Origin: Kordiimonadales bacterium
Lineage (GTDB): Bacteria > Pseudomonadota > Alphaproteobacteria > Sphingomonadales > Kordiimonadaceae
DNA length: 64,000 nt
Direction of reading: 5' to 3'
Assembly (NCBI GenBank): GCA_015485385.1
Contig: WFTS01000089.1
Location: forward strand, 1 to 64,000
Shown here: piece by piece, positions 1 to 64,000 of the stretch
Layout: every line of letters starts with the position of its first letter
Numbering within the stretch: the stretch's first letter is position 1
Program-made: the position numbers and the translations under genes
The notes under the pieces: generated by a model
Database searches by the model: none
What the model was told of the DNA's origin: nothing
The model's input: the letters and a program-made list of their open reading frames with translations, nothing else

Positions 1-743
1 GATATTATCGGCACAAAAGTGATGTGCTATCGTGTGACATGGGTTTTTCAGTTTTTTTGCCGCCACAGGCTGAAACCCGCCCCTGCCCTATTGTCTGGTA
101 CTTGTCCGGGCTAACATGCACCGAAGACAATGTGACAGTAAAAGCGGGCTTTCAGCGCACTGCGTGTGACACGGGTTTAATCATAATTTGCCCCGACACC
201 AGCCCACGCGGCAGCCATGTTCCCGACGACGAGGCCTATGATTTTGGCTGTGGCGCTGGCTTTTACCTGAATGCCACCAAAGCACCATGGCGCGATAATT
301 TCCAAATGTATGATTATATCACGAAGGAATTACCGTCGCTGGTGGTGTCACACTTTCCAGCCGATATGACACGCCAAGGCATTATGGGCCATTCCATGGG
401 AGGGCACGGCGCTTTGACAATTTGGGTAAAAAACCAAGCCACGTACAAAAGTGTTTCCGCCTTTGCGCCTATTGTTGCGCCGATGCACTGCCCGTGGGGT
501 GAAAAGGCTTTCACTGGATATTTGGGTGAGGACAAAACAAATTGGGCCGATTATGACGCCTGTGCCTTGCTTGAAAAATACGGCGCGGGCAAAACGGAAA
601 TACTGATCGACCAAGGTCTGGCTGATAATTTCCTCGAAGAACAGTTAAAACCTGAACTTTTTGTCGCCGCCTGTAAAAAAGCAGGACAAAAACTGAAAAA
701 CCCATGTCACACGATAGCACATCACTTTTGTGCCGATAATATC
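1..743. repeat. Perfect 56-bp inverted repeat: arms 1..56 and 688..743
   Basis: The reverse complement of 1..56 is identical to 688..743; the match ends at an aaaaactg microhomology. Confidence 0.95.
3..743 (+). pseudogene. fghA: S-formylglutathione hydrolase, rearranged copy: N-terminal part from YYRHKSDVLSCDMGFSVF onward, native C-terminus replaced by fold-back sequence
   Basis: Translation LSCDMGFSVFLPPQAE...WYLSGLTCT...GHSMGGHGAL...IDQGLADNFL is a clear FGH/esterase D. The C-terminus after KKAGQKLKN is read from the inverted copy of the gene's own 5' end. Confidence 0.8.
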
Positions 744-786
744 CCTGTTCGCCACCAAAACATAAGGTCTTGTTGAGGGTTTCCAT
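688..786 (-). pseudogene. fghA: 5' fragment of S-formylglutathione hydrolase ([33 protein letters not shown]) in the native position after adhC
   Basis: Minus-strand ORF 511..786 starts with the canonical FGH N-terminus, then diverges at position 687. Its ATG overlaps the adhC stop (TGATG). Confidence 0.75.
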
Positions 787-1889
787 CAGAATTCCACCAC
801 GCTGCGAATACTCTCTCCTTTATGCATCAAATCGAAGGCATCGTTGATTTTCTCGAGTGGCATTTTGTGGGTGATCAGGTCGTCAATATTGATTTTTCCG
901 TCCATATACCAATCGACAATTTTGGGAACATCGGTGCGCCCGCGCGCCCCGCCAAACGCCGTCCCGCGCCAAACTCGGCCGGTCACCAGTTGGAATGGCC
1001 TTGTCGAGATTTCTTGTCCCGCGCCAGCCACTCCGATGATGATGCTTTCCCCCCAGCCCTTATGGCAACATTCCAGCGCTTGGCGCATGGTGTTCGTGTT
1101 GCCAATACACTCAAAGCTATAGTCAGCGCCGCCGTTGGTTAAGTCCATGATCGCTTCTATCACGTCGCAGTTGGTGGGGTTTACAAAATCAGTCATGCCG
1201 AAGTTGCGCGCCACGCCTTCACGGGCTCCGTTGATGTCAACACCGATGATCTTATCGGCGCCCACCATGCGCGCGCCCTGAATTACATTGAGGCCTATGC
1301 CGCCTAGCCCAAACACCACCACGTTACTGCCGGGTTCAACCTTGGCATCAAACGCCACCGCGCCTACGCCTGTGGTCACACCGCAACCGATGTAACAAAT
1401 TTTGTCGAACGGCGCGTCTTTCCTAACTTTTGCTAGTGCGATTTCAGGCAACACTGTGTGGTTCGAGAAGGTTGAACAGCCCATATAATGCAGGATCGGT
1501 TTACCATCTAATGAGAACCGGCTGGTGCCGTCCGGCATCACGCCTTGGCCCTGAGTTTCACGAATGGATTGGCAAAGGTTGGTTTTAGGATGCAGGCAAT
1601 AATCACACTCACGGCATTCAGGGGTATAGAGAGGGATCACATGGTCGCCCGGCTTTAAGCTGGTCACGCCTGCGCCCACGTCCATCACCACACCTGCGCC
1701 TTCATGGCCAAGGATTGCGGGGAAGGCTCCTTCCGGGTCATCCCCTGAGAGAGTGAAAGCATCGGTATGGCATACGCCAGTGGCTTTGATTTCCACCAAC
1801 ACTTCACCCGCTTTGGGGCCTTCAAGGTCAACGTCTTCAATAGAAAGTGGTTTTCCTGCGCCCCAGGCTACGGCTGCACGTGTTTTCAT
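786..1889 (-). CDS. adhC: S-(hydroxymethyl)glutathione dehydrogenase / class III alcohol dehydrogenase
   Basis: [46 protein letters not shown] zinc-binding region and [13 protein letters not shown] Rossmann motif; about 367 aa. Confidence 0.95.
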
Positions 1890-1989
1890 CGGTATCCCCT
1901 TGATCGATATTTTTTCATCAGCATGTATGTACTAAAAGCAAATGCGCTCCTATTGTGCAAGGGCAAGTTTTAAGCGAGAGGATTAGATT

Positions 1990-2742
1990 GTGGCCGATAC
2001 GGTAATTGCAAGTTTGTTGATCATCGGCGACGAAATACTTTCAGGCCGTACAAAGGATGCGAACCTGTCTTATTTGGCTGAATGGCTGAATGAAAATGGT
2101 ATTCAATTGGGCGAAGTGCGCGTGGTGCCTGATGTAGAGGCTGAAATTGCCGAGGCCGTAAATGCTCTGCGCACTAAATATGCGTATGTGTTCACCACCG
2201 GCGGCATTGGCCCAACGCACGATGATATTACGGTGGATAGTATCGCCGCCGCCTTTGACGTGCCGGTGGTAATACATCCAGAAGCCTATGCCCGCATGGA
2301 AGCGCATTACGGCAAAGAGAATTTCACAGACGCCCGTAAACGCATGACACGAGTGCCAAAAGGCGCAGAACTGGTTGATAACCCTGTTTCTATCGCGCCG
2401 GGTATCCGCATGGAGAATGTTTTCATCATGGCTGGTGTGCCCAAGATAATGCAGGCGATGCTTGAGGACATCCGTCCGCATTTGAAAGTGGGGCGCAAAG
2501 TATGGACCCAGTCATTAACGGTACATGCTCCTGAAAGCAAAATAGCGGAAGATCTTGGCGCTATTCAAACCGCAAACCCTGACACCAGCATTGGTAGCTA
2601 CCCCTTTTATATTGGGGGCTATGGTTCCACTATAGTTATTAGAAGCGCAGAGACAGCAGCCGTTGAAAAGGCGATGGGGGAAGTGCAAGCACTGTGTTTT
2701 GCCAAGCGTTTTGAAACCGATGACGTTAGCGAGATTGATTAG
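1990..2742 (+). CDS. Molybdopterin-binding / CinA N-terminal-like protein
   Basis: IIGDEILSGRTKDAN...TTGGIGPTHDDIT motifs of the MoCF_biosynth domain; no C-terminal CinA deamidase domain. Confidence 0.9.
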   Translation: MADTVIASLLIIGDEILSGRTKDANLSYLAEWLNENGIQLGEVRVVPDVEAEIAEAVNALRTKYAYVFTTGGIGPTHDDITVDSIAAAFDVPVVIHPEAYARMEAHYGKENFTDARKRMTRVPKGAELVDNPVSIAPGIRMENVFIMAGVPKIMQAMLEDIRPHLKVGRKVWTQSLTVHAPESKIAEDLGAIQTANPDTSIGSYPFYIGGYGSTIVIRSAETAAVEKAMGEVQALCFAKRFETDDVSEID

Positions 2743-3596
2743 CGTTTAAAGACCACAGTTTTGTTACCGTTCAGCAGTACCCGGTGTTCCAGATGTAATT
2801 TCAGGGCTTCGGCCAGCGTTACGCGCTCTACGTCGCGGCCTGCAGCGACCATATCGGCTGCGCTCATGGCATGGTTCACGCGCGCGACATTCTGTTCGAT
2901 AATTGGGCCTTCATCTAAGTTAGCCGTTACATAGTGTGCGGTGGCACCGATCAGTTTGACGCCTTTTTTAAACGCTTGTTTATAGGGCGCAGCCCCCTTG
3001 AAACTGGGCAAGAAACTATGGTGGATGTTAATCACTCGGCCTGCCAATTTTTCGCACGCCTTAGCTGACAGCACCTGCATATAGCGCGCAAGCACGATCA
3101 GGTCGATTTGCTCGTCGTCGATCAGGGCGAGTAATTTTTCTTCTTGGGCCGCTTTGGTCTCAGCCGAGACCGGCCAGTGGTGGTACGGCACACCGTAGGC
3201 CGTTGTTACCTTGTGAGCGTCACCGTGGTTTGAGACGACCGCAGGCACATCCATAAACAAGGCACCCCGTTCTCGCCGATACAGAATATCCATCAGGCAG
3301 TGATCAAATTTAGATACCATCACCAGCACGCGCTGGGGTTTGTTTGCATCATGGATTGCCCATTGCATGTGGAACTTTTCTGCAAGAGGCGTGACCAAGC
3401 ACCTCAGATCAACCACACTGACTGAAACATTAATGGGTTGCACTGCAACGCGCATGAAAAACTGCCCGCTATCCCCACAGCCATATTGATCTGAAGACGT
3501 GATGTTGCAACCAGCCGAGGCAAGCAAACTTGACACTTCAGCAACAATACCCGGCCGGTCCGGGCACGAGAGTGTGAGTATGTATTTGTCAGTCAT
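2739..3596 (-). CDS. purU: Formyltetrahydrofolate deformylase
   Basis: N-terminal ACT domain (CPDRPGIVAEVS) plus formyltransferase domain (INIHHSFLPSFKGAAPYKQAFKKGVKLIGATAHYV). Confidence 0.95.
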   Translation of the reverse strand: MTDKYILTLSCPDRPGIVAEVSSLLASAGCNITSSDQYGCGDSGQFFMRVAVQPINVSVSVVDLRCLVTPLAEKFHMQWAIHDANKPQRVLVMVSKFDHCLMDILYRRERGALFMDVPAVVSNHGDAHKVTTAYGVPYHHWPVSAETKAAQEEKLLALIDDEQIDLIVLARYMQVLSAKACEKLAGRVINIHHSFLPSFKGAAPYKQAFKKGVKLIGATAHYVTANLDEGPIIEQNVARVNHAMSAADMVAAGRDVERVTLAEALKLHLEHRVLLNGNKTVVFKR

Positions 3597-3761
3597 AGGG
3601 TCCTCGATGTTCGTCTAAGGCGTTTCTACGCGCCGCACAAAAGCAAGCTCAGCCTAGCTTGGCAACAGAAATATTGTAACTTCTGCAATAAGCCGTTGTT
3701 TTGTGGTGCGGGAGTGTTTTATAAGCCCTCTTGTTGTTGGCGTTGGCCAACCCATTTCCGG

Positions 3762-3848
3762 GCCCGCATGGTGGAATTGGTAGACACACAAGACTTAAAA
3801 TCTTGAGATCGTATGATCGTACCGGTTCGAGTCCGGTTGCGGGTACCA
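3762..3848 (+). tRNA. tRNA-Leu (anticodon UAA)
   Basis: Acceptor gcccgca/tgcgggt, anticodon arm caaga-cttaaaa-tcttg, long variable arm, ggttcgagtcc T-arm, encoded CCA. Confidence 0.95.
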
Positions 3849-3873
3849 TTTTCAGCTAAGATGGTTTCTTTTC

Positions 3874-4668
3874 CTAAAGGACTGTAGGGTCGCCCCACAG
3901 GGCGTCTAGCACTGATAGGCTGTCTATGGCTGACGTGTCAGCGTTTGGCAGGGCTGGATTCCAGCTTGAAACCGAGCAGCCAACCAAGTTGCAGTTGTCA
4001 GCCAACCAGCGAACGGTATTGGCAAGAGAGCGAGGGGATGGCCCTCCAGCCACGGCATAATTTTGGGCAGGCACATACTCTTTGCCGATAACATCCGTAT
4101 CAATATGCAAATAGACGCTGTCTCCGTGAATTGCGAGTGATTTGAGGTCGTCGGTTCGGCTAAGCTGGTGGATTTTGGAGTTTTTCAGGTTTATATCCTC
4201 GCCCGAATCCAAATCACGGCCATCTGCATGGATAACTTTTTGTTCCGGAAAGGCTTTTGTGCCGATGCCATGCATCAAATTTTGGTCCCCTCGGCCAACA
4301 AGCTTGGCCAAAGGCATTCCGCCAAGGAAGTTGCTTTGTGAAGTTTCCTCGGTATGAAAGTCGCCGTGTGCATCCAGCCAAATTAGCCAATCAGGCTGTA
4401 TATGGGCGTCCTGCAACCCTTTTAAAAAGCCAAGAGAGCTAACGCAGTCACCCGCTACAGAGATAGGCAATAGCCCGCGTGAAATTTGGCCAGATACTGC
4501 GTGCGCCAAGGCTTTATATGTCTCGGTGATAGACCTGTCTCTGTCATGCGCATAGATGCAGGGAGAGACGGTTTGCCAATTAATTTGGGGCATCAGGTCA
4601 GCAAGGCGGGTCAACCCCGGCATCGGTGCGCCGATAAAGATCGGGACAATAATGGGCTCAGGTTTCAT
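3874..4668 (-). CDS. Arginase/agmatinase (ureohydrolase) family protein
   Basis: Metal-binding motifs DAHGDFH and HIDTDV characteristic of ureohydrolases. Confidence 0.8.
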   Translation of the reverse strand: MKPEPIIVPIFIGAPMPGLTRLADLMPQINWQTVSPCIYAHDRDRSITETYKALAHAVSGQISRGLLPISVAGDCVSSLGFLKGLQDAHIQPDWLIWLDAHGDFHTEETSQSNFLGGMPLAKLVGRGDQNLMHGIGTKAFPEQKVIHADGRDLDSGEDINLKNSKIHQLSRTDDLKSLAIHGDSVYLHIDTDVIGKEYVPAQNYAVAGGPSPRSLANTVRWLADNCNLVGCSVSSWNPALPNADTSAIDSLSVLDALWGDPTVL

Positions 4669-4706
4669 ATCATTGCACCGGGACTTGGGGCCTATTGTGA
4701 TCGCTC

Positions 4707-6311
4707 TTAATGTGAAGGCGCCTTGAGAGCTGGAAAAAGGGCTGGGGGCTTGCGGTGCTTGGTCGCTTGTTCATATGCATAGGATAGTTTGATCAACAGG
4801 CCCTCTGAATAGGGCCGTCCAAGAATTTGCAGCCCTGCAGGCAAAGTGCCGTGGCTAAAGCCCATTGGAACAGACACAGCAGGCAAGCCCGTTGCGGGTG
4901 CCACAAGCTGAGAGTTATCCCCTTTATATTCCTCGACCGCCTTATCAAGATGCGCGGGTGGGTAGGTCCAGGATGGATAAATTAGTGCGTCTAAATTATT
5001 GGCATCAAAAGTTGCTACTGTATCGGCCAGATAGGCTTGGCGGCCAGCATGATCTTTAAAGCCAGGGCAGGGCTTTTCCCATTGGGAAGGCTCTATATCA
5101 AGCGGCGATTTGGCGAAATATTCAAGCGCACGTTTGGCGTGGGGATCATAGTCCCCGGTCTTGAGCAGAGTGTTCACGTCGCTGAAAGGTGCGCTTGGCC
5201 CTCTTGAGGCCATATAACCACGCAGATCATAGCGAAAGCGTGGGCAAAAGTTGGGAGCTTTCAGATGGCTTTCAAAATTTGGGATTTGGATATTGTCGAT
5301 CACTGTTGCACCGGCTGCTCGCAGGTCGGTGATGGCTTGTTCGAACAAGGCCATAACGTCTGGGTCACTATCCTCGCCGGCAAGAGCCCGAAGAACACCA
5401 ATGCGCGCCCCCTTCAGGCCATTAGGATCAAGGTATTTTGTATAATCGGTTTCGTGACGGTCTTTGCCTAACTCGGTAATTGGATCGGTTGGATCATAAG
5501 CGGCAACCACACCAAATATCAGCGCCGCATCGGCGACGGTGCGCGCCATAGGGCCGGCGATATCGCGGTCAAAGGCCAAGGGAATTACACCGTCCCGCGA
5601 GGTTAGCCCAACCGTTGACCGGATGCCAAACAAGGCTAAATGCGATGATGGGCCGCGAATACTGTTCCCCGTGTCGCTGCCAAGTCCGGCTACCCCAAAG
5701 TTTGCAGCGGTGCCAGAGGCCGTGCCGCCGCTAGAGCCAGCAGGAACACGGTCAAGCGCATAGGCGTTCGCCGTGGTGCCAAACGAAGAGCTTACAGTTT
5801 GGCGTGCAGAAAAGGCCCATTCTGCCATGTTGGTTTTGGCGATGATGATAGCGTCTGCGTCGCGGATTTGTCGGACCATAAAGGCATCGTCTGGCGGCAG
5901 GCTGTTTTTCAGTGTGATTGAACCGCCACTTGTGATCATGTCATGGGTATCAAAATTATCCTTTACCAGCATCGGTGCACAAAAGAGGGGGCCAAGTTTT
6001 TTGCCATTTTGAACCGCACGGTCGATAGCGTCTGCCTTATCAAGCGCCTTGGGGTTTAAAACTGTGATGGCATTTAAGCCCGTAGATTTGTCGTAGGCCT
6101 TGATGCGCGCAAGATAGGTCTCAACCACTTTTCGGCAAGTGGTATTGCCGTTTAGGATTGCGGACTGTATTTCGCGGATGCTTGTTTCGACGACATTAAA
6201 ATGTGGGGCTGTTTGCTGTTGTGGTTCGCTTGCGTTGGCCGCATTACTGGTTACGGTTGCGATGACAAGTGCAAATCCAATGGATAACATTTGTTTGCTG
6301 TTCATTACCAT
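4707..6311 (-). CDS. Amidase signature family protein, with predicted signal peptide
   Basis: GSSGGTASGTAANFGVAGLGSDTGNSIRGPSS amidase signature; hydrophobic N-terminus MLSIGFALVIATVTSNAANA. Confidence 0.9.
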   Translation of the reverse strand: MVMNSKQMLSIGFALVIATVTSNAANASEPQQQTAPHFNVVETSIREIQSAILNGNTTCRKVVETYLARIKAYDKSTGLNAITVLNPKALDKADAIDRAVQNGKKLGPLFCAPMLVKDNFDTHDMITSGGSITLKNSLPPDDAFMVRQIRDADAIIIAKTNMAEWAFSARQTVSSSFGTTANAYALDRVPAGSSGGTASGTAANFGVAGLGSDTGNSIRGPSSHLALFGIRSTVGLTSRDGVIPLAFDRDIAGPMARTVADAALIFGVVAAYDPTDPITELGKDRHETDYTKYLDPNGLKGARIGVLRALAGEDSDPDVMALFEQAITDLRAAGATVIDNIQIPNFESHLKAPNFCPRFRYDLRGYMASRGPSAPFSDVNTLLKTGDYDPHAKRALEYFAKSPLDIEPSQWEKPCPGFKDHAGRQAYLADTVATFDANNLDALIYPSWTYPPAHLDKAVEEYKGDNSQLVAPATGLPAVSVPMGFSHGTLPAGLQILGRPYSEGLLIKLSYAYEQATKHRKPPALFPALKAPSH

Positions 6312-6486
6312 GCCCGCTGATCCTCTTGTAAAGGTTTACTGCCTAGTGGATGTGGACGATACTGTTCGCGGTGGGGCAGGGCAATATAAAGTTTGCGCAA
6401 TAGATTTATCTTCTTGTCGGGTGGGTTGATAAGCGAACCAATGCAGGTTCCCCATCTAAGCTTTCCCAAGAAAGTTTGTACGCATA

Positions 6487-6518
6487 AAAAAAACGGGGCA
6501 GCAAAGCCACCCCGGTTT
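6487..6518 (-). terminator. Rho-independent terminator of the csp gene
   Basis: Minus strand CGGGGTGGCTTTGCTGCCCCGTTTTTTTT hairpin plus U-tract. Confidence 0.8.
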
Positions 6519-6544
6519 TAAAATTCTGAAACGCGTATCAGAGC

Positions 6545-6751
6545 TTAACGAAGCTCGATGTTCTCAGCGCCTTCTTTACCGTTACGGCCTTCAACAAGCT
6601 CGTAAGATACGGCTTGGCCGTCTGAAAGAGTTGCGATGCCAGAACGCTCAAGCGCGCTGATGTGAACAAATGCGTCTTTGCCGCCATCTTCAGGCTCGAT
6701 GAAGCCGTAACCTTTGGTGGCGTTAAACCATTTTACTGTACCGTTTGCCAT
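6545..6751 (-). CDS. Cold-shock protein, single CSD
   Basis: NGTVKWFNATKGYGFIEPEDGGKDAFVHISALERSG RNP motifs; 68 aa. Confidence 0.97.
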   Translation of the reverse strand: MANGTVKWFNATKGYGFIEPEDGGKDAFVHISALERSGIATLSDGQAVSYELVEGRNGKEGAENIELR

Positions 6752-7156
6752 AGTCCTAATTCCTTAATCCAGTGTTTTGCAGAGCCGACCCAATGCCAAA
6801 ATAGCAAGAGGCCAACATGAGCAAGTCAAACGCTCACAATCTGAAGAAAGCAACCAAGCAGATCGCGCATTTGCGTAGATCAAGTAGGGCCGACACAAAC
6901 TGAATGTGTAACGTGTTGTTTTGCATCGACACTTTCATTTGGGCGCTAGTGTAAAGTCAACAGTTTGTACGCTTTATTGCCTGTGCTTCTGTTCGGTTAT
7001 GGTAAAAGTGTGACATTTCTGCATATATTTCAGTTTCTTGCCCGGATTTTCACCCCAATTTTCTAGGGTTTGCTACTCGCACCCATGAAAAGCCATACCA
7101 AAATGATCCGGTTCATCTTTTGGTCAAATTTAAGACTAGGGAGCATATATTGGCGT

Positions 7157-7627
7157 TTAGGCGTCAAGGCTTCCTATCACAAGCATTACATTTTGGATGT
7201 CACTGCGTTTAAAGTGGAGCTCTTTTGATGGGTTAAATTGCTGCACAATCAGCGTATCTTTATTCCAGCGAATGAACTGCTTGATAAATCCGCTGTTGGA
7301 TTTGGTTTCGATCAAGATATACCGACCGCGCCGGGGAGGTTTATTGGGGTGAATATAGGCGATATCCTGGTTCTTATATTTTGGTATCATGCTGTTGCCT
7401 GTCACAAAAACCGCAAAGGCACCATGTATGCCTTGCAGATCAGCAGGGCGGAATGTCCAGTCAACCGGGTTTTCTTCAATCATAAGATTGCCATCCTCCC
7501 CACCCTGGGCCCGCCCGCGTATGGGTAAGCTTTTACGCGAACTGAAAGCTTTGGGGCCTGCAGATAAAGCAGATGTTTGATGATCAAAATAGATTATATT
7601 TGGCATTGCTTGGGTGATGGTAGGCAT
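7157..7627 (-). CDS. S24-family (LexA/phage-repressor-type) peptidase domain protein without HTH; start set at MPTITQAM
   Basis: VTGNSMIPKYKNQDIAYIHPNKPPRRGRYILIETK Ser/Lys catalytic region. SD ggagaac precedes ATG 7627; the upstream part of the ORF looks non-coding. Confidence 0.75.
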   Translation of the reverse strand: MPTITQAMPNIIYFDHQTSALSAGPKAFSSRKSLPIRGRAQGGEDGNLMIEENPVDWTFRPADLQGIHGAFAVFVTGNSMIPKYKNQDIAYIHPNKPPRRGRYILIETKSNSGFIKQFIRWNKDTLIVQQFNPSKELHFKRSDIQNVMLVIGSLDA

Positions 7628-7833
7628 AATGTTCTCCTTTTGTTCTATTATGCAGATTGAACTTATAAAGGGAAGACCTAAAACCAGCGGGTGGGAGAAA
7701 AATCTATTCTGTGCAATGTCACTGTCTGTGTTGACGCAGCAGGCGTGTTGACGCAGCAGAAAGGAGCCTGTTATGCTTGGGGTTATGCGAAAAAACAAAA
7801 ATCTGATTGATTGTTGGGGGTGTAAGAACACCC

Positions 7834-9471
7834 ATGACTGACATTTCTGTAGAGGACATCAAGCGGCTAGCTAATTTATATTCAGCTCTTGCTCCGGTTG
7901 CGGTTGAAGTTGATGCGCACGAGCTCATAACATATGTTTTTGGGGATCCTGGGCCCTTATTGGGCGCGCAAACCAGTGATTTGCATGGCCAAAATTTTAC
8001 CAGCTTTATCCACGAGAAAGATCTCGCCATCTGGCGCTTAATACGTCACAAAATCAAAAGATCTCGCGAGTTGGGGCCTTTGCCATTGCGACTGAAAAAT
8101 GCAGAAGGTACGAGCGGTGCGTTTGAACTGCATGTGGCACGCGCGTCACAAGGTCGTGGGGCGCTTTTGATCTCGATCACGCCGTATCAGGGCCAATTGT
8201 CGCTTGGTGAAAACAAGCGGCCAAGTAGCTCGCTCGCCCGAAAGTTTGAAAAGCAAGATTTTGCCGCTTTAGGGAAGCGACTGAATGCGTTTGTTAAAAA
8301 TTCGGATAAAAGCATCTCTGAGGCATTGATTGAACTTTCGGGCATTGGCAGCAATACGGAAACCGATGCTGAGACCAATTTGTGGGCTTTGTACCGCCTG
8401 CTACATGATGCAGCCTCAGAAGGGGCCGCGGCCAGCCTAGCCAAGGAAAAGCGTAAATCTTTTGAGGATGGGAACCGGATTGAGACCGAAGCGGAAGCTA
8501 AGCAAGACACGGTAAGAGTGCAGGGTGCCATGCGCGGGGCTTTCAAGCAGCAGGCAGGCGAGACCAATTATGTCACGGTTGCCGGGTCTGACGGCATTTC
8601 CGAGGCAGAAGCGGTGAAAGCCGCAGTTTATGCCATGAAAAAGTCGGCAAATTCTGGCCGTGCTAAAACCATGAAAGCCCTAACTGGTGGTTATGAAAAA
8701 CGATTGGAATCGGTGAAAAATCAGCTTAGGTCTTTCAAGCAGATTGTGGTTCAAGAACGCTTTGAGATTGCCTTGCAGCCGATCGTTAATATTGCAAGCG
8801 GAGACATCCATCATTTTGAGGCTTTGGCGCGGTTCGATACGGATTATTACGGCGGTTCGCCATTTGACTTTATGTGTTTTGCCGAAGATGTCGGCGTTAT
8901 CCAAGAATTTGATTTAGCAATGTTGATGAAGGCCGTGTCGCTTTTAAAACGTATGCGGCGATTGGGCTTTAACGTTGGAGTGGCTGTCAATATTTCCGGC
9001 CGGTCAATTCAGTCTCAGGCATTTTTGCGACATTTCTTCCGTGTTCTGGAAGATTGCGGGGATATCCGCCATTTGCTTGCGTTTGAACTTACTGAATCTA
9101 GCCAAATTGACGATTTGGAAACCACTAATCGTATCTTGTCCCGCATTCGTGATTTTGGTCATAAAGTGGCGTTGGATGATTTCGGCGCGGGGGCTGCAGG
9201 CCTGCAGTATTTGAGGGTCTTGAAAGTTGATGTCGTAAAAATTGATGGCATTTATATCCGCAAAGGCCTTGAAGAATCAGACAATAAATCGTTCCTCAGG
9301 TCTATGGCTGAAATGTGCAGCGGGCTTGGCATTGAAACGATAGGCGAATGCGTTGAAAATGAAGATCAGCGCGATTTTTTACGGGAAATCGGCGTTACGT
9401 ATGCGCAAGGCTGGCTTTACGGTAAGCCTGCCCCCGTGGATGAAGCCCTCGCAGCCTTGGCTCAGCAATAA
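7834..9471 (+). CDS. EAL-domain protein (putative c-di-GMP phosphodiesterase) with N-terminal PAS-like region
   Basis: FEIALQPIVNIASGDIHHFEALARF, ELTES, VALDDFGAG and VKIDG motifs; ATG start chosen over the upstream TTG. Confidence 0.9.
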   Translation: MTDISVEDIKRLANLYSALAPVAVEVDAHELITYVFGDPGPLLGAQTSDLHGQNFTSFIHEKDLAIWRLIRHKIKRSRELGPLPLRLKNAEGTSGAFELHVARASQGRGALLISITPYQGQLSLGENKRPSSSLARKFEKQDFAALGKRLNAFVKNSDKSISEALIELSGIGSNTETDAETNLWALYRLLHDAASEGAAASLAKEKRKSFEDGNRIETEAEAKQDTVRVQGAMRGAFKQQAGETNYVTVAGSDGISEAEAVKAAVYAMKKSANSGRAKTMKALTGGYEKRLESVKNQLRSFKQIVVQERFEIALQPIVNIASGDIHHFEALARFDTDYYGGSPFDFMCFAEDVGVIQEFDLAMLMKAVSLLKRMRRLGFNVGVAVNISGRSIQSQAFLRHFFRVLEDCGDIRHLLAFELTESSQIDDLETTNRILSRIRDFGHKVALDDFGAGAAGLQYLRVLKVDVVKIDGIYIRKGLEESDNKSFLRSMAEMCSGLGIETIGECVENEDQRDFLREIGVTYAQGWLYGKPAPVDEALAALAQQ

Positions 9472-9500
9472 TCCTCCTTTACCCCTTCCCTGTTAGCTTG

Positions 9501-9518
9501 TTGGCATATCTTTTGCTT
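9501..9518 (+). promoter_or_regulatory. Candidate sigma-54 promoter upstream of flgK (TTGGCATATCTTTTGCTT)
   Basis: GG-N10-GC spacing with TGGCA and TTGC boxes, upstream of a flagellar operon. Confidence 0.5.
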
Positions 9519-9733
9519 TTTTAAAGTGAGAGCGACCGATGTTTCTGTGCAATAGGTTGTGAACTTAAAAGGGTAATTCGTGACTAACTGTTTGATAGTA
9601 AATGATAAATGCTCGCCAACGGCACCGCGTATGTGCGGGAAAGTGGCTGTGAGTTCAATATCACACGGACTGTACCTCCCCACCACTGAGGCAGTATCTG
9701 CCGCGTTTAACCCCATGTTAGCGGAGGTTACTC

Positions 9734-11848
9734 ATGCCGTTAAATAGTATCATTTCAACGTCACTGTCGGGGCTTTTTACCAATCAGGCGGCACTGCGCG
9801 CCACATCAAATAATATTGCAAACGTCAACACCGAGGGCTATTCCCGCGTTCGGGTGGTACAAGAGGCCTCCGTAACGCAAGGGCAGTCTTCCGGGGTTAA
9901 TATTGCCACGATTGAGCGTGTGGTAGACAAGTTCTTAGAAACAGCGCTCCGGACGTCAAAATCCAATACATCTGAATTTTCCTCTCAACGAGAATTTCAA
10001 GATCGTCTTCAAGGAATTTTAGGGGATCCAAGCGCTGACAGCTCTTTGTCATCTCGCATGGACCAAGTGTTTCAATCTATCGCAGATTTGAGCCTAAACC
10101 CTGCGGATGTTCTTCGTCGTACTCAGACTTTGTCTGAGATACAAAGCATGTTCCAGCAGATCAATTTGTTTTCAGGCCAAATACAAACCCTGCGCGGGGA
10201 GGCTAGCCTGCAGATATCTGAGGCTGTTGATAGTGTGAATGAGCAGTTGCAGCGATTGAATGATCTCAATCCGCTTTTGATCCGCCAACAGGCCACGGGT
10301 GAAGAATCTGGAGGCCTGCAAGGTCAAGTTGGGCAAGCTTTATCTTCGTTGGCAGAGTTGATTGATATAAAAGTAGAAACGCAATCCTCTGGCGCGGTGT
10401 ATGTCTCTACAAGCAGTGGTTATCCGCTGATAGATTCGTCCCTGTCGCAGCTTCAATATGATACCCCCGGGATCGTGTTAGCGAACACGATCTTTCCAAC
10501 AATCAATGTATCACGGGTGAATTCAGAAACACTTGAGACAACGTCCAGTGCGGTTGATCTGACGCCCAATATTCGATCAGGTAAGCTTGAAGGTCTGTTA
10601 GAAATTCGTGATAATCAGTTCCCCAATTTATCGGCGGCCCTTGGTGAACTTGGTGCCCGCATCGCGGATGAATTTAATGCCATCCAAAATGCATATTCTT
10701 CTTCCCCTGCGCCAAATAGCTTGTCCGGCAAGCAAACACTGGTAGACGGGGCGCAGGACCCAAATTTCACAGGGATTGTTACATTTGCGGTTGTAGATGA
10801 CAGCAATCAGTTGGTTGCCAAATCCACCGTTGATTTTGATACGGCTTCGCCAGCAGATTTTGATGCTCTGGTAACACAAGTGAACTCAGATTTGGGGTCT
10901 GATGGTACACTCGCGCTTACAGACGGTGTTTTCTCCTTCACTGCAGGCTCTACAGCAAATGGCGTTCTCATCGCGGATGATGCAACCAGCCCAAGCCAGA
11001 GGGCAGGGCGCGGGTTTAGCCAATTCTTTGGAATGAATGACATTATTTCTGCGGATCAGCCTGGTATTTATGAAACAGGTATCACCGGCGCGGAAGATCA
11101 TGGAATTACAGCTGGCGAAACCATTGAGTTCAGGGTAACAGATTCAAACGATAAAGAACTTTCAACCGTTACACTTACAGTTGCCAGCACAACATATAAC
11201 GGCCTGCTGACAGAACTTAATGATGTAACCGGGCTTGGGGCTTATTTCACATTTTCGTATGACAGCGACGGTGCCTTGAGCTGGACTGAAAACTCAGGGT
11301 TTGCAAATTCAAACCTTCAGGTCGTTGCCGACAATACACAGATAGCATCAACTGGCTTAGCCTTTACCGAGGCCTTTGGTGTTGGGGTTCAATATCAGGC
11401 GTCTGCGGCAAGCAACATGCAAATTCGCTCTGATATTGCAGACAATCCAGAATTGTTGGCGCTCAGTGTGTTTGATGCGACAGGCGCCGTAGGCGATGTA
11501 GTTTTAACAAACGGGGATCAACGCGGGGCTTTGGCCTTTCAGAGTTTGCAGACATCTTTGGTATCTTTTGAAGATGCAGGTGAATTGAAAGCAACAAATT
11601 TAACGCTCTCGCAATATTTAGCCCGGTTCTTGGGTAATGCAGGTTTGCAAGCCGTTCGAGCCAGTAATTTTGAAGAAGATAATCTGGCGCTTCAGCAGGA
11701 AATTTCAGCGCGCAATTCGGATGTTTCAGGTGTGAACTTGGATGAAGAGCTAGCAAACCTGATTGTGTATCAAAATGCCTATAATGCCGCCGCACGAATA
11801 TTATCAAGCGTGCAGGAATTATACGACAGTTTATTGGCTGCGGTGTAA
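9734..11848 (+). CDS. flgK: Flagellar hook-associated protein 1
   Basis: N-terminal LSGLFTNQAALRATSNNIANVNTEGYSR and C-terminal VNLDEELANLIVYQNAYNAAARILSSVQELYDSLL. Confidence 0.95.
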   Translation: MPLNSIISTSLSGLFTNQAALRATSNNIANVNTEGYSRVRVVQEASVTQGQSSGVNIATIERVVDKFLETALRTSKSNTSEFSSQREFQDRLQGILGDPSADSSLSSRMDQVFQSIADLSLNPADVLRRTQTLSEIQSMFQQINLFSGQIQTLRGEASLQISEAVDSVNEQLQRLNDLNPLLIRQQATGEESGGLQGQVGQALSSLAELIDIKVETQSSGAVYVSTSSGYPLIDSSLSQLQYDTPGIVLANTIFPTINVSRVNSETLETTSSAVDLTPNIRSGKLEGLLEIRDNQFPNLSAALGELGARIADEFNAIQNAYSSSPAPNSLSGKQTLVDGAQDPNFTGIVTFAVVDDSNQLVAKSTVDFDTASPADFDALVTQVNSDLGSDGTLALTDGVFSFTAGSTANGVLIADDATSPSQRAGRGFSQFFGMNDIISADQPGIYETGITGAEDHGITAGETIEFRVTDSNDKELSTVTLTVASTTYNGLLTELNDVTGLGAYFTFSYDSDGALSWTENSGFANSNLQVVADNTQIASTGLAFTEAFGVGVQYQASAASNMQIRSDIADNPELLALSVFDATGAVGDVVLTNGDQRGALAFQSLQTSLVSFEDAGELKATNLTLSQYLARFLGNAGLQAVRASNFEEDNLALQQEISARNSDVSGVNLDEELANLIVYQNAYNAAARILSSVQELYDSLLAAV

Positions 11849-11860
11849 GGAGACTGAGAA

Positions 11861-12784
11861 ATGGTTAGAATATCCAGTTTTGGGCAACAACAAGTTCTTA
11901 TCCGTAGTATTATGGATAATCAATCTGAGGTGTTTGAAGGCCAGCGCCAAATATCATCTGGCAAAAAAACCACTGAATATAAAGGCTTGGCTGGGCAAAC
12001 CAACACAGTTTTGGGGTCTCGTTCTTTCCAGGCTCGCATTGAAAGCTACCAGCAATCAATAGATACAATCCGCGGTAAGTTAGATGCAAATGATGTTCAG
12101 ATTTCGGGCATTATCGGTGCGATGGAATCGCTCAAAACTGCGGTACAAGATGCTTTGGCAAACAACCAAGCCGAAGGGTTTAGTGAATTATTGGACCAAA
12201 CCTTCAATTTCATTTCAAATGGCCTAAACACTAATTTCGATGGAACATATTTATTTTCGGGGGCTGAAACCGGGACCGTCCCTGTCAATGTAACAGAACT
12301 TGCAGATTTGGCTGCGCTACCAGCCGTGTCGGACGCATTTGATAATGCCTCTGTCGGGTTTGAAGCGCGTATAGCTGACGGCGTAGATTTGAAATTTGGG
12401 CTGCTTGCCAACGATGTGGGCGAGGGTATTTTTCAGGAATTGCTGGACCTTTATAATTTTGATCAAGGGGCTAGTGGTCCTTTTCAAGGTGAACTGGATG
12501 CGACCCAATTTGGCCAGCTTCAAGGCCAAATTACATCCCTAGAATCAGCAATAGATGGCTTGAGGCAAATTCAGGTTAAAAATGGCTTGGCTTTTGAGCG
12601 CCTAGAGGTTGTTGACGAGCAACATGCGGATACGGCGGTATTTTTAGAGACCTTCATCGCAGACCTTGAAGATGTTGATATTGCAGAAGCTGTAACCAAG
12701 CTAAATAATGACCAGCTTGCGCTAGAGGCGTCCTATCAGGCGATCGGTTCCTTGTCGCAGCTTTCCTTACTGCGGTTTCTCTAG
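11861..12784 (+). CDS. flgL: Flagellar hook-associated protein 3
   Basis: Flagellin-like N/C termini (VRISSFGQQQVL..., FLETFIADLEDVDIAEAVTKLNNDQLALEASYQAIGSLSQLSLLRFL), directly after flgK. Confidence 0.9.
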   Translation: MVRISSFGQQQVLIRSIMDNQSEVFEGQRQISSGKKTTEYKGLAGQTNTVLGSRSFQARIESYQQSIDTIRGKLDANDVQISGIIGAMESLKTAVQDALANNQAEGFSELLDQTFNFISNGLNTNFDGTYLFSGAETGTVPVNVTELADLAALPAVSDAFDNASVGFEARIADGVDLKFGLLANDVGEGIFQELLDLYNFDQGASGPFQGELDATQFGQLQGQITSLESAIDGLRQIQVKNGLAFERLEVVDEQHADTAVFLETFIADLEDVDIAEAVTKLNNDQLALEASYQAIGSLSQLSLLRFL

Positions 12785-12869
12785 CAGCTATATAGCCCTC
12801 GAATTTCATTGAGTTTTCATTCGCGCTGGATAGAGTAGACCCTCCGGTAAATCAGGAGCTTGGTAGATA

Positions 12870-13370
12870 ATGGGCGTTTCTCCCGAACAATTCAAAAATG
12901 GTATGCGGCGCTTGGGCGGGGCAGTGAATATTGTCACCAGCGCACACGGCGATACCTTTGCTGGCTTAACAGCAACGGCTGTGACCTCTCTTTCAGCAGA
13001 ACCGCCGCGCCTGCTTGCCTGTATCAATAGGGCGGGGGCTACTTTCGAGACGATATCAAAGGGCCGCTGTATCGCTGTGAATGTTTTAAGCGCCAAGCAC
13101 CAAAGCGATGCTATGCGCTTTGCCGGGATGGACGGCGAACCCGAAACGGACAGGTTTGCGCAGGGCTTGTGGGGCACTGGCTTAACAGGCGCGCCCTTGT
13201 TTAAAGAAGCTTTGGTTAGCTTTGACTGCGCGATCGAAAGCATTCTTGATGCAGGAAGCCACGGGATTGTTATTGGAACCATCCTGGATATCCACCTGAA
13301 CGATGGTTCAGAAGAGACACCGCTTTGCTATATTGATGGCAATTGGGCGACAATGGCGGCGCTTGACTAA
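12870..13370 (+). CDS. Flavin reductase family protein (FMN-binding)
   Basis: FKNGMRRLGGAVNIVTSAHGDTFAGLTATAVTSLSAEPPRLLACINR typical of flavin_reduct domains. Confidence 0.9.
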   Translation: MGVSPEQFKNGMRRLGGAVNIVTSAHGDTFAGLTATAVTSLSAEPPRLLACINRAGATFETISKGRCIAVNVLSAKHQSDAMRFAGMDGEPETDRFAQGLWGTGLTGAPLFKEALVSFDCAIESILDAGSHGIVIGTILDIHLNDGSEETPLCYIDGNWATMAALD

Positions 13371-13403
13371 CCCTTTTTGCCTCTCATATTTTTTTTAACT
13401 GTC

Positions 13404-13521
13404 GAATCGCTATATATTGACTCTGCGAATCATTTTGATTCGATATATAGTGTTTTTCCGCCTTTTGATGTACCCTCAACGAGTACCGCCTACCTAAGGT
13501 GTTGATTCTTATCAAAGAATC
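13404..13521. promoter_or_regulatory. Cluster of six GANTC (CcrM-type) sites with two perfect 7-bp inverted repeats upstream of the DUF2336 gene
   Basis: GANTC at 13404, 13419, 13427, 13437, 13504 and 13517; CGAATCA-TTT-TGATTCG at 13426..13442 and GATTCTT-ATCA-AAGAATC at 13504..13521. Confidence 0.6.
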
Positions 13522-13613
13522 TATATTCTAGTGCCTGTATTTATGTTTTGGATACATGCGTGATGCATGTTAGCTCTTGATCTGCATACATAAATTCGAA
13601 CGGGAGAAGACCG

Positions 13614-14732
13614 TTGGTCAGTAAAGAATTACAAGAATTGTTGCTTTTGGCGCAGGATAAATCCTCTGACGCCCGCTCACGTCTTGTGGAAAATATTACT
13701 GATTTATTCCTCTCTGATGATGGCCGCCTGAGCGAGCATGAGCGTGCGCTGATGTCTGATATTCTCGGCAAACTTATCAGCCAGGTTGAAGTTGATATAC
13801 GCAAAGAGTTGGCCAATACACTGGCCAACCCAGGTATTGATCTGCCTGATATTGCGAAAATTCTGGCAAATGATGATGTTGAAATAGCGCGCCCACTGCT
13901 TGAACGCAGTAATCTTTTGAAAGACCCGGATCTTATTGAAATCATTCGGATGCGCACGGATGAACACCGTATGGCAATTGCAATGCGCGAAGAAGTTTCT
14001 GAAAGCGTTAGCAATGCACTTGTCGAATTTGGCGGTGAGGATGTAATCGAAGGGCTGTTGAATAATCATGACAGTCAGCTTTCAAAGCGTGCAATGGAAT
14101 ATCTTGTCGCGGAATCGCGGCGGGTTGACCGGTTTCAGGAACCGCTTCTTGGGCGTGCCGATCTGCCGGGGGACCTCGCATACCGTATGTATTGGTGGGT
14201 TTCCGCCGCCCTTAGGAAAAAAATACTCACCGATTACTCGGTTGATCCCGTTATCTTCGAGCAGGCAGTCAAGCGCGCAGCGGGCGCGGTTTTGACAGAT
14301 CAAGGTGACGATCAAAGCGCTTATGTACGGGCGCAGCGCCTTGTGCGGAGAATGAAGGAAAGCGGCGAGTTGAGCGTGCAATTTCTTTTGAATGCTCTGC
14401 GCCAACAACGGGTTGCCGTATTCGTGGCAGGCATGGGCGAATTGGGCCATATTAATTTCCGCACAGCGTGGCGAATTTTTTCTGATAAAGGCGGCGAAAG
14501 CTTCGCTGTATTGGCCAAGGCTGTAGGAATTGACCGGAACCAATTCACCAATATTTACTTGCTGGTGGTTCAGGCTCGCGAAGGCGGCGCCCCCAAATCA
14601 CCGGGATATTTGAAAAATATTTTAACCCTTTTTGATGCCACAACCGAGGCAAATGCCAAAGGTGCACTTCAAGTGTGGCAGCGTGACAGCGCGTATCAAG
14701 AAGCAATCGAAGAACTAGATAAAGTGGGATAG
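13614..14732 (+). CDS. DUF2336 domain-containing protein, TTG start
   Basis: SSDARSRLVENITDLFLSDDGRLSEHERALMSDILGKLISQVEVDIRKELANTLA is typical of DUF2336; SD gggagaag. Confidence 0.85.
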   Translation: MVSKELQELLLLAQDKSSDARSRLVENITDLFLSDDGRLSEHERALMSDILGKLISQVEVDIRKELANTLANPGIDLPDIAKILANDDVEIARPLLERSNLLKDPDLIEIIRMRTDEHRMAIAMREEVSESVSNALVEFGGEDVIEGLLNNHDSQLSKRAMEYLVAESRRVDRFQEPLLGRADLPGDLAYRMYWWVSAALRKKILTDYSVDPVIFEQAVKRAAGAVLTDQGDDQSAYVRAQRLVRRMKESGELSVQFLLNALRQQRVAVFVAGMGELGHINFRTAWRIFSDKGGESFAVLAKAVGIDRNQFTNIYLLVVQAREGGAPKSPGYLKNILTLFDATTEANAKGALQVWQRDSAYQEAIEELDKVG

Positions 14733-14779
14733 CCGTATCCAGTCGGGGGACACTTGGATACAGGTAGGGAGCCTTAAAA

Positions 14780-16480
14780 ATGGTTGAAAGACCAAAGCAG
14801 AATAAGAAAATTGTTGAATTGGCCAGCAGGCGATCAGCAAAGTCAGCAGGGGCGTTCGGCGCATCTATCAGCCGTGCGGACGGACACGGCTTGGCGGCAA
14901 ATGAACAAGTCCTAAGCCTGATCTCGCAAATACTGGTGGATGAAAGCTTGCCATTTTATGTGGCTGCTCTGGATGGCACAGTGATCCATATCAATGATCA
15001 TTACAGCAAATTAGACGCCGCTTTGGTTGATATAACCTTGGCCCCGGGCGCGAGCGATACGGTCGGCCAGTTTCGAGTGCCGTCTTTGAAGCCCGTGATT
15101 GAGGATGTTTTGGCCACAGATACAACCGTCAGGGCAGAAGAAATCGTCCGGATCAATGGCCGAGACCGTATTTTTCTAGGGCGACATTCGCCGGTGCGCG
15201 ATGCCCAAAAAAATATTATTGCAGTTGCCGGCACCTATGAAGATGTCACGGTTCAGGTGCGCGGTATTGAAGAAGCTAATAAAACGCAGGCAAGATTTCA
15301 GGATTTCGCTCGCGCTAGTTCGGATTGGTTTTTTGAATGCGATGCAGATATGCGTATTCGCACCCTTTCAGAGCGTTTCACCGCTATTGTTGGGCAACCG
15401 GCGTCTTTGTTCCTTGGGTCAAAGTTCGAACAGTTTGGTCGTTTGGAAGAAAACTTGGATGGGCGCATAGATGGTCCCCGTGCGATCCGTGGGCGCAAAC
15501 CTTTCCGCGAGCAGTTGTTTATTGTTAGTGAACCCAGCGGGCGTGACTTAAAATTCCATCTTTCAGGTGTGCCAGTTTTTGACCGGCAAACAGGGGATTT
15601 TAAAGGCTACCGCGGTGTTGGCATGGATGTAACAACGCGTTATGTGCAAGCGCAAGAAGCTGCGGGAATTCGGTCAAACCTCGAGGGGCTACTGGCTGAG
15701 TTAACCCGTAAAAACCTGGCTTTGGATGTCGCAAGCGGACAAGCCACAAGCGCGCTGAGAGCCAAAAACGAATTTCTCGCAGCTATGAGCCACGAACTTA
15801 GAACTCCTTTAAATGCTATTATCGGATTTGCCGAAGCCTTTGAGCATCAAACATTTGGGGCCTTAGAGAGCTCTTATATTGGCTATGCTGAAGATATCAG
15901 AAAATCTGGGCAGCATTTACTTGGGCTCATTAATGACATTCTTGATGTTGCCGTGATTGAAAGCGGTGGCTTGACGCTGCAGGTGGACGAATTAGACTTG
16001 GGCGGCGTGATCACAAAAGCCGTGCATATGAACGCAGAGGCCGCGCGCAAAAAAGGCCTTAATATTGATGGGCTTGAGGTGCAATGTGACATATATGTCA
16101 AAGCAGATGACAGGCGCTTGACCCAGATTTTGGTCAACTTGTTATCCAATGCGATCAAATTTACGCCTGAAGGGGGGGCTATCGGCCTCGAAGTCCAGCT
16201 TGCCAAAGGGGATAGCCATGCGGATATAACCTTGTGGGATACAGGCATAGGAATATCGGACGAGCAGCTTCCGCATATGTTTGAAAAATTCCATCAGGTG
16301 ACAGAACATATTTATTCACGCGCACAAGAAGGAACAGGGCTTGGCTTACACATTAGCCGCGAATTGGCGCGGATGATGGATGGGGACCTGACTGTTTCCA
16401 GTAAGGAAGGGGAGGGTAGTCGCTTTACGGTTTCTGTCCCTATTTCCGATGGTAGTGATTCTGATGGCAGCTTTATCTAA
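14780..16480 (+). CDS. PAS-domain sensor histidine kinase
   Basis: H-box FLAAMSHELRTPLNAIIGFAEA, N-box NLLSNAIKFTPEGG, G-boxes DTGIGISDEQ and GTGLGLHISRELA. Confidence 0.95.
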   Translation: MVERPKQNKKIVELASRRSAKSAGAFGASISRADGHGLAANEQVLSLISQILVDESLPFYVAALDGTVIHINDHYSKLDAALVDITLAPGASDTVGQFRVPSLKPVIEDVLATDTTVRAEEIVRINGRDRIFLGRHSPVRDAQKNIIAVAGTYEDVTVQVRGIEEANKTQARFQDFARASSDWFFECDADMRIRTLSERFTAIVGQPASLFLGSKFEQFGRLEENLDGRIDGPRAIRGRKPFREQLFIVSEPSGRDLKFHLSGVPVFDRQTGDFKGYRGVGMDVTTRYVQAQEAAGIRSNLEGLLAELTRKNLALDVASGQATSALRAKNEFLAAMSHELRTPLNAIIGFAEAFEHQTFGALESSYIGYAEDIRKSGQHLLGLINDILDVAVIESGGLTLQVDELDLGGVITKAVHMNAEAARKKGLNIDGLEVQCDIYVKADDRRLTQILVNLLSNAIKFTPEGGAIGLEVQLAKGDSHADITLWDTGIGISDEQLPHMFEKFHQVTEHIYSRAQEGTGLGLHISRELARMMDGDLTVSSKEGEGSRFTVSVPISDGSDSDGSFI

Positions 16481-16521
16481 GCGCTAATAAACAGATATAA
16501 CCCTGTAATTGGGGACGGGAA

Positions 16522-16562
16522 AAAAGGCCTCTGCTAGAAATTGTGGAGGCCTTTTTTGTTTT
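16522..16562. terminator. Bidirectional terminator between the histidine kinase gene and nadK
   Basis: aaaaaaggcctctgctagaaattgtggaggcctttttt hairpin flanked by A- and T-tracts. Confidence 0.8.
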
Positions 16563-16573
16563 ACGCTAAGGGC

Positions 16574-17332
16574 TTAATACTCAAATTGCTCGGTGAATAT
16601 TCTCTCGGCGAGCGTATGCTCAGCGTCAAATAACAATTGTAATTTTGTGCTTCTATCTTCTTCGATAACAACGCTTCGGACTTCACGCACTTCATGCATG
16701 TCAGCCACGGCTGAAACGGGGCGCTTCTGTGGTTGGTTGATTGTTAGTTCTACACTCACATGGTGCGGCAATAACGCGCCGCGCCAGCGCCGTGGCCTAA
16801 ATGCAGACAGCGGTGTAAGGGCCAATAAATCAGACCCTAGTGGGATAATCGGGCCGTGGGCAGACAAATTATAGGCGGTGCTGCCAGCCGGTGTAGCCAC
16901 TAATAATCCGTCACCGACCAGTTCGGGCAAGCGTACTTTGCCGTCAATGGATATTCGGATATTGGCCGCTTGGCGTGTTTCTCTCAAGAGAGACACTTCA
17001 TTGATAGCAAGGTGCTCTACGACTTCGCCGTCACAGCGCGTCGCCCGCATTTTTAAGGGGTGCAGATAAAAACTGTCAGCCTTTTTTATGCGTTCAACGA
17101 GGTCTTCTTCCGTGAATTCATTCATTAAAAAGCCAACTGTGCCTTTGTTTAGTCCAAAGATCGGTTTGTTTAGCCCCATATAGGCGTGCAGTGTTTGCAG
17201 CATAAACCCATCGCCGCCAAGCGCGACGATCACATCGGCTTCGCGAGTGCTTACCGCGCGGTAGCGACTTTTAAGCAAAGCCGCTGTACGGTCTGCGTCT
17301 CCAAATTCGCTGGCTATGATTGCAATTTTCAT
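16574..17332 (-). CDS. nadK: NAD kinase
   Basis: [27 protein letters not shown] and [22 protein letters not shown]. Confidence 0.95.
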
Positions 17333-17442
17333 ATTGGTCTGTCTCCTGAAGACCCTAAGTATAAGGCATATTCCGTGACGTGCGAGCCGTTAAATGTTGC
17401 GCTTCGGGGGAATTTCAATATTTTCATAGCGTTGGGTGTAAT

Positions 17443-18516
17443 TTAACCGCCGGTTTGGCTCATGTGGCGCTGCAATTCTCCAACCATTTTGCCGTTTGAC
17501 ATGGAAAAATTATGCCCGCGCGGTTTGTGTCCCATCGCTTTGTCGAGGCATTTTCTTAGCCCGGCGGCAGGTTCAGATGACCGCAAAGCCTGCCGCAGGT
17601 CAACATGGTCATCCTGACCAAGGCACATATAAATACGGCCCGTACATGTCACACGAACACGGTTGCAGCCATCGCAAAAATTATTGCTTAGTGGGGTGAT
17701 AATACCAAGCTTCTGTTTGCTACCCTCTACTGTAAAATATCGTGCGGGGCCTCCTGTGCCTTCCGGTGTCGGCGTAAGGGTGTGTATATCTTCAAGTTTT
17801 GGAAGAACTGCTGAAAGCGGGAGATAATCAGCTTCGCGCCTTTGGTCTGTTTCACCAAGCGGCATAGTTTCAATCAATGTCATGTCTAATTCATTGTTGA
17901 TCGCCCACTGGAAAAGCGAAGGCAGTTCCGCCTCGTTTTTCCCGCGCATGGCTACGGTATTGATTTTCACCGATAATCCCGCTGCTTTTGCGGCCTGAAT
18001 ACCGTCAAGAACTGTTTCTAATTTGCTGCGCCGGGTGATGCCTTCAAACTTGCGTGCGTCGAGAGTATCCAAAGAGACATTCACCCGGCGGACACCTGCG
18101 GCATATATATCAGCCGCCATATGTGGCAACTGCGTCCCGTTGGTGGTTAGCGTGACCTCGTCCAAGTGGCCCGCCTTGACCTCATTGCCTATTTTTTTCA
18201 GTAGCCACAGGATGTTTTTCCGCACCAAAGGCTCGCCTCCGGTAAGGCGAATGCGCCGAACGCCTCGTTGTATGAAAGCCTGTGCTAGGGTGAATATTTC
18301 CTCAAGGCTAAGCACGTCTGCTTTGGGCAGAAAAGTCATTTTTTCAGCCATGCAATATGTGCAGCGCAGATCGCAGCGATCTGTGACGGAAAGGCGCAAA
18401 TATGTGATCTTGCGGCCAAACTGATCGCTCAGGTTTGGCTCAAATATAGGGCTGGGTGCCTTGATGGCACTTTGCTCGGCTTGAGAGCCGGAGATATGTC
18501 TACTGGTATCAGGCAT
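17443..18516 (-). CDS. moaA: GTP 3',8-cyclase (molybdenum cofactor biosynthesis)
   Basis: Radical-SAM CDLRCTYC, C-terminal FCDGCNRVRVTCTGRIYMC, terminal GG. Confidence 0.97.
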   Translation of the reverse strand: MPDTSRHISGSQAEQSAIKAPSPIFEPNLSDQFGRKITYLRLSVTDRCDLRCTYCMAEKMTFLPKADVLSLEEIFTLAQAFIQRGVRRIRLTGGEPLVRKNILWLLKKIGNEVKAGHLDEVTLTTNGTQLPHMAADIYAAGVRRVNVSLDTLDARKFEGITRRSKLETVLDGIQAAKAAGLSVKINTVAMRGKNEAELPSLFQWAINNELDMTLIETMPLGETDQRREADYLPLSAVLPKLEDIHTLTPTPEGTGGPARYFTVEGSKQKLGIITPLSNNFCDGCNRVRVTCTGRIYMCLGQDDHVDLRQALRSSEPAAGLRKCLDKAMGHKPRGHNFSMSNGKMVGELQRHMSQTGG

Positions 18517-18611
18517 GACCCCAATGTTGGGGCTCAGACGCCCGACGTCAAGTTAAACAATGTTCAAGGAAAGGATTACCGTTGTTTCAGGCCGCTATGG
18601 CTGGCCAGATA

Positions 18612-18941
18612 TTAACTTTTGTCGTCAAGCAGGGTGCCGAGCGCTTCGTCAATTTTCTTAAATGCGGTTGCGCTGGCTTTGAAGCTGTTTTCCTCGGCGC
18701 GTAAATCTGCGAATTGTTGAATTAAATTCCCAAAGCCTTCACCGTTTGGTTGCGGGGCGGGGGGTGTTGCAGTATTCAGGCTTTGCCCTGCACTTTTGGT
18801 GGTTTCAGAGGGATCCTCAACCGAGAAACCGCTTTCCCCGCTTGCAGTTTTCAAAATGTCTTTTGCGATATCCGTTGCACGCCGCTCAGCTTGCAAAAGA
18901 CCCTGCGTTGCACTGTTTAAAGCTTTAATCATACCCACCAC
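18612..18941 (-). CDS. Small flagellar basal-body-rod-like protein (Flg_bbr N- and C-terminal-like segments)
   Basis: N-terminal ALNSATQGLLQAERRATDIAKDILK and C-terminal LIQQFADLRAEENSFKASATAFKKIDEALGTLLDDKS resemble FlgC/FlgG ends. Confidence 0.6.
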   Translation of the reverse strand: MVGMIKALNSATQGLLQAERRATDIAKDILKTASGESGFSVEDPSETTKSAGQSLNTATPPAPQPNGEGFGNLIQQFADLRAEENSFKASATAFKKIDEALGTLLDDKS

Positions 18942-19070
18942 ACTTCTCTATTCCTGCACGGACTATAGGCTTTTCTGGTAAAATCTGTGTAAAAATATAT
19001 ATACAATTTTAGAGAAGCGTCCATCAGGCTATGTTAGGGCGAACAGAACCGCAATAAAAAGGGCAATGAA

Positions 19071-19709
19071 ATGAAGCTGGACGTAGTAATCGACGTGGTT
19101 TGTCCGTGGTGTTATGTGGGGAAAAAACAGCTTGATAAGGCTCTTTCTGCGCGCCCAGGTGTTATCTCAGACCTGACATGGCGGCCCTATCAGTTGGCGC
19201 CAGATACGCCCAAAGAAGGCGTTGACAGAACCGCTTATTATCAGAAAAAATTTGGTAACAGCCCCCAGTTGGCGCAAATGCGCGAGCGTCTTGCCGCTAT
19301 TGGTGCAGCCCTTGGGATTAATTTTGATTTTGAAACAGACTGCAAGATCGCAAATACCCTTGATGCGCACCGCCTGATCCGCTGGGCGCATTCAAGCGGC
19401 GCACAAACGGCTGTCGCGGAAGACATCATGCGGCGTTATTTTGAAGACAGCGCCTATTTGGGCGATGTTGATTTGCTTGCTGATGTGGCAAATAAAGCCG
19501 GAATGGACGGCGATCTGGTACGCGATTTATTGTTGAGCGACAAAGACGAAGCCTCAGTGAAAGCTGAAATATCGCAAGCGGCACAAATGGGTATTCAAGG
19601 GGTGCCGATGTTTATTTTCAACCAAAAGTCAGGAGTGTCTGGGGCGCAGGATGCGTCTGTGCTTATGGGGGTTATTGATAAAATACAGGCCGATACAGCG
19701 GCCAGTTGA
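19071..19709 (+). CDS. DsbA/FrnE-family oxidoreductase
   Basis: VVIDVVCPWCYVGKKQL N-terminus and GIQGVPMFIFNQKSGVSGAQ. Confidence 0.9.
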   Translation: MKLDVVIDVVCPWCYVGKKQLDKALSARPGVISDLTWRPYQLAPDTPKEGVDRTAYYQKKFGNSPQLAQMRERLAAIGAALGINFDFETDCKIANTLDAHRLIRWAHSSGAQTAVAEDIMRRYFEDSAYLGDVDLLADVANKAGMDGDLVRDLLLSDKDEASVKAEISQAAQMGIQGVPMFIFNQKSGVSGAQDASVLMGVIDKIQADTAAS

Positions 19710-19731
19710 CCTGCTGAAAGGCTAGGTGATT

Positions 19732-19832
19732 GCAAAAAGCCAGCTGATCACAAAAAGCCAGCTGATCACAAAAAGCCAGCTGGTCATCAAAAAGCCAGTT
19801 GGTCATCAAAAAGCCAGTTGGTCATCAAAAAG
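19732..19832. repeat. Imperfect tandem repeat, about 5 units of 18-19 bp (aaaaagccagctgatcac / aaaaagccagttggtcatc)
   Basis: Direct visual periodicity between convergent genes. Confidence 0.9.
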
Positions 19833-19857
19833 AAGGGCAGCTCCTGAACAGCTGCCC
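19825..19857 (-). terminator. Rho-independent terminator, minus strand
   Basis: GGGCAGCT-gttcagg-AGCTGCCC followed by TTCTTTTT on the minus strand. Confidence 0.8.
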
Positions 19858-20021
19858 CATAGTTTCCACAGTGAGGATAGTTAAATACTGCCTTTCGAGG
19901 GTAAGCTGGGGCCTATCCTTTATGGGAGGGCCCCTGACCAGCCTTAGGGAGAAGGCGTACATGCCGTACTGATAACAGGGCTTGGCAAGGGTCAGGGGGT
20001 CGAGGGAAGTCTAGGGGGCAG
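19852..20021 (-). ncRNA. Candidate structured RNA / structured 3' UTR with three-way-junction architecture
   Basis: Closing stem 19852-19867/20005-20021, arm aggatag/ctatcct (19874-19880/19913-19919), arm cccctgacc/ggtcagggg (19931-19939/19990-19998), followed by a minus-strand terminator. Confidence 0.4.
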
Positions 20022-20024
20022 GTT

Positions 20025-20579
20025 TTAAAATTTAACCAGCAATCCAGCTTTGCTGGCCCAGCCATTTTTACCGGTTCCGTATGTGGTGTAATCAGTGCTT
20101 AACCGAAAGCTCATGCTGTCGCTGAGCGCACGCTCGTACCCGCCGCCAAAGCGCCAGCCATCATCTGTATAGGCATCCCCTGCTGCAGACGACGGATCAA
20201 ATCGGGCGCGCACATAGGCGGCTTTTGTATAAATTAGGTTCGCGCCGTCATCGCCGAAAGCCGAGCCAAGCGTTAAGCCAGCGCTATATTCATACTTGGC
20301 GTTTGCGCCGGTGATGGGGCTTTGGTAGCCGGTGTCGCCAAAAGTTCCCTCAAGGCCGATCACCAAACCACTATTCATTTGGCTGCGAAAACCAAGGACA
20401 CCACCATAATAAAAGCTTTTATCGCGGCCGGTGTCATTTGCCAGCTTGGTCCAGTCAATACCGGCTTCAACACCGATGTACGAGCCGTCAAATTTTTTGT
20501 CATTATCGGCTGCAATGGTTGCGTTGGTTGTGGCCACTATAAGGGCTGCTGTCGTAAGGAATGTTTTTATCAATGTCAT
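20025..20579 (-). CDS. Outer-membrane beta-barrel (opacity-like) protein
   Basis: Signal peptide MTLIKTFLTTAALIVATTNATIAA, GSYIGVEAGIDW, GGGYERALSDSMSFRLSTDYTTYG, C-terminal GLLVKF. Confidence 0.85.
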   Translation of the reverse strand: MTLIKTFLTTAALIVATTNATIAADNDKKFDGSYIGVEAGIDWTKLANDTGRDKSFYYGGVLGFRSQMNSGLVIGLEGTFGDTGYQSPITGANAKYEYSAGLTLGSAFGDDGANLIYTKAAYVRARFDPSSAAGDAYTDDGWRFGGGYERALSDSMSFRLSTDYTTYGTGKNGWASKAGLLVKF

Positions 20580-20836
20580 TGGGTCTCTCCAATTTCAATC
20601 TTGTTTACCCAGCGTCGCGGTGCGATTGCTGGCGTCGATGAATTGGAATATGAAGACCGACTATGGCCCTGATACGGGCAAGATGCGGCGAGATAGTGAA
20701 ACATTAAGGCTGAATGCGGCGCTCAGATTAACGGCTGTTCAGAAACGGCCTAAAAGTCTCACTAATTGGGCATTACACAGTCGTGTGTGTAAAATTGTGA
20801 CAGATACGAGACAGGACTATTGGTTGGAATGATACC

Positions 20837-23800
20837 TTAACTTATTGCAATCGCTGCTAATTTTCTTGTTAGAGAGGCTGCCGTTTTGAGGCGTTCATTT
20901 ATCTTATCTGTGCGGGCGAAATAAACCAGCTTGTGATCAGGGCGCACTTTAGCGGATTTCCCTGTTGCAGAAATGAATTCTATCAGCTTTGCGGGGTTCG
21001 AGAATTTATTATCTTTGAAGCTGATAACAAAGCCTTTTGGCCCAGCTTCAAGGCGTTCAATGCCTGCGCGCTTACTGTTACCCTTGATGATCATAATCGC
21101 CGCTAACTGCTTAACCTCAGACGGAAGTTTGCCAAATCGGTCGATCAGTTCGGCACAGTAAGCATCAATATCTTCGCGGGTTTCTAAATCTGCGAGCCGT
21201 CGGTACAAGGCCATGCGCTGGGTCAAATCAGGCACATATTTTTCCGGGATCATTACCGTGGCACCTAAGTTGATCGTTGGGGACCAGTCGGTTTCACCAA
21301 ATTCTTCATCACTGCCCCCTGCACGGGCTTCGGCAACGGCTTCCTCCAACATTTTTTGGTATAGTTCAACACCGACCTCTTTGATATTGCCTGACTGTTC
21401 GTCCCCCAGAAGGTTACCTGCGCCCCGAATATCCATATCGTGGCTGGCGATGGTAAAGCCTGCGCCAAGCGTGTCGAGTGTAGAGAGAACCTGCAACCGT
21501 TTGTCGGCATTATCGTTAAGCTTGCGATTGGCTGGTGTTGTAAGATAGGCGTAAGCCCGTGTTTTGGACCGTCCAACCCGCCCCCTTAACTGGTACAGTT
21601 GCGCAAGCCCGAACATATCGGCCCTGTGGACCACCATGGTATTGGCGGTGGGGATATCGATGCCGCTTTCGATGATAGTTGTAGATAGCAGTACATCATA
21701 CCGGCCCTCATAAAAGGCGGTCATCACGTCTTCGATCGTCGAGGGCGTCATTTGGCCGTGGGCGACGATAAACTTCACCTCGGGAACATAATCTCGCAAA
21801 AACTGGGCGGTGTCTTCTAAATCTGCAATGCGCGGGCAAACATAAAAGCTTTGGCCGCCACGGTAATGTTCGCGCAGTAAGGCCTCGCGGATAACCACTT
21901 GGTCAAACGGCAACACAAATGTACGGATTGCCAAACGGTCAACGGGCGGCGTGGCAATTATTGATAGGTCGCGAATGCCCGACATAGCCATTTGCAGTGT
22001 GCGCGGGATCGGTGTTGCCGTTAGTGTCAGCACATGCACGTTGGCCTTCAGGGCTTTCAGCTTTTCTTTGTGGCCCACACCAAAATGCTGTTCTTCGTCA
22101 ACAATCAGCAATCCTAGTTCTTTGAACTCAATGCCTTTGGCCAAAAGCGCGTGCGTGCCGATAACAATATCGAGTGTGCCTTTGCGCATTTCTTCTTTGG
22201 TGGCTTTGACATTTTTGGCCGAAACCAAGCGCGACAGCTGCCCGATCCGGATCGGCAAGCCCTCAAACCGTTCGACAAAATTGAGAAAATGCTGGCGTAC
22301 CAGAAGGGTTGTCGGCGCTACAATCGCCACCTGATGTCCGGCCATCACCGCAAGGAATGCGGCCCTGAGAGCAACCTCGGTTTTGCCAAAGCCAACATCG
22401 CCGCATATCAACCTGTCCATCGGACGGCCAGAGGCCAAATCACGCGCCACATCACCAATAGACCGCAATTGGTCGTCGGTTTCAGTAAAGGGAAAACGCG
22501 CGCAAAATTCGTCGTAAATGCCCTCGGGGCGTGTGATACGGTTGCCCTCGCGCATTTCGCGCTGTGCGGCAAGCTTGATTAAGCCATCCGCCATAATGCG
22601 GATGCGTTCTTTGGCTTTGGCTTTTCGTGCCTGCCACGCTACGCCGCCGAGCTTATCAAGCTGGGCTGTTGCGTCTTCGTTTCCAAAGCGCGATAGCACT
22701 TCGATGTTTTCGACCGGGACAAATAATTTGTCGCCGCCATAATATGTGATCAAAAGGCAATCGTGTGCAGCGTTTGTTACCTTAACAGTCTCTAAGCCTT
22801 CAAAACGGCCGATCCCGTGGCTGGCATGTACCACCAAATCACCGGGGCCAAGCGAGGAGGCTTCGCGCAAGAAATTATCAGCGCGTTTACTGCGGCGCGA
22901 TTTGCGAACCAAGCGGTCGCCCAGTACATCTTGCTCGGAAATAACAGCTAAGTCTTTGGTTTCGAAACCGCTTTCCAGTGGCAGTACTGTGACGGAAATA
23001 ATATTTTTATTCGCCGTTCGAATATCTGCCCAGCTTTCGGATATGCCAACAGGTGCCAGACCGTGATCTTCTAGCACGCCTTTCATACGCTCGGCAGCAC
23101 CGGCAGAATAACTTGCGAACACAACGCGCTTGCCTGCGGCCCTAAGCGCGCTAACGTGATCGCGCACCGCGTCGTAAACGTTGATTTCCTTATTGTTGCG
23201 CTCAGGCCCGAAGTTGCGACCTTGTTTGGCCCCAAAGCTGATCACGCCCAGCGTGGGCGGTTCCTCGAACGGCGACAGCCTACGCGCATTCAGGGTCTCA
23301 AGCAGTGTATCCCATTCAGCTTTGGTGACATAGAGGCTGCTCACGGGTACAGGTTTGTAGGGCGGTGTGTCGCTGTTGCGGATTTTTTTAGCGATTTCCA
23401 GCGCTTCATGACGCGCGTTATAATAATCACCGATGGCCTTTAGCCGTTCACCCGCAGCCTCAGCGGCTTGGTGATCAAGCGAAAGTAGCGGGTTTTCCAG
23501 ATAGTCAAACAGTGTCGCTAAGCGCTCGTGGAAAAACGGCAGCCAATGCTCGGCCCCTTGATGCTTGCGGCCTTCGCTAATGGCTTCATACAGGAGGTCG
23601 TTGGCTTTAGCCGGGCCGAAGGTCGCGACATAAGCACGCCGAAACCGTTTGATGGCTTGCTCTGATAGTGAAAACTCAGACGCAGGTTTTAGGTGCAAAT
23701 GCTTGGCCGTGCCCTTGGTGCGCTGATCTAGTGGGTCAAAGCGGCGGATGGTATCCAGTTCGTCACCGAAGAAATCCAGCCGCAGGGGCTGTTTGTGGCC

Positions 23801-24334
23801 GGGCGGAAAAATATCCATCAGGCCGCCGCGCACGGCAAATTCGCCGGGTTCCAGCACTTGGCCTGAGCGTGTGTAACCGTTCGAGGCCAAGAAATCCGTC
23901 AGGCTTGCCATATCAACGCTGTCGCCGGGTACGGCGCTAAAGGTGGCGTCTTTAATGGCGGCGCGCGGGGCAACGCGCTGCAAGGCGGCGTTGACGGTGG
24001 TCAGCACAATACGCGGCGCGCCGAGGTTTTGCCGAGCAAGCGTGGACAGTGCCGCCATGCGCTGCGCCACGATATCCGCCTGCGGGCTAACGCGGTCGTA
24101 GGGCAGGCAGTCCCATGCGGGCAGGGTGATCACCTCTAGGTCTGGTGCGAAGAAGCGTACGGCGCTTGCAAGTGCGGCTAGCCGTCCATCATCGCTGGCA
24201 ATATGGAGTAGTGGCCGCTTGCCGTCCGCAAACGCGCGCGCAGCAGCGTCAGCCAGCAGCATAGCGTCAAAGCCAGACGGCACACCGCCCGCGACCAGTT
24301 GCAGCTCTTCCTGTACAAAATCGGTGAGGGTCAT
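20837..24334 (-). CDS. mfd: Transcription-repair coupling factor
   Basis: GDLVVHASHGIGRFEGLE RID domain, GDVGFGKTEVALRAAF Walker A, DEEQHFGV, QLYQLRGRVGRSKTRAYAYL. Start set at MTLTDFVQEEL. Confidence 0.97.
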   Translation of the reverse strand: MTLTDFVQEELQLVAGGVPSGFDAMLLADAAARAFADGKRPLLHIASDDGRLAALASAVRFFAPDLEVITLPAWDCLPYDRVSPQADIVAQRMAALSTLARQNLGAPRIVLTTVNAALQRVAPRAAIKDATFSAVPGDSVDMASLTDFLASNGYTRSGQVLEPGEFAVRGGLMDIFPPGHKQPLRLDFFGDELDTIRRFDPLDQRTKGTAKHLHLKPASEFSLSEQAIKRFRRAYVATFGPAKANDLLYEAISEGRKHQGAEHWLPFFHERLATLFDYLENPLLSLDHQAAEAAGERLKAIGDYYNARHEALEIAKKIRNSDTPPYKPVPVSSLYVTKAEWDTLLETLNARRLSPFEEPPTLGVISFGAKQGRNFGPERNNKEINVYDAVRDHVSALRAAGKRVVFASYSAGAAERMKGVLEDHGLAPVGISESWADIRTANKNIISVTVLPLESGFETKDLAVISEQDVLGDRLVRKSRRSKRADNFLREASSLGPGDLVVHASHGIGRFEGLETVKVTNAAHDCLLITYYGGDKLFVPVENIEVLSRFGNEDATAQLDKLGGVAWQARKAKAKERIRIMADGLIKLAAQREMREGNRITRPEGIYDEFCARFPFTETDDQLRSIGDVARDLASGRPMDRLICGDVGFGKTEVALRAAFLAVMAGHQVAIVAPTTLLVRQHFLNFVERFEGLPIRIGQLSRLVSAKNVKATKEEMRKGTLDIVIGTHALLAKGIEFKELGLLIVDEEQHFGVGHKEKLKALKANVHVLTLTATPIPRTLQMAMSGIRDLSIIATPPVDRLAIRTFVLPFDQVVIREALLREHYRGGQSFYVCPRIADLEDTAQFLRDYVPEVKFIVAHGQMTPSTIEDVMTAFYEGRYDVLLSTTIIESGIDIPTANTMVVHRADMFGLAQLYQLRGRVGRSKTRAYAYLTTPANRKLNDNADKRLQVLSTLDTLGAGFTIASHDMDIRGAGNLLGDEQSGNIKEVGVELYQKMLEEAVAEARAGGSDEEFGETDWSPTINLGATVMIPEKYVPDLTQRMALYRRLADLETREDIDAYCAELIDRFGKLPSEVKQLAAIMIIKGNSKRAGIERLEAGPKGFVISFKDNKFSNPAKLIEFISATGKSAKVRPDHKLVYFARTDKINERLKTAASLTRKLAAIAIS

Positions 24335-24389
24335 AGCGCGGTATTCCCCCAAAGCGAGCCATCGCAGCCGCGGGGTGCAACCCTCAGAG

Positions 24390-24760
24390 CAAAGTCATCA
24401 CTCGATACACCTTTATCGTAACCCCAGACACCTTTATCGCAACCCCAGACACCAAGGTCGTCACTCGATACACTTTCGTCGTCACCCCAAACACCAAGGT
24501 CGTCACCCCGGATTTGATCCGGGGTCAATGCCGCCGCCTGCACTGCGTTTCCAGCTGGATACCGGCCTTCGCCGGTATGACGAGAAGGGCCGGTATGACG
24601 AATGGGATCGGTATGACGGGCGGTGCAGCAAGCAACACCGTTACCCGCGACGCCAATATCGTTACCCCGGCCAGCGAGATCCTCCTTCTGGCCAGCGAGA
24701 CTGTCACCCCGGACTTGATCCGGGGTCCATGCCGCCGCCTGCACTGCGTTTGCACAGGGG
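24390..24760. repeat. REP-like palindromes and short degenerate tandem repeats downstream of parE
   Basis: Two near-identical units (gtcaccccgga[tt]tgatccggggtc[ac]atgccgccgcctgcactgcgttt, at about 24499 and 24707), ggccttcgccggtatgacg palindrome plus ggtatgac[g/a] repeats, and about 21-bp caccccaaacaccaaggtcgt units. Confidence 0.85.
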
Positions 24761-24788
24761 TGTTGTCTGTTATTTTTTTGTTTCACTT

Positions 24789-25091
24789 TTATAAATGCCT
24801 TGGTGCCAGCATGTGGTCATGCAGGATACGTATAACTTCAATGCCGTAGGGTGATAAGCGGTAATAAACCATATGGCGCATTACTGGGTATTTCCGGTAT
24901 CCTTCGCGGATATGGTCACAGCCAGTTCCCGCCCTTGGGTTTTTAGCTAAAAGTGCAAAAGCGGCGCTTAAATCATCGATGTAACGCTCTGTCTGATGTG
25001 GCCCCCACTGCGCTAGAGAATAGAGCCAAACCGCTTCCATATCTTCGGCAGCTTTGGGTGTGAGCCGGTATTCAGCTCTATTTTGTGCCAT
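24789..25091 (-). CDS. parE: RelE/ParE-family toxin
   Basis: YRLTPKAAEDMEAVWLYSLAQWGPHQTERYIDDL...VMRHMVYYRLSPYGIEVIRILHDHM. Confidence 0.9.
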   Translation of the reverse strand: MAQNRAEYRLTPKAAEDMEAVWLYSLAQWGPHQTERYIDDLSAAFALLAKNPRAGTGCDHIREGYRKYPVMRHMVYYRLSPYGIEVIRILHDHMLAPRHL

Positions 25092-25329
25092 ATTTTGCAG
25101 CCATTTTTTGTTTGAAACTCGCGCTATTGAAGGGCTGCGGCTCGCCGCTTTCTTCCCCTTCGATCAAGGCTGCACGAATGGCGTCAATATCAGCTTTACT
25201 GGCTTGGTCGCGGCGGATTAAGTCCCGGATATATTCGCTGTCATTGGTGAACTCCCCCGCTGCAATCTGGGCCTTTATCCAGTCGTCTTGCCGAGTGGTG
25301 ACTGTGATGGTTTTGCGGGTTGTGGTCAT
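25078..25329 (-). CDS. parD: ParD-type antitoxin (ribbon-helix-helix)
   Basis: KTITVTTRQDDWIKAQIAAGEFTNDSEYIRDLIRRDQ; overlaps the toxin start by 14 nt. Confidence 0.9.
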   Translation of the reverse strand: MTTTRKTITVTTRQDDWIKAQIAAGEFTNDSEYIRDLIRRDQASKADIDAIRAALIEGEESGEPQPFNSASFKQKMAAKYGTK

Positions 25330-25405
25330 GAGTATATCCTTGCAATGCTATAATTCATCATACTATTGATGCGCTATAGTGATCAATACAAATTTTCCGC
25401 AGCGA

Positions 25406-25720
25406 CTATTTCGCCTTGAGAACCATGAAGTCGAGCTTTTGCAGCCGCTTCATCATTGGGCCTTGAAATGTCTCAGGCACGCCTTCGCCTTTGGTGATCC
25501 AAGCCAATATTTCATGGTCTTGTTCTTCATATAGGCGCTCGAACCACAGACAGTCGTCTTCTGTGAAATCTTTGCCATTGGCCTCGACAAAATTACCGAA
25601 GATCAGGTCCAGCTCTTTTATACCCCGGTGCCACGAGCGAAATAACAAGCGTCGCTGTCGATTTTCTAAGTCTATATCTTTGTGAGGATCATAAGTAAGA
25701 TCAAGATTGGGATCGGTCAT
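25406..25720 (-). CDS. sdhE: FAD assembly factor SdhE (succinate dehydrogenase assembly factor 2)
   Basis: RRLLFRSWHRGIKELDLIFGNFVEAN, family-typical RGxxE-like region. Confidence 0.9.
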   Translation of the reverse strand: MTDPNLDLTYDPHKDIDLENRQRRLLFRSWHRGIKELDLIFGNFVEANGKDFTEDDCLWFERLYEEQDHEILAWITKGEGVPETFQGPMMKRLQKLDFMVLKAK

Positions 25721-25817
25721 AATATGGTGTCCAAAAACAGAGAGACATTAGCCCCATTGGCGAGCGCGTCACCATAAGCTATGGTCCGGTTTCGATAAAG
25801 CGAAACTTTGTCACACT

Positions 25818-27932
25818 GTGACACCAGACAAACAGGATTTTGGGCTTATGCGCCCCGACGTGCTTAACGAATATTTCAAGGATATCAGTGGTTTACCGGG
25901 AATTGGTAAGCGCACAAAGCTGGCTGTAGAGCGTTTGGCGGGCGCACGCACACGAGATTTACTGTTTCATTTGCCTGTAAGCCTTATTGACCGCCGGTTT
26001 CGACCCAAAATAAAGGATGCCCCCGCGCACACGATTGTCACGCTTGTTGTCACAATCGGACAGCATCAGCCAAATGCCAATAAACGTATGCCTTACAGGG
26101 TGTTAGCGTCTGATAGCACCGGCGAACTGTCACTCGTGTTTTTTCATGCACGCCCCGATTATTTGCTAAAAATGTTACCAGAAGGCGAAAAGCGCATCAT
26201 TAGTGGTCGGCTGGAACATTATCAGGACCGGGCGCAAATTACCCACCCGGATTATATGGTTGATCCGGCAAATCCCGGCGATATGCCCGATCTGGAAACG
26301 GTTTATCCGCTTACCGCCGGGCTGTCGGGGAAAATGCTTCGAAAGGCCATCCACGCAGGGTTAGAGCGTGTTCCTGCCTTGCCAGAATGGCATGATAAGG
26401 CATTGATGGCGCGTGAAGGTTGGCCGGATTTTCTAACCGCGCTCAAAACCCAACATAACCCCGAAAGCGCCGAGGATTTAGCCCCTTCCAGTCTAGCAAG
26501 GCGGCGGCTGGCGTGCGACGAACTCTTGGCCACCCAGCTAGCACTGGCGATCGTTCGAGAGCGTACGCGAAGAAAGCGCGGTAGAGCTTTGAAAGTAAAC
26601 GGTAAAATACGTAACAAGCTGCTCGAATTATTGCCATATCAGCTAACCGGTGATCAGCAAACCGCCCTTAAAGACGTGACCGCTGATCTTGAGAATGAAC
26701 GCGCAATGCTGCGCTTGATGCAGGGCGATGTTGGCAGCGGCAAGACCGTTGTCGCGCTGCTCGCAATGGCGTCTGCCGTCGAAGCCGGGGTGCAGTGCGC
26801 ACTGCTCGCCCCGACGGAAATTCTCGCAAATCAGCACCTCGCCACCATTCGCCCGCTGGCCGAGGCCGCAGGTATGAAGGTGGCGCTGCTGACGGGCCGC
26901 AACAAAGGCAAAGCGCGCGCGGGGCTGCTTGAAACCCTTGCTGACGGCGGGATTGATATATTGATCGGCACCCATGCCTTGATCCAAGAAGACGTGGTTT
27001 TCAAGGATTTAGGCTTTGCAATTATCGACGAACAGCACCGGTTTGGGGTCAAGCAACGGCTTGCGCTGGCAGCGAAAGGCCAATACGGAATAGACGTTCT
27101 GGGCATGACAGCAACTCCGATCCCGCGCACCCTAACGCTTACCGCCTACGGTGATATGGATGTCTCGCTGATCCGTGAAAAACCGCCGGGTCGCAAGCCT
27201 GTGGATACCCGCGTGGTATCCCTCGACCGCCTCGCAGACGTGGCAAACGGCGTGCAGCGCGCGGTTAATTCAGGCGCGCGCGTTTACTGGGTTTGCCCTT
27301 TGGTCGAGGAAAGCGAGCTGCTGGATTTAGCGGCCGCAGACGAGCGCTATGCTAGTCTGAAAGCCATGTTCCCCGGCAAAATCGGCTTGGTAAACGGCAA
27401 GATGAAATCAGCCGACAAAGACGCGGTGATGCAGCGTTTCCAAGCAGGCGAGATCAGTGTTTTGGTCTCCACCACCGTGATTGAAGTGGGCGTCGATGTG
27501 CCCGAAGCGACCGTGATGGTGATCGAACACGCCGAGCGTTTTGGCCTGTCGCAACTGCACCAATTGCGAGGCCGAGTAGGGCGGGGGGCTGATAAATCCA
27601 GATGTATCCTGCTGCGCGCCGCCGAAATTGGCGAGGTCGCCCGCGACCGGCTGAAGATTATGCGCGAAACCGAGGACGGCTTCTTGATCGCGGAAGAAGA
27701 CCTACGGCTGCGCGGCAGCGGTGAAATCCTCGGCACGCGCCAAAGCGGCCTGCCGGAACTGAAAATGGTTGATTTCACCGCGCACGCTGACCTGATAGAG
27801 CTCGCCCGCGACGACGCCCGGCTGATCATCGCACGCGATCCCGAACTAGAAGGCAAACGCGCCGAAGCGCTTAGGACGCTACTATACCTATTCAACCGCG
27901 ACGAAGGCGTACGCCTGATGCAATCGGGTTAA
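25818..27932 (+). CDS. recG: ATP-dependent DNA helicase RecG
   Basis: Wedge/OB domain then GDVGSGKTVVALLAM, DEQHRFGV, QLHQLRGRVGRGADKSRCIL. Confidence 0.97.
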   Translation: MTPDKQDFGLMRPDVLNEYFKDISGLPGIGKRTKLAVERLAGARTRDLLFHLPVSLIDRRFRPKIKDAPAHTIVTLVVTIGQHQPNANKRMPYRVLASDSTGELSLVFFHARPDYLLKMLPEGEKRIISGRLEHYQDRAQITHPDYMVDPANPGDMPDLETVYPLTAGLSGKMLRKAIHAGLERVPALPEWHDKALMAREGWPDFLTALKTQHNPESAEDLAPSSLARRRLACDELLATQLALAIVRERTRRKRGRALKVNGKIRNKLLELLPYQLTGDQQTALKDVTADLENERAMLRLMQGDVGSGKTVVALLAMASAVEAGVQCALLAPTEILANQHLATIRPLAEAAGMKVALLTGRNKGKARAGLLETLADGGIDILIGTHALIQEDVVFKDLGFAIIDEQHRFGVKQRLALAAKGQYGIDVLGMTATPIPRTLTLTAYGDMDVSLIREKPPGRKPVDTRVVSLDRLADVANGVQRAVNSGARVYWVCPLVEESELLDLAAADERYASLKAMFPGKIGLVNGKMKSADKDAVMQRFQAGEISVLVSTTVIEVGVDVPEATVMVIEHAERFGLSQLHQLRGRVGRGADKSRCILLRAAEIGEVARDRLKIMRETEDGFLIAEEDLRLRGSGEILGTRQSGLPELKMVDFTAHADLIELARDDARLIIARDPELEGKRAEALRTLLYLFNRDEGVRLMQSG

Positions 27933-28160
27933 GCTGTTTTTCAGTAACATAATCAAGGCCATTGACTTTTTTGCGCGTTACTATACAACCCCGACATGTA
28001 CTAAATATATGAGGCAATGATGTTCTTTTTTAACGCATTTCGCCCTCCGCATCAGGAGGCTTTACCGCACCAGCGGTAATCTAGCCCGCTCGGACCAGAC
28101 GGTTTGAGCCACCTTTTGTGCTGCCTGATTTTATTCGGCAGTTGGTACGGAATTATCATC

Positions 28161-28553
28161 ATGTATGTACGATTTATATCGTCGCTGCGCTCTAGCGTGC
28201 GCGGCGTGAATGAGGGCATTTTTAGATGCGCTTATGAATGTCGGGATTGTGACCTAACACCAAACTACTTGCGTCGAGAAATTCAGATAGAGATCGAATG
28301 GTTTCACCAGCATTTACCAGTGCCCGAAGATACGGCATTTAACTATAACTCGCGTAAACGCATCGTCTTATGCTGGTTCAAGAGTGACGCTGAAGAAGTA
28401 ATATCTCATGCGTTTACATTGCGTGCGTGGCTTATTGAATGTGGTCATAGCATCAAGGTAGTGGGCACTCGCCAGCCTGGTGTCATCTGTTATTCCGATG
28501 CGTTTCAAATAGTTGCTCGGCCGCTTGCAGCTACGCCCACTAGTTGGGGCTAG
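28161..28553 (+). CDS. Hypothetical protein (start MYVRFISSL)
   Basis: Intact ORF ending IECGHSIKVVGTRQPGVICYSDAFQIVARPL; resembles a small uncharacterised proteobacterial family. Confidence 0.6.
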   Translation: MYVRFISSLRSSVRGVNEGIFRCAYECRDCDLTPNYLRREIQIEIEWFHQHLPVPEDTAFNYNSRKRIVLCWFKSDAEEVISHAFTLRAWLIECGHSIKVVGTRQPGVICYSDAFQIVARPLAATPTSWG

Positions 28554-28646
28554 TGGTTCCAGCTAGGCCAACGATATTGTTCAATTGACTAATTCTGTGC
28601 CGCGCTATTTCATGTAACAAGCTCTGATCAAACAGGAATTACAAGT

Positions 28647-30170
28647 ATGGCGTGGGACAAAGAATTAGCGGAAAAGGCCAAGCGCGAGGCGTTGGCCGAG
28701 CAAATGGGCGGTGCGGATAAGCTTGCGCGTCAGCACGGGCGCGGCAAAATGGATGCGCGCCAGCGGCTGTCCGCCATGGCCGACAAGGGCAGTTTTCGCG
28801 AGATCGGCAAGCTGGCTGGCAAGGCCAGTTACGGGGCCGATGGCGAGATTGAAGGCTTTACGCCCGCCAATTTCCTGTTTGGCAAAGCCAAGGTTTCGGG
28901 GCGACATACGGTGCTGGCGGCGGATGATTTTACCGTGCGCGGCGGGGCCGCAGACGCGGCGATCTGGCGCAAATCCATGCTGGCTGAACAAATGGCGCAC
29001 GAGTGGCAATTGCCGATCATCCGGTTGATTGACGGAACCGGCGGCGGCGGCTCGGTCAAAATGCTTGAGGACATGGGGCTAACCTATGTGCCCTACCTGC
29101 CGGGCTGGGAACATGTGGTTAAAAATCTGGAGAGCGTGCCGGTGGTATCCTTGGCGCTGGGGTCGGTCGCGGGGCTGGGTGCTGCGCGGGTGGTGGCCAG
29201 CCACTATAGTGTGATGGTCAAGGGATTGTCCCATATGTTCACCGCTGGCCCTGCGGTGGTGGCAGCGATTGGCGAAACCCACGACAAAGAAAGTTTGGGC
29301 GGCGCGGCGCTGCACACCCGCACGGGCGCGGTTGATGATATGGTCAATTCTGAGGCCGAAGCCTTTGAGGCCGCGCGCAAATTTCTGTCGTATCTGCCAA
29401 ATGCGGTTGGCAAGCCTGCGCCGAGGCTAACACCCACTGATAAGGTTAGCCGCCGTGATAAATCGCTGTTATCCGCCGTGCCGGAAAATCGCCGCGCGGC
29501 CTACAGTATGCGAAAAATCCTCACGAGCGTTTTTGATAAATCAAGCGTGTTTGAAATGGGGAGCCGCTGGGGGCAATCGGCCATTACCGCATTCGCACGG
29601 CTTGACGGCTGGCCGGTGGCGGTGTTGGCGTCGGACCCCTCCTTTATGGGCGGAAGCTGGTCGGCAGATGCTTCTCAAAAGATCGAACGCTTTGTGAAAT
29701 TGGCGAACACTTTTAGCCTGCCTGTTGTCCATATGGTTGATAATCCTGGCTTTATGATCGGCTTGGAGGCAGAAAAAGCCGCCACCATCCGCCACGGTGT
29801 TACGGCGCTGAACGGCATTTACACGTCCAAAGTGCCGTGGGCGACGGTGATTGTGCGCAAGGCCTACGGTGTGGCTGGCGCCGCCATGAGCGACCATACC
29901 AAGTTCCAATACCGCTTTGCGTGGCCGTCTGGTGATTGGGGCAGCTTGCCCTTGGAGGGCGGCATTGAGGTGGCCTATAAAGCCGAGCTGGAAGCCGCTG
30001 AAGACCCTAAAGCGCATCTGGAGGCCATTCGTACGCGTTTAGACAAGGTCCGCAGCCCGTTCCGCACCGCAGAGGCGTTTTTGGTGGAAGACATCATCGA
30101 CCCAAGAGAGACAAGGCCGCTGCTGTGTGAATTTGCCGAACTGGCTTATGATCATCTGAACGGAACTTAA
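28647..30170 (+). CDS. Biotin-dependent acyl-CoA carboxylase, carboxyltransferase (beta) subunit-like
   Basis: HGRGKMDARQRL, GGGGSVKMLEDMG, NPGFMIGLEAEKAATIRHG, KAYGVAGAAM. Confidence 0.9.
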   Translation: MAWDKELAEKAKREALAEQMGGADKLARQHGRGKMDARQRLSAMADKGSFREIGKLAGKASYGADGEIEGFTPANFLFGKAKVSGRHTVLAADDFTVRGGAADAAIWRKSMLAEQMAHEWQLPIIRLIDGTGGGGSVKMLEDMGLTYVPYLPGWEHVVKNLESVPVVSLALGSVAGLGAARVVASHYSVMVKGLSHMFTAGPAVVAAIGETHDKESLGGAALHTRTGAVDDMVNSEAEAFEAARKFLSYLPNAVGKPAPRLTPTDKVSRRDKSLLSAVPENRRAAYSMRKILTSVFDKSSVFEMGSRWGQSAITAFARLDGWPVAVLASDPSFMGGSWSADASQKIERFVKLANTFSLPVVHMVDNPGFMIGLEAEKAATIRHGVTALNGIYTSKVPWATVIVRKAYGVAGAAMSDHTKFQYRFAWPSGDWGSLPLEGGIEVAYKAELEAAEDPKAHLEAIRTRLDKVRSPFRTAEAFLVEDIIDPRETRPLLCEFAELAYDHLNGT

Positions 30171-30174
30171 TAGC

Positions 30175-30453
30175 TTAATGCAGAGTTGATTTCTGCCATG
30201 TGTCGATTTTCACCATTAGTTTTTGATCGGCATCCTGTATTTCGCGTTCAAAATGTTCGTCGAAATCCTTCTTCGCGTTTTTGGCTTTTTCTACGCGGTC
30301 TTGGAATTCTTTAATTTCGGACATTAGTGCGTTATATTCTTGCTTGAAGCGGTCCCCTTCAGGCTGATCAAAAACATTTGTTTTAGCGTGGTCTTCAAGC
30401 ATTTGTTCGCGTGTGCGAAGGCCTTCAGCCAATTTGTGTAGAAATTTAGACAT
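30175..30453 (-). CDS. Small coiled-coil hypothetical protein
   Basis: 92-aa charged helical ORF with SD upstream of ATG 30453 (gagaatggc). Confidence 0.6.
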   Translation of the reverse strand: MSKFLHKLAEGLRTREQMLEDHAKTNVFDQPEGDRFKQEYNALMSEIKEFQDRVEKAKNAKKDFDEHFEREIQDADQKLMVKIDTWQKSTLH

Positions 30454-30529
30454 GCCATTCTCCTCTTTTTTCCACTAAGGAAAACTAATGGAAAAAGGGG
30501 TGTCTGCGTTTGACCCTAATCAAATGGGG

Positions 30530-31663
30530 TTAAATCGCCTGTTCATAAACTCGGTATGTTTTGTAAACCTTGCAGCCGATCTCGTTGAGGATTGAGTTCA
30601 TGCCGTCATTGTCTTCTAATATCCAGCCGAGCTCGCCAAAATAGGCGCCGCGTTCTACGACATTATCTTTGGACACATCGATCATCCACATGGCCATAGC
30701 AGCGCCTAGCGGCTTTTTCTGGAAGCGTTTGCGTACGCCCATCAGAGGGACGCGGCAACGGTCTTCACGACCATTGAACATGCGCCACAATAGTTTGATA
30801 AGCTTAATCGGGCCTAAACTGCCTTCCAAATCACGCAATTTGTGGTTTACATCTGGCACTGTCAGCATGAAGGCAACGGGCTCGCCGTCATATTCGCACA
30901 GGTAAGTGCGGTGCGGCTTTACGATCGGCTTTAGGGCCTTGGCGGCGTGTCTGGTCTCTTTCTCCGTGAAACGCACATAGCCCCAATTTTCGCACCATGC
31001 TTCATTGTAAATATCTAAAATAGTTGCCAATTCTTCATCGAATTTTTTCATGTTGATCGGGCGGATTGATACACGGGCATTCTTTTTCGCCATTCCAACG
31101 ATGCGCTTGGCGCGGTCAGGCATGGGGTTGGTGATATCCAGCTCGTAGGCGTACATGTCTTTGGCTTTCTTGAAGCCTTCCGATTGCAACCAGCCATCAT
31201 ATTCGGGCCTGCCGTGTCCCATCATAATGCAGGGCGGTGTATCAAAGCCGTCGATCAGGGTGCCAACTTCTTCAGCAGAGTTAAACGACCATGGCCCTTG
31301 CATGCGTTTCATGCCGCGCTCCTTGAGCCACGCTTTAGCGGTTTTTAAAAGTGCGGCCCCTGTTTCGGCATCACAGACTTCAAAAAAGCCAAAATGACCA
31401 AGGTTCGGCCCCCATTTTTCCTGTGCCAGTGCATCAATTTGTGCGCTGATACGTCCGACAAGCTTACCACCGCGCTCAGCGACCCACATGGCAACTTCGG
31501 CATGTTCAAAATAAGGGTTTTTATCAGGGTGTAGGACATCCATACGCTCAAGCAGTAATGGCTGAACCCAGTGTGGATCGTTTTTATAAACTTCGCGTGT
31601 GACATTAACAAACCGTTTGATGTCGGCCTTGCCATTCACTTGACTGATTTTCAATTCGCCCAC
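30530..31663 (-). CDS. GNAT-fold acyltransferase-like protein; candidate bacterial ceramide synthase by context
   Basis: YKNDPHWVQPLLLERMDVLHPDKNPYFEHAEVAMWVAERGGKLVGRISAQID GNAT-like fold; position at the edge of the ceramide locus. Confidence 0.65.
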   Translation of the reverse strand: MGELKISQVNGKADIKRFVNVTREVYKNDPHWVQPLLLERMDVLHPDKNPYFEHAEVAMWVAERGGKLVGRISAQIDALAQEKWGPNLGHFGFFEVCDAETGAALLKTAKAWLKERGMKRMQGPWSFNSAEEVGTLIDGFDTPPCIMMGHGRPEYDGWLQSEGFKKAKDMYAYELDITNPMPDRAKRIVGMAKKNARVSIRPINMKKFDEELATILDIYNEAWCENWGYVRFTEKETRHAAKALKPIVKPHRTYLCEYDGEPVAFMLTVPDVNHKLRDLEGSLGPIKLIKLLWRMFNGREDRCRVPLMGVRKRFQKKPLGAAMAMWMIDVSKDNVVERGAYFGELGWILEDNDGMNSILNEIGCKVYKTYRVYEQAI

Positions 31664-31752
31664 GCGGGTTACTCCTTTACGGTCAATACTGATTATGTGG
31701 ATAGCCGACCCAGCAGAATTTGCAATGTTTTTGCAGTGCTTCTTTTGGAAAA

Positions 31753-33303
31753 CTATTTTCGGAGGGCAACGCCCAGTGGTCCAAGAGCAGCGGCATCCTC
31801 TTTAGATAAGCCGTAGCGAACCAATAAGGCCAGCATGAGGAATAAGGCACTAAGGGCAATGATAATGCCCATTGGGGTCGGCCAGTGTGTGCTGGCGGGG
31901 ATCAAAGCCGTTATGCCTGCGGTAAGCACCAGCGCGGTTACAAGAGGTCGCACCAAATGCCGATCATAAGGCGATAGCTTATAGAAAAACATAGATTGCA
32001 GCAGCGAAATCAAAGCTGTGACATTCAGTCCAATAGCCGCGGCAACTGCAGCGCCTGTTACGCTGTAAAGCGGAATCAGGTAAAAGCCGAGCGCTACAAG
32101 GACGGCAAAGCCGATAGCGCTATTGATGGCGGGCAAATATTTATGGCCTAAGCTTTCAATGATTGCAGTCGCTGGGCCGGTTGCGGCCTCAAAAATGCGT
32201 CCGATACATAAGATGGCAATTGCGGCATTGGCTGCGGCAAATTCTGGTTTCATGGCGGCGAGTATATCATGGCGTGCAAGAATAACAGCAGCCCCAAACG
32301 GAAGGGCAATGCACAAGGAAAGCCGCGTGGCAAAAGCATACATTTCATGTAAGGCGCGGTGATCACCAAAACCATCGCGTTCTGCGGCAAGCGGGGCTAT
32401 GACATATTCAAATGTAAGGCGAACGGCTTGTAGTGCGCTGGCGATCTTACGCGCGACAGCATAAAACCCGCTTGCAGCCGCCCCTGCGGCACCGGGCAAC
32501 ATAAAATTAAGGAACATCACAGGGAATTCGCTAAAGAGCATTTTACTGATATTGGCTGGCATCACAGAAACACCATAATGCAGCAATTCACGCGCGATAG
32601 GCCCACCGAGCGGCGCACGCCAGACGTTTGAAATATTGTAAAACTGGGATACCAGCCGCAGTGCAAGTGCCGCCGATAAGATCACGCTAATCAAGTGCGC
32701 AACAAACAGGCCGTATGTCAGCATGCCAGCCGCAGCAAAAAGAGTAGCCGCGACCAAGCGCAGGCCTTGCTCGTAAAAGATACGCACTTTGATTTCAGGG
32801 CCAAAGGTGCGGCGAGCCCGAATTGCGGCGGTGCCAACTTCTACCATCGTCCAGAAGGGCAGAACCCAAACGTAAATTTGAATGACGGTGACGAGGCGTT
32901 CTGCGTCTGCCTCTGCAGCGTGGATCAGAGGGGCGAGCCACGGTGCGGCAATGGTGCCAGCAAGGGCAAATGCACAGCCCACTAGAAAACTGAGCTTTAA
33001 AGCAAACCCGGTGATTTTGTCTGCATCCTCTGCTGAGGCACGCGGGACATAACGCTGCATTGCGGTGGTCATGGCCACATCAGTGAGGGCCGTAGAAACC
33101 TTTATATAAGCCCATAGTGCGGCAAATAACCCAAATGTAGCCGTACCGTACATCCAGGTGAAGGCGATCATTGAGGCGGCTTCAATCAAGGCGCCTAAAC
33201 GACCAATGAAAGCGAAGCCCGCACCGCCTGCAACGCGGGCGCGGTGGCCATCTGGTTCGTGAATATCATCAGAGGGCGGTTGTTTGGGGTCGGGCTTAGT
33301 CAT
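31753..33303 (-). CDS. Polysaccharide/lipid flippase (MATE/Wzx-like, multi-TM)
   Basis: About 516 aa with many TM segments, typical Wzx-like organisation (GGAGFAFIGRLGALIEAASMIAFTWMYGTATFGLFAALWAYI). Confidence 0.8.
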   Translation of the reverse strand: MTKPDPKQPPSDDIHEPDGHRARVAGGAGFAFIGRLGALIEAASMIAFTWMYGTATFGLFAALWAYIKVSTALTDVAMTTAMQRYVPRASAEDADKITGFALKLSFLVGCAFALAGTIAAPWLAPLIHAAEADAERLVTVIQIYVWVLPFWTMVEVGTAAIRARRTFGPEIKVRIFYEQGLRLVAATLFAAAGMLTYGLFVAHLISVILSAALALRLVSQFYNISNVWRAPLGGPIARELLHYGVSVMPANISKMLFSEFPVMFLNFMLPGAAGAAASGFYAVARKIASALQAVRLTFEYVIAPLAAERDGFGDHRALHEMYAFATRLSLCIALPFGAAVILARHDILAAMKPEFAAANAAIAILCIGRIFEAATGPATAIIESLGHKYLPAINSAIGFAVLVALGFYLIPLYSVTGAAVAAAIGLNVTALISLLQSMFFYKLSPYDRHLVRPLVTALVLTAGITALIPASTHWPTPMGIIIALSALFLMLALLVRYGLSKEDAAALGPLGVALRK

Positions 33304-34441
33304 TTTTGCTAGATCTTGCTGGCTTGCCTTCTTCGGTATTGAAAATCACCGCATATCCTAACAATAGGAACAAAAAGAAGGGCGACCAAGCAGCCAAAAA
33401 GGGCGGGGCTGCACCAAATTCTCCCATTGCCAGCATGAAGTTATCAGCAACGAAAAAGCTAAATCCTAGCGCCATGCCAATGAAAACACGCAACACCAAA
33501 CTGCCTGCCCGGTGGACGCCAAAGGCGGCAACGGCGGCCAAGATAGGCATTAAAAGTGTGGCTGCAGGCCCGGCAATTTTCTGGAGGAAACTTGCCATTA
33601 GGCGCTGGGTTGGGATGCCCTCTTTTTCAAGCTTTTGCATCACGCGCCAAAGTTCAATCATTGAGACATGATTGGGCTTTACTGAAAGTGCTGTAAAGCG
33701 TTCAGGCCGGGTCGGTATATCCCAGTCTTGCACGGCCTTGATAGTAAGCTCGTGCGTTCGGGTATCAAAGCGCCTAGCCTCATGAAGTGTCCAGCGCCCA
33801 TTTTGATACCAAGCAAAATCGGCTTTGATCATGGCTGTCAGACGCTTTTTGTCGTCGCGCTCATAAATAGAGACTTTATCAAGAACAATACGTTTGCCAG
33901 ACCGGCTGACAGATTCAACCAATATGACCAGATTGTCTTCTTTGATCCAGATACGCCCAGCCAAGGCAGTGTTGGGCGGCAAATCAACCGCATAGTCATT
34001 TTCTTGCCAATACTCCAAGGCTGCATTGCCTTTAACAACAATGGTTTCGTTAAAGATAAAATGGCCGGTCGCAATCAAAAAAGAAGCAAGACCAAGAGGA
34101 AGTAGAATCCGGTGCGCCGATAATCCGGCGGCCTTCATGATCACAACTTCGCTATGCTGATTAAGTGTCGCGAGCGTTAGCAAGGACGCAAGAAGCGCAG
34201 CAAACGGCGTAAATTGTGAAATCAGCTGAGGCGCGCGCATGCTGACATAGGATAAGATAGACACCCATGAGGCCCCTTCTGGCTTCATAATGTCATCGGA
34301 TGCTCCTAGCAGATCAAGGAACTGCAGTACGGCTGTTAGCCCGATGAGGATGCCTGCAAAGCGGCTGAGGTGCATCTGAGCCAAATAACGCGCCAATGTG
34401 CCAGAGGGTATAATCATGCGGCGAAGGGAACGTAAAATCAT
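33296..34441 (-). CDS. lptG: LptG-like lipid/LPS export permease (YjgP/YjgQ family)
   Basis: TLARYLAQMHLSRFAGILIGLTAVLQFLDLL...EVVIMKAAGLSAHRIL. Confidence 0.9.
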   Translation of the reverse strand: MILRSLRRMIIPSGTLARYLAQMHLSRFAGILIGLTAVLQFLDLLGASDDIMKPEGASWVSILSYVSMRAPQLISQFTPFAALLASLLTLATLNQHSEVVIMKAAGLSAHRILLPLGLASFLIATGHFIFNETIVVKGNAALEYWQENDYAVDLPPNTALAGRIWIKEDNLVILVESVSRSGKRIVLDKVSIYERDDKKRLTAMIKADFAWYQNGRWTLHEARRFDTRTHELTIKAVQDWDIPTRPERFTALSVKPNHVSMIELWRVMQKLEKEGIPTQRLMASFLQKIAGPAATLLMPILAAVAAFGVHRAGSLVLRVFIGMALGFSFFVADNFMLAMGEFGAAPPFLAAWSPFFLFLLLGYAVIFNTEEGKPARSSKND

Positions 34442-35631
34442 CAGTCAGTTACTCCGATGATACGCTTGATCAACCGCCGCCCGGGTGCGCTAACGGCAGA
34501 CCAGAAGCTGTTGATCAAGGACAGTGGTTCACCGCCTGCTTTGAAGGCTGCGATGCGGAAAAAGAAAAAGCTTAGGCCAGCGAAACCCGCATAAAGTAAC
34601 CAGATACTTAGATAGGGCGAGGCCCCGTTTTGAACGGCGGTTTCCATCCCTTCCATAAATTCATTATAGACAATCAAGAGCGAGAGCCCAATTGCGATCC
34701 CTGAACCACGTCCCGTTCGTTTGTTGGTTATCCCCATGGCGACCGCGAGATACGGTAGGATGAAGAAACTAAGGCTATGCATGATGCGCCAATGAAAATT
34801 TCCGTTTAGCGCGGCTCTTAGTTTGCTTGAGTTTTCAGGATTGTTACGCTCTCGGTAGAGCTCAGGTAGGGTCATTTCACGTTCTTCGCCGCCGCGTGAA
34901 CGGAAATCTTCGCGCGCAGGAAGCTTGATCTTCATGTCTTGACGCTCAAAGTTGAGAACCCTTGGCTTGTCTTGCTTTTCGTTCAAGTCAACAATGACGC
35001 CGTTATATAGCCTCAATAAAATAGTTTGCTCGTCTTCGGTCGCAAAAAAACCTCCGCGTTCTGCGGTAACGGCAATGCTGCCGTTTTTGTCTTTGCGTTC
35101 CATGAAAATACCGCGCAGTTCTGCCCCTTTTTGATGAGATTCGTCCACTAGAATAGTGATATCATCACCAAATTCGACAAATTCACCAACGCGGATACTG
35201 GCCCCAAGTGCGCCGCTTCGTAAATCAAAGACCAACGTCCGGTAGGTATAAATACTGTGTGGCTGAACCCACCCTACAAGCAGAATATTGATTGTGGCCA
35301 GCAACAGAGCAAGCGCCATCAAGGGGCGCATCATGCGCGGCAGGCCGATCCCGGCGGTACACATTGCGTCATATTCACTGGACAAGGAAAGTTTACGAAA
35401 GGCAAGTAATACACCCAGCAAAAGTCCTATGGGTAAGGCGAGCCCCATATAGTTGGGCACCATATTTGCCAGCATTTTAAAAACGACGTTGGCTGGCCCA
35501 CCTTGATTGACCACAAAGTCGAACAGTCGCAGCATTTTCTCAAGAATAAGCAACAGCGCGGCCAGCCCTAATGTGGTCAAAAGAGGCATGGTAACTTGTT
35601 TTAAAATATAGCGATCTATTCGATTAAACAT
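34441..35631 (-). CDS. lptF: LptF-like lipid/LPS export permease (YjgP/YjgQ family)
   Basis: MFNRIDRYILKQVTMPLLTTLGLAALLLILEKMLRLFDFVV...SSEYDAMCTAGIG. Confidence 0.9.
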   Translation of the reverse strand: MFNRIDRYILKQVTMPLLTTLGLAALLLILEKMLRLFDFVVNQGGPANVVFKMLANMVPNYMGLALPIGLLLGVLLAFRKLSLSSEYDAMCTAGIGLPRMMRPLMALALLLATINILLVGWVQPHSIYTYRTLVFDLRSGALGASIRVGEFVEFGDDITILVDESHQKGAELRGIFMERKDKNGSIAVTAERGGFFATEDEQTILLRLYNGVIVDLNEKQDKPRVLNFERQDMKIKLPAREDFRSRGGEEREMTLPELYRERNNPENSSKLRAALNGNFHWRIMHSLSFFILPYLAVAMGITNKRTGRGSGIAIGLSLLIVYNEFMEGMETAVQNGASPYLSIWLLYAGFAGLSFFFFRIAAFKAGGEPLSLINSFWSAVSAPGRRLIKRIIGVTD

Positions 35632-35807
35632 AGGTTGGCGCTACACCGGTTTCAGGAAACTTTCAAGCTTGATTTAATGGACTGTGCAGTAGAGGACAGC
35701 AGTTTGACACATAAATCTTGGCAAAAGCATGTTGTGTTCTGCCTTAATTGAGGCCATATGGAACATAATTTTGCCACCATCCAACAGCATTTGCTGTAAT
35801 AAGGCGG

Positions 35808-36386
35808 ATGAGCTTGGAGAGTTTTATGTTTCGACCCGTTGGTTTAGTTTCAAGTGCAGCGGTGGCTTCGACCCTAGCGTTTGCTTTGTGGTCTGACCCG
35901 GCCACGGCGGATCCTTTGCTGAACACAGAAGTGCCAACAGCGGATATTTACGATGTATGCGAGGCGGGCCCAGGTGGGGCAGCACTTTATATTCATGTGG
36001 AAAATATTCGCTCTGTTGAAGGAAATTTACGGGCGCAGGCCTATAGCGACAACCCAGATGAATTCCTTGAGAAAGGAAAATGGCTTGTGCGCGTTGATGT
36101 GCCGGTCAAACTGGTGGGCGAGCAGAGTGTTTGTGTGCAGATGCCAGCTCCGGGGGCATATGCCTTTGTTGTGATGCACGACAGAAATGCAAACGGTAAG
36201 GCGGATTTCTTCTCTGAAGGGTTCGGCTTTACCAATAACCCCACATTAGGGCTCGGTGCGCCGGACGCCGAAGATGTTACTTTTGATGTTCCCAAGGGGG
36301 TCAGCAAAACCAAGGTTCGGCTTAAATATATTCTTGGCGATGATGCTGAAAAGAAGAAAAAGCGTCGGAAATTGAAGCGCCGTTAA
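35808..36386 (+). CDS. DUF2141 domain-containing secreted protein
   Basis: GNLRAQAYSDNPDEFLEKGKW...APGAYAFVVMHDRNANGKADFFSEGFGFTNNP. Confidence 0.85.
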   Translation: MSLESFMFRPVGLVSSAAVASTLAFALWSDPATADPLLNTEVPTADIYDVCEAGPGGAALYIHVENIRSVEGNLRAQAYSDNPDEFLEKGKWLVRVDVPVKLVGEQSVCVQMPAPGAYAFVVMHDRNANGKADFFSEGFGFTNNPTLGLGAPDAEDVTFDVPKGVSKTKVRLKYILGDDAEKKKKRRKLKRR

Positions 36387-36517
36387 AGAGAGAGCGGCTT
36401 TTGGTTGCCTCTATTTGATGCCCTAGAGAGGGCGATCATTGAAGATGTCGCGCGAAACCATTATGTAGGCGCGTAAGACAAGCAGAAATGACTGCTATAA
36501 ACTTGTAACTTTCTTAT

Positions 36518-37543
36518 GTGCGGAGACCTTCTGGCATGCAGCTGGAAAAGACAGATTTAAAAACTGGGGCAGCGGTACCTTTGGTGGCGATTATTTCTAA
36601 TCCCCTAAGTACGACAAATGCGAACAGTATGGATGCCGTCCGTAAAGTGGTTAATCAAAGCGCAAATGTTGTTCATTTCGAACTGAACGGAATTGAAACA
36701 ATCGGTGAGGCGCTTGAACTGTTTAGTCGTGCACAGCCTGCAATGGTTATCATTAACGGTGGTGATGGAACTATCGGTGCGGTTTTGGCATCTATTCTTT
36801 ATGATAATCCGTTTTCTGTTGTGCCGCCTATTGCATTTCTACCCGGTGGAAAAACCAATATGACAGCTTCCGATTTGGGGTCAAAAGGCAAGCCGATCAA
36901 GGTGTTAAAGAAACTTCTCAAGCTAGCTAGGGAAGGGAGAGTTAGCGAAAGTTTAAAGACACGCCACCTAATTGAGATGGATATCGGGGACGGAAAAGGC
37001 CCGCGTGTTGGCTTCTTTTTCGGAACGGCAGGCGTTGTGAAAGCCATTTTTTGGTGCCGCGAAAATGCTTATTCTATGGGATTTCCCAATAGTGTTGCGC
37101 ACCTGATTTCAATTTCAAAACTGGTTTTGGCAGCACTTGGTCTGGGTAAATCAAAGCACTTGTTGGTGTCAGATCCGATGTCTTTGAACATTCCCGGGCA
37201 TGGCCGTATGGCGGGACAATATTCAGCGGTTGTAACAACAACGCTGGACCGTTTGATACTCGGTATGAAGCCTTATAGCCGCACCTCTGAGCAAACCAAT
37301 GCCGGAGGTCTGCGCTTTGCTGCGGTTGAGGCAGGTAGCCGCAAGTTTATTCGTGCGATTTGGGCTATGGTTATTGGCCGCTTTGGAAAGAAAACTATCC
37401 ATGGGTCACATGTGCGTACCGGAAATGAGGTTCGGATTGAAGGGACAGACCCCGTGACGTTAGACGGTGAGATTTACCACCCTATCGCGGGGACCCCTGT
37501 TGTGTTGCGCGGAGACAAAGCGTTGTCTTTTGTCTCGCTTTAG
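36518..37543 (+). CDS. Diacylglycerol/sphingosine-kinase-like protein; candidate ceramide kinase by context
   Basis: AIISNPLSTTNANSM...MVIINGGDGTIGAVLASI...FLPGGKTNMTASDLG. Confidence 0.8.
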   Translation: MRRPSGMQLEKTDLKTGAAVPLVAIISNPLSTTNANSMDAVRKVVNQSANVVHFELNGIETIGEALELFSRAQPAMVIINGGDGTIGAVLASILYDNPFSVVPPIAFLPGGKTNMTASDLGSKGKPIKVLKKLLKLAREGRVSESLKTRHLIEMDIGDGKGPRVGFFFGTAGVVKAIFWCRENAYSMGFPNSVAHLISISKLVLAALGLGKSKHLLVSDPMSLNIPGHGRMAGQYSAVVTTTLDRLILGMKPYSRTSEQTNAGGLRFAAVEAGSRKFIRAIWAMVIGRFGKKTIHGSHVRTGNEVRIEGTDPVTLDGEIYHPIAGTPVVLRGDKALSFVSL

Positions 37544-37551
37544 GGGGTGAT

Positions 37552-38493
37552 ATGCACTCAGAGCTTGATCAAAAATTGGGGGCCTTTATCCGCAGTGAAT
37601 GGGACCGGGATGTCCCTAGTGAGGTAACGGCAGCTGCCAGTGAGATCGCCGCACACTACGGTGACAGTGTGATGGGCGTGCTTTTTTATGGGTCCTGTCT
37701 GCGCACTGGTGAAATTGTTGATAAAATCCTCGATTTTTATGTGATCGTAGAGACATATCAAAGCGCCTATAAAGGAGCTCTATTGGCAATCGCCAATAAA
37801 ATTTTACCGCCGAATGTTTTTTACCATGAAATGGATGTGAATGGCGTCACCGTCCGGTCTAAATATGCGGTTCTTTCTGTTGATGATTTAGCGTTTCGAA
37901 CCAGTCGAAAGTGCCTCAATGTTTCCGTTTGGGCTCGCTTTTGCCAACCGTGCATGTTGCTACTGCCGCGCGATGATCTAGCTTTTGCAGCCATTCACAG
38001 TTCAGTTGTACAAGCCGTGAAAACAATGCTTTTAAACTTGCTGGACCTAAAGCCATTTGCCACCAACAGTCGGGATCTTTGGGTTGAAGCGTTTGGGCAA
38101 ACTTATGCAGCCGAACTGCGCTCTGAGCGCGGTGGTAAAGGGCTTGAAATTTATCTTTTAGATCAAGAACGCTACGATCAATTAACTCCGATTGCTTTGG
38201 CTGCGATGGGGGTGTCAAAAGCGGTTGAACAACAGCACCATCAGCCATCAAGGGTAAGCAGTTGGAAGCCAAAATTATATTGGTGGGCGCGGAGAGTGAA
38301 CGGAAAAATTGTTAGTTTTCTGAGGCTTATAAAGGCAACGACCACGTTTGATGGCGGCATTGATTATATCGCCTGGAAAATAAGACGGCATTCAGGCGTT
38401 GAGGTGGACGTCACCAATTGGATGAGAAAATGGCCCGTGATCGCTGGTATCACACTGTTCTGGAAGCTCCGGAAAAGAGGCGCATTTAAATAG
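37552..38493 (+). CDS. Nucleotidyltransferase-like protein resembling Tam41-type phosphatidate cytidylyltransferases
   Basis: GVLFYGSCLRTGEIVDKILDFYVIVETYQSAY (GS...LDF NTase signature), then NVFYHEMDVNGVTVRSKYAVLSVDDL. Confidence 0.6.
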   Translation: MHSELDQKLGAFIRSEWDRDVPSEVTAAASEIAAHYGDSVMGVLFYGSCLRTGEIVDKILDFYVIVETYQSAYKGALLAIANKILPPNVFYHEMDVNGVTVRSKYAVLSVDDLAFRTSRKCLNVSVWARFCQPCMLLLPRDDLAFAAIHSSVVQAVKTMLLNLLDLKPFATNSRDLWVEAFGQTYAAELRSERGGKGLEIYLLDQERYDQLTPIALAAMGVSKAVEQQHHQPSRVSSWKPKLYWWARRVNGKIVSFLRLIKATTTFDGGIDYIAWKIRRHSGVEVDVTNWMRKWPVIAGITLFWKLRKRGAFK

Positions 38494-38525
38494 CGCACCA
38501 ATTCTCTCTCTAAATCTTAAATAAA

Positions 38526-39728
38526 TTAGGGGTTTAAAGTCAGCCCTACTTTTTCAGCAGTCGTGATAAAGCGCTTGATGATCTCGTTAATCTGATCACT
38601 GGTATGCTGGGCGCAAACGCTGACCCGCATCAGAAACATACCCGCAGGGGTAGCAGGCGGCGCAGCCATGTTGACATAGACACCTTCCATCAACAGCTGT
38701 TCCCAAAATTTTGTTCCCATCATTGGATCGGGTAAATGCACAGCGATGATCGGGCTTTCAGCCGTTTCAGTGCAAAGATTGAAACCAGCTTTTTTTAAGC
38801 CTGCATGTAAACTACGGGCATTTTCCCACAGATGGGCACGGCGGTTCCCACTTCGGCTTATGGCTTTAATCGCAGCGGTGGCCGAAGCAACAACACTTGG
38901 GGGTAGGCTGGCCGTGAAAATATAAGGGCGGCTAACATACCGTAGTACATCAAATTTAGGATGATTTGAAACGGCAAAGCCTCCGACGGTTCCAACCGAC
39001 TTTGAAAAAGTGCCAACAAAGAAATCAACCAGATGCTCAACATCAAGCTCTTCAGCGATGCCCCGTCCTTTTTCTCCGCAAAATCCCATTGAGTGTGCTT
39101 CGTCTACTAGTGTCATGCAGCCGTATTTTTTGCCGACTTCAAGCAGTTCTTTCAAAGGGGCAGCATCACCGAGCATGGAATACATGCCTTCAACAACCAA
39201 AAGCTTATTGGCCCCTTCAGGGATGCGTTTGAGGCGCTTTTCCATATGAGCAACGTCATTATGCTTGAAACGAACAATCGTCGCGTTGCTCATGGTGCAG
39301 CCGTCATAAATAGATGCATGGCTGTCGGCGTCGATGATAATATAATCATCCTTGCCGCCAAGCGCTGAAATAAGCCCCAAATTCGCTTGATAGCCTGTGG
39401 AAAAGACCATGCAGTGGTCCATACCGTAAAAGTCGGCAATGGTCGCCTCTAGCGCTTTGTGGCCTCCATATGTGCCGTTCAGTACGCGTGACCCAGTGGT
39501 TCCGGTTCCGAATTTATCAAGCGCATCTTTTGCAGCCTTGATCGCCTCTTGATTAAAGGTCATGCCCATATAATTGTTGGTGCCAGCAAGAATAGTGTGC
39601 CGACCGCCAATCATGGCTTCAGTTTCAGAAATGATTTCGTCCATCACAACTGTAAAAGGATCAGCCTTTGTAAAGGGTAACGAATCGCGCAGCGCCGTTG
39701 TCGCATCAAATTTATCTAGTAAATCCAT
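38526..39728 (-). CDS. spt: Alpha-oxoamine synthase, likely serine palmitoyltransferase
   Basis: NNYMGMTFNQEAIKAAKDALDKFGTGTTGSRVLNGTYGGHKALE, DEAHSMG, GTFSKSVGTVGGF PLP lysine; next to a dedicated ACP. Confidence 0.85.
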   Translation of the reverse strand: MDLLDKFDATTALRDSLPFTKADPFTVVMDEIISETEAMIGGRHTILAGTNNYMGMTFNQEAIKAAKDALDKFGTGTTGSRVLNGTYGGHKALEATIADFYGMDHCMVFSTGYQANLGLISALGGKDDYIIIDADSHASIYDGCTMSNATIVRFKHNDVAHMEKRLKRIPEGANKLLVVEGMYSMLGDAAPLKELLEVGKKYGCMTLVDEAHSMGFCGEKGRGIAEELDVEHLVDFFVGTFSKSVGTVGGFAVSNHPKFDVLRYVSRPYIFTASLPPSVVASATAAIKAISRSGNRRAHLWENARSLHAGLKKAGFNLCTETAESPIIAVHLPDPMMGTKFWEQLLMEGVYVNMAAPPATPAGMFLMRVSVCAQHTSDQINEIIKRFITTAEKVGLTLNP

Positions 39729-39769
39729 GGTGTTATCAGCCCTAAAAGAAAGAGTGCCCTGTAAGAATG

Positions 39770-40015
39770 TTATTCTGAGGCTAAGATTTTTTCAACAGCA
39801 TCAACAACCTGCTGGATGGTTTCCATGTCTGGCAAAAGATTGAGCGGCAGCAGAATGTCAAACTCGTCCTCAATATCGGCGACTAAATCCATGACTGTTA
39901 GGCTATCAAGTTCAAGATCAACCGCGAAGGTTGTTTCAGGTCCCAACGCAATGTTCTTTTTGTTCAAAGGAGTGATGAGCGCGCAAATGGTCTCAAATGT
40001 CTGGGCGTTCGCCAT
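39770..40015 (-). CDS. Acyl carrier protein
   Basis: ELDSLTVMDLVADIEDEFDILLPLNLLPDMETIQQVVDAVEKIL with a DSL phosphopantetheine site. Confidence 0.9.
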   Translation of the reverse strand: MANAQTFETICALITPLNKKNIALGPETTFAVDLELDSLTVMDLVADIEDEFDILLPLNLLPDMETIQQVVDAVEKILASE

Positions 40016-40086
40016 AATGTCTGCCTACCTACTATCGTGTCATAGAATGAATGTTGTTATCTGACCTTATACCGAGATGTTCGCTA

Positions 40087-41058
40087 TCATAATAGCCCGT
40101 TTTTTCGGTACCAGTCCGTTGTATCCTTTAATCCAGCAATAAGATCAAATTGTGGCGACCAATTTGGTAGGTTTGGGCGTCGCCTTAGCCTGACTGTCCA
40201 GTCACTGTGACAAAGATAGCGCGCTGTTGATAGTGTTAGCATAGCAGGGCGATTGATTGCGCGGGCAACCATGCCATTGATGGCTCCGATTGTCCCGATG
40301 GCCCAAAAGGGCAGTGAAAAAGTTTTTACCGTTTTGTTTTTGCGCCCGAGCATGGCTGCCGCTACATCTTCTATCGTATAGCCGCCGGCTTTACCGTCAT
40401 CAATCTCGAGAATTTGGGAGGCATGTTTATTTTCCAGAAGGGCGGTGAGAGCACCTGCAAGGTCTTGGGCATGGATCATGGAAAATCTGTTTTTGGTGCT
40501 GCCGGGGGCAGGCAAAATTCCAAATTTACTGGCTTTTAAGAGCTTGAGGATTTCTTTGTCGCCGGGACCGTAAATGGCAGGAGGCCGGACAACTGTCCAA
40601 TCAAAGGACCATTTGCGTGCAGTTAACAGCAGCTCGGATGCTGCTTTGCTAGCACCGTAATGAGACAAAAGAGGTTCGCGTGCAGCAAGGCTGGAAATAT
40701 GAAGCACATGCTGGAGATTAGCGTTGGACGCTGCCTTGAAGACATTTTTGGTTGCCGCGACATTAACATCAAAAAAGCCATCACGATTAACGGATTTCGT
40801 TAATCCTGCGATATTGACTAAGGTATCCGCATCCGCACACAACCGTACGAGGCTATCCATATCAGTTAAGGAGCCTTCAATCCATTTGACATTGTTGCGC
40901 TCGGTTTGTGGGCGGCGGGTTAAGGCTTGAACTTTATGACCTGCCGCAAGCAGGCTTTCAATCACATGATTGCCAAGAAATCCGGTGCCTCCGGTCAGTG
41001 CGATACATTGACGAGGTGATGTATTGTTGGATTTTTTTGACATGTTTTTAGCTGGCAA
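40087..41058 (-). CDS. NAD-dependent epimerase/dehydratase (ceramide reductase-like by context)
   Basis: ALTGGTGFLGNHVIESLLAAGHKVQALTR; HYGASKAASE. Confidence 0.8.
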   Translation of the reverse strand: MPAKNMSKKSNNTSPRQCIALTGGTGFLGNHVIESLLAAGHKVQALTRRPQTERNNVKWIEGSLTDMDSLVRLCADADTLVNIAGLTKSVNRDGFFDVNVAATKNVFKAASNANLQHVLHISSLAAREPLLSHYGASKAASELLLTARKWSFDWTVVRPPAIYGPGDKEILKLLKASKFGILPAPGSTKNRFSMIHAQDLAGALTALLENKHASQILEIDDGKAGGYTIEDVAAAMLGRKNKTVKTFSLPFWAIGTIGAINGMVARAINRPAMLTLSTARYLCHSDWTVRLRRRPNLPNWSPQFDLIAGLKDTTDWYRKNGLL

Positions 41059-42778
41059 GCGCCTGTAGGCTTCCAGACAGATATTGGCTTCGGGCTTTGG
41101 TGCGGCTTAATTTGCCTGATGATGTGCGCGGCAATGCACGCGGTGATACCAAAACAATTAAACAGCCGACGCCTGTGGCCGTTTGCACCTGTTTGCGAAG
41201 GTCTTCGACAAGTTTGGCGCGTAGGGATGCCTCTGATGTGCGGCACTGAACCAGCAACATAGGGACTTCTTCAGAATTCTCACCGGGGACAGAAATAGCG
41301 GCAACATCCCCTGTTTTAACACCGTCGAGTTGTTCCGCAGCCCATTCAATATCTTGCGGCCAATGGTTTTTCCCATTGACGATTATAATGTCCTTCGCGC
41401 GTCCAACGATATAAATATCGCCGTTCTTCAAATATCCCATGTCGCCTGTGTCAAGCCAGCCATCATCACTAAGAACGGCCTGCGTTGTCTCTGGATCATT
41501 AAAATATTCCCGCATAACAGATACGCCGCGCAAGAAGATGCGGCCAACGCTTCTATCAGCTAAAACGGTATCGTCTTCGTCGCGGATTTCAATATCATAT
41601 TCAGGCAGGGGCGTGCCGCAATTGACAACCTCGCGCATTCGGCCCTCTTTAGCGCCAGCCACAAGCAAGTGTCTGTCTCCTGTCAGCGAGGCTTCTTCCA
41701 CCAAGTCGATTTCGATGCCTTTCCCAACAGATGTAAAACTAACGCCTAAGGTACATTCAGCCATGCCGTAACTCGGAAGAAATGTCTTTTCCGAGAAACC
41801 GATACATTCAAAGGTTTCCGTGAACATGCGCAGGACATCAGGGCGGATCATTTCGGCACCAATTCCAGCAACGCGCAGGCTTGACAGGTCAAGGCCTTCC
41901 ATGGCTGTGCCGCGCATGGCCGCACGGCGCGCACATATATCATAGCCAAACGTGGGGCTGAACGTCAGTGTCGCTTTGGAGCCGCTAACGACCCTAAGCC
42001 AACTTAATGGGCGCCGGGCAAATTCTTCGGTTGGGATGAAGTCTACGGAAACTTGACACGCCAGCATGGTCAACAGTGTGCCAACAAGGCCCATATCATG
42101 ATAAAACGGCAGCCAGGAAACGGCACGGTCTTCATCAATAAGCCGCACGCCATGATATCCCATACCGTGTGTGTTGGCCATCAAGGAACGGTGCGTTACG
42201 GCTACGCCGTGCGGAAAACGGGTGCTGCCAGACGAATACTGTAAATAAGCAAGATCATCTGTTGATGGAAGCCTGTGCTCTCCGTCAACATCCGCGGCCA
42301 TATAATCTTCCATAGAGCCAGTGAAGATTGGGTTCATGCCAACAGTTGCTTCTGTGATGATTTCATCCATGAAGCTAGGTGCCATAATGCCACCAGCATC
42401 ACAGCTTTCCATTTGCATGCGTAATTGAGAGACATATCCCTCTTTGCCACCAAACGATGTTGGCAAGGGCAGGGGTACAGGCAGAACGCCAGCAAACTGA
42501 CAGCCAACAAAAAAGCTTACGAAATTTGCACTGGTTTCGGCAATAAGGGCGATCCGGTCGCCCTTTTTGAAGCCAAGCCCGACTATTTTGCGTGCGACAG
42601 CTTTGGCGCGCTTGTTGATCTCGGCCCATGTAAGCGAGTCTACAAGATCGCCTTTTGCATTGAAGAAGTTAGGACCTCGTGTGCCCTTTGCGGCATACTC
42701 GATCGCTTCAACAAGTGTATCAAAATCCGAATACCGCCGAGGCAGTGTTGGATCAAGTGTAGGTGTCGCTACAATCAT
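41048..42778 (-). CDS. Fatty acyl-AMP ligase / acyl-CoA synthetase
   Basis: LAYLQYSSGSTRFPHGVAVTHRSL, DDGWLDTGDMGYLKNGDIYIVGRAKDIIIVNGKNHWPQDIE. Confidence 0.9.
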   Translation of the reverse strand: MIVATPTLDPTLPRRYSDFDTLVEAIEYAAKGTRGPNFFNAKGDLVDSLTWAEINKRAKAVARKIVGLGFKKGDRIALIAETSANFVSFFVGCQFAGVLPVPLPLPTSFGGKEGYVSQLRMQMESCDAGGIMAPSFMDEIITEATVGMNPIFTGSMEDYMAADVDGEHRLPSTDDLAYLQYSSGSTRFPHGVAVTHRSLMANTHGMGYHGVRLIDEDRAVSWLPFYHDMGLVGTLLTMLACQVSVDFIPTEEFARRPLSWLRVVSGSKATLTFSPTFGYDICARRAAMRGTAMEGLDLSSLRVAGIGAEMIRPDVLRMFTETFECIGFSEKTFLPSYGMAECTLGVSFTSVGKGIEIDLVEEASLTGDRHLLVAGAKEGRMREVVNCGTPLPEYDIEIRDEDDTVLADRSVGRIFLRGVSVMREYFNDPETTQAVLSDDGWLDTGDMGYLKNGDIYIVGRAKDIIIVNGKNHWPQDIEWAAEQLDGVKTGDVAAISVPGENSEEVPMLLVQCRTSEASLRAKLVEDLRKQVQTATGVGCLIVLVSPRALPRTSSGKLSRTKARSQYLSGSLQALAS

Positions 42779-43068
42779 CGCGTCCGTTTCAACAACATTT
42801 ATCCCACGCCACAGTAGCGGGACCTTACAAAAACAACAAGCCCAAGCCTGAAACTATCGTTCAGCTCTGGATAACACTTAACACTTCTTAACCGGGCTGT
42901 CCAAAAGGTTAATTTAACTTGAAATAACCTTCATATAGCTGTTCAGTCATTCGATAAAGAGTGCCATATTATTAAGGCTGAATTAGCGTTTGTAGCCTCG
43001 GGGCGCAAGCAATTTCTGGCCTTTAGAGTAGCCGAGGCCCCTAAATACTGAGGAATGGCGATATAAGC

Positions 43069-44265
43069 ATGACAGCGTTGACAGGCAAATTTACAGCGAA
43101 AGACATCAGGCGCCTCCGCTCTGAAACCCCTGGCTTACCGGGGCGAATTCACTTGGATAACTGCGGATCAGCGCTTGTTCCACGCGCTGTAGTTGATACG
43201 CTAGAGGCCCACCTTCGGCTTGAAAGCCTTGTTGGTGGCTATGTGGCACAGGAGCAACAGTCTAAGCGGCTGTCAGAGGTCTACCATTCGGCGGCACGCT
43301 TGTTAGGCGGAAAAAACACAGATTATGCGATGGTTGGCAGCGCAGTGGATGGTTGGACTAAGGCTTTTTACAGCGTTCCAATGGCGCCGGGTGACAATAT
43401 TGTTACCGCCTACACAGAGTATTGCAGCAATTATGTCGCTTTTTTGCAGCGCGTTCGGCGGGACGGGATTGAGATTCGTGTTGCGCGGCCGGGCGCTGAC
43501 GGGGTGCTAGACCTAGATCATCTTGAAAGCCTAGTAGATGCGCGTACACGCCTTATCAGCGTCACGCATGTGCCGTCGTCTAGCGGGCAGGTTTTGCCTG
43601 CGGAAAAGATTGGCGAGATCGCACGCTTGCACGGTATATTGTATCTTTTAGATGCGTGCCAATCTGTCGGGCAGATGCAGGTTAATTTTGACCAAATCGG
43701 GTGTGATATGGCAACCGGAACCGGGCGAAAGTTTTTGCGCGGTCCGCGGGGTATCGGATTTCTATACATAAATGAAAAAGCCCGCCGTTTGATTGACCCT
43801 GTTGTGTTAACCAACCAAGCAGCCTGTTGGTCAGCGACCGACCGCTATGACCTTCGTACAGATGCAGGCCTCTTTGAAGCGTGGGAGCGTAGCTGTATGA
43901 ACCAATTAGGATTGGGGGCCGCGTTTGACTATGCCTTGGGTCTGGGCATCGATCAGATAAGCGACAGGGTGTCTAGCCTGAGTGCTTATGTGCGTGCAGG
44001 GCTAAAAGAAATCTCTGGTGTGACACCAACGTGCCAGCCAGCGGCATCAGCGGCGATCATCACATTTAATAAAAAAGGGCTCACTGCCTCGGACATAAAG
44101 GCTTTGATGGAAAAGCAGGGCATCGCAACGCAGGTGGCAAGTGTTGTGCATACCCGGCTTGATTTAGAGGCGCGCGGTATTGATACGACCGCTCGGGTTT
44201 CTCCGCACTATTATAACACCACTGAGGAACTGGATAGCTTCCTCAATGCTTTGGATATGCTGTAA
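43069..44265 (+). CDS. Aminotransferase class V-fold PLP-dependent enzyme
   Basis: HLDNCGSALVPRAVVDTLEAHL..., LLDACQSVGQMQVNFDQIGCDMATGTGRKFLRGPRGIGFLYI. Confidence 0.9.
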   Translation: MTALTGKFTAKDIRRLRSETPGLPGRIHLDNCGSALVPRAVVDTLEAHLRLESLVGGYVAQEQQSKRLSEVYHSAARLLGGKNTDYAMVGSAVDGWTKAFYSVPMAPGDNIVTAYTEYCSNYVAFLQRVRRDGIEIRVARPGADGVLDLDHLESLVDARTRLISVTHVPSSSGQVLPAEKIGEIARLHGILYLLDACQSVGQMQVNFDQIGCDMATGTGRKFLRGPRGIGFLYINEKARRLIDPVVLTNQAACWSATDRYDLRTDAGLFEAWERSCMNQLGLGAAFDYALGLGIDQISDRVSSLSAYVRAGLKEISGVTPTCQPAASAAIITFNKKGLTASDIKALMEKQGIATQVASVVHTRLDLEARGIDTTARVSPHYYNTTEELDSFLNALDML

Positions 44266-44838
44266 GTGACAAACGGTCGAAAAGATACGGCAAAGAAGAC
44301 TAAGCCTGTCAGCAAAGCGTATCTGGAGCGTGCTGCGCTGCATTATCTTGGGCGGTTCAATAGTTCTCATGCCAATTTAATGCGGGTCTTAGAGCGAAAA
44401 GTGCGGCGCCGAAATGAAGACAATGCCCCGCCGTCCCCTGAGCAACTTGGCTGGATCACTCTGGTGGCTGATCAATGCGTTGCGTACGGCTATGTGGATG
44501 ATGCGCTATATGCTCGCCAGCGATTTGAAAGCTTGCTTAGGAAGGGCAAGCCTCTGCGGGTTATTAAACAAGACCTTCACTATAAGGGTGTGCCAGACGC
44601 TATTGCAGAGGCTGTGATTGCCGAGGCAACGCGTGACCCGGATATGGACCCTGACCTTAAAGCCGCCGCCGCTTATGTTCGCCGCCGTCGTTTCGGTGCA
44701 TTCCGCAGGGCAGACAAAACGGACGAGCGCAAGATAGAAAAAGAAAAATCAGCCATGATGCGTGCAGGATTTTCTTATCAGATGGTGAAAAACATCATGG
44801 CCTCCAGCGAGGATGAACTTCTTAATTTGTTAAGTTAA
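44266..44838 (+). CDS. recX: Regulatory protein RecX, GTG start immediately after the upstream stop
   Basis: YLERAALHYLGRFNSSHANLMRVLERKVRRR...YGYVDDALYARQRFESLLRKGKPLRVIKQDLHYKGV. Confidence 0.85.
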   Translation: MTNGRKDTAKKTKPVSKAYLERAALHYLGRFNSSHANLMRVLERKVRRRNEDNAPPSPEQLGWITLVADQCVAYGYVDDALYARQRFESLLRKGKPLRVIKQDLHYKGVPDAIAEAVIAEATRDPDMDPDLKAAAAYVRRRRFGAFRRADKTDERKIEKEKSAMMRAGFSYQMVKNIMASSEDELLNLLS

Positions 44839-45460
44839 CACCAAACTGTGTCAACGCCGCAGGAGTGTCTAAATCAATAAAAATACCAGGATCCTCTACA
44901 GGAACATCACAGACAAGATGCGCTTGACTTTGGATCAAAGACCGCCCGCCTATGTCGCCCGCTATATTTGCAAGATTTTTAAACTGACTACGCCGCCACA
45001 AAACGGGGTTCCCGGGCTTTCCATGATTGGTGGGGGTGAATATAGATGGTTTTGAGAATTTGCCGCTTGCTTTGATTAAGGCTCTGTATGTGTTTGCACG
45101 GATAAACGGCATATCCCCAAGGCAAATAAGACAGCTGTCAGCCTCTAACGGTAAAGCATGAACACCAGCAGCAAGGCTAGAGCCCATGCCGCTTGCGAAA
45201 TCAGGGTTATGGACGAGACGGACCTGTTGATTTTTTAGCGCTGCGGCAATCGCATCTGATCGGGCACCAGTGACCACGATAATATGTTGAATGCCCGCAG
45301 CCTTCAAGCCAAGAACGCTATGCTCGATCATGGGCTTCCCATCTAGCAACGCCAGCAATTTCGGCTCAGGCCCAAACCGTGAGGATGTCCCCGCAGCCAG
45401 CAAAACCGCATGAGTTAAGGTTTCAACACCCGGTGCCTCATTTTTTTTATGCTGCATCAA
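44822..45460 (-). CDS. MobA-like NTP transferase (molybdenum cofactor cytidylyl/guanylyltransferase)
   Basis: VLLAAGTSSRFGPEPKLLALLDGKPMIEHSV...LICLGDMPFI. Confidence 0.9.
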   Translation of the reverse strand: MMQHKKNEAPGVETLTHAVLLAAGTSSRFGPEPKLLALLDGKPMIEHSVLGLKAAGIQHIIVVTGARSDAIAAALKNQQVRLVHNPDFASGMGSSLAAGVHALPLEADSCLICLGDMPFIRANTYRALIKASGKFSKPSIFTPTNHGKPGNPVLWRRSQFKNLANIAGDIGGRSLIQSQAHLVCDVPVEDPGIFIDLDTPAALTQFGVNLTN

Positions 45461-46418
45461 GCCCTCGCCGTATAGCTGTGATTTCTGCCATGATGGAAAC
45501 GGCTATTTCTGCAGGAGATTTGGCCCCAATATTTAAGCCAATAGGGCCGTGGATACGCTTTAATGTTTCAGCATTTATACCGCGCTCAGACAGCCGAGAC
45601 AGGCGTGCAGCATGAGTTTTCCTGCTGCCAAGAGATCCAATGTAAAAGGCTGGACTTGCTAATCCACACAACAGGGCTTCATCGTCGATTTTAGGATCAT
45701 GGGTCAGCGTGACAAGGGCGCTTGCGTGAACAAGTGGGTGCTTTTTAAAAAACGTATCGGGCCAGTCTTGAATGATGTCAGCCCCATTGAAGGCGCGGGC
45801 ATCTATAAACAGCCCTCGTGGGTCAATCAGGGTAATGTCAAAGCCGCAACTAGCAGCAAAAGGCACAAGGGCTTGAGCGATATGGACGGCCCCAACGATA
45901 CATAAAATGGGTTTAGGGTTGAGCATAAGCGTCAGAGATTGCTCTGTTTGTTTGAGAGATACAGCTTGTTTAAGAGACACGGGCGTGTTTTCACAATGAG
46001 ACTTCGCTGTGAAGGCTGGAGGCTGCCCTGTTTTTGAGAGGGTCAATAAACCTGCTGCCCTGTTTTCGACTGTGGCCAGAGCTTGCTGGATGGTTGCCGC
46101 ATCATTGGTTTGCATTGAAAATAACTGGATTTCAATCGTGCCGCCACACGCAAGCCCGACTTGCCAAGCGTCTTCACTAGCCACTGTGAACGTTAATAGT
46201 TTGGTGTCAGCACTGCCCATCAAGCGCTCTGCCTCAGCAATCACTGCCCCCTCAACGCATCCGCCAGAGACCGAACCCTCGAAATGTCCGGTGTCTTGAA
46301 TGATCATCAAGCTACCGGCAGGCCGAGGGGCAGACCCCCATGTTTGCGTAACCACAGCAAGCACTGCCGCATGTCCGGTGGCTAGCCATGTATGGAGATG
46401 TGTGAGTTCTTTTTGCAT
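45447..46418 (-). CDS. XdhC family protein
   Basis: VVTQTWGSAPRPAGSLMII...GSVSGGCVEGAVIAEAE...YIGSLGSRKTHAARLSRL. Confidence 0.9.
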   Translation of the reverse strand: MQKELTHLHTWLATGHAAVLAVVTQTWGSAPRPAGSLMIIQDTGHFEGSVSGGCVEGAVIAEAERLMGSADTKLLTFTVASEDAWQVGLACGGTIEIQLFSMQTNDAATIQQALATVENRAAGLLTLSKTGQPPAFTAKSHCENTPVSLKQAVSLKQTEQSLTLMLNPKPILCIVGAVHIAQALVPFAASCGFDITLIDPRGLFIDARAFNGADIIQDWPDTFFKKHPLVHASALVTLTHDPKIDDEALLCGLASPAFYIGSLGSRKTHAARLSRLSERGINAETLKRIHGPIGLNIGAKSPAEIAVSIMAEITAIRRGLDAA

Positions 46419-46625
46419 GAAATTCCCGATTCTCTAGCCTTGATCGTCAAGGTAGGGTGAACAGGGTAGGGGCCGCAAGAGGAACCTTTGTCTTATTAAC
46501 TGGCAAATATGTGCTATGATTTGATCCCAGTTTACCTTGATTTGGACGGTTGGGGGAATTACAAACGTCACCAATGCTTAAAAAGAGCCTCAAGGGGTGT
46601 TTTATTGGGGCTGAAATTAGAGGGA

Positions 46626-48218
46626 ATGACTATGTCGCTGTTTGCGAATCCGGCAGGAAGAAACTTCCTGGGTAACTCTACCGAATGGTACAAAATGACC
46701 ATTCTGGGCTTTTTGATCCTAAATCCAATTTTATATTTTTTGATTGATCCGTATGTCGCGGGTTGGGCTTTGGTGATAGAATTTATCTTCACTTTGGCGA
46801 TGGCACTGAAATGTTACCCGCTTCAACCGGGTGGTTTGTTAGCCATTGAAGCTGTCGCTATTGGTATGACATCCCCCGCGAAAGTTATGCATGAGATCGA
46901 AGGTGGGCTAGAAGTTATCCTGCTGTTGATCTTTATGGTCGCCGGCATTTACTTCATGAAAAACCTGTTGCTGTTCGCTTTCACGAAAATATTGGTGAAT
47001 GTGCGCAGCAAAGTGGTTTTGTCTTTGATGTTTTCAGCCCTTGGCGCCTTTTTATCTGCTTTCTTGGATGCGCTTACCGTTACCGCGGTGGTTATTAGCA
47101 TCTCGGTCGGCTTTTATTCGATCTACCATAAAGTCGCGTCAGGTAAGGATTTCCACCATGATCATGACCATTTGCATGATGGTGAACTTGATAAGCTGAA
47201 AGAGGAAGACCTTGAAGGCTTTAGGGCTTTCTTGCGCAGCTTGATGATGCATGCCGCAGTCGGCACAGCGCTTGGCGGTGTGATGACGTTGGTTGGGGAA
47301 CCCCAGAATATCATCATTGGAACCGTAGCTGGTTGGGACTTTGGCGAATTTTTCTTGCGTATGTCACCTGTCACTGTTCCGGTTCTTATCACTGGCCTTT
47401 TGACTTGCTTGGCACTGGAACTTACCGGTACTTTTGGCTATGGGACAAAAATTCCGTCAAGAGTGCTAACTATCTTGCAGGACTATGATGCTTACCAAAG
47501 CAATCACCGTTCAAAGCGCGATAATGCGGCACTAGTGATTCAGGCGCTTGTTGGCGTGTGGTTAGTGATTGGTCTGTTGTTCTCGCTTGCTGATGTGGGT
47601 CTGATTGGACTTTCTGTGATCGTATTGATTACGGCCTTCACAGGCATTACAGAGGAACATCAGATCGGTCATGCTTTTGAAGAAGCCTTGCCCTTCACCG
47701 CCCTGTTGGTCGTATTTTTTGCGATTGTTGGCGTGATTGCTGATCTGCAACTGTTCCAGCCAATCATTCACTTTGTACTCAGTCTTGAAGGGCATACACA
47801 AATCACGGCTTTTTATGTTGCCAACGGTGTATTATCAGCGATTTCAGACAATGTGTTTGTGGCGACTGTATATATTGGTGAAGTTGGAAAAGCCTTTATG
47901 GAAGGCACAATTGACCGCGATACATTTGATTTGATGGCCGTGGCGATCAACACAGGAACAAACATTCCTTCTGTCGCGACACCAAACGGACAGGCCGCAT
48001 TTTTGTTCTTGTTGACCTCGGCTTTGGCGCCGCTTATTCGCCTAAGTTACATGAAAATGGTGGTTATGGCCCTGCCATATACTATTACGATGTCAATCGT
48101 AGGTTATATGGCTGTTGCGCATTTACTGATTCCACTGACAGACAATCTTTATGAATCAGGCTTGATTATACACCATAGTGCAAAAGAAGCTGTTATGACT
48201 GAGGGGTCTGGTCATTAA
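46626..48218 (+). CDS. nhaB: Na+/H+ antiporter NhaB
   Basis: Long TM protein with NhaB-typical [26 protein letters not shown]-like and [13 protein letters not shown] segments; ATG 46626 preferred. Confidence 0.9.
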
Positions 48219-48248
48219 AAATTCAACCCGACCTTAGGTTTAGAGACC

Positions 48249-48286
48249 AAACGCCCGTAACAAAAGATGTTGCGGGCGTTGTTCTT
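48249..48286 (+). terminator. Rho-independent terminator downstream of nhaB
   Basis: aacgcccg-taacaaaagatgttg-cgggcgtt followed by gttcttt. Confidence 0.6.
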
Positions 48287-48360
48287 TCGCATTAGCATAA
48301 CTATCTATTGACGACAGGTTAGCTCTTGGTGACCGTAATTTTCCTAGAGGGGGGAATGAT

Positions 48361-48933
48361 ATGGATGGCCGTAATGAGATGTGTTCTGAGGACTTCCCAA
48401 ATGGTATGGATGAGGATCTCGGCCACGAACTCACAGGTAAAGTAAAATGGTTTGATGCAGTCAAAGGATATGGCTTCGTCGTACCGGATGATAATGATGA
48501 TACGGACGGGGACGTGCTGTTGCACTTTTCTGTTCTGCGCGATGTTGGGCGCCGCTCAGTTCCTGAGGGCACAACGGTCGTTTGCAATGCTGTGCTCCGT
48601 GATAGAGGCCGGCAAGCTACACGGGTACAGTCACTTGATTTATCCACCGCTGTGGCCCCTGAAGATTTGGGCCGCTCGTCTTTTTCTCATCCGGGTATGG
48701 ATGTAGATGTTGCCAAAGACTATGAAGACGTTGAAGTGAAATGGTTTAACCGTACAAAAGGGTATGGTTTTGTTTCGCGCGGTGAAGGGACACAGGATAT
48801 TTTTGTCCATATTGAAACATTGCGCCGTGCTGGCTTGACTGACCTTGAACCAGCGCAGCCAGTTCGTGTCCGAATTGGAACGGGCGAGCGTGGGCCTTTG
48901 GTTGCCCAAATTGCCTTGCCGGGAGACGCATAA
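48361..48933 (+). CDS. Protein with two cold-shock domains
   Basis: [19 protein letters not shown] and [34 protein letters not shown]. Confidence 0.95.
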
Positions 48934-48936
48934 AAA

Positions 48937-49449
48937 GTGATGACGTATGTTCAGAGTATTTTTAAAGGAAGCCTTTTTACTCTGGTTTTCCTTTTCTTGG
49001 CATTTACGGCTAGTTTAGCAGCAGAGGCCACCAGCACCAGCAAGACCACACCGCTTATTATATCCAAAGCAGACGGTACTCTTATCCCCTTTGAAACAGA
49101 GCTTGCGCTAACAAACAAGCAACGTGGATTGGGGCTTATGTACCGTACCGAATTAGCGCCTAACCGGGGCATGTTGTTTATATTTCGCCAAGAACAGCAG
49201 ATGAATTTCTGGATGCGGAATGTAGAAATTCCGCTGGATATTATTTTTCTCAATGCGGACGGTAGTATCATAAATATTTCGGCCATGGCAGAACCCCATA
49301 CAGATACACAGCGTCAATCTAAAGGCCCTGCTAAGGCGGTGTTTGAAATTTATGGCGGTCGCGCCGCTGAACTGGGTTTAGCCCCTGGCGACATTGTTCA
49401 CCACGCGTTGCTGGGCAATATGATAGCCAGCACACCTTCGGCCCCATAG
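48937..49449 (+). CDS. DUF192 domain-containing secreted protein
   Basis: FETELALTNKQRGLGLMYRTELAPNRGMLFIFRQEQQMNFWMRNVEIPLDIIFLNADG. Confidence 0.9.
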   Translation: MMTYVQSIFKGSLFTLVFLFLAFTASLAAEATSTSKTTPLIISKADGTLIPFETELALTNKQRGLGLMYRTELAPNRGMLFIFRQEQQMNFWMRNVEIPLDIIFLNADGSIINISAMAEPHTDTQRQSKGPAKAVFEIYGGRAAELGLAPGDIVHHALLGNMIASTPSAP

Positions 49450-49911
49450 ATGAAAATGACAGCCCGTACAGCGACACCAGAAATGGTTGTTGCCGCTCGC
49501 CCACCTGCGGGGTTTGAACCCATCACATCTACCAGTGCCTTTGGCTGGGAAAATGGTCCGATATTCGAGCGATTAAACGAAAATGGTCGCGCGCGTGGCT
49601 TTCGTGTGGCTGAGCGTCACATAAATGCCGGCGGCATGTGCCACGGGGGCATGATGATGACCTTCGCTGATATCGTGCTGGCAGCGGCAGTGAATGAAAC
49701 AGCCGAACCACCTTTCGTTACCATACGCATGACGACCGACTTTATTGATGTCGCTCTTTTGGGGGAATGGGTAGAAGGTGAAGCCATACCAACCCTTATG
49801 ACACAAGGACTGGATGACGGTGTGATACCAGTGTCTTGTCGTATCCGGGCGAACGGGCGTTTGGTGGCCTCGGCAAGTGGTTTGTTTAAACTTCTTAGGA
49901 GTCGCCGTTAG
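49450..49911 (+). CDS. PaaI-family hotdog thioesterase
   Basis: NAGGMCHGGMMMTFADIVLAAAV...TIRMTTDFIDVALLGEWVEGEA. Confidence 0.9.
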   Translation: MKMTARTATPEMVVAARPPAGFEPITSTSAFGWENGPIFERLNENGRARGFRVAERHINAGGMCHGGMMMTFADIVLAAAVNETAEPPFVTIRMTTDFIDVALLGEWVEGEAIPTLMTQGLDDGVIPVSCRIRANGRLVASASGLFKLLRSRR

Positions 49912-50066
49912 CACCCAATTGGTGATAATGGGCGGTTATTTAACCGTATGAGATATGGCTTCAAGGCCTTCAATATTGTTAGTAGGTGGGCATATACAGG
50001 TTTTTTTAAGAATTTTGATTTTTCCTCTTGCCAACCGAAGGCCAAAACCTTAGACACACCGGGCGT

Positions 50067-50143
50067 CGGGGAGTGGCGCAGCCTGGTAGCGCACCTGTTT
50101 TGGGTACAGGGGGTCGCAAGTTCGAATCTTGTCTCCCCGACCA
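50067..50143 (+). tRNA. tRNA-Pro (anticodon UGG)
   Basis: cggggag/ctccccg acceptor, cctgt-tttgggt-acagg anticodon arm, encoded CCA. Confidence 0.97.
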
Positions 50144-50197
50144 GTTATTTGGCCACCCGGTCTTGCTGGGTATTGGCTGTATTGGTTAAGAATACGA

Positions 50198-50230
50198 AAG
50201 GGCTTGGCTGCCAGGGCCAAGCCCTTTTTC
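50198..50230 (+). terminator. Terminator downstream of tRNA-Pro
   Basis: agggcttggctgccagggccaagccctttttc. Confidence 0.8.
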
Positions 50231-50273
50231 TTTTTGTGCTGGGCAGTTTTTTGCGCTAGTACCGGTTTTTTGC

Positions 50274-50350
50274 GGTCCCATAGCTCAACTGGATAGAGCA
50301 GCTCACTTCTAATGAGCAGGTTGAGGGTTCGAGTCCTTCTGGGATCGCCA
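50274..50350 (+). tRNA. tRNA-Arg (anticodon UCU)
   Basis: ggtccca/tgggatc acceptor, gctca-cttctaa-tgagc anticodon arm, encoded CCA. Confidence 0.95.
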
Positions 50351-50399
50351 TTTACTTCTTACAGCAAACCAAGGCCTTGATGTAATCAGGGCTGTGCGC

Positions 50400-51260
50400 C
50401 TAAAGCTGGCGCGCCATGCTGGTTTTTATGGCGTGTTTCGCATCTTTTAGGATGGGCCAGCCGTGGCCGGGCATTAACATGTCAAAATCATAATTCGTCA
50501 GTAACCGTTCAAACTGCGGTGTGAAAAATTCGCTCATGCGGGCTTTAATTTTCTGTGTCCTTAAATCTGCTTTTGGCATGGTCCCCGGAACCTGATTGCG
50601 CATCCATATGGGGCCTAGCCTTGCTGCGCCATAAAGCCCAATTTTCCAAATAATAAAGGATACCAGCGGCGAATTATCAATGTCGAATATTGATGTGTGA
50701 TTTTGGATGGCATCCACTGTGATGGCCACGCCTGAGCGCTGTTTTGTTGGCGTCAGGATCATAATGGCTTCTGGGTATTTCAAATTGTTAAAAGTGAATA
50801 AGGCGCTTTCTGGTATGGGGAGGTTGTCGGGCGATAGTATTTCGGGCGTGCTCTCTAAGCCTTCAGCATTAATCATGCCGTCCACGACCCAATATTTTGC
50901 ACCAAACTGTTGCACATAAAAGGCGTCATCTACTCCGTGGAAAGCCCCTAAACGCACTACATGTTTTACCTGACCAAGCTCTGCCAAGTGCGCGAGGCCC
51001 TTCTCATCAAGCCGAATGCTATTGATGATGGTTAAATCATAACCTCCCAAGTTGTTTTGGCTGCGTACAATTGTCATTGTCCGTGAATAATATAGAAATA
51101 TGCGTTCAAACAGGGGCCGGGCTGCGGTCGAAGGCATTTTTCCGCGCACCATGAAAATATCATCAGATACCGCTTGAATTGCGCTATGGCGTGCAGGGGC
51201 ACGAGGGCTGGCGGCAGGGACAGAAATAGCAGCAAAATGCGGTGTTTGGGGCGTTCCCAT
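50400..51260 (-). CDS. Hypothetical metallo-beta-lactamase-fold-like protein
   Basis: LTIINSIRLDEKGLAHLAELGQVKHVVRLGAFHGVDDAFYVQQFGAKYWVVDG resembles DUF4336-like proteins. Confidence 0.6.
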   Translation of the reverse strand: MGTPQTPHFAAISVPAASPRAPARHSAIQAVSDDIFMVRGKMPSTAARPLFERIFLYYSRTMTIVRSQNNLGGYDLTIINSIRLDEKGLAHLAELGQVKHVVRLGAFHGVDDAFYVQQFGAKYWVVDGMINAEGLESTPEILSPDNLPIPESALFTFNNLKYPEAIMILTPTKQRSGVAITVDAIQNHTSIFDIDNSPLVSFIIWKIGLYGAARLGPIWMRNQVPGTMPKADLRTQKIKARMSEFFTPQFERLLTNYDFDMLMPGHGWPILKDAKHAIKTSMARQL

Positions 51261-51322
51261 AGAGATCCTTTAACCTTGGGATAGCGGCGACTTTTTAGGG
51301 GCTATTTCCCATGCGTAAGGGG

Positions 51323-53260
51323 CTATTTCCCCATGCGCATAAGGATCTTCTCTGCATCATCCATAAGGCGGTTCATGCGATTTATCAAAGCATCGTAGGG
51401 TGCGCTATCGGCCAAATCAACGCCAGATTCCTTCAGCATTTCGTATGGTTTTTTGGACCCCCCAGCCTTTAGCACATGAATATAATCATCCCGCGCGCCT
51501 TCTTCCTGGTTCAATATACGCTCTGCGAACATTGTGCCGCCTGATATGCTTGTCGCATATTGATATACATAAAAATTATAATAGAAGTGGGGGATATAAG
51601 CCCATTCTATGGCATAGGCAGGGTCGATGGTCATTACACCTTCATCATGGCCATGATATTTGCGCAACAGCTCAAGATAAAGCTTGGTCATTTTTGCCCC
51701 CGAAAGCGCCTCGCCCGCTTCGGCCATATCATGGATGCGTAGTTCAAATTCTGCGAACATAGTTTGACGGAAAAATGTGCCCCGATAGGCTTCTAGTGCG
51801 CGGTCGATATAATAGAGCCGTTCAGCATCGGTTAGGTCTTTTGCAAGCATATATTCTTGCAGCAAGACTTCGTTTGTTGTCGAAGCTAATTCGGCCGTAA
51901 ATGTGGTGTAGCTATATGTTTCATAGGGGTTATTTTCTTTTGCGAGCATGGTATGCACCGCGTGGCCCCATTCGTGTGAAAAGGTTGAGACATCCTCAAA
52001 ACCTTTGTTGAAATTCAACAAGACATAGGGATGTTCGTCATAGCCTGCACCTTGCATATATGCGCCTGAGCGCTTGCCCGGTTGTGGGTAAACATGCATC
52101 CAGTTTCCGGCAAAGCCGGTTTTCAATTTTTCCAGATAATCGTCTCCAAAAGGGGCAAGGCTTTCAAGGGCTAATGTCTTGGCATCCTCAAGTGAAAACT
52201 CCCGGTCAAGCTGTGTTGTCTCGGGGTAAATGTCATAATAATGCAAGTCTTTCAGGCCCATGATGCGCTGGCGTAATTTCAAATAACGGTGCATTGAAGC
52301 AAGATTATCATTCGCCGCTTTAACAAGGGTGCGGTACACGCTAGACGGCACATTGCTGTTGGCAACAGAGCGGTCTACACTGCTTTTGTATTTGCGGGAT
52401 TTGGTCGCAAAAATATGACCCTGCACAAGCGTATCAAGGGTTTGCCCAAAGACAGCCTCATAGGTTTTCCATGTTTCCCAAAAGGTATCAAACACCAGTT
52501 TGCGGTCTTGACGGTTCTGGACCGCACGGTATTTGCTGTATGCAGATTGATTCAGGGTAATTTCTTCGCCTGTTGAAAGCGTGATTTTAGGCCATGGAAT
52601 GCTGGCATTTGCAAGCAGTGAATAGATACGCTGAGCCCCGCCTGTCACTTGTGAACTGTTGGCGAGAACGCCTTCGGCCTCGATGCCAAGGGTATGCTCA
52701 GCCCGCTCAAGTGTGTCACGCAGATTAAAGGCATGTTTTTCCAGCTTAGGCTCTTGCGTGATAAAGCCTTCAATGCGGTCGCTGCCGATTGCGAGGATTT
52801 CAGGCGACATATAAGCTGTAACCTGCCCAAATTTTGCGAACACAGCACGCGCTAGGCCCACGCGTTCTTGGGCTTTGGCATCTCGTAAATCTTCGTCGCC
52901 GTTCAGGCTTGCATAGATAAACATGCGGGCTGTGTCTTTTTGCATGGCTGAGACAGCATCTAAAGCCTCAAGCAGAGAAGCCGGGCTTTCCCCAAGCGTG
53001 CCTTTAAACCGCGCAAGTGTTTCCACTTCGGCGGAAAGCCGCTTTTGCTCGGCCTGCCACGCATCAACATTTGCATAGAGGTCAGCCAGTTGCCAGCGGA
53101 TTTGATCAGGCTGGTCCTCAGCCATGCTAGGGGCCGTGATAACCAGTGCGATCATAGCCGTAGAGGCGAACAGCGCCGCGACCGACTTTGGAATTGATAT
53201 GGACATGCGAAACTTCCCCGGGATTTTTAAGATGTCTATTTTTCTGCGCCATTTTGGCAT
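51323..53260 (-). CDS. pepF: Oligoendopeptidase F-type M3 metallopeptidase with signal peptide
   Basis: FSHEWGHAVHTM zinc motif; MSISIPKSVAALFASTAMIALVITAPSMAEDQ signal-like N-terminus (internal start near 53206 likely). Confidence 0.9.
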   Translation of the reverse strand: MPKWRRKIDILKIPGKFRMSISIPKSVAALFASTAMIALVITAPSMAEDQPDQIRWQLADLYANVDAWQAEQKRLSAEVETLARFKGTLGESPASLLEALDAVSAMQKDTARMFIYASLNGDEDLRDAKAQERVGLARAVFAKFGQVTAYMSPEILAIGSDRIEGFITQEPKLEKHAFNLRDTLERAEHTLGIEAEGVLANSSQVTGGAQRIYSLLANASIPWPKITLSTGEEITLNQSAYSKYRAVQNRQDRKLVFDTFWETWKTYEAVFGQTLDTLVQGHIFATKSRKYKSSVDRSVANSNVPSSVYRTLVKAANDNLASMHRYLKLRQRIMGLKDLHYYDIYPETTQLDREFSLEDAKTLALESLAPFGDDYLEKLKTGFAGNWMHVYPQPGKRSGAYMQGAGYDEHPYVLLNFNKGFEDVSTFSHEWGHAVHTMLAKENNPYETYSYTTFTAELASTTNEVLLQEYMLAKDLTDAERLYYIDRALEAYRGTFFRQTMFAEFELRIHDMAEAGEALSGAKMTKLYLELLRKYHGHDEGVMTIDPAYAIEWAYIPHFYYNFYVYQYATSISGGTMFAERILNQEEGARDDYIHVLKAGGSKKPYEMLKESGVDLADSAPYDALINRMNRLMDDAEKILMRMGK

Positions 53261-53476
53261 TTAACGGAAAAAGGGCAACCAAACTATAGTTGAAGTCCCT
53301 TCTTTGGGGGCATAAATCTATAGTGCTTTCAACCATAAATTCCCCATTTGAGATCAGCCCCATTTTTATGATGACAACGGTCGCGACTGCACCCCGCCAG
53401 CTTTCAGGCGAAGCCTACGCGGGGTTTGAGCACCACGTCACACGTCACATGTCAGTAAAGCTTAGTTGGAAAGACT

Positions 53477-54571
53477 TTAGATCACCCGGTCGCTGATCAA
53501 TTCTTTCACGGCCACAGCTTTGATGAGGCAATAAACGTTTGAGCCGACTTTTAAATTCATACCTTTGCAGGATTTCAGCGTGATGCGACTTTCAAGACGT
53601 TGGCCAGATTTTATAAGGCTTAGCCGAATGAGCGCATCATTGGGACGCCGCTCGATAGATGTGATCTCGGCTTCTAGTTGATTTAAGACGCTGATACCTT
53701 CCAAGTGGGTGGGTGATAAGGCGATATCCCGTGCGAGGATACGCAGCCTCATATCAGCGCCCAAGGGTTCATTATCGTCGGCAATATACAAAAGATCGCC
53801 GCCAATGTTGGCCACCAGCAAAGTGTCTTCACGCCCTGATATAGTTGCGTTCACAAGGCTGCCTGCATCATCAACACCAAGAAGTTCAGCCGTTTTCGGC
53901 GCGGAGAGGACCTGTTCAACCGATCCCGTTATCTGGATATGGCCTTTATCGACCAAAACAGCATGGTCAGCTGCGAAAAGCATTTCCTCTAGTTGGTGTG
54001 TGATCAACAGCACAGGGGTATTGCTGCTATGTGCGAGGCGCCGGATCAACTGCATTATCTCACGGCGGCGTTTCGGGTCTAAGCCGTTCATAGGCTCGTC
54101 AAGGATCAAAAGCCTTGGTTTGGCAGCCATTGCCCGCACGATGGCAACCCGGCGAGCCTCGCCGCCCGAGAGGCTGGCTGGCATGCGTGATAGCAGGTGA
54201 CCCGTCCCTGTGATCTCGTGCAGCTCTGCGTGCTCAGTTGCGGTCATAGCACTGCCCAAGGCTATATTGTCTGCCACTGTGAGCGTCGGGAATAAGGCTG
54301 GGTCTTGCATCACAAAACCAACTTGGCGCTTTGATGCCGGAACAAATTTGCCGCTTTGACTATCAAGGAGCGTCTGACCAAAAAGCGAAATGCAGCCTGT
54401 TGCTGTGGTGTTCAGGCCTGCAAAAATACGGGCAAGTGTGGTTTTGCCTGCACCCGAAGGGCCAATAAGCGCGGTTACGCCGGGCAGAATATCAAATGTG
54501 GCCGATGCCGCGACGTTGCCCATTTGCCAACGGATATCAAGATGGGCGCTTGGCTGCTGTTGTGAGGTCAT
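53477..54571 (-). CDS. modC: Molybdate ABC transporter ATP-binding protein
   Basis: ALIGPSGAGKTTLARIFAGL, LSGGEARRVAIVRAMAAKPRLLILDEPMNGLDP, C-terminal TOBE-like domain. Confidence 0.85.
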   Translation of the reverse strand: MTSQQQPSAHLDIRWQMGNVAASATFDILPGVTALIGPSGAGKTTLARIFAGLNTTATGCISLFGQTLLDSQSGKFVPASKRQVGFVMQDPALFPTLTVADNIALGSAMTATEHAELHEITGTGHLLSRMPASLSGGEARRVAIVRAMAAKPRLLILDEPMNGLDPKRRREIMQLIRRLAHSSNTPVLLITHQLEEMLFAADHAVLVDKGHIQITGSVEQVLSAPKTAELLGVDDAGSLVNATISGREDTLLVANIGGDLLYIADDNEPLGADMRLRILARDIALSPTHLEGISVLNQLEAEITSIERRPNDALIRLSLIKSGQRLESRITLKSCKGMNLKVGSNVYCLIKAVAVKELISDRVI

Positions 54572-55257
54572 GGCCTTTCCTCACGCCGCTGTTTTGCCCG
54601 CCGTGACAACCATTCAGAGGCCGCGAGACTAAGAAGAGCCGGAATGAGACATAAAAGTGCAAGCCGTGCCGCAGCATCTTCACCGCCGGGGGCTTGCGCA
54701 GCGCTGTAAAGTGCAAGTGGCAGGGTTTGGGTTAGGCCGGGGATATTAGCTGCGAAGGTGATGGTGGCACCAAATTCACCAATGGCCCGTGCGAAACCAA
54801 GCACCGAGCCTGAGAGGGTACCTGTATAGGCCAAAGGCAAACTGATACGCTTGAACCTTGTCCAGCCGCCCACACCTAATGTGGCTGCTACATCTCTGTA
54901 GGCTGTGGGTTCGGCTTCAAAGGCTTGGCGGATACTGCGTACCATCAAGGGAAAAGCCATCACTCCGCTGGCGATTGCTGCTCCTTGCCACTTAAAGGCA
55001 GGGCTGAGACCAATGTTAGCCAACCATGCGCCAAGCCCGCCGGTTGGGGCTAAAGTGATCAGTAGCAAATATCCAACAACAACAGGCGGCACAACAAGGG
55101 GAATATGGATAAGTGTATCAACTAAAATTTTGCCGCGAAACTCACTGTGCGCCAGCCAATATGCCACAGCGATTGCAAACGGCAGGGCAACTGCCGTTGC
55201 CGTTAATGCAACTTTTAAACTTAGGCTTAGGGCCTCGATTTCGACAAGGCTAAGCAT
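54568..55257 (-). CDS. modB: Molybdate ABC transporter permease
   Basis: EALSLSLKVALTATAVALPFAIAVAYWLAHSEFRGK...RSIRQAFEAEPTAYRDVAATLGVGGWTRFKRISLPLA...GFARAIGEFGATITFAANIPG. Confidence 0.9.
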   Translation of the reverse strand: MLSLVEIEALSLSLKVALTATAVALPFAIAVAYWLAHSEFRGKILVDTLIHIPLVVPPVVVGYLLLITLAPTGGLGAWLANIGLSPAFKWQGAAIASGVMAFPLMVRSIRQAFEAEPTAYRDVAATLGVGGWTRFKRISLPLAYTGTLSGSVLGFARAIGEFGATITFAANIPGLTQTLPLALYSAAQAPGGEDAAARLALLCLIPALLSLAASEWLSRRAKQRREERP

Positions 55258-56441
55258 CAGCCCTCCAGATGAGCGCTATAGCGTTTCAGAGCTGTATCAA
55301 GGTCTGTGATCAAGTCATCTGCGTCTTCAAGTCCGATATGCAAACGGAGCAAAGGACCGCTTGATGTCCACTGCGTTGCCGTGCGGCAAGTCCGTGGGTC
55401 GCTTGGTGTAATCAGACTTTCATAGCCGCCCCAACTGAAGCCCATTTTAAACAGTTCCATGTCATCGACCAAAACGGCGGTATCTGCATAGTCACCGCGC
55501 TTGAGTGTGACCGAAAACAAGCCGCAAGAGCCCGCAAAGTCGCGAGCCCATATCGCGTGGCCGGGGCAGTTTTCAAACGCCGGGTGTAATATTTGATCAA
55601 TCTCAGCATGGTCTGCAAGCCACGCTGCAATTTTCAGGGCGCTTTCTTCATGCTGCTTTAGGCGTACCCCTAGTGTTCTGAGGCCCCTCAGAGCAAGGGC
55701 AGCATCATCAGGGGAAACCGTTTGGCCCAACTGAAAAGCTGTGTGTTGCAATTTTTTGAACGTGCGTTTGTTCGCCGTGGCACTGCCCATCATAATATCC
55801 GAATGGCCGCCAATATATTTGGTGACAGCATGGACGCTGATATCTGCCCCCATATCTAATGGGTTCAAAAGTAAAGGCGTAGCCCATGTGTTGTCGGTGA
55901 TTACATAAGCGCCAATGTCTTTTGCCGCCGCAATGATTGCAGGTAAATCTTGAACTTCAAAGGTCAGCGATCCGGGCGTTTCTGTTACAACAACTGTTGT
56001 GTTGGATTTAAACAGGTTTTTAATGTCGGCGCCGACTAGCGGGTCATAATAGCTGGTTTCAACACCCATTGTTTTTAAAAATCCATCCGCAAATCCGCGT
56101 GTTGGCTGATAGGCGCTGTCCGTGATTAATATATGGTCGCCAGATTTTACACAGGCTAAAATCGCACCAGTAACAGCCGCGATACCACTTGGGTAAAGCG
56201 TTGTGCCTTCCCCGTGCTCTAGTCCTGTTATGGCATCTGCAAGCGCCCAGTGTGTTGGGGTGCCCTTACGGCCATAAAATAGTTTTTGCGCTGCAGGATT
56301 TTTTGAGCGTTCAAGCATTTCACTATAGCTGGAAAATAAACAGGTTGAGGCTCGGTAAATCGGCGGATTTACGATCCCGTGGGTCCATTCTTTTTTGCGG
56401 CCAGCGGTAACAAGCTCGGTATCGATTTGTTTTTTTGCCAT
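55257..56441 (-). CDS. metC: Cystathionine beta-lyase
   Basis: YGRKGTPTHWALADAITGLEHGEGTTLYPSGIAAVTGAILA...SVHAVTKYIGGHSDIMMG. Confidence 0.93.
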   Translation of the reverse strand: MAKKQIDTELVTAGRKKEWTHGIVNPPIYRASTCLFSSYSEMLERSKNPAAQKLFYGRKGTPTHWALADAITGLEHGEGTTLYPSGIAAVTGAILACVKSGDHILITDSAYQPTRGFADGFLKTMGVETSYYDPLVGADIKNLFKSNTTVVVTETPGSLTFEVQDLPAIIAAAKDIGAYVITDNTWATPLLLNPLDMGADISVHAVTKYIGGHSDIMMGSATANKRTFKKLQHTAFQLGQTVSPDDAALALRGLRTLGVRLKQHEESALKIAAWLADHAEIDQILHPAFENCPGHAIWARDFAGSCGLFSVTLKRGDYADTAVLVDDMELFKMGFSWGGYESLITPSDPRTCRTATQWTSSGPLLRLHIGLEDADDLITDLDTALKRYSAHLEG

Positions 56442-56476
56442 GGTATTCTCGTCGGTTTCAAAGGGTATTATCGCGG

Positions 56477-57319
56477 TTATGCGGTTTCAATCGGCAGCGC
56501 TTGATCTGCTCCCCATTCGCTCCATGAACCATCATAAATTGGGGTGTTCCAATAGCCTAACTGCGCGAACGCCAGTGCGATGCAACAGGCCGTAACGCCA
56601 GAGCCACAACTAGCAGCGATTGGGGCGCTTGGATCAATCCCTGCGTCCATAAGGGTCGCTTCAAGCCCGGCGTTGGTCATCAGGGTGCCGTCAAGTGCAT
56701 ATAAATCGGCATAAGGTAAGTTTAGCGCACCGGGGATATGGCCTGCCCGCAGACCGGGGCGCGGCTCTGCCGCCTTGCCTGCGAAACGTCCTGGGGCACG
56801 GGCATCAATGATCAGGCGGTTTTTCTCGCTCAAATTGGATAGAACATCCTCTTTCGTGAAATATAGCGCCGGGTTATAGCGTGCTTTATAGGTTGCCTTT
56901 TTGATCTGGGGCGCCCCCGTTTCAACCGGACGCTTTTGGGCTTTCCATTTTTGGAAACCACCGTTTAAGACATAGACATTCTTGTGTCCCATGATCCGGA
57001 ACATCCACCAACCCCTAGCAGCCGTGCGGAAATCGCTGTTATCATAAATGATAATTTTGCTGTTGTTTGAGACACCAAGCGCTGCCACTGCCGCAGAAAA
57101 ATCAGCTTCGTTGGGCAGTGTTTGGGGTTGCTCTGATGTTGGGTCTGTGATTTTTTCAAAATCAAAGCGACGCGCCCCGGGTATATGGGCCGCTGCAAAT
57201 TCTGTGTCTGCATCCCGCCCACTGGCGGGTAGGTGCATACTTGCGTCTAAAATAACCAAGCCGTTGCGTGTTAAATTATTGGCAAGCCAATCTGTGCTTT
57301 TGAGGGGGGAATTTGCCAT
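56477..57319 (-). CDS. sseA: 3-mercaptopyruvate/thiosulfate sulfurtransferase
   Basis: Two rhodanese domains; active loop ASCGSGVTACCIALAF. Start set at MANSPLKSTDWLAN. Confidence 0.93.
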   Translation of the reverse strand: MANSPLKSTDWLANNLTRNGLVILDASMHLPASGRDADTEFAAAHIPGARRFDFEKITDPTSEQPQTLPNEADFSAAVAALGVSNNSKIIIYDNSDFRTAARGWWMFRIMGHKNVYVLNGGFQKWKAQKRPVETGAPQIKKATYKARYNPALYFTKEDVLSNLSEKNRLIIDARAPGRFAGKAAEPRPGLRAGHIPGALNLPYADLYALDGTLMTNAGLEATLMDAGIDPSAPIAASCGSGVTACCIALAFAQLGYWNTPIYDGSWSEWGADQALPIETA

Positions 57320-57485
57320 CTGAAATCCAGTGCTTATGGTTTGTTTCCAGCAGTTTAGGCTTGGGCGCAGAAAGTTACAATGCACCAAATTTGCACGGGG
57401 TGATAAATCGAATTGAACAGCCGTTTTTTATGTGGGCACAAACGCAGTCTACCGATGAAACGGGATCCGCGTATGATTTTCATAT

Positions 57486-57512
57486 GAAAAAGGGCGCCAA
57501 AAGGCACCCTTG
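57486..57512 (-). terminator. Terminator downstream of hspQ
   Basis: Minus strand AAGGGTGCCTTTTGGCGCCCTTTTTC. Confidence 0.7.
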
Positions 57513-57544
57513 ATCATCCTTGTTAGACAAGGAAGGGGGAGGGG

Positions 57545-57871
57545 TTAATTCATAATAACGCGACTTGCGATATCGCCGCTGCTTCGTGTACGAAATAGCC
57601 TGTTCATCAAAGGGTGCTCGAAACTCTCGGTTTCACGGCATGGCATCAGGTTTTCTTCCGCCACATAGGTTGTGTGTTTTTCTCCATCTACCAGAATATG
57701 GTACCATGGCCGGTTTTTAGGAGGGTGCGTCTCTGCCATAACCTCATACCATTCTGGGGATTGGCTGAAGGTCGCATCTACATCAAAAATCAGGCCTCTG
57801 TATCCAAATCTGCGGTGGCGAACCACTTGTCCGGGGCCAAATTGGGCTATTTGCGTGTGTATTTTTGACAT
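57545..57871 (-). CDS. hspQ: Heat shock protein HspQ
   Basis: FGPGQVVRHRRFGYRGLIFDVDATFSQSPEWYEVMAETHPPKNRPWYHILVDGEKHTTYVAEENL. Confidence 0.95.
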   Translation of the reverse strand: MSKIHTQIAQFGPGQVVRHRRFGYRGLIFDVDATFSQSPEWYEVMAETHPPKNRPWYHILVDGEKHTTYVAEENLMPCRETESFEHPLMNRLFRTRSSGDIASRVIMN

Positions 57872-58162
57872 TGTCTTTCTCCTTGTCTGTCGATCTGGTT
57901 ACACCTCAATCCATCGACAGGATTTTCTTCTAAAATCCCAAAACCATTTCTTGGTTTATGCCCTTTATCTTACAAGACGTGCCTTAACATTTGCTGAACG
58001 AAAATAACAATTTCGTTAATGTTTGAGTAATTATATTTCATATACTTGGGAATTTTTATGGGGACTTTCAAGGGTTTGGGGCGCTCTGCGGATTTGTTTT
58101 GACAAGCGTTAGCCAAGCGCGCATAGCCTTAAAGAAGGCCAAGAGAAAACAGAGATAGAAGC

Positions 58163-58627
58163 ATGAGCAAAGAAATTTATCAGGGATTAGAACAGCTTGG
58201 GAAACAAGGCAAAGCCCCCACTTCTCCGGAGGAGGCCGTTCTGGAATATGTGCCAAACCCACGCGCGGGCACCAATTATTTAGTGCGCTTTACGTGTCCG
58301 GAATTTACAAGCCTTTGCCCCGTTACCGGCCAACCTGATTTTGCGCATTTGATGCTGGATTATGTGCCGGGCGATACGCTGGTGGAAAGCAAGAGCTTAA
58401 AGCTGTTTTTACAGTCTTTCCGCAATCATGCTGCGTTCCATGAAGATTGCACGGTTGGTATTGCAGAAAGGCTTGTTGCCGAGATGAAACCAAAATGGCT
58501 TCGCTTTGCTGGATACTGGTATCCACGCGGAGGTATTCCGATCGACGTTTTTTTTCAGACAGGTCAAGCCCCCGAGGATGTCTGGGTGCCAGACCAAGCC
58601 GTACCAAATTATCGGGGCAGGGGGTAA
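58163..58627 (+). CDS. queF: NADPH-dependent 7-cyano-7-deazaguanine reductase (preQ1 synthesis)
   Basis: [54 protein letters not shown]. Confidence 0.97.
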
Positions 58628-58676
58628 GGCGATCTGCCAACAGCCCGTCGCTTGGCCAACTTGCGATTTTTTGAAG

Positions 58677-58910
58677 CTGTCATGCCGGGCTTGACCCGGG
58701 ATACATGTTTAACATCCAGCGTTACGCTACAGATGGCCCCCGCATCAAGTGCGGGGTGACAATTTCTGCATGCGGGGTTGCAAGGATTCTGCTTACGGCG
58801 TGACAATTTGTCTACTACGGCGTGACAGCTTTTCTACCTACAGCGTGACAAGTTTTATGCGTGCAGGATGACAGCTTTTCTGGCTACGGTGTGACAGTTT
58901 TTCTGCCTTT
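58677..58910. repeat. REP-like palindromes followed by about five 23-bp degenerate tandem units ((g)ctacggcgtgacagcttttct)
   Basis: tgccgggcttgacccggga and ccccgcatcaagtgcgggg palindromes; repeated ctacggcgtgaca-type units. Confidence 0.85.
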
Positions 58911-58921
58911 GATTTGCGGCC

Positions 58922-60088
58922 CTACGATGTTTCGTTGAACAGCTCACGACCGATTAACATGCGGCGAATTTCATTCGTACCCGCACCGATTTCATACAGT
59001 TTGGCATCGCGCCACAGGCGGCCCGGCGCATATTCGTTGACATAGCCGTTGCCCCCCAATGCTTGAATGGCTTCCCCCGCCATTTTTGTGGCGTTTTCAG
59101 ACGCGTAAAGGATGCATGCTGCGGCGTCTTTCCGTGTGGTTTCCCCTCGGTCACACGCGGCAGCGACCGCGTAAACATACGCCCGCGCCGATCCCCACGC
59201 TGTATACATATCAGCGACTTTTCCCTGCATTAGTTGGAAGGTGCCGATGGCTTTGCCGAATTGTTTGCGCTCATGCACATAGGGGATCACCGTATCCAAG
59301 CAAGCCCGCATAATGCCCAGCGGCCCACCCGATAAAACGACGCGTTCATAATCAAGGCCAGACATTAAAATTTTGGCGCCGTCGCCTTCGTTTCCGACCA
59401 AATTTTCAAACGGCACAAAGCAATCTTCAAACACCAGTTCACACGTGTTAGAGCCGCGCATTCCAAGTTTATCAAGCTTTTGCGCTGTCGAGAAACCGGC
59501 CATGCCTTTTTCTACTAAGAAGGCTGACATGCCCTTAGAACCCCCGTCAGGTGTGGTTTTGGCATAGACCAACAACACATCCGCATCAGGGCCATTGGTG
59601 ATCCACATTTTGTTGCCGTTCAGCTTGTAGCCCGTTGCGTGCTTATCTGCCCGAAGGCGCATGGAAACCACATCCGAACCAGCCCCCGGCTCAGACATTG
59701 CTAACGCCCCCACAAATTCGCCAGAAATAAGTTTAGGTAAAAACCGGGATTTTTGCTCTGCACTTGCATTTTTATTGATCTGATTGATGCAAAGATTTGA
59801 GTGCGCTCCGTAACTTAGGCCCACCGAGGCCGAGGCGCGGCTGATTTCTTCCATCGCGATCACATGCGCTAAATATCCCATGTTTGAGCCGCCATATTCT
59901 TCGGATGCGGTCATGCCGAGCAGGCCAAGCGCCCCCATTTTTTGCCATAAATCGGCTGGGAACTGATTGGTTTCGTCAACCTCACTGGCGCGCGGGGCGA
60001 TTTCATCATGAGCAAAACGAGAGGCCATTTCGCGCAGCATTTCAATCTCTTCAGAGTGGTTGAAGGTTAAGTGTGGAAATTCAAACAT
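58922..60088 (-). CDS. liuA: Isovaleryl-CoA dehydrogenase
   Basis: Acyl-CoA dehydrogenase fold ([76 protein letters not shown]) within the liu gene order. Confidence 0.95.
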
Positions 60089-60123
60089 TATTATCGCCCT
60101 TTAAGTTTTTGTTTTTATTATAT

Positions 60124-62121
60124 TTATTCTATTGTAAGCAACGCGGCGCCACCGCTGACTTGATCCCCAACTTTAAGCGAAAGCCCGGCGACACAGCCGT
60201 CTTTAGGGGCTGTGATTGTCTGCTCCATTTTCATGGCTTCCATCACCAAAAGGGGGGCCCCTTTTTCCACCAAATCACCGTTTTTAACTTTTACATCAAG
60301 AATTTTTCCCGGCATCGGCGCGGTCAGAGTGCCGGGTCCGTCACTGTCCTCATCGGCCCCACTTTCGCGTGAATGACGTTTTAAAAATACGGTCCGGTTT
60401 TCTTGCACAAGTGTGACACTTTGCACATCGGCGCTGAAGAAATATCGGCTACGCAATCCCGCCTGTGTGAGCGTTAAAACGCCGTCCTCAGAACTGACAT
60501 TTTCAGCGTAGAAAGGTTCATCTTCAATGATCGCAGTAAAATCATGACCATCTTCGATCACCTCAACGGTAAGGAACGCGCCACTTTCCGTAGTGAACCA
60601 CAGTTTTTCAGTGGCAGTTAAATTCACTCTGAAATTATCTACCTGCTGCCAAGGGTCGGATGCGGAGTAGCGATTTTGTCGCGAAGCAACGATGGCAAAA
60701 GCCGCTAGAGCGTATTCTTTTGGTGTTTTCACAGTTTCTTGCAGCAATTCAGCGCTATGTTCTTCGATGAAACCCGTATGAACGCTGCCTTTTTTAAAGG
60801 CCGGGTGCGATAAAATACGAAAAAGAAAGTCACGGTTTGTCACAAGCCCTGTCACAGGGGTTTCGGATACTAGATTTGTAAGCGCATTGATGGCTTGTTC
60901 GCGGTCTTCGCCCCATGCGATAAGCTTGCCGATCATTGGGTCATAGTGGATGCTCACGCTGTCTCCAGCGCGAACGCCAGCGTCAATGCGGCCACCAGCA
61001 ACGGTTTCAGCGAATGGATCAAAGTGTCCGATAGTGCCGGTTTGCGGCATAAAGTCGTTTTCGGGGTCTTCAGCATAAAGCCGTACTTCTACGGCGTGTC
61101 CTTGCATATATGCTTCAAGCTCGTCTTGCGCAAGCGGGAGCGGTTTGCCCTCGGCTACCATGATTTGCCATTCAACCAAGTCTTGCCCTGTGATCAATTC
61201 TGTTACGGGATGCTCTACTTGGAGGCGGGTATTCATTTCCATGAAATAATAGGGGGCGTTTGCTAACCCCTTTGAAATATCAACGATAAATTCGACCGTT
61301 CCGGCCCCGACATAGCTGATTGCTTCGGCAGCTCGTACGGCGGCCAAGCCCATTTCGCGGCGCATTTCGGCTGACAGTCCGGGGGCAGGGGCTTCTTCAA
61401 CCACTTTTTGGTGGCGGCGCTGCAGGGAACAGTCGCGCTCAAAAAGATGCACAACGTTGCCGTCCATATCACCAAAAACTTGAATTTCGATATGGCGCGG
61501 AACCTCAAGAAGCTTTTCAATCAATAGCTTAGGGTTCCCAAAGGCGTTTTCACCTTCACGGCGTGCGGCCTCAATAGCGGGGCCGATTTCGCTTGTTTTA
61601 TAAACTTTACGCATGCCTTTTCCGCCGCCGCCAGCGACGGCTTTAATCAATACCGGCAAGCCGATTTTTTTTGCTTCAGCGGTTAAGGTTTCCAGCGATT
61701 GGTCGTCGCCGTGGTATCCCGGGACCACCGGCACATCAGCATCGATCATCAGTTGTTTGGCCGAGCCTTTAAGCGCCATCGCACGCATACTTTCACCGGA
61801 TGGGCCGATAAATATGAGGTCGCCTTTAGTGCAAGCCTCTGAAAATTCAGGGTTTTCTGACAAGAAGCCATATCCGGGATGAACCGCATCTGCGCCAGTT
61901 TGTTTTGCGGCAGCTATGATTTTGTCGGCAACAAGATAACTTTCACTGGCTGCTGCCGGGCCAATATGAACGGCCTCATCGGCCATCTCAACATGCAAAG
62001 CATCTCGGTCAGCATCTGAAAAAACAGCGACGGTTTTAATCCCGAGCCGCTGGCAAGTTGCGATCACCCGGCACGCGATTTCGCCTCGGTTCGCAATAAG
62101 TATTTTCCGAATGTGGCTCAT
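60124..62121 (-). CDS. liuD: Methylcrotonyl-CoA carboxylase biotin-containing alpha subunit
   Basis: Biotin carboxylase KILIANRGEIACRVI...GGGGKGMRKV; biotinyl motif VMEAMKMEQTI. Confidence 0.95.
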   Translation of the reverse strand: MSHIRKILIANRGEIACRVIATCQRLGIKTVAVFSDADRDALHVEMADEAVHIGPAAASESYLVADKIIAAAKQTGADAVHPGYGFLSENPEFSEACTKGDLIFIGPSGESMRAMALKGSAKQLMIDADVPVVPGYHGDDQSLETLTAEAKKIGLPVLIKAVAGGGGKGMRKVYKTSEIGPAIEAARREGENAFGNPKLLIEKLLEVPRHIEIQVFGDMDGNVVHLFERDCSLQRRHQKVVEEAPAPGLSAEMRREMGLAAVRAAEAISYVGAGTVEFIVDISKGLANAPYYFMEMNTRLQVEHPVTELITGQDLVEWQIMVAEGKPLPLAQDELEAYMQGHAVEVRLYAEDPENDFMPQTGTIGHFDPFAETVAGGRIDAGVRAGDSVSIHYDPMIGKLIAWGEDREQAINALTNLVSETPVTGLVTNRDFLFRILSHPAFKKGSVHTGFIEEHSAELLQETVKTPKEYALAAFAIVASRQNRYSASDPWQQVDNFRVNLTATEKLWFTTESGAFLTVEVIEDGHDFTAIIEDEPFYAENVSSEDGVLTLTQAGLRSRYFFSADVQSVTLVQENRTVFLKRHSRESGADEDSDGPGTLTAPMPGKILDVKVKNGDLVEKGAPLLVMEAMKMEQTITAPKDGCVAGLSLKVGDQVSGGAALLTIE

Positions 62122-62912
62122 GATTTGGCGTCCCAGCTTGGTTTGCGCTTCTCTAAAAACGCAGTCACCCCCTCTATGCCGTCAGCGCTTGCCCGGCGCT
62201 CGGCGATATGTTTTGCGGTCTTAGTGCGTAGGTCGTCGGTGATATCCTTATCGGCAACTGCGGCAATCAATGCTTTGGCGTCACTGTGTGCAGACGGCGC
62301 TCCTGCGCTTAGGTTTTTTAGGAAAACATGCGCCAAACTGAACGCTTCTTGCAGCGATGGCGCGGTTTCACTCACTAAGCCAATACGGCGTGCTTCTGCG
62401 GCATTAAAGCGCTCGGCGGTTAAAAAATAACGCCGTGCTGCACGAGCCCCAATAGCTGCGATAACATAGGGCGAAATTGTCGCTGGGGTTAGGCCAAGCC
62501 GGACTTCAGAGAGTGCAAATTTGGCATTTTCAACGGCGATTGCCATATCGCAGCACGCCACAAGACCAACACCGCCGCCAATGGCTGCTCCGTTCACGAT
62601 GGCAAGGGTTGGTTTAGGGCAATTATTGACAGTATTGAGCATCTCAGATAGCCGCATGGCATCTCGCATATTTTGCTCTGGTGTATAGCGCGCGGCGGCC
62701 TTCATCCAATTAAGGTCAGCACCAGCAGAGAAGCTTTTGCCAGACCCGGTCAGAACAATTGCACGCACACAATCGTTTTTACCAAGATCACTGAAAGCAG
62801 TGTTCAGCTCCCAGATAAGATCGTCATTAAAGGCATTATGAACATCGGCGCGCATCAAGGTAACGGTTGCTGTTCCGCAGTCATCAATCACTGTTTTTAA
62901 GGTATCAACCAT
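62118..62912 (-). CDS. liuC: Enoyl-CoA hydratase family, likely methylglutaconyl-CoA hydratase
   Basis: VLTGSGKSFSAGADLNWMKAAARYT...AIGGGVGLVACCDMAIA; liu context. Confidence 0.9.
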   Translation of the reverse strand: MVDTLKTVIDDCGTATVTLMRADVHNAFNDDLIWELNTAFSDLGKNDCVRAIVLTGSGKSFSAGADLNWMKAAARYTPEQNMRDAMRLSEMLNTVNNCPKPTLAIVNGAAIGGGVGLVACCDMAIAVENAKFALSEVRLGLTPATISPYVIAAIGARAARRYFLTAERFNAAEARRIGLVSETAPSLQEAFSLAHVFLKNLSAGAPSAHSDAKALIAAVADKDITDDLRTKTAKHIAERRASADGIEGVTAFLEKRKPSWDAKS

Positions 62913-62921
62913 AGTTTGGCC

Positions 62922-64000
62922 TTACATTCTAAAGACGCCGAACTTTGTCGGCTTGATAGGAGCATTCATTGAAGCAGAGAGGCCAAGCCCAAGCACACGG
63001 CGGGTATCGGCAGGGTCGATCACCCCATCATCCCAAAGGCGGGCGCTGGCATAATAAGGGTGACCCTGCGTTTCATACATTTCGGTGATCGGCTTGCGGA
63101 AAGCACTTTCGTCTTTCTCTGACCATGCTTCTCCGCGGGCTTCCATGCCGTCGCGTTTGACAGTGGCAAGAACACCAGCCGCTTGTTCGCCGCCCATCAC
63201 GCTAATGCGTGCATTTGGCCACATCCACAGGAAACGCGGGCTATAAGCGCGCCCGCACATGCCGTAATTACCCGCGCCAAAACTGCCACCGATCAGAACC
63301 GTAAATTTGGGCACATTCGCACAGGCAACAGCGGTTACCATCTTAGCCCCATCCCGGGCGATTCCGCCTTGTTCATATTTTTTACCGACCATAAATCCGG
63401 TGATGTTTTGGAGAAAGACAAGCGGGATACCGCGCTGGGCACAAAGTTCTACAAAATGCGCGCCCTTTAAGGCACTTTCAGAGAATAAGACACCATTATT
63501 GGCGACAATCCCTACCGGGAACCCATAGATATGCGCAAAGCCACATACTAGTGTCTCGCCGTAGAATTTTTTGAATTCATCAAATTCACTGCCATCAACA
63601 ATGCGGGCGATAATTTCACGCACATCATAAGGCTGGCGGGTATCTTTAGGGACAAGTCCGTAAATTTCATTTGAGTCATATTTGGGGTCAATTGGATCGC
63701 GTCTTTTCACAGCCCAAGTTTTGTTGCGGTTCAGATTAGAGACAGCTTTTCGAGCAATCGCCAGAGCATGATAATCGTCATTCGCCAGATGATCGACAAC
63801 GCCCGAGATGCGCGCATGAACGTCCCCGCCGCCTAGCTCCTCAGCCGTGACCACTTCGCCGGTTGCAGCTTTAACAAGTGGGGGGCCTGCTAGGAAAATA
63901 GTCGCTTGGTCTTTAACGATGATGCTTTCGTCTGCCATGGCAGGCACATAGGCACCGCCCGCGGTGCAGCTACCCATTACCACGGCGATTTGTGGAATTC
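62922..64000 (-). CDS. liuB: Methylcrotonyl-CoA carboxylase carboxyltransferase beta subunit (5' end beyond window)
   Basis: [40 protein letters not shown]...[24 protein letters not shown]; open at the right edge. Confidence 0.95.

Follow-up and report, generated by a model that had tools for sequence, protein, structure and literature searches.

A probable sphingolipid-export locus joining ceramide synthesis genes to an LptF/LptG pair in Kordiimonadales, a lineage without the lipid A pathway

The route by which sphingolipids arrive at the bacterial outer membrane is still an unsettled question. In Caulobacter, LptC2/F2/G2 and a flippase have been proposed as sphingolipid transporters (Olea-Ozuna et al. 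2024; PMC11324152), and such transport by an LptF2/LptG2-type pair has been shown for no member in PMC11324152 or PMC11087976. A locus in a 64,000-nucleotide stretch of DNA from a marine Kordiimonadales bacterium (the window) bears on this question. It is very probably a locus for ceramide phosphate, equipped with its own Lpt permease for sphingolipid export, in a lineage lacking LPS; the cargo itself we infer.

The genes named in an initial annotation of the region are all present at or near where it placed them (Table 1): profile matches confirmed the contiguous AOS enzyme, ACP, NAD-epimerase, and acyl-AMP ligase (38526-42778), and the DAGK-type kinase, nucleotidyltransferase-like, DUF2141, and GNAT genes were likewise recovered. 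That annotation passed over lptF, lptG, and the flippase gene (31753-35631), which lie inside its interval and form its most informative part. The order aas-cerR-acp-spt / nt-kin-duf2141 / lptF-lptG-flippase-GNAT is kept, at approximately 40-87% protein identity, in about 30 independently sequenced loci of the Kordiimonas/Eilatimonas/Iodidimonas type, and the arrangement is therefore non-random.

Table 1. Features of the Kordiimonadales locus, with positions in the window
Predicted product	Position	Strand	Basis
AasR-like fatty acyl-AMP/ACP ligase, would load dedicated ACP	41048..42778	-	NCBIfam NF006624 790 bits, cutoff 600; synteny
CerR-like NAD-dependent epimerase/SDR reductase	40087..41058	-	Pfam Epimerase, 3Beta_HSD; between aasR and acpR as in Caulobacter
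AcpR-like acyl carrier protein	39770..40015	-	PF00550 E=3.5e-10
Serine palmitoyltransferase (SPT)	38526..39728	-	NF047599 600.6 bits, cutoff 500; PDB matches
CpgC-like protein, Tam41-like nucleotidyltransferase fold; candidate CTP:ceramide-1-phosphate cytidylyltransferase	37552..38493	+	AF2 model, Foldseek, motif
CpgB-like lipid kinase, candidate ceramide kinase	36518..37543	+	PF00781 E=1.3e-13; GGDGT motif
DUF2141 protein, kept in most syntenic loci	35808..36386	+	PF09912 E=1.5e-21; synteny
LptF, sphingolipid-associated type (LptF2)	34441..35631	-	TIGR04407 244 bits, cutoff 230; tree clade
LptG, sphingolipid-associated type (LptG2)	33296..34441	-	TIGR04408 287 bits, cutoff 240; tree clade; D49/D50
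MOP-superfamily flippase (MurJ/WzxE-like fold), candidate sphingolipid flippase	31753..33303	-	AF2 + Foldseek; weak MatE in Pfam
CerS-like GNAT-fold N-acyltransferase, bacterial ceramide synthase candidate	30530..31663	-	PF00583; linkage to LptFG

AOS-family enzymes share a common fold, and the putative SPT also scores against the profiles for KBL (325.7 bits), BioF (324.1 bits), and ALAS (253.4 bits). Were it one of these enzymes, the locus would not be a sphingolipid locus. Its score against the SPT equivalog (600.6 bits) is higher and exceeds the cutoff, proteobacterial SPTs are its top hits in the PDB (544 bits, versus 233 for KBL), and KBL and ALAS are encoded by distinct genes of the same genome, which score 605 and 595 bits against their own profiles. 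In addition, a dedicated ACP and an acyl-AMP/ACP ligase adjoin spt, and CerR and CerS belong to the same surroundings. The chance that the gene is bioF, kbl, or an ALAS gene is very small, and the profile score, the PDB matches, and the separate KBL and ALAS genes lead us to reject that identity. Profile and neighborhood identify the product as a bacterial SPT of the Rhodobacterial, ACP-dependent type, with catalysis predicted, and bear out the SPT-like reading of the initial annotation.

All five genes of the ceramide set (aasR, cerR, acpR, spt, and cerS) were found, CerS being recognized by its GNAT fold and by synteny. The GNAT gene, initially described as lying further out, is a core gene, since it occupies the position of the Caulobacter ceramide synthase (CerS) beside lptG. 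The CerS, kinase, and Tam41-like assignments are candidates based on fold, synteny, and family, set beside Caulobacter by published description; the sources of this comparison were the text of PMC11324152 and genomes of the class that carry the full cluster. The Kordiimonadales locus resembles Caulobacter crescentus CC_1168-CC_1152 (the ccna_01210-01226 region; PMC11324152) in uniting aasR-cerR-acpR-spt, a putative ceramide kinase, CpgC, the order lptF2-lptG2-cerS, and a flippase in one region. It differs in that cpgA, CC_1158, HIT, CC_1153, and cpgD are missing from it, in its extra DUF2141 gene, and in the placement of the flippase between lptG and cerS. DUF2141, which the initial annotation had counted in the Caulobacter gene set, is mentioned nowhere in PMC11324152.

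Two genes point to a phosphorylated headgroup. The putative kinase carries a GGDGT motif, the GDGT of which is preserved in an alignment with kinases from two other sphingolipid loci (22% identity); a search of the PDB found no sequence relative. The product thus agrees with cpgB, a ceramide-kinase-like gene with a GGDG motif, its activity being predicted. The adjacent nucleotidyltransferase-like gene has no Pfam match even at E=5 and was placed by fold alone: for its AF2 model (pLDDT 88), Foldseek ranks 1-5 are all Tam41 CDP-DAG synthases (best E=1.8e-7), and within a YGS...LD motif Y46 and D61 are invariant and G47 and S48 at least 90% conserved. Tam41, a CDP-diacylglycerol synthase, is the closest solved fold, but identity is 12-15%, and the predicted substrate of the locus protein is ceramide-1-phosphate, not phosphatidic acid. 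CpgC (CC_1161) of Caulobacter carries a CDP-DAG-synthase-type domain (PMC11324152), to which the modeled Tam41 fold corresponds. On the strength of this model, the product is CpgC-like and not the CDP-glycerate-forming CpgD.

The larger proposal, that the locus holds the ceramide and cpg genes of Caulobacter, stands for the five ceramide genes, the kinase candidate, and the CpgC-like gene, and fails for cpgA, CC_1158, CC_1153, and cpgD. At the locus, the match to the cpg set extends no further than its CPG half. Since these CPG2 genes are missing from it, ceramide-phosphate/CPG is a likelier product than CPG2. The full ceramide diphosphoglycerate (CPG2) might still be made if cpgA, cpgD, CC_1153, and CC_1158 lie elsewhere in the genome, as in Sphingomonas wittichii, where the genes are spread across six regions (PMC11324152). 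Neither the window nor the Kordiimonas loci yielded a match to the CpgA-, CC_1153-, CC_1158-, HIT-, and CpgD-like genes from other loci, these queries coming from the few clusters used of the 20-kb neighborhoods (in which automatic ORF calling chose antisense frames in GC-rich genomes), most of them Pfam-confirmed and the CpgD-like one recognized by sequence motif. Zymomonas, also without CC_1159, is predicted to make CPG only (PMC11324152). From this coverage of the window and the Kordiimonas loci, we consider CPG2 production unlikely; the locus is best explained as a full bacterial route to ceramide, linked to the opening part of ceramide-phosphoglycerate synthesis.

The LptF and LptG genes between these two groups and cerS form the sole LptFG pair of the genome, and both exceed the NCBIfam equivalog cutoffs for LptF/LptG. 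Beside them, the flippase candidate has the MurJ/Wzx-type fold of MOP-superfamily lipid flippases (AF2 model pLDDT 90; best Foldseek match MurJ, E=6.7e-8, with WzxE at 9.2e-8). An LptC-LptA-LptB operon was found in the window's own genome; no LptD match was found in that genome, which is 93% complete, and LptD is present in 7/7 sampled congeners.

Across 61 sampled genomes of the order, neither LpxC nor LpxB scored above cutoff in any (0/61 each), and both were detected in the Caulobacter and E. coli positive controls. By gene content this is a lineage without the lipid A pathway, and hence one that leaves the Lpt machine no LPS as cargo. The machine itself is retained, with LptFG in 55/61, LptD in 60/61, and LptC in 49/61 genomes; LptFG matches are missing in one genome (G046) and in five genomes of one family (G009, G022, G033, G038, and G043). 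CerS occurs in 60/61 genomes and, in all 52 that have both on one contig, lies 52-2977 bp from LptFG (all <3 kb).

The same association extends through the class. Among 192 genomes, the sphingolipid LptF type (scored at >160 bits) is present in 27/30 CerS-positive and 0/162 CerS-negative genomes (Fisher p=6.8e-30; the counts ignore phylogeny). Genomes with both LpxC and CerS have two LptFG pairs in 11/13 cases; those with CerS and no LpxC have one pair (13/14), as do those with LpxC and no CerS (9/10). Two CerS-positive genomes (G087 and G123) have LptFG of the LPS type only, and another (G114) has no LptFG. Concatenated, LptF, and LptG trees all split LPS-type from sphingolipid-type sequences with zero exceptions (SH-aLRT 100, 99, and 92). 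E. coli, included in the separate LptF and LptG trees, groups with the LPS type, and in two-pair genomes every pair near CerS belongs to the sphingolipid clade. The locus pair falls outside the group formed by E. coli and LPS-only genomes; it lies within the clade of CerS-linked pairs and adjoins cerS, and is accordingly of the LptF2/LptG2 type represented in Caulobacter by CC_1156/CC_1155.

The two types also differ in charge. LptG positions 40/41, which touch the LPS 4'-phosphate/inner core in cryo-EM (PMC6744409), are basic in the LPS type and mostly acidic in the sphingolipid type, and LptG of the locus has D49/D50 where LPS-type LptG has K/R. E. coli tolerates the LptG substitutions K40E/K41E (PMC5548808), and cargo therefore does not necessarily depend on this change of charge. 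LptG K34 was rejected as a cargo marker; the residue is Asp in both alphaproteobacterial types and does not separate the clades.

Could LptF and LptG nevertheless be ordinary LPS exporters, their place in a sphingolipid locus being incidental? Both pass the LPS equivalog profiles, and homologs of LptB, LptC, LptA, and LptD, the partners in the E. coli exporter LptB2FG-C-A-D, exist, with LptA, LptC, and LptD present in the order. LPS as cargo is disfavored, however, by the missing LpxC and LpxB and by a clade distinct from all LPS-type pairs, including that of E. coli; moreover, occurrence of the pair tracks CerS rather than LpxC, and its linkage to CerS is without exception. We judge this explanation highly improbable. 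Export of another amphiphile (a glycosphingolipid, or a capsule-linked or other glycolipid) in place of the phosphorylated ceramide of the locus deserves more credence, though we still think it rather unlikely. Loci across the whole order carry the pair, among them Emcibacter-type ones without the nt gene and flippase, so the cargo headgroup probably varies, and sphingomonads are known for glycosphingolipids. A glycosphingolipid is still a sphingolipid, and CerS is the constant neighbor, which suggests that it is the ceramide anchor that is recognized.

Under our preferred reading, sphingolipid export by a dedicated Lpt permease, AasR would load AcpR, SPT would make 3-ketosphinganine, and N-acylation by CerS and reduction by CerR would yield ceramide. 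The kinase would then form ceramide-1-phosphate, which the Tam41-like protein probably activates with CTP. Translocation of the lipid across the inner membrane is probably the task of the MOP flippase. LptF/LptG then probably extract the finished sphingolipid for delivery to the outer membrane, working with LptD (seen in congeners) and with LptB, LptC, and LptA, whose genes lie outside the locus. The sole pair in a genome without LpxC/LpxB differs from the situation in Caulobacter, which retains LPS and a second set. An Lpt-type bridge is likewise kept in Borrelia burgdorferi, a diderm without LPS (PMC10353723), but that organism is a spirochaete.

More broadly, we lean toward the view that LptF/LptG across Alphaproteobacteria act as adaptors specific to their cargo, which is LPS for one clade and sphingolipids for the other. 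On this view, several lineages, including the whole Kordiimonas order, gave up both lipid A and the LPS-type pair, and all of their Lpt bridge now serves to export sphingolipids and so to build an outer membrane free of LPS. The pattern of a separate LptFG clade for each cargo lipid, together with LPS-less lineages that have only the sphingolipid clade, turns the one-locus proposal from Caulobacter into a strong, directly testable prediction. If it is true, the "LPS export" annotation of LptF, LptG, and LptD would be wrong for an entire bacterial order.

The window derives from a Kordiimonas-type alphaproteobacterium genome (2.97 Mb, 93% complete), whose SPT has its best match in Kordiimonas laminariae (87%). 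Its ceramide operon comprises four minus-strand genes encoding, from right to left, a fatty acyl-AMP ligase, a CerR-like reductase, an ACP, and SPT. Genes for a DAGK-type kinase and a nucleotidyltransferase-like protein, preceded by a DUF2141 gene, converge on spt from the plus strand, and a second minus-strand operon, divergent from the DUF2141 gene, encodes LptF, LptG, a 516-amino-acid membrane protein, and a 377-amino-acid GNAT-fold protein.

Features of the sphingolipid locus and its surroundings (window positions unless a relative's locus is named)
Feature	Position	Strand	Remark
CerS-like GNAT	30530-31663	minus	
Flippase-cerS slot	31664-31752		no gene
MOP flippase	31753-33303	minus	
lptG	33296-34441	minus	
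lptF	34441-35631	minus	
DUF2141	35808-36386	plus	kept in most syntenic loci, divergent from lptF
CpgB-like kinase	36518-37543	plus	
CpgC-like (Tam41-like)	37552-38493	plus	
spt	38526-39728	minus	
ACP	39770-40015	minus	
cerR-like	40087-41058	minus	
aasR-like ligase	41048-42778	minus	
XdhC-like and MobA-like NTP transferase	44822-46418		ends overlap
Slot in relative L037	17912-18697		fatty acid hydroxylase
Slot in relative L012	18223-19215		desaturase-like

The initial annotation had read the AOS-family gene as SPT and named BioF, KBL, and ALAS as the identities that would count against it; profile scores and solved relatives favor SPT. The protein scores 600.6 bits to the beta-proteobacterial SPT equivalog (cutoff 500) versus 326 for KBL and 324 for BioF, and its closest solved structures are proteobacterial SPTs (544 bits; KBL 233). 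Two further AOS-family genes in the genome score as KBL (605) and ALAS (595). By sequence comparison, then, the enzyme is classed as SPT.

In Caulobacter, CC_1168-CC_1152 comprises lptC2, CC_1167, a flippase gene, aasR, cerR, acpR, spt, cpgC (CC_1161), cpgB (CC_1160), cpgA (CC_1159), CC_1158, CC_1157, lptF2, lptG2, cerS (CC_1154), CC_1153, and cpgD (CC_1152) (PMC11324152). Of these genes, aasR, cerR, acpR, spt, cpgC, cpgB, lptF2, lptG2, the flippase gene, and cerS have counterparts in the window. Queries from other class genomes resembling cpgA (CDP-alcohol transferase), CC_1158 (metallophosphoesterase), HIT, CC_1153, and cpgD found no match in the window or the Kordiimonas loci; therefore, at this locus, the match to the Caulobacter ceramide/cpg set proposed initially stands for ceramide and ceramide phosphoglycerate (CPG), and not for ceramide diphosphoglycerate (CPG2). 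The biosynthetic locus is a newly found member of an already described kind. The Caulobacter sphingolipid paper makes no mention of DUF2141. Caulobacter CerR is reported as periplasmic (PMC11087976); the window's CerR-like protein has, judged by eye, no hydrophobic stretch ahead of its Rossmann motif.

Relaxing the threshold to E = 5 still gave no Pfam match for the nucleotidyltransferase-like protein. The top five structural matches of its AlphaFold model (33 homologues, pLDDT 88) are all Tam41, a CTP-dependent CDP-diacylglycerol synthase (best E = 1.8e-7), at a TM of about 0.5, which indicates a fold family and not a close structure. This agrees with the CDP-DAG-synthase domain noted in CC_1161 (PMC11324152) and suggests that the protein activates a putative substrate, ceramide-1-phosphate, with CTP. 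For the flippase, structural matches of the model (pLDDT 90) to MurJ and WzxE (E about 1e-7) place the protein in the MOP superfamily; its gene position makes sphingolipid the candidate cargo.

Among relatives, the slot between flippase gene and cerS holds a fatty acid hydroxylase (PF04116; loci L021-L023, L027, L029, L031, L033, L034, and L037) or a desaturase-like gene (L006-L008, L012-L014, L016, and L017), an interchange that may determine how the ceramide's acyl chain is tailored. Emcibacter-type loci (L036, L038-L045, and L047) keep kinase, LptFG, and CerS contiguous and lack the Tam41-like gene, flippase, and DUF2141, which suggests another sphingolipid headgroup or another flippase. 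The XdhC-like and MobA-like genes adjoin the locus in most Kordiimonas relatives; they are probably a molybdenum-cofactor pair with no tie to the sphingolipid finding.

Among 61 genomes of the order, LpxC (above cutoff) and LpxB were found in none, Caulobacter and E. coli controls being positive for both, and the same genomes retain LptFG (55/61), LptD (60/61), and LptC (49/61). The only two LptF_LptG family genes in the window's genome are those in the window; an LptC-LptA-LptB operon lies on another contig (C117). LptD, present in 7/7 sampled congeners, gave no match in this genome and is probably missing from the assembly. The Lpt bridge has therefore been kept without lipid A genes.

A concatenated LptF+LptG tree of 70 pairs, excluding one very divergent extra pair (G077b), splits in two (SH-aLRT 100%): an LPS-type side with every LPS-only genome and one pair from each genome with two, and a sphingolipid-type side with every LPS-less genome, the window's included, and the other pair of each double genome. 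Separate LptF and LptG trees with E. coli reproduce the split (SH-aLRT 99 and 92) with no row misplaced, E. coli grouping on the LPS side. Because double-genome pairs were initially assigned from the concatenated tree itself, independent confirmation comes from LPS-only genomes, E. coli, and pairs near CerS (G139, G164, G195, G204, G228, and G231), all of them in agreement. Thus the window pair is orthologous to CerS-linked second pairs, the LPS-type pair being missing along with LpxC and LpxB.

CerS is present in 60/61 order genomes and lies 52-2977 bp from LptFG in all 52 with both on one contig; in the remaining three with both, they are on separate contigs. In the class sample (192 Alphaproteobacteria), CerS occurs in 30 genomes and window-type LptF (>160 bits) in 27, all CerS-positive (Fisher p = 6.8e-30, a statistic that ignores phylogeny). 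Among the 27 CerS-positive genomes outside the order, LpxC is present in 13, of which 11 carry two LptFG pairs, and absent from 14, of which 13 carry a single pair and one carries none. CerS-negative, LpxC-positive genomes have one pair in 9/10 cases. The count of LptFG pairs thus follows that of cargo lipids.

LptG positions 40 and 41, which cryo-EM shows in contact with the 4'-phosphate and inner core of LPS (PMC6744409), are Arg/Lys in LPS-type proteins and mostly Asp/Glu in sphingolipid-type ones (D49 and D50 in the window); LptF position 29 is Glu/Asp in 55/55 sphingolipid-type rows, with no acidic class in LPS-type rows. The shift would fit a changed cargo and is only suggestive, because E. 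coli tolerates LptG K40E/K41E (PMC5548808).

Several genomes require separate explanations. CerS occurs with only LPS-type LptFG in G087 and G123, and with neither LpxC nor an LptFG match in G114 (single contig, 5.4 Mb). LptFG had no match in G009, G022, G033, G038, and G043, all of one family of the order, or in G046; all but G043 have a CerS match. Eilatimonas (G059) has two sphingolipid-type pairs, the second at L141 (G059:C8), and additional unpaired LptF-like genes occur in several genomes of the order (L139, L143, L144, L153, L156, and L157).

A transport role for LptF2/G2 is an untested proposal for Caulobacter (PMC11324152). Our literature search, which most subscription papers and preprints lay beyond, returned no report of order-wide lpx loss with CerS-linked LptFG kept, or of a two-clade, one-pair-per-cargo LptFG pattern; given that reach, no priority can be claimed for either. 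Sphingomonas without LPS has long been known (e.g., LPS-lacking S. capsulata, cited in PMC10331486); the present analysis adds the gene pattern across the order and the linkage of CerS to LptFG.
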